Source: a bacterium
GTDB taxonomy: Bacteria; Coprothermobacterota; Coprothermobacteria; Coprothermobacterales; JAADFF01
Length of the DNA stretch: 7,532 nucleotides
Direction of reading: 5' to 3'
Assembly (NCBI GenBank): GCA_027063755.1
Contig: JAMORD010000090.1
Location: 1-7,532 of the forward strand
Part shown: positions 1 to 7,532 of the stretch, one piece after another
Position numbering within the stretch: the stretch's first letter is position 1
Layout of the letters: the number at the start of each line of letters is the position of its first letter
Notes under the pieces: generated by a model
Seen by the model: only the letters and a program-made list of their open reading frames with translations
Databases searched by the model: none
Told to the model about the DNA's origin: nothing
Translations under genes and position numbers: made by a program

Positions 1-892
1 GGTGTCTTCTAAGGCATTTGATAGGGGGAAAAAACAGCTGGGTACACTTGGGGCAGGTAATCACTTTATAGAAATTCAGGTTGTTAGCAATATATTTATG
101 CCCGATGTGGCCCGTAAGTGGGGACTGTTTGCCAATCAAGTTGTTGTCATGATACATACAGGCTCTCGTGGGCTGGGTCATCAGGTAGCCACAGACTGGA
201 TTAAGACGGTGGCATATGCTATGAAGAAGTACGGCATAAAGGTGCCCGATCCACAGATTGCTGCCGTGCCATATTCATCAAAGGAGGGTATGGCATATTT
301 CTCTGCAATGGCTGCTGCTGCAAACTTTGCATGGGCCAACAGGCAGATTATCATGCATAGGGTGAGAAAGGCATTTGTCAAAGTCTTTGCCCTGTCTTAC
401 GATGAGATGCCTCTTCTTTATGATGTGGCACACAATATAGGAAAGATAGAAAAACATGTGGTAAGCGGAGAAGAAAAACTGCTAATTGTTCATCGTAAAG
501 GGGCAACAAGGGCTTTTCCAGCGGGTAGAGAGGAGCTGTCAGATGTGTATAAAGATACAGGACACCCGGTACTCATTCCAGGTGATATGGGTTCTGGTTC
601 TTATGTGCTTGTGCCTACAGAGAAAGCCCTTGAAGAGACATTTGGCTCATCGGCCCATGGTGCTGGTAGGGTGCTGTCCCGTAGGCAGGCAGTAAAGAAA
701 CATAGAGGTACCGATGTTATTACCGAGCTTGAGGAAAAGGGTATTTTGGTGAAGTCTGTTTCAAAGAGAACAGTGGCAGAAGAGGCCCCTGATGCCTACA
801 AAGATGTTGATGAGGTGGTTAATGTTATAGATAGAGTGGGAATTGCACGAAAGGTTAGTAGGCAGATACCCAAGGGTGTTGTAAAAGGATAA
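1..892 (+). CDS. rtcB: RtcB family 3'-phosphate/5'-hydroxyl RNA ligase, C-terminal part (5' end outside window)
   Basis: RtcB joins RNA 2',3'-cyclic phosphate or 3'-phosphate ends to 5'-OH ends using GTP and Mn2+, in RNA repair or tRNA splicing; it is cytoplasmic. Seen here: 296 codons of open frame from base 2. Residue numbers below count from that GTG codon. The motif LGAGNHFIE (16-24) carries metal-ligand His21. IHTGSRGLGH (51-60) carries metal-ligand His52. YDVAHNIGK (140-148) carries His144. SSAHGAGR (216-223) carries His219, the residue that becomes guanylylated. The spacings 21 to 52 (31) and 144 to 219 (75) match those of the catalytic histidines in the archaeal enzyme as I remember them. 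The C-terminus ends in a conserved-looking RQIPKGVVKG. The family is about 480 residues long, so roughly 185 N-terminal residues, including the Asp/Cys metal ligands, lie upstream. The GTG at 2 is an internal Val, not the start. The TAA (890-892) is 13 bases from pgi, suggesting cotranscription. The visible part looks intact. Confidence 0.95.
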   Translation, partial: VSSKAFDRGKKQLGTLGAGNHFIEIQVVSNIFMPDVARKWGLFANQVVVMIHTGSRGLGHQVATDWIKTVAYAMKKYGIKVPDPQIAAVPYSSKEGMAYFSAMAAAANFAWANRQIIMHRVRKAFVKVFALSYDEMPLLYDVAHNIGKIEKHVVSGEEKLLIVHRKGATRAFPAGREELSDVYKDTGHPVLIPGDMGSGSYVLVPTEKALEETFGSSAHGAGRVLSRRQAVKKHRGTDVITELEEKGILVKSVSKRTVAEEAPDAYKDVDEVVNVIDRVGIARKVSRQIPKGVVKG

Positions 893-905
893 AGGAGGTG
901 ATACC

Positions 906-2279
906 ATGCTGAAGTTTGATTTTTCAGGACTTTTAAAAGAGAATATTGGTGAGCATGGTGTATCGCTTGAGGATATGAAGGGCGATGCAGATTTGATGGG
1001 TAGGTATATACAGGAGATATGGAAAGAATCCCCAGGTTTTACGAGACTCCCTTATGAAGATGTATCGTATATTGAGGAAGCCCTACATCCTTTTAAAGAA
1101 CACGACTTTGACGATGTATTGGTGCTTGGTATTGGTGGCTCTGCCCTTGGCACTATAGCTACAAGAGATGCCATAAAAGGTGTTTATTACAATAGTTTGT
1201 CTAAAGATGAGAGAGATGGATATCCAAGACTATGGGTGCCCGATAATGTAGATCCATACTATGTGGGTAAGCTTCTCCATATGCTTAATCCAAAAAAGAC
1301 ATTGGTTATTGTCATCAGTAAGTCTGGACGCACTGCTGAAACTGCTGCCGAGTATCTCATAGCCAGAAAGTGGCTAGAAGATGCCGGTGTTTCCCTTAAG
1401 AATCACCTTATATTTATCACCGATCCTGAAAAGGGTGTATTGAGGAAGATAGGTAATGCCGAGAGAATTACCATGTTTGATATACCGCCTGATGTTGGTG
1501 GTAGATTTTCCGTGCTGACTCCTGTTGGGCTCGTGCCCCTTTACATGGTTGGTGTGGATATAAAGGCACTGGTAGATGGGGCCAAGACTATGGCAGAGCG
1601 CACCAAGAAACCATTTATGGAAAACCCTGCTGCACTTATAGCATATACTCATATGTATCTATTTAAAAAAGGTAAGAACATGGCTGTGATGTTTGCGTAT
1701 TCCAATAATCTTGCCAATGTTGCCGATTGGTATAGACAGCTGTGGGCAGAGTCACTTGGTAAGAGGTATACCCTTGATGGTAGAGAGGTATTCACAGGGC
1801 AGACTCCTATTAAGGCTATTGGCACCACCGACCAGCATTCGCAGGTTCAGCTTTACAATGAGGGGCCATTTGATAAGGTTATTACCTTTCTAAGGGTTGA
1901 GGACTTTAGTATAGATGTCAAGATACCTAAGGATATTCACAACGATATCACCGATCTTGATTATCTCAAAGGAAAAACACTTAAAGAGCTGATACTGGCT
2001 GAGCAATTTGCCACATACCTCGCAATTACAGACAACGGTAGACCGGCAATGCAAGTTATCTTCCCAAAAATAGACGAGGAGCATATAGGACAGTTCTTCT
2101 TTGTATATGAATTTGCCACTGCACTAGCAGGCAAGATTCTTAATATTAATCCCTATGACCAGCCCGGTGTTGAGGCGGGCAAAAACGCCACATATGCCCT
2201 TATGGGTAGGGAAGGATATGAAGAACTTGCAAAGCAGATAAAAAGCAGGCTGGGGGAGATGAAGGTGTTTGAGCTGTAA
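906..2279 (+). CDS. pgi: Glucose-6-phosphate isomerase
   Basis: Interconverts glucose 6-phosphate and fructose 6-phosphate in cytoplasmic glycolysis/gluconeogenesis. The protein is 457 residues, the usual length of the shorter bacterial (Bacillus/Thermotoga) form; E. coli Pgi is about 550. SIS-domain phosphate-binding elements are seen at 75-82 (GIGGSALG) and 136-146 (VISKSGRTAET). The family signature around 197-208 (DVGGRFSVLTPVG) and the C-terminal signature INPYDQPGVEAGK (414-426) are both present. Catalytic residues by family comparison are Glu282 (LWAESLGK), His311 (TTDQHSQ) and Lys426. From memory the protein resembles Thermotogales Pgi closely, but I could not run a search. The ATG at 906 is chosen because a near-perfect Shine-Dalgarno, AAGGAGGTGAT (892-902), ends 3 bases before it and directly follows the rtcB stop. 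No promoter is visible between the two genes, so it is probably transcribed with rtcB. It ends just before a strong terminator. Confidence 0.97.
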   Translation: MLKFDFSGLLKENIGEHGVSLEDMKGDADLMGRYIQEIWKESPGFTRLPYEDVSYIEEALHPFKEHDFDDVLVLGIGGSALGTIATRDAIKGVYYNSLSKDERDGYPRLWVPDNVDPYYVGKLLHMLNPKKTLVIVISKSGRTAETAAEYLIARKWLEDAGVSLKNHLIFITDPEKGVLRKIGNAERITMFDIPPDVGGRFSVLTPVGLVPLYMVGVDIKALVDGAKTMAERTKKPFMENPAALIAYTHMYLFKKGKNMAVMFAYSNNLANVADWYRQLWAESLGKRYTLDGREVFTGQTPIKAIGTTDQHSQVQLYNEGPFDKVITFLRVEDFSIDVKIPKDIHNDITDLDYLKGKTLKELILAEQFATYLAITDNGRPAMQVIFPKIDEEHIGQFFFVYEFATALAGKILNINPYDQPGVEAGKNATYALMGREGYEELAKQIKSRLGEMKVFEL

Positions 2280-2285
2280 AAAATG

Positions 2286-2312
2286 GAGGGCGGCAGAATG
2301 CCGCCCTCTTTT
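2286..2312. terminator. Bidirectional intrinsic terminator between pgi and the EamA transporter gene
   Basis: A perfect 10-bp stem, GAGGGCGGCA (2286-2295) with TGCCGCCCTC (2299-2308), closes a 3-base GAA loop. On the plus strand it is followed by TTTT (2309-2312). On the minus strand it is followed, after CA, by six T's (complement of 2278-2283). It lies 6 bases after the pgi stop and 2 bases after the stop of the convergent transporter gene, so it can end both transcripts. The minus-strand U tract is the longer one. Confidence 0.9.
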
Positions 2313-3195
2313 AGTCTTTGTACAAGAGGTACATTGACAATATGACAAGCACTGTGCCGAGCATCATATTCCATGTAATGTGTTCTCCCAGTATAAGCCA
2401 TGCTAAAGTTCCAGCCACTACGGGTTTTAGGAAAAATACTGTTGTGCTTCTATGAACACCGGCCAGTTCCATACCCTTGAAATAGAAAATGTAGCCCAGG
2501 CCTGTGACAACAATACCGATCCACAGTAATGCGCCTAAAACTTTGGTATCGTTATACATTGCTGGGATGATAAGTGGTTCTTTTTTAATCAGAAGAATAA
2601 CAATAAATGTAATAAGAGCCCATATGAATGTAAAGAATATGTTGACATATTTGTCTACCTGATGATTTTTCACTTTAGATAGCACTGAGTAGAGAGAAAA
2701 TGTTATTGCAGCAAAGAATACAAGACTTAGTCCCCACCAGTTTATCTGTTTGACTCCAATGATTTTGTGTGCTGAAATTGTCGCCATACCAATAATACCT
2801 ATAAGAACGGCAGGCCATAAATATTTACTACCTTTTTCTTTAGCTATGGTATGTCCAAAGATAACGGTGAATACTGGATTAGAAGAAAATATTAAGCCGG
2901 CGAGGGCGGCAGAGCCTAAAGCTGGTATTGATGCTACGAGTGATAACATGGATATACCAACTAAAATACCTAAACCTGCAAAGTGTACATGGTCGGTTGT
3001 GGTCAAAGTTTGTTTTTTAAGAGCGGGGAGCATGAAAGGTAGTAGTGTAAGCATTCCTATACCAAACTTAGCTAAGTTTACATGAAGTGGATCTATTCCA
3101 CTACCATGAAGAGCAATTTTGGATGCGACTTCAAAAGAACCGTATGCAATAGCTGTTAATATGAAAAATACATATCCCAATGTGAGTTTGTTCAT
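2311..3195 (-). CDS. EamA/DMT-superfamily transporter, substrate unknown
   Basis: A 294-residue, very hydrophobic inner-membrane protein of the drug/metabolite transporter type, with two EamA repeats and about ten membrane segments. By eye these lie near residues 5-27, 36-58, 72-90, 96-115, 126-143, 152-171, 182-203, 218-238, 250-270 and 276-293. Each repeat ends in a typical pattern: PVFTVIFGHTIAKEKG (107-122) in the first and LAWLILGEHITWNMMLG (264-280) in the second. The family includes exporters and importers of amino acids, nucleotide sugars and other small metabolites, so the substrate cannot be read from sequence. The start ATG (3195-3193) overlaps the sucD TGA stop as ATGA. It has its own Shine-Dalgarno, AAGGAGGT (complement of 3205-3212), inside the end of sucD. 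It is the last gene of the cobalamin-riboswitch operon sucC-sucD-eamA. This link to succinyl-CoA synthetase and B12 is the only clue to its role. Confidence 0.9.
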   Translation of the reverse strand: MNKLTLGYVFFILTAIAYGSFEVASKIALHGSGIDPLHVNLAKFGIGMLTLLPFMLPALKKQTLTTTDHVHFAGLGILVGISMLSLVASIPALGSAALAGLIFSSNPVFTVIFGHTIAKEKGSKYLWPAVLIGIIGMATISAHKIIGVKQINWWGLSLVFFAAITFSLYSVLSKVKNHQVDKYVNIFFTFIWALITFIVILLIKKEPLIIPAMYNDTKVLGALLWIGIVVTGLGYIFYFKGMELAGVHRSTTVFFLKPVVAGTLAWLILGEHITWNMMLGTVLVILSMYLLYKD

Positions 3196-4064
3196 TTCTC
3201 AAGTACCTCCTTAAGAATAAGCGGTATTTCACTGGGTATGTGGGCTACACGGCCTCCTGCATTTTTAATGGCTTTTTCTTTGGCCTCTATGGTGTCGGCT
3301 TCACCAGATACTATAGCACCAGCGTGTCCCATGCGCTTGCCCTTAGGTGCTGTTCTACCGGCAAAATATGCCACTACGGGCTTGGAAAACTCACTTTTGA
3401 TATACTGGGCTGCGTCTATCTCGCTACTTCCTCCGATTTCACCGAGTATGACTACTGCCTCTGTTTCTGGATCACACTGGAATCGTCTTAAGGCTTCTAC
3501 CATTGTCATTCCTATAATAGGGTCTCCACCTAATCCAACAGCTGTTGACACTCCAAGTCCGCTGTCGCTGATAAGCGATGATATTTCATACATTAGTGTG
3601 CCACTGCGGGACAGGATACCCACCTTTCCCTTTTTGAAGACATGACCCGGCATAATACCGAGTTTAGTTTCGCCGGGATTAATAATACCGGGACAGTTGG
3701 GACCAATGACTGTAGCACACTGTCTTCTTGCCACTTCCATAATATGTAGGGCATCATTCACGGGGACATGCTCGGTAATAATAACAACAAGCTTAATGCC
3801 ATTTTTTAAAGCTTCTAGTGCTGCATCTTTGACAAAGGGACCGGGCACAAAGATAATAGATGCATCTATATCATGATTATTTACAGCTTCCTCTACGGTA
3901 TCGTAAACAGGTACACCGTGCACTTCAAGCCCGCCTTTACCGGGAGTAACTCCTGCCACAATCTTGGTTCCGTAATCAAGCATGAGCCTTGTATGATACG
4001 ATCCATATCTTCCTGTAATACCTTGAATAAGCACTGTCGTGTTTTTATTTACTAAAATTCCCAT
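3192..4064 (-). CDS. sucD: Succinyl-CoA synthetase (ADP/GDP-forming), alpha subunit
   Basis: With SucC this cytoplasmic enzyme reversibly converts succinyl-CoA, phosphate and NDP to succinate, CoA and NTP through a phosphohistidine. The protein has 290 residues, normal for the alpha subunit. The N-terminal CoA-binding Rossmann domain is seen at about 4-100, with ITGRYGSYHTR (16-26) and GVTPGKGG (38-45). GPNCPGIINPGE (121-132) follows, then the ligase domain. The phosphorylated His is His247 in MGHAGAIVSGEADT (245-258), at the position of His246 in E. coli. GRTAPKGKRMGHAGA (236-250) is typical of the family. The start ATG (4064-4062) overlaps the sucC TAA by one base (TAATG). It has a Shine-Dalgarno, AAAGGAGGGG (complement of 4072-4081), so the subunits are translationally coupled. 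Related ligases for malate or other acids share this fold. Succinate is the default call, not proven. Confidence 0.94.
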   Translation of the reverse strand: MGILVNKNTTVLIQGITGRYGSYHTRLMLDYGTKIVAGVTPGKGGLEVHGVPVYDTVEEAVNNHDIDASIIFVPGPFVKDAALEALKNGIKLVVIITEHVPVNDALHIMEVARRQCATVIGPNCPGIINPGETKLGIMPGHVFKKGKVGILSRSGTLMYEISSLISDSGLGVSTAVGLGGDPIIGMTMVEALRRFQCDPETEAVVILGEIGGSSEIDAAQYIKSEFSKPVVAYFAGRTAPKGKRMGHAGAIVSGEADTIEAKEKAIKNAGGRVAHIPSEIPLILKEVLEK

Positions 4065-5203
4065 TACTGTCCCCTCCTTTCATAGGCAATTTCTACAGCT
4101 TTCTTGGCTGCTTTTTCCATGTTCATGTACGCCTTAATACCGTTGTCGGCAAGTATTTTTCTGCCAATATCGTCGTTGGTGCCTATGAGACGAACAACAA
4201 CAGGAGGGGCATCGGGGGTTTTCTTAAGAAACTCTACAATAGCCTTGGCTATTTCGTCACATTTGGTGATGCCACCGAAGATGTTCATGAATATAGACTT
4301 TATGCCCTGTTTCTTATTGAGTATCTCCAGGGCTTTAACTGTCTTATCTTTGGTAGCTCCTCCACCAAGGTCCATAAATGATGCCGGCTTGCCGCCAAAG
4401 TATGTGATAAGGTCCATGCTGGCCATGACTATACCGGCTCCGCATCCTACAACGCCAATGTCCCCATCAAGTTCTACAAATGCGATATCTGCTTCCTCGG
4501 CTTCTTTTTCCAAAGGTGTATTTTCTTCATCTTCGGCAGATGGTAGCTCAGGGTGCCTGTATAAGGCGTTATCGTCTATGATAACGACGGAATCCAGGGC
4601 CATAAGTCTGCCATCTACTCTCGCAAGGGGGTTGATCTCGGCAAGTAAGGCATCTTTTTCTCTAAATAGTCTGTAAAGTTTGGCGGCAATGTCTGCCAGT
4701 GCTGGCATGTCTTCTTTGGGAAAACCCAATTTTTTGGCTACTTCTCTGATCTCAAAGGGCATTAACTCAAGAGTGGTGTATGGATGGAATGTGATGATCT
4801 TTTCAGGAGCTGTTTTAGCCAGTTCTTCAATGTCTACACCACCTGCTTCGCTAATGATAACCACTGGGGCCTTTGCCCTTCTGTCAAGGGTGATACCAAG
4901 ATAGTATTCCCTTTCCACATTAACCTTAGGGGCAATAAGCACTTTTCTTACTGTTTTTCCCTTGATTTTTTTGTGAAGAAGCTCGTCAACAGCTTTTTTC
5001 AGCTCGTCAAAGTCCTTGGCAAAGAGAACTCCACCGGCCTTTCCTCTGCCTCCTACAAGAACCTGTGCCTTAACAACAACGGGGAATGTTAGGGCGTTTT
5101 TAATGTAGACGAGCTCTTCAACAGAAGAAATAAGGTGATAGGGTGGATGGGGAATGCCATACTTTGAGAATAGATCCATGCCTTGATACTCATGTAGTTT
5201 CAT
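4064..5203 (-). CDS. sucC: Succinyl-CoA synthetase (ADP/GDP-forming), beta subunit
   Basis: Nucleotide-binding partner of SucD. The protein is 379 residues, close to the E. coli subunit (388). It opens with MKLHEYQGMDLFSKYGIP, the family's usual N-terminus. The ATP-grasp domain covers about 1-240, with Lys45 and the glycine-rich GGRGKAGGV (51-59), and AEINPLARVDGRLMALD (188-204) with the metal-binding Glu/Asn. The C-terminal CoA-ligase domain has FMDLGGGATKD (276-286) and NIFGGITKCD (307-316), a region that contacts phosphohistidine in the E. coli enzyme. An acidic insert-like stretch at 220-240 (EDEENTPLEKEAEEAD) joins the domains. The ATG (5203-5201) has a strong Shine-Dalgarno, GGGAGGTG (complement of 5210-5217). 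This site lies in the expression platform of the upstream cobalamin riboswitch, so translation of the whole operon is likely B12-repressed. Specificity for succinate rather than malate, and ADP rather than GDP, is not settled by sequence. Confidence 0.95.
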   Translation of the reverse strand: MKLHEYQGMDLFSKYGIPHPPYHLISSVEELVYIKNALTFPVVVKAQVLVGGRGKAGGVLFAKDFDELKKAVDELLHKKIKGKTVRKVLIAPKVNVEREYYLGITLDRRAKAPVVIISEAGGVDIEELAKTAPEKIITFHPYTTLELMPFEIREVAKKLGFPKEDMPALADIAAKLYRLFREKDALLAEINPLARVDGRLMALDSVVIIDDNALYRHPELPSAEDEENTPLEKEAEEADIAFVELDGDIGVVGCGAGIVMASMDLITYFGGKPASFMDLGGGATKDKTVKALEILNKKQGIKSIFMNIFGGITKCDEIAKAIVEFLKKTPDAPPVVVRLIGTNDDIGRKILADNGIKAYMNMEKAAKKAVEIAYERRGQ

Positions 5204-5240
5204 AAACTACACCTCCCTTACCCTCGATCAGGAGGGTGAT
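5204..5240 (-). promoter_or_regulatory. Riboswitch expression platform controlling sucC translation
   Basis: On the minus strand two mutually exclusive hairpins can be drawn. Open form: ACCCTC (5237-5232) pairs with GAGGGT (5225-5220), a perfect 6-bp stem with loop CTGATC, leaving the Shine-Dalgarno free. Closed form: CACC-TCC (5238-5231, with C5234 bulged) pairs with GGAGGTG (5216-5210), which is the sucC Shine-Dalgarno itself. The closed-form loop (5230-5217) contains AGGGT. No run of T's follows either hairpin before the ATG at 5203, so control is more likely at translation than at termination. The pairings are read directly; which form the ligand favours is inferred from known cobalamin riboswitches, which usually repress. 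Confidence 0.7.
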
Positions 5241-5250
5241 TTGTTATGCA

Positions 5251-5400
5251 GATGGCAGGTTTCCCGGCTCCCGGATCGTCCTCAGGCTTCGCCTTCCCAG
5301 GGTGTTTCCCCAGTGGCATGTTGAAGCCTTCGTCCCCGGTCACGGTGGCGAGTCCGCCGCGGATTTTCACCGCGTTCCCTTTTATATCACCACCTGCAAA
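5251..5400 (-). ncRNA. Cobalamin (B12) riboswitch aptamer
   Basis: Minus-strand leader of sucC. Reading 5' to 3' on that strand, the conserved cobalamin-riboswitch blocks appear in the right order. A closing strand GCAGGT (5397-5392) is followed by AAAAGGGAACGCGG (5383-5370) and GGTGAAAATCC (5371-5361). Then come CGCCACCGTGA (5350-5340) and GCCACTGG (5317-5310). TGGGAAGGCG (5299-5290) and GAGGACGATCCGG (5283-5271) follow. Last is the B12 box GAGCCGGGAAACCTGCC (5270-5254). ACCTGC (5260-5255) pairs with the 5' GCAGGT to close the core helix. The block is visibly richer in G+C than the AT-rich flanks. The domain layout with an L5 loop (about 5310-5300) suggests the class that reads adenosylcobalamin, but the form of B12 bound cannot be told by eye. 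It starts just after the promoter at 5411-5439. Confidence 0.93.
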
Positions 5401-5410
5401 TACTTTATTC

Positions 5411-5439
5411 ATTATAAATTGCATAAATGTGTAGGTCAA
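5411..5439 (-). promoter_or_regulatory. Sigma70-type promoter of the riboswitch-sucCD-eamA operon
   Basis: On the minus strand, TTGACC (-35, complement of 5434-5439) and a perfect TATAAT (-10, complement of 5411-5416) are separated by exactly 17 bases. Transcription would start near 5404, only a few bases before the first strand of the cobalamin aptamer. This gives a leader of about 200 bases before the sucC ATG. Confidence 0.88.
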
Positions 5440-5515
5440 GAACTTTTATATGTCTTCATAACATAAGGAAGATATACAATTACTATATACAGGTAATGCA
5501 AGGAGGAGGGAGACT
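5440..5515 (+). promoter_or_regulatory. Short AT-rich upstream region of the GH57 genes, with a weak promoter candidate
   Basis: Together with the riboswitch leader, this is the only gene-free stretch of any size (5204-5515). A possible -10, TACAAT (5475-5480), lies downstream of a poor -35-like TCTTCA (5453-5458), so the promoter call is weak. The heptamer ATATACA occurs twice, at 5472-5478 and 5485-5491, 13 bases apart, and could be chance in such AT-rich DNA. A good Shine-Dalgarno, AAGGAGG (5500-5506), precedes the ATG at 5516. Confidence 0.3.
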
Positions 5516-7099
5516 ATGGGTGGTTATTATATGCTTGTTTTACATACACATCTTCCGTGGGTGAAAAAGGCCGGTAAGTGGCCTTTTGGGGAAGAGTGGC
5601 TTTATGAGGCTATATTTGATTCATATATACCACTGTTGATGACATTTAAAAAACTTTCTGAAGAAAATGTTTCTTACAAGGTGGCTATTAATATTACTCC
5701 TGTTGTTGCGGAGATGCTTGAAGATACTTATCTACAGAATGAGGCTCTGGATTATATAGAAGATTTGATAGATAGGGCGGAAAGTGATGTTAAGACCAGA
5801 GATATGCCCTATAGGGAATTGGCTCGTTTCTGGCTGGATCATTTTTCAGAACTTAGGGATTTCTACCTTGAGATAAACAAGGATGTTATTGGGGCCTTTC
5901 GTGAACTGGAAGAAAAAGGCTGTGTGGAACTTTTTACATCGGCTGCTACCCATGGTTTTCTTCCACTGCTTGGGACAGATGGTTCTATAAATCTGCAGGT
6001 TGGTGTAGGAGTTCAGAGCTTTAAAGATAGAGTAGGCAGAATGCCTAAAGGTTTTTGGATGCCCGAGTGTGCCTATAGACCTAAAGAATACATTATCCAG
6101 GGTGACAAGGTTATAGAGAGACCAGGGATTGAGCATTTTTTACAGAAGCATGGTATTGAGTATACCATTATTGACCATAGGGCCCTGCGAATAGACCGTA
6201 TTGCTATAGAAAATGGGTATATGCCCTCTATTCCAGAAGGGGAATATCTTAGCATGCAGCCTTATTATCTTGCCGATTCTTCAGTTGTTGCATTTCCCCG
6301 TCATGGAAGGTTATCTGAACAGGTGTGGTCTGCAGGTATAGGATATCCCGGCGATGGTGATTATCTGGAGTTTCATAAGAGAGACAGCGAAACGGGGCTA
6401 AGATACTGGCGTATTACAGATAAAAATCTTGACCTTGGTTATAAGGATATATATCATCCTGAGTGGGCAGATGGCAAAATCCGGCTTCATGCCAAAGATT
6501 TTGTTTCAAAGGTAGAAGATGTGTTGTGGGAATATGAGAAGAAATATGGCGCAGGTGGCTATGTGTTAACGGCATTTGATACCGAGCTCTTTGGACACTG
6601 GTGGTTTGAAGGTCCGAGATTTCTATATCACATGATAAAGACTATGACTTCCAGTGGTATAGAGGTTATTACCCCCTCTGATTACCTGGAAAGAAGCGAA
6701 GTGGGGGCTCGTGTATATCTTCCTAGAAATTCATGGGGTTATATGGGAACATTCTGGGTTTGGAATAACGATAAAGTGGCATGGATGTGGAAACCCCTTT
6801 ATGAGAGTGAGATATTGGTAAAAAAGGCTCTAAAAGAGGGTAAGAAGAATAAGCGAGTAATTAGACAAATGTTGAGAGAACTTCTTATTCTGGAGGCATC
6901 TGATTGGCAATTTCTTATAACCACAGGTGGTGCCGTTCACTATGCCAAAGATAGGTTTATGCTACATAAAGAAAGAACCGATACGCTAGCCAATGTTCTT
7001 TTGGGTAGAGCAGAAATTGACGAAGATACTTTGGCCATGTGGGAAGATGAAGATAGCCTATTTGAAGAGATAGACGAAACTCTGTATTTGGAGGTGTAG
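5516..7099 (+). CDS. GH57 family 1,4-alpha-glucan branching enzyme
   Basis: Makes alpha-1,6 branches in glycogen-like glucans by cutting and transferring alpha-1,4 chains; cytoplasmic, no signal peptide. The 527 residues match the GH57 branching enzymes of the Thermus type (about 520) and lack the C-terminal tail of the Thermococcus form. The GH57 (beta/alpha)7 barrel motifs are in order: LHTHLPWV (9-16), CVELFTSAATHGFLPLL (136-152), and GFWMPECAYRP (179-189) with nucleophile Glu184. FDTELFGHWWFEGP (354-367) carries acid/base Asp355. The C-terminal DUF1957-type helical region carries NSWGYMGTFWVWNN (405-418) and LEASDWQFLITTGGAVHYAKDRF (459-481). ECAYRP and FDTELFGHWWFEG are the forms seen in branching enzymes rather than GH57 amylases. 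Tyr235 lies about where the tip tyrosine of the branching loop is expected, but this alignment is only by eye. The start ATG has AAGGAGG 9 bases upstream. A second GH57 gene follows after 3 bases. Confidence 0.9.
   Translation: MGGYYMLVLHTHLPWVKKAGKWPFGEEWLYEAIFDSYIPLLMTFKKLSEENVSYKVAINITPVVAEMLEDTYLQNEALDYIEDLIDRAESDVKTRDMPYRELARFWLDHFSELRDFYLEINKDVIGAFRELEEKGCVELFTSAATHGFLPLLGTDGSINLQVGVGVQSFKDRVGRMPKGFWMPECAYRPKEYIIQGDKVIERPGIEHFLQKHGIEYTIIDHRALRIDRIAIENGYMPSIPEGEYLSMQPYYLADSSVVAFPRHGRLSEQVWSAGIGYPGDGDYLEFHKRDSETGLRYWRITDKNLDLGYKDIYHPEWADGKIRLHAKDFVSKVEDVLWEYEKKYGAGGYVLTAFDTELFGHWWFEGPRFLYHMIKTMTSSGIEVITPSDYLERSEVGARVYLPRNSWGYMGTFWVWNNDKVAWMWKPLYESEILVKKALKEGKKNKRVIRQMLRELLILEASDWQFLITTGGAVHYAKDRFMLHKERTDTLANVLLGRAEIDEDTLAMWEDEDSLFEEIDETLYLEV
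7090..7095 (+). promoter_or_regulatory. Ribosome-binding site deciding a GTG start
   Basis: GGAGGT lies within the last codons of the branching enzyme gene, 7 bases before the GTG at 7103. No ATG is present nearby in that frame, and the protein homology begins right at this GTG, so it fixes the start of the second GH57 gene. Confidence 0.75.
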
Positions 7100-7102
7100 C
7101 CT

Positions 7103-7532
7103 GTGGGAAATGTATATTTCATTTTAGGTATACACAATCATCAACCCACTGGTAATTTTGAACATGTGTTTCAGTGGGCATATGAGCATGCATACAAACC
7201 ATTTTTAGAGGTACTGAAGCAGTATCCAAAGATAAAAATATCTATACACCATTCAGGCCCGCTTGTAGACTGGCTTGTAGCAAATCACGATGATTATATT
7301 GATGAGTATAGAAAACTTGCCTCTGAAGGCAGGGTAGAGGTTATGGGAGGAGCCTACTATGAGCCCATTCTACCCATTATTCCTGATGAAGATAAGACGG
7401 GGCAACTACTACTTATGAAGAAAAAGATGAGAGAGATACTGAATTACAATCCTGTTGGTGTATGGGTGCCTGAAAGGGTATGGGAACCATATCTTCCTAA
7501 GTTTATTGCCGGAGCTGGTTATAAATATGTTG
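7103..7532 (+). CDS. GH57 family 4-alpha-glucanotransferase/alpha-amylase, N-terminal part (3' end outside window)
   Basis: The frame opens at GTG 7103 and runs off the window, giving 143 residues. It begins MGNVYFILGIHNHQPTGNFE, the typical start of the GH57 4-alpha-glucanotransferase/amylase group (Thermococcus litoralis type). GH57 motif 1 is HNHQP (11-15), and the first two histidines are expected active-site residues. ISIHHSGPLVDWL (46-58) follows, then motif 2 around GRVEVMGGAYYEPILPIIPDED (76-97). Motif 3 is GVWVPERVWEP (119-129), with Glu124 at the position of the T. litoralis nucleophile Glu123. The acid/base Asp lies beyond the window. Such enzymes move or hydrolyse alpha-1,4-glucan chains in the cytoplasm and remodel storage glucan. 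There is no signal peptide. The 3-base gap after the branching enzyme gene implies one operon. Transferase and amylase activities in this group cannot be separated from the N-terminus alone. Confidence 0.88.
   Translation, partial: MGNVYFILGIHNHQPTGNFEHVFQWAYEHAYKPFLEVLKQYPKIKISIHHSGPLVDWLVANHDDYIDEYRKLASEGRVEVMGGAYYEPILPIIPDEDKTGQLLLMKKKMREILNYNPVGVWVPERVWEPYLPKFIAGAGYKYV

Follow-up and report, generated by a model that had tools for sequence, protein, structure and literature searches.

A cobalamin riboswitch in front of the genes for succinyl-CoA synthetase raises the question of whether it controls these genes and, if so, in which direction and to what metabolic effect. The locus lies in the window analysed here, a whole contig of 7.5 kb (C90 of genome G000), which belongs to a genome of 1.5 Mb and 88% completeness. 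On the minus strand, the order is promoter, cobalamin riboswitch, sucC, sucD and a gene for a DMT-type transporter:

5411..5439, minus strand: sigma-70-type promoter, TTGACC-17 nt-TATAAT, matching 11 of 12 consensus positions
5237..5409, minus strand: complete cobalamin riboswitch aptamer, RF00174, 114.6 bits, E 6.3e-29
4064..5203, minus strand: sucC, succinate-CoA ligase beta subunit, 379 aa, ATG at 5203
3192..4064, minus strand: sucD, succinate-CoA ligase alpha subunit, 290 aa
2311..3195, minus strand: gene for a DMT/EamA-type transporter, sharing 4 bases with sucD; TIGR00950 92.4 bits, below the cut-off

A preliminary description of this DNA had noted a well-formed cobalamin aptamer with its own consensus promoter leading directly into sucC, and had proposed that B12 turns SucCD down. 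Its range, 4064–5439, comprises promoter, leader and sucC; sucD extends to 3192. The observation was confirmed by our analysis and the main line of the interpretation is plausible, while we infer the sign of regulation and the direction of flux. According to the reading that we prefer, an intact riboswitch of the adenosylcobalamin class directly controls sucCD as an OFF switch. We assign this a probability of roughly 0.7, a figure that leaves the direction of flux aside.

The match to the RF00174 covariance model spans the full model (positions 1–189 of 189; gathering score 31.5 bits), and Rfam gives no second match at E≤1 anywhere in the window. By its sequence, the aptamer is an ordinary member of this family. 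At its 5' end, it begins just where transcription would be expected to start. Shuffled versions of the promoter region gave a mean of 1.0 promoter-like match, and the consensus match alone is therefore weak evidence for a promoter; the promoter is identical in the sister genome G001, the sole other genome of the window genus in our set. From the aptamer to the sucC ATG there are 33 nt with no gene in between. The first two genes 3' of the riboswitch are sucC and sucD, neither of which belongs to the uptake, synthesis or B12-independent isozyme class. The DMT/EamA-type transporter gene also occurs in G001 and, only in the window genus, is probably the operon's third gene; in G057, a genome of a second phylum, a gene for an AspT/YidE-type transporter stands in its place.

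A second RF00174 element of G000 precedes btuFCD, and no others occur in that genome. The sucC aptamer is 92% identical to its counterpart in G001 and 63–66% identical to the btuF riboswitches of both window-genus genomes. An origin by recent duplication of the btuF riboswitch was considered and is unsupported, because riboswitches from a different genus are at least as similar to the sucC aptamer.

G001 shares the promoter, the riboswitch and both genes, sucC and sucD, with 97% identity in SucC. In the sister family of the window genus, SucC matches did not rise above noise, and RF00174 precedes a btuF-like gene in both genomes examined (G002 and G003). A distant SucC that lacks the riboswitch occurs in a third family of the window phylum. 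Comparison of RF00174 and SucC coordinates over G000–G059 revealed G057 as the case from a second phylum. As a control, RF00174 adjoins sucC in only 3 of the 37 sucC-bearing genomes of this set (G000, G001 and G057), and 20 further SucC loci gave no Rfam match. Within the Thermotogota family f52 (21 genomes), every genome contains RF00174 and nine contain SucC. In eight of these nine, 54–56 nt separate the end of an RF00174 element from the sucC that follows it in the same orientation. Seven of the eight carriers belong to one genus (G057, G390, G391, G392, G393, G394 and G395) and one to a second (G403); they include Marinitoga piezophila KA3 (G394). In the ninth genome, G396, sucC lies 119–122 nt from a contig end, and this remnant contains no RF00174 element. 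From these counts we concluded that the arrangement is rare, yet kept where present. Its carriers belong to two unrelated groups, both of thermophilic anaerobes. In two Thermotogota genomes, cobU-cobS genes adjoin sucCD.

A pattern scan of GTDB r220 (TGCCACTG followed by a SucC start at 85–145 nt) returned 20 loci, with RF00174 in that of G001 only; over 386 genomes, the same pattern recovered only G000 and G001. The exact pattern is insensitive and missed the Thermotogota cases, in which the first T of the B12 box is often absent (AAGCCACTGG in G057) and SucC starts with EF, not EYQ. The scans are therefore uninformative about absence in other genomes.

In a tree of 38 SucC proteins, the riboswitch-bearing proteins of both phyla, together with that of G396, are set apart by a branch with 100/97 support. 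Shared descent of the riboswitch-sucCD cassette through transfer is suggested by this topology and is likely rather than proven, because the tree has long branches (1.29 and 0.51) and thin sampling. SucD identity between the two groups is 45–49%.

Every carrier of the riboswitch-sucCD arrangement also encodes an adenosylcobalamin-dependent methylmalonyl-CoA mutase. In G000 and G001, the mutase consists of separate catalytic and B12-binding subunits. The operon of G001, on which the family assignments were made, comprises mcmA, the B12-binding subunit, MeaB, the epimerase, mmdA, oadG, the biotin carrier and a Na+-pump beta subunit; in G000, MeaB, epimerase and MmdA are encoded in the same operon and the contig end falls inside mmdA. 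Marinitoga piezophila and G403 have the identical order from the mutase through the biotin carrier. No RF00174 element was found on the mutase operon, in contrast to the sucCD operon. The sole PF02310 match in the incomplete genome G000 is the B12 subunit of the mutase, in a search to which enzymes lacking PF02310, for example class II ribonucleotide reductase, are invisible. G000 further encodes a BtuR-type adenosyltransferase and a B12 uptake locus under its own riboswitch. In f52, the mutase is present in 20 of 21 genomes, among them all nine with SucC. The relatives G002–G004 and most of f52 have the mutase without SucCD, which is therefore no obligatory partner of the mutase. Where the mutase operon and sucCD do occur together, SucCD and the mutase would thus either compete for succinyl-CoA or supply it jointly.

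In corrinoid riboswitches, the bound ligand leads to kissing between L5 and L13, which stabilises P13 and promotes a hairpin at the ribosome site or a terminator (PMC10653944). The following elements were predicted for the sucC leader:

5349..5352, minus strand: L5 bases CUCG, predicted kissing-loop partner of L13 by complementarity
5223..5226, minus strand: L13 bases CGAG (in CGAGGG), predicted partner of L5 by conservation and complementarity
5212..5235, minus strand: P13 hairpin CCUCCU/GGGAGG with the 12-nt loop GAUCGAGGGUAA, the best fold with CGAG held unpaired
5220..5237, minus strand: rival hairpin ACCCUC/GAGGGU, the predicted ON state, -9.3 kcal/mol at 37 °C

The feature expected of this class, a platform L13 complementary to L5, is present (CUCG 5352–5349 with CGAG 5226–5223). 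In nine aligned leaders from two phyla, CG[A/C]GGG is invariant at the L13 position; the motif sits in a hairpin loop, and the sequence of the stem varies among the Thermotogota leaders. The L5 element reads CGGACUCGCC in the window and CGGCCCCGCC in seven of eight Thermotogota leaders, with the core ACUCG in the window genus versus CCCCG in those seven. In the ACUCG variant, CUCG pairs with the CGAG of L13 without a bulge. If CGAG is kept free, the sucC Shine-Dalgarno sequence falls into P13, the arms of which are CCUCCU (5235–5230) and GGGAGG (5217–5212), the 3' arm being the Shine-Dalgarno itself; a translational OFF switch is therefore predicted. The rival hairpin pairs 5237–5232 with 5225–5220 and occupies both the anti-Shine-Dalgarno arm and L13, leaving the Shine-Dalgarno free. 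In G000, this hairpin gives the platform its lowest calculated energy, 2.5 kcal/mol under the best CGAG-free fold; the calculation covers secondary structure at 37 °C without tertiary terms, and the growth temperature may differ. In G001, the minimum-energy fold is already the form that pairs the Shine-Dalgarno, with the balance towards OFF. By these calculations, the two platform states are close in energy, as a switch requires, and alternation between the mutually exclusive folds is energetically plausible. L5, L13 and the P13 stem are unchanged between G000 and G001, and one base of the P13 loop differs; the P13/Shine-Dalgarno model is thus based on two near-identical leaders. In the leader of Marinitoga piezophila, the homologous hairpin is terminator-like, with 11 pairs in its stem and a U-rich tail (GGAATTTTTA) behind it, and the same regulatory sign may therefore arise at transcription there.

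In the proposed mechanism, L5 of the coenzyme-bound aptamer would kiss L13, the P13 hairpin would be stabilised, and the sucC Shine-Dalgarno would be sequestered in its 3' arm, turning translation off. In the ligand-free leader, the ACCCUC/GAGGGU hairpin would hold the anti-Shine-Dalgarno strand and L13, so that the ribosome site would be free and SucCD would be made. The kissing loop, P13 and the OFF sign are predictions from sequence and fold energies, and to this extent the platform supports the earlier proposal that B12 turns SucCD down, the sign itself remaining a deduction. The complete aptamer, the downstream L13 hairpin complementary to L5 and the predicted translational OFF are shared with RF00174 riboswitches of the AdoCbl class, such as those of the E. 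coli btuB and env8HyCbl type. The present leader differs from these in its target, which is sucCD and not a gene for uptake, synthesis or an isozyme, and in a P13 that itself contains the Shine-Dalgarno.

Most likely, SucCD would be made when B12 is short and would serve as a B12-independent route for handling the succinyl-CoA/succinate node while the mutase lacks its cofactor. An OFF switch is in keeping with SucCD as the B12-free route during idling of the mutase, but not with SucCD as the chief feeder of the mutase. The flux that we favour would run from succinyl-CoA to succinate, yielding ATP and releasing CoA, with the mutase/decarboxylase branch idle. The same OFF riboswitch could also accompany the reverse flux, with the mutase making succinyl-CoA from propionyl-CoA when B12 is available and SucCD making it from succinate for biosynthesis when B12 is not. 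The mutase operon also contains the epimerase and subunits of a biotin-dependent carboxyltransferase, whose reactions are reversible in principle. However, an MmdA-type carboxyltransferase with a Na+-pump beta subunit usually acts as an energy-conserving decarboxylase, the normal direction being towards propionyl-CoA. The decarboxylase direction towards propionyl-CoA has been described in Xylanibacter, in which riboswitches are located apart from the propionate pathway genes (PMC11575231). We regard the reverse flux as rather unlikely.

With SucCD as a B12-independent route, the logic would resemble that of the metE cobalamin riboswitch of Priestia megaterium, where B12 represses a B12-independent enzyme that is replaced by a B12-dependent one (PMC10653944). 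In contrast to metE, SucCD is no isozyme of the mutase; the two catalyse different reactions with the common substrate succinyl-CoA. If this is correct, the metE principle, by which cofactor shortage calls up an enzyme that does without B12, would no longer be confined to isozymes and would also cover reactions that compete at a branch point, and a core enzyme of energy metabolism would join the B12-riboswitch regulon. A further suggestion is that the fermentation products of such communities could shift between succinate and propionate with the supply of the vitamin. A broader and more tentative view, against which we hold the odds to be slightly tilted, is that riboswitch and sucCD together form a regulatory cassette that thermophilic anaerobes of different phyla have acquired by its spread and that does not serve B12 homeostasis; through its sensing of the mutase cofactor, it would select, for succinyl-CoA, between a B12-dependent ion-pumping propionate branch and substrate-level phosphorylation. 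As Marinitoga piezophila KA3 has the arrangement, the proposed control of sucCD by B12 is testable in a named, sequenced strain and not solely in an uncultured genome.

Related control has been described in other bacteria. In Veillonella parvula, a cobalamin riboswitch precedes a gene named mutA (PMC9600662), and the methylmalonyl-CoA mutase pathway is thus probably already within known B12-riboswitch control; the target there is the mutase gene, whereas here it is the sucCD operon and the mutase operon is without RF00174. In Listeria monocytogenes, as cited in PMC11575231, a cobalamin riboswitch controls the genes of propanediol catabolism by way of an antisense RNA, and their expression is maximal with cobalamin. 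As far as that citation goes, this case is alike in coupling B12 sensing to B12-dependent catabolism and differs in being indirect, via the antisense RNA. No report of sucCD as a target of a cobalamin riboswitch was found in the openly licensed papers searched, and an earlier mention elsewhere is possible. The RNA is of a known type, and the novelty apparently lies in the target sucCD and in its recurrence.

An activating switch, in which bound B12 raises SucCD and thereby feeds succinyl-CoA into the mutase pathway, would be sensible if SucCD were the entry to the mutase branch. One precedent is cobT of Alkalihalobacillus halodurans, and according to the 2023 paper on the first activating corrinoid riboswitch, all others then known repress (PMC10653944). 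The minimum-energy hairpin of G000, ACCCUC/GAGGGU, would free the Shine-Dalgarno if it were P13; it was first taken as such, which would mean an ON switch, and was dropped once comparison with the Thermotogota leaders had located L13. However, L13 is hidden in the stem of this hairpin (GAGGGU), which is therefore incompatible with the kissing loop, and the position of L13 is set by conservation over two phyla. In an activating corrinoid riboswitch of the A. halodurans cobT type, P13 excludes an inhibitory structure; here, the CGAG-free P13 is predicted to hide the Shine-Dalgarno itself, and the Marinitoga L13 hairpin is itself terminator-like. Taken together, activation appears improbable.

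It is even harder to maintain that the proteins are not succinyl-CoA synthetase but one of its relatives among the acyl-CoA ligases, such as malate-CoA or acetate-CoA ligase. The superfamily has several substrates, and the Thermotogota homologues are short and score under the NCBIfam cut-offs. In the window, however, both subunits exceed the curated cut-offs for succinate-CoA ligase and lie far under those for malate-CoA and acetate-CoA ligase. SucC, with the domains PF08442 and PF00549, scores 436.9 bits with TIGR01016 (cut-off 375.6) and 425.4 bits with NF001913 (cut-off 370). SucD scores 404.6 bits with TIGR01019 (cut-off 353.2) and 405.1 bits with NF004230 (cut-off 336), and contains the active-site histidine motif GHAGA (PKGKRMGHAGAIV).

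Least credible of all is a relic, that is, a non-functional B12 riboswitch placed before sucCD by rearrangement: the B12 uptake locus of G000 has a riboswitch of its own and the cobU-cobS adjacency makes such moves possible, but neither genome of the window genus has lost the aptamer, promoter, L5 or L13, and eight genomes of another phylum, from two genera that contribute seven and one, retain the arrangement.

The start codon of the window sucC forms the three-base loop of a perfect inverted repeat:

Window 5211-5193, minus strand: inverted repeat around the sucC start, TGTAGTTT-ATG-AAACTACA

In its 9-pair form, the repeat has a predicted folding energy of -7.5 kcal/mol at 37 C, and it does not differ between the window and G001, the other genome of the genus examined. 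Such a hairpin could dampen translation of sucC separately from the riboswitch. The window genome carries a second cobalamin riboswitch upstream of btuF:

L032 7061-7300: btuF leader with its cobalamin riboswitch

Its expression platform is unlike that of the sucC riboswitch and, read by eye, contains competing pairs (GGGGGU/ACCUCC versus ACCUCC/GGAGGU). For both reasons, the sign of the btuF switch is not obvious from the sequence.

In Thermotogota, cobalamin riboswitches occur in pairs approximately 2.7 kb apart in G393 (locus L208), G395 (contig C15) and G390 (contig C1):

L208 403-565: G393 riboswitch 1, upstream of a cobU-like/cobS-like gene set
L208 3094-3258: G393 riboswitch 2, directly 3' of this set and upstream of sucC

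Another Thermotogota locus has sucCD behind such a riboswitch:

L135 6313-8167: sucCD behind a cobalamin riboswitch

Compared to the window proteins, the Thermotogota SucC and SucD encoded behind the riboswitch are shorter by about 40 and 10 residues, respectively, and score below the NCBIfam cut-offs for succinate-CoA ligase; their substrate is not certain. In another Thermotogota genome, G392 (loci L198 and L188), sucC is split into several frames with in-frame stops, as is the methylmalonyl-CoA mutase gene, reflecting either assembly errors or decay.

The window contig also encodes:

Window 2-892, plus strand: reading frame of the RtcB family, at the start of the contig
Window 5516-7532, plus strand: alpha-glucan branching-enzyme-like gene, then a further gene

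The RtcB-family frame best matches the intein-containing RtcB model of NCBIfam, covering positions 665-961 of 961; the sequence past the end of the contig may contain an intein. The branching-enzyme-like gene, oriented divergently from the riboswitch operon, matches NF041133 with 506.5 bits, which is under the cut-off of that model. The further gene 3' of it, for which no NCBIfam match was obtained in the part within the window, looks related.
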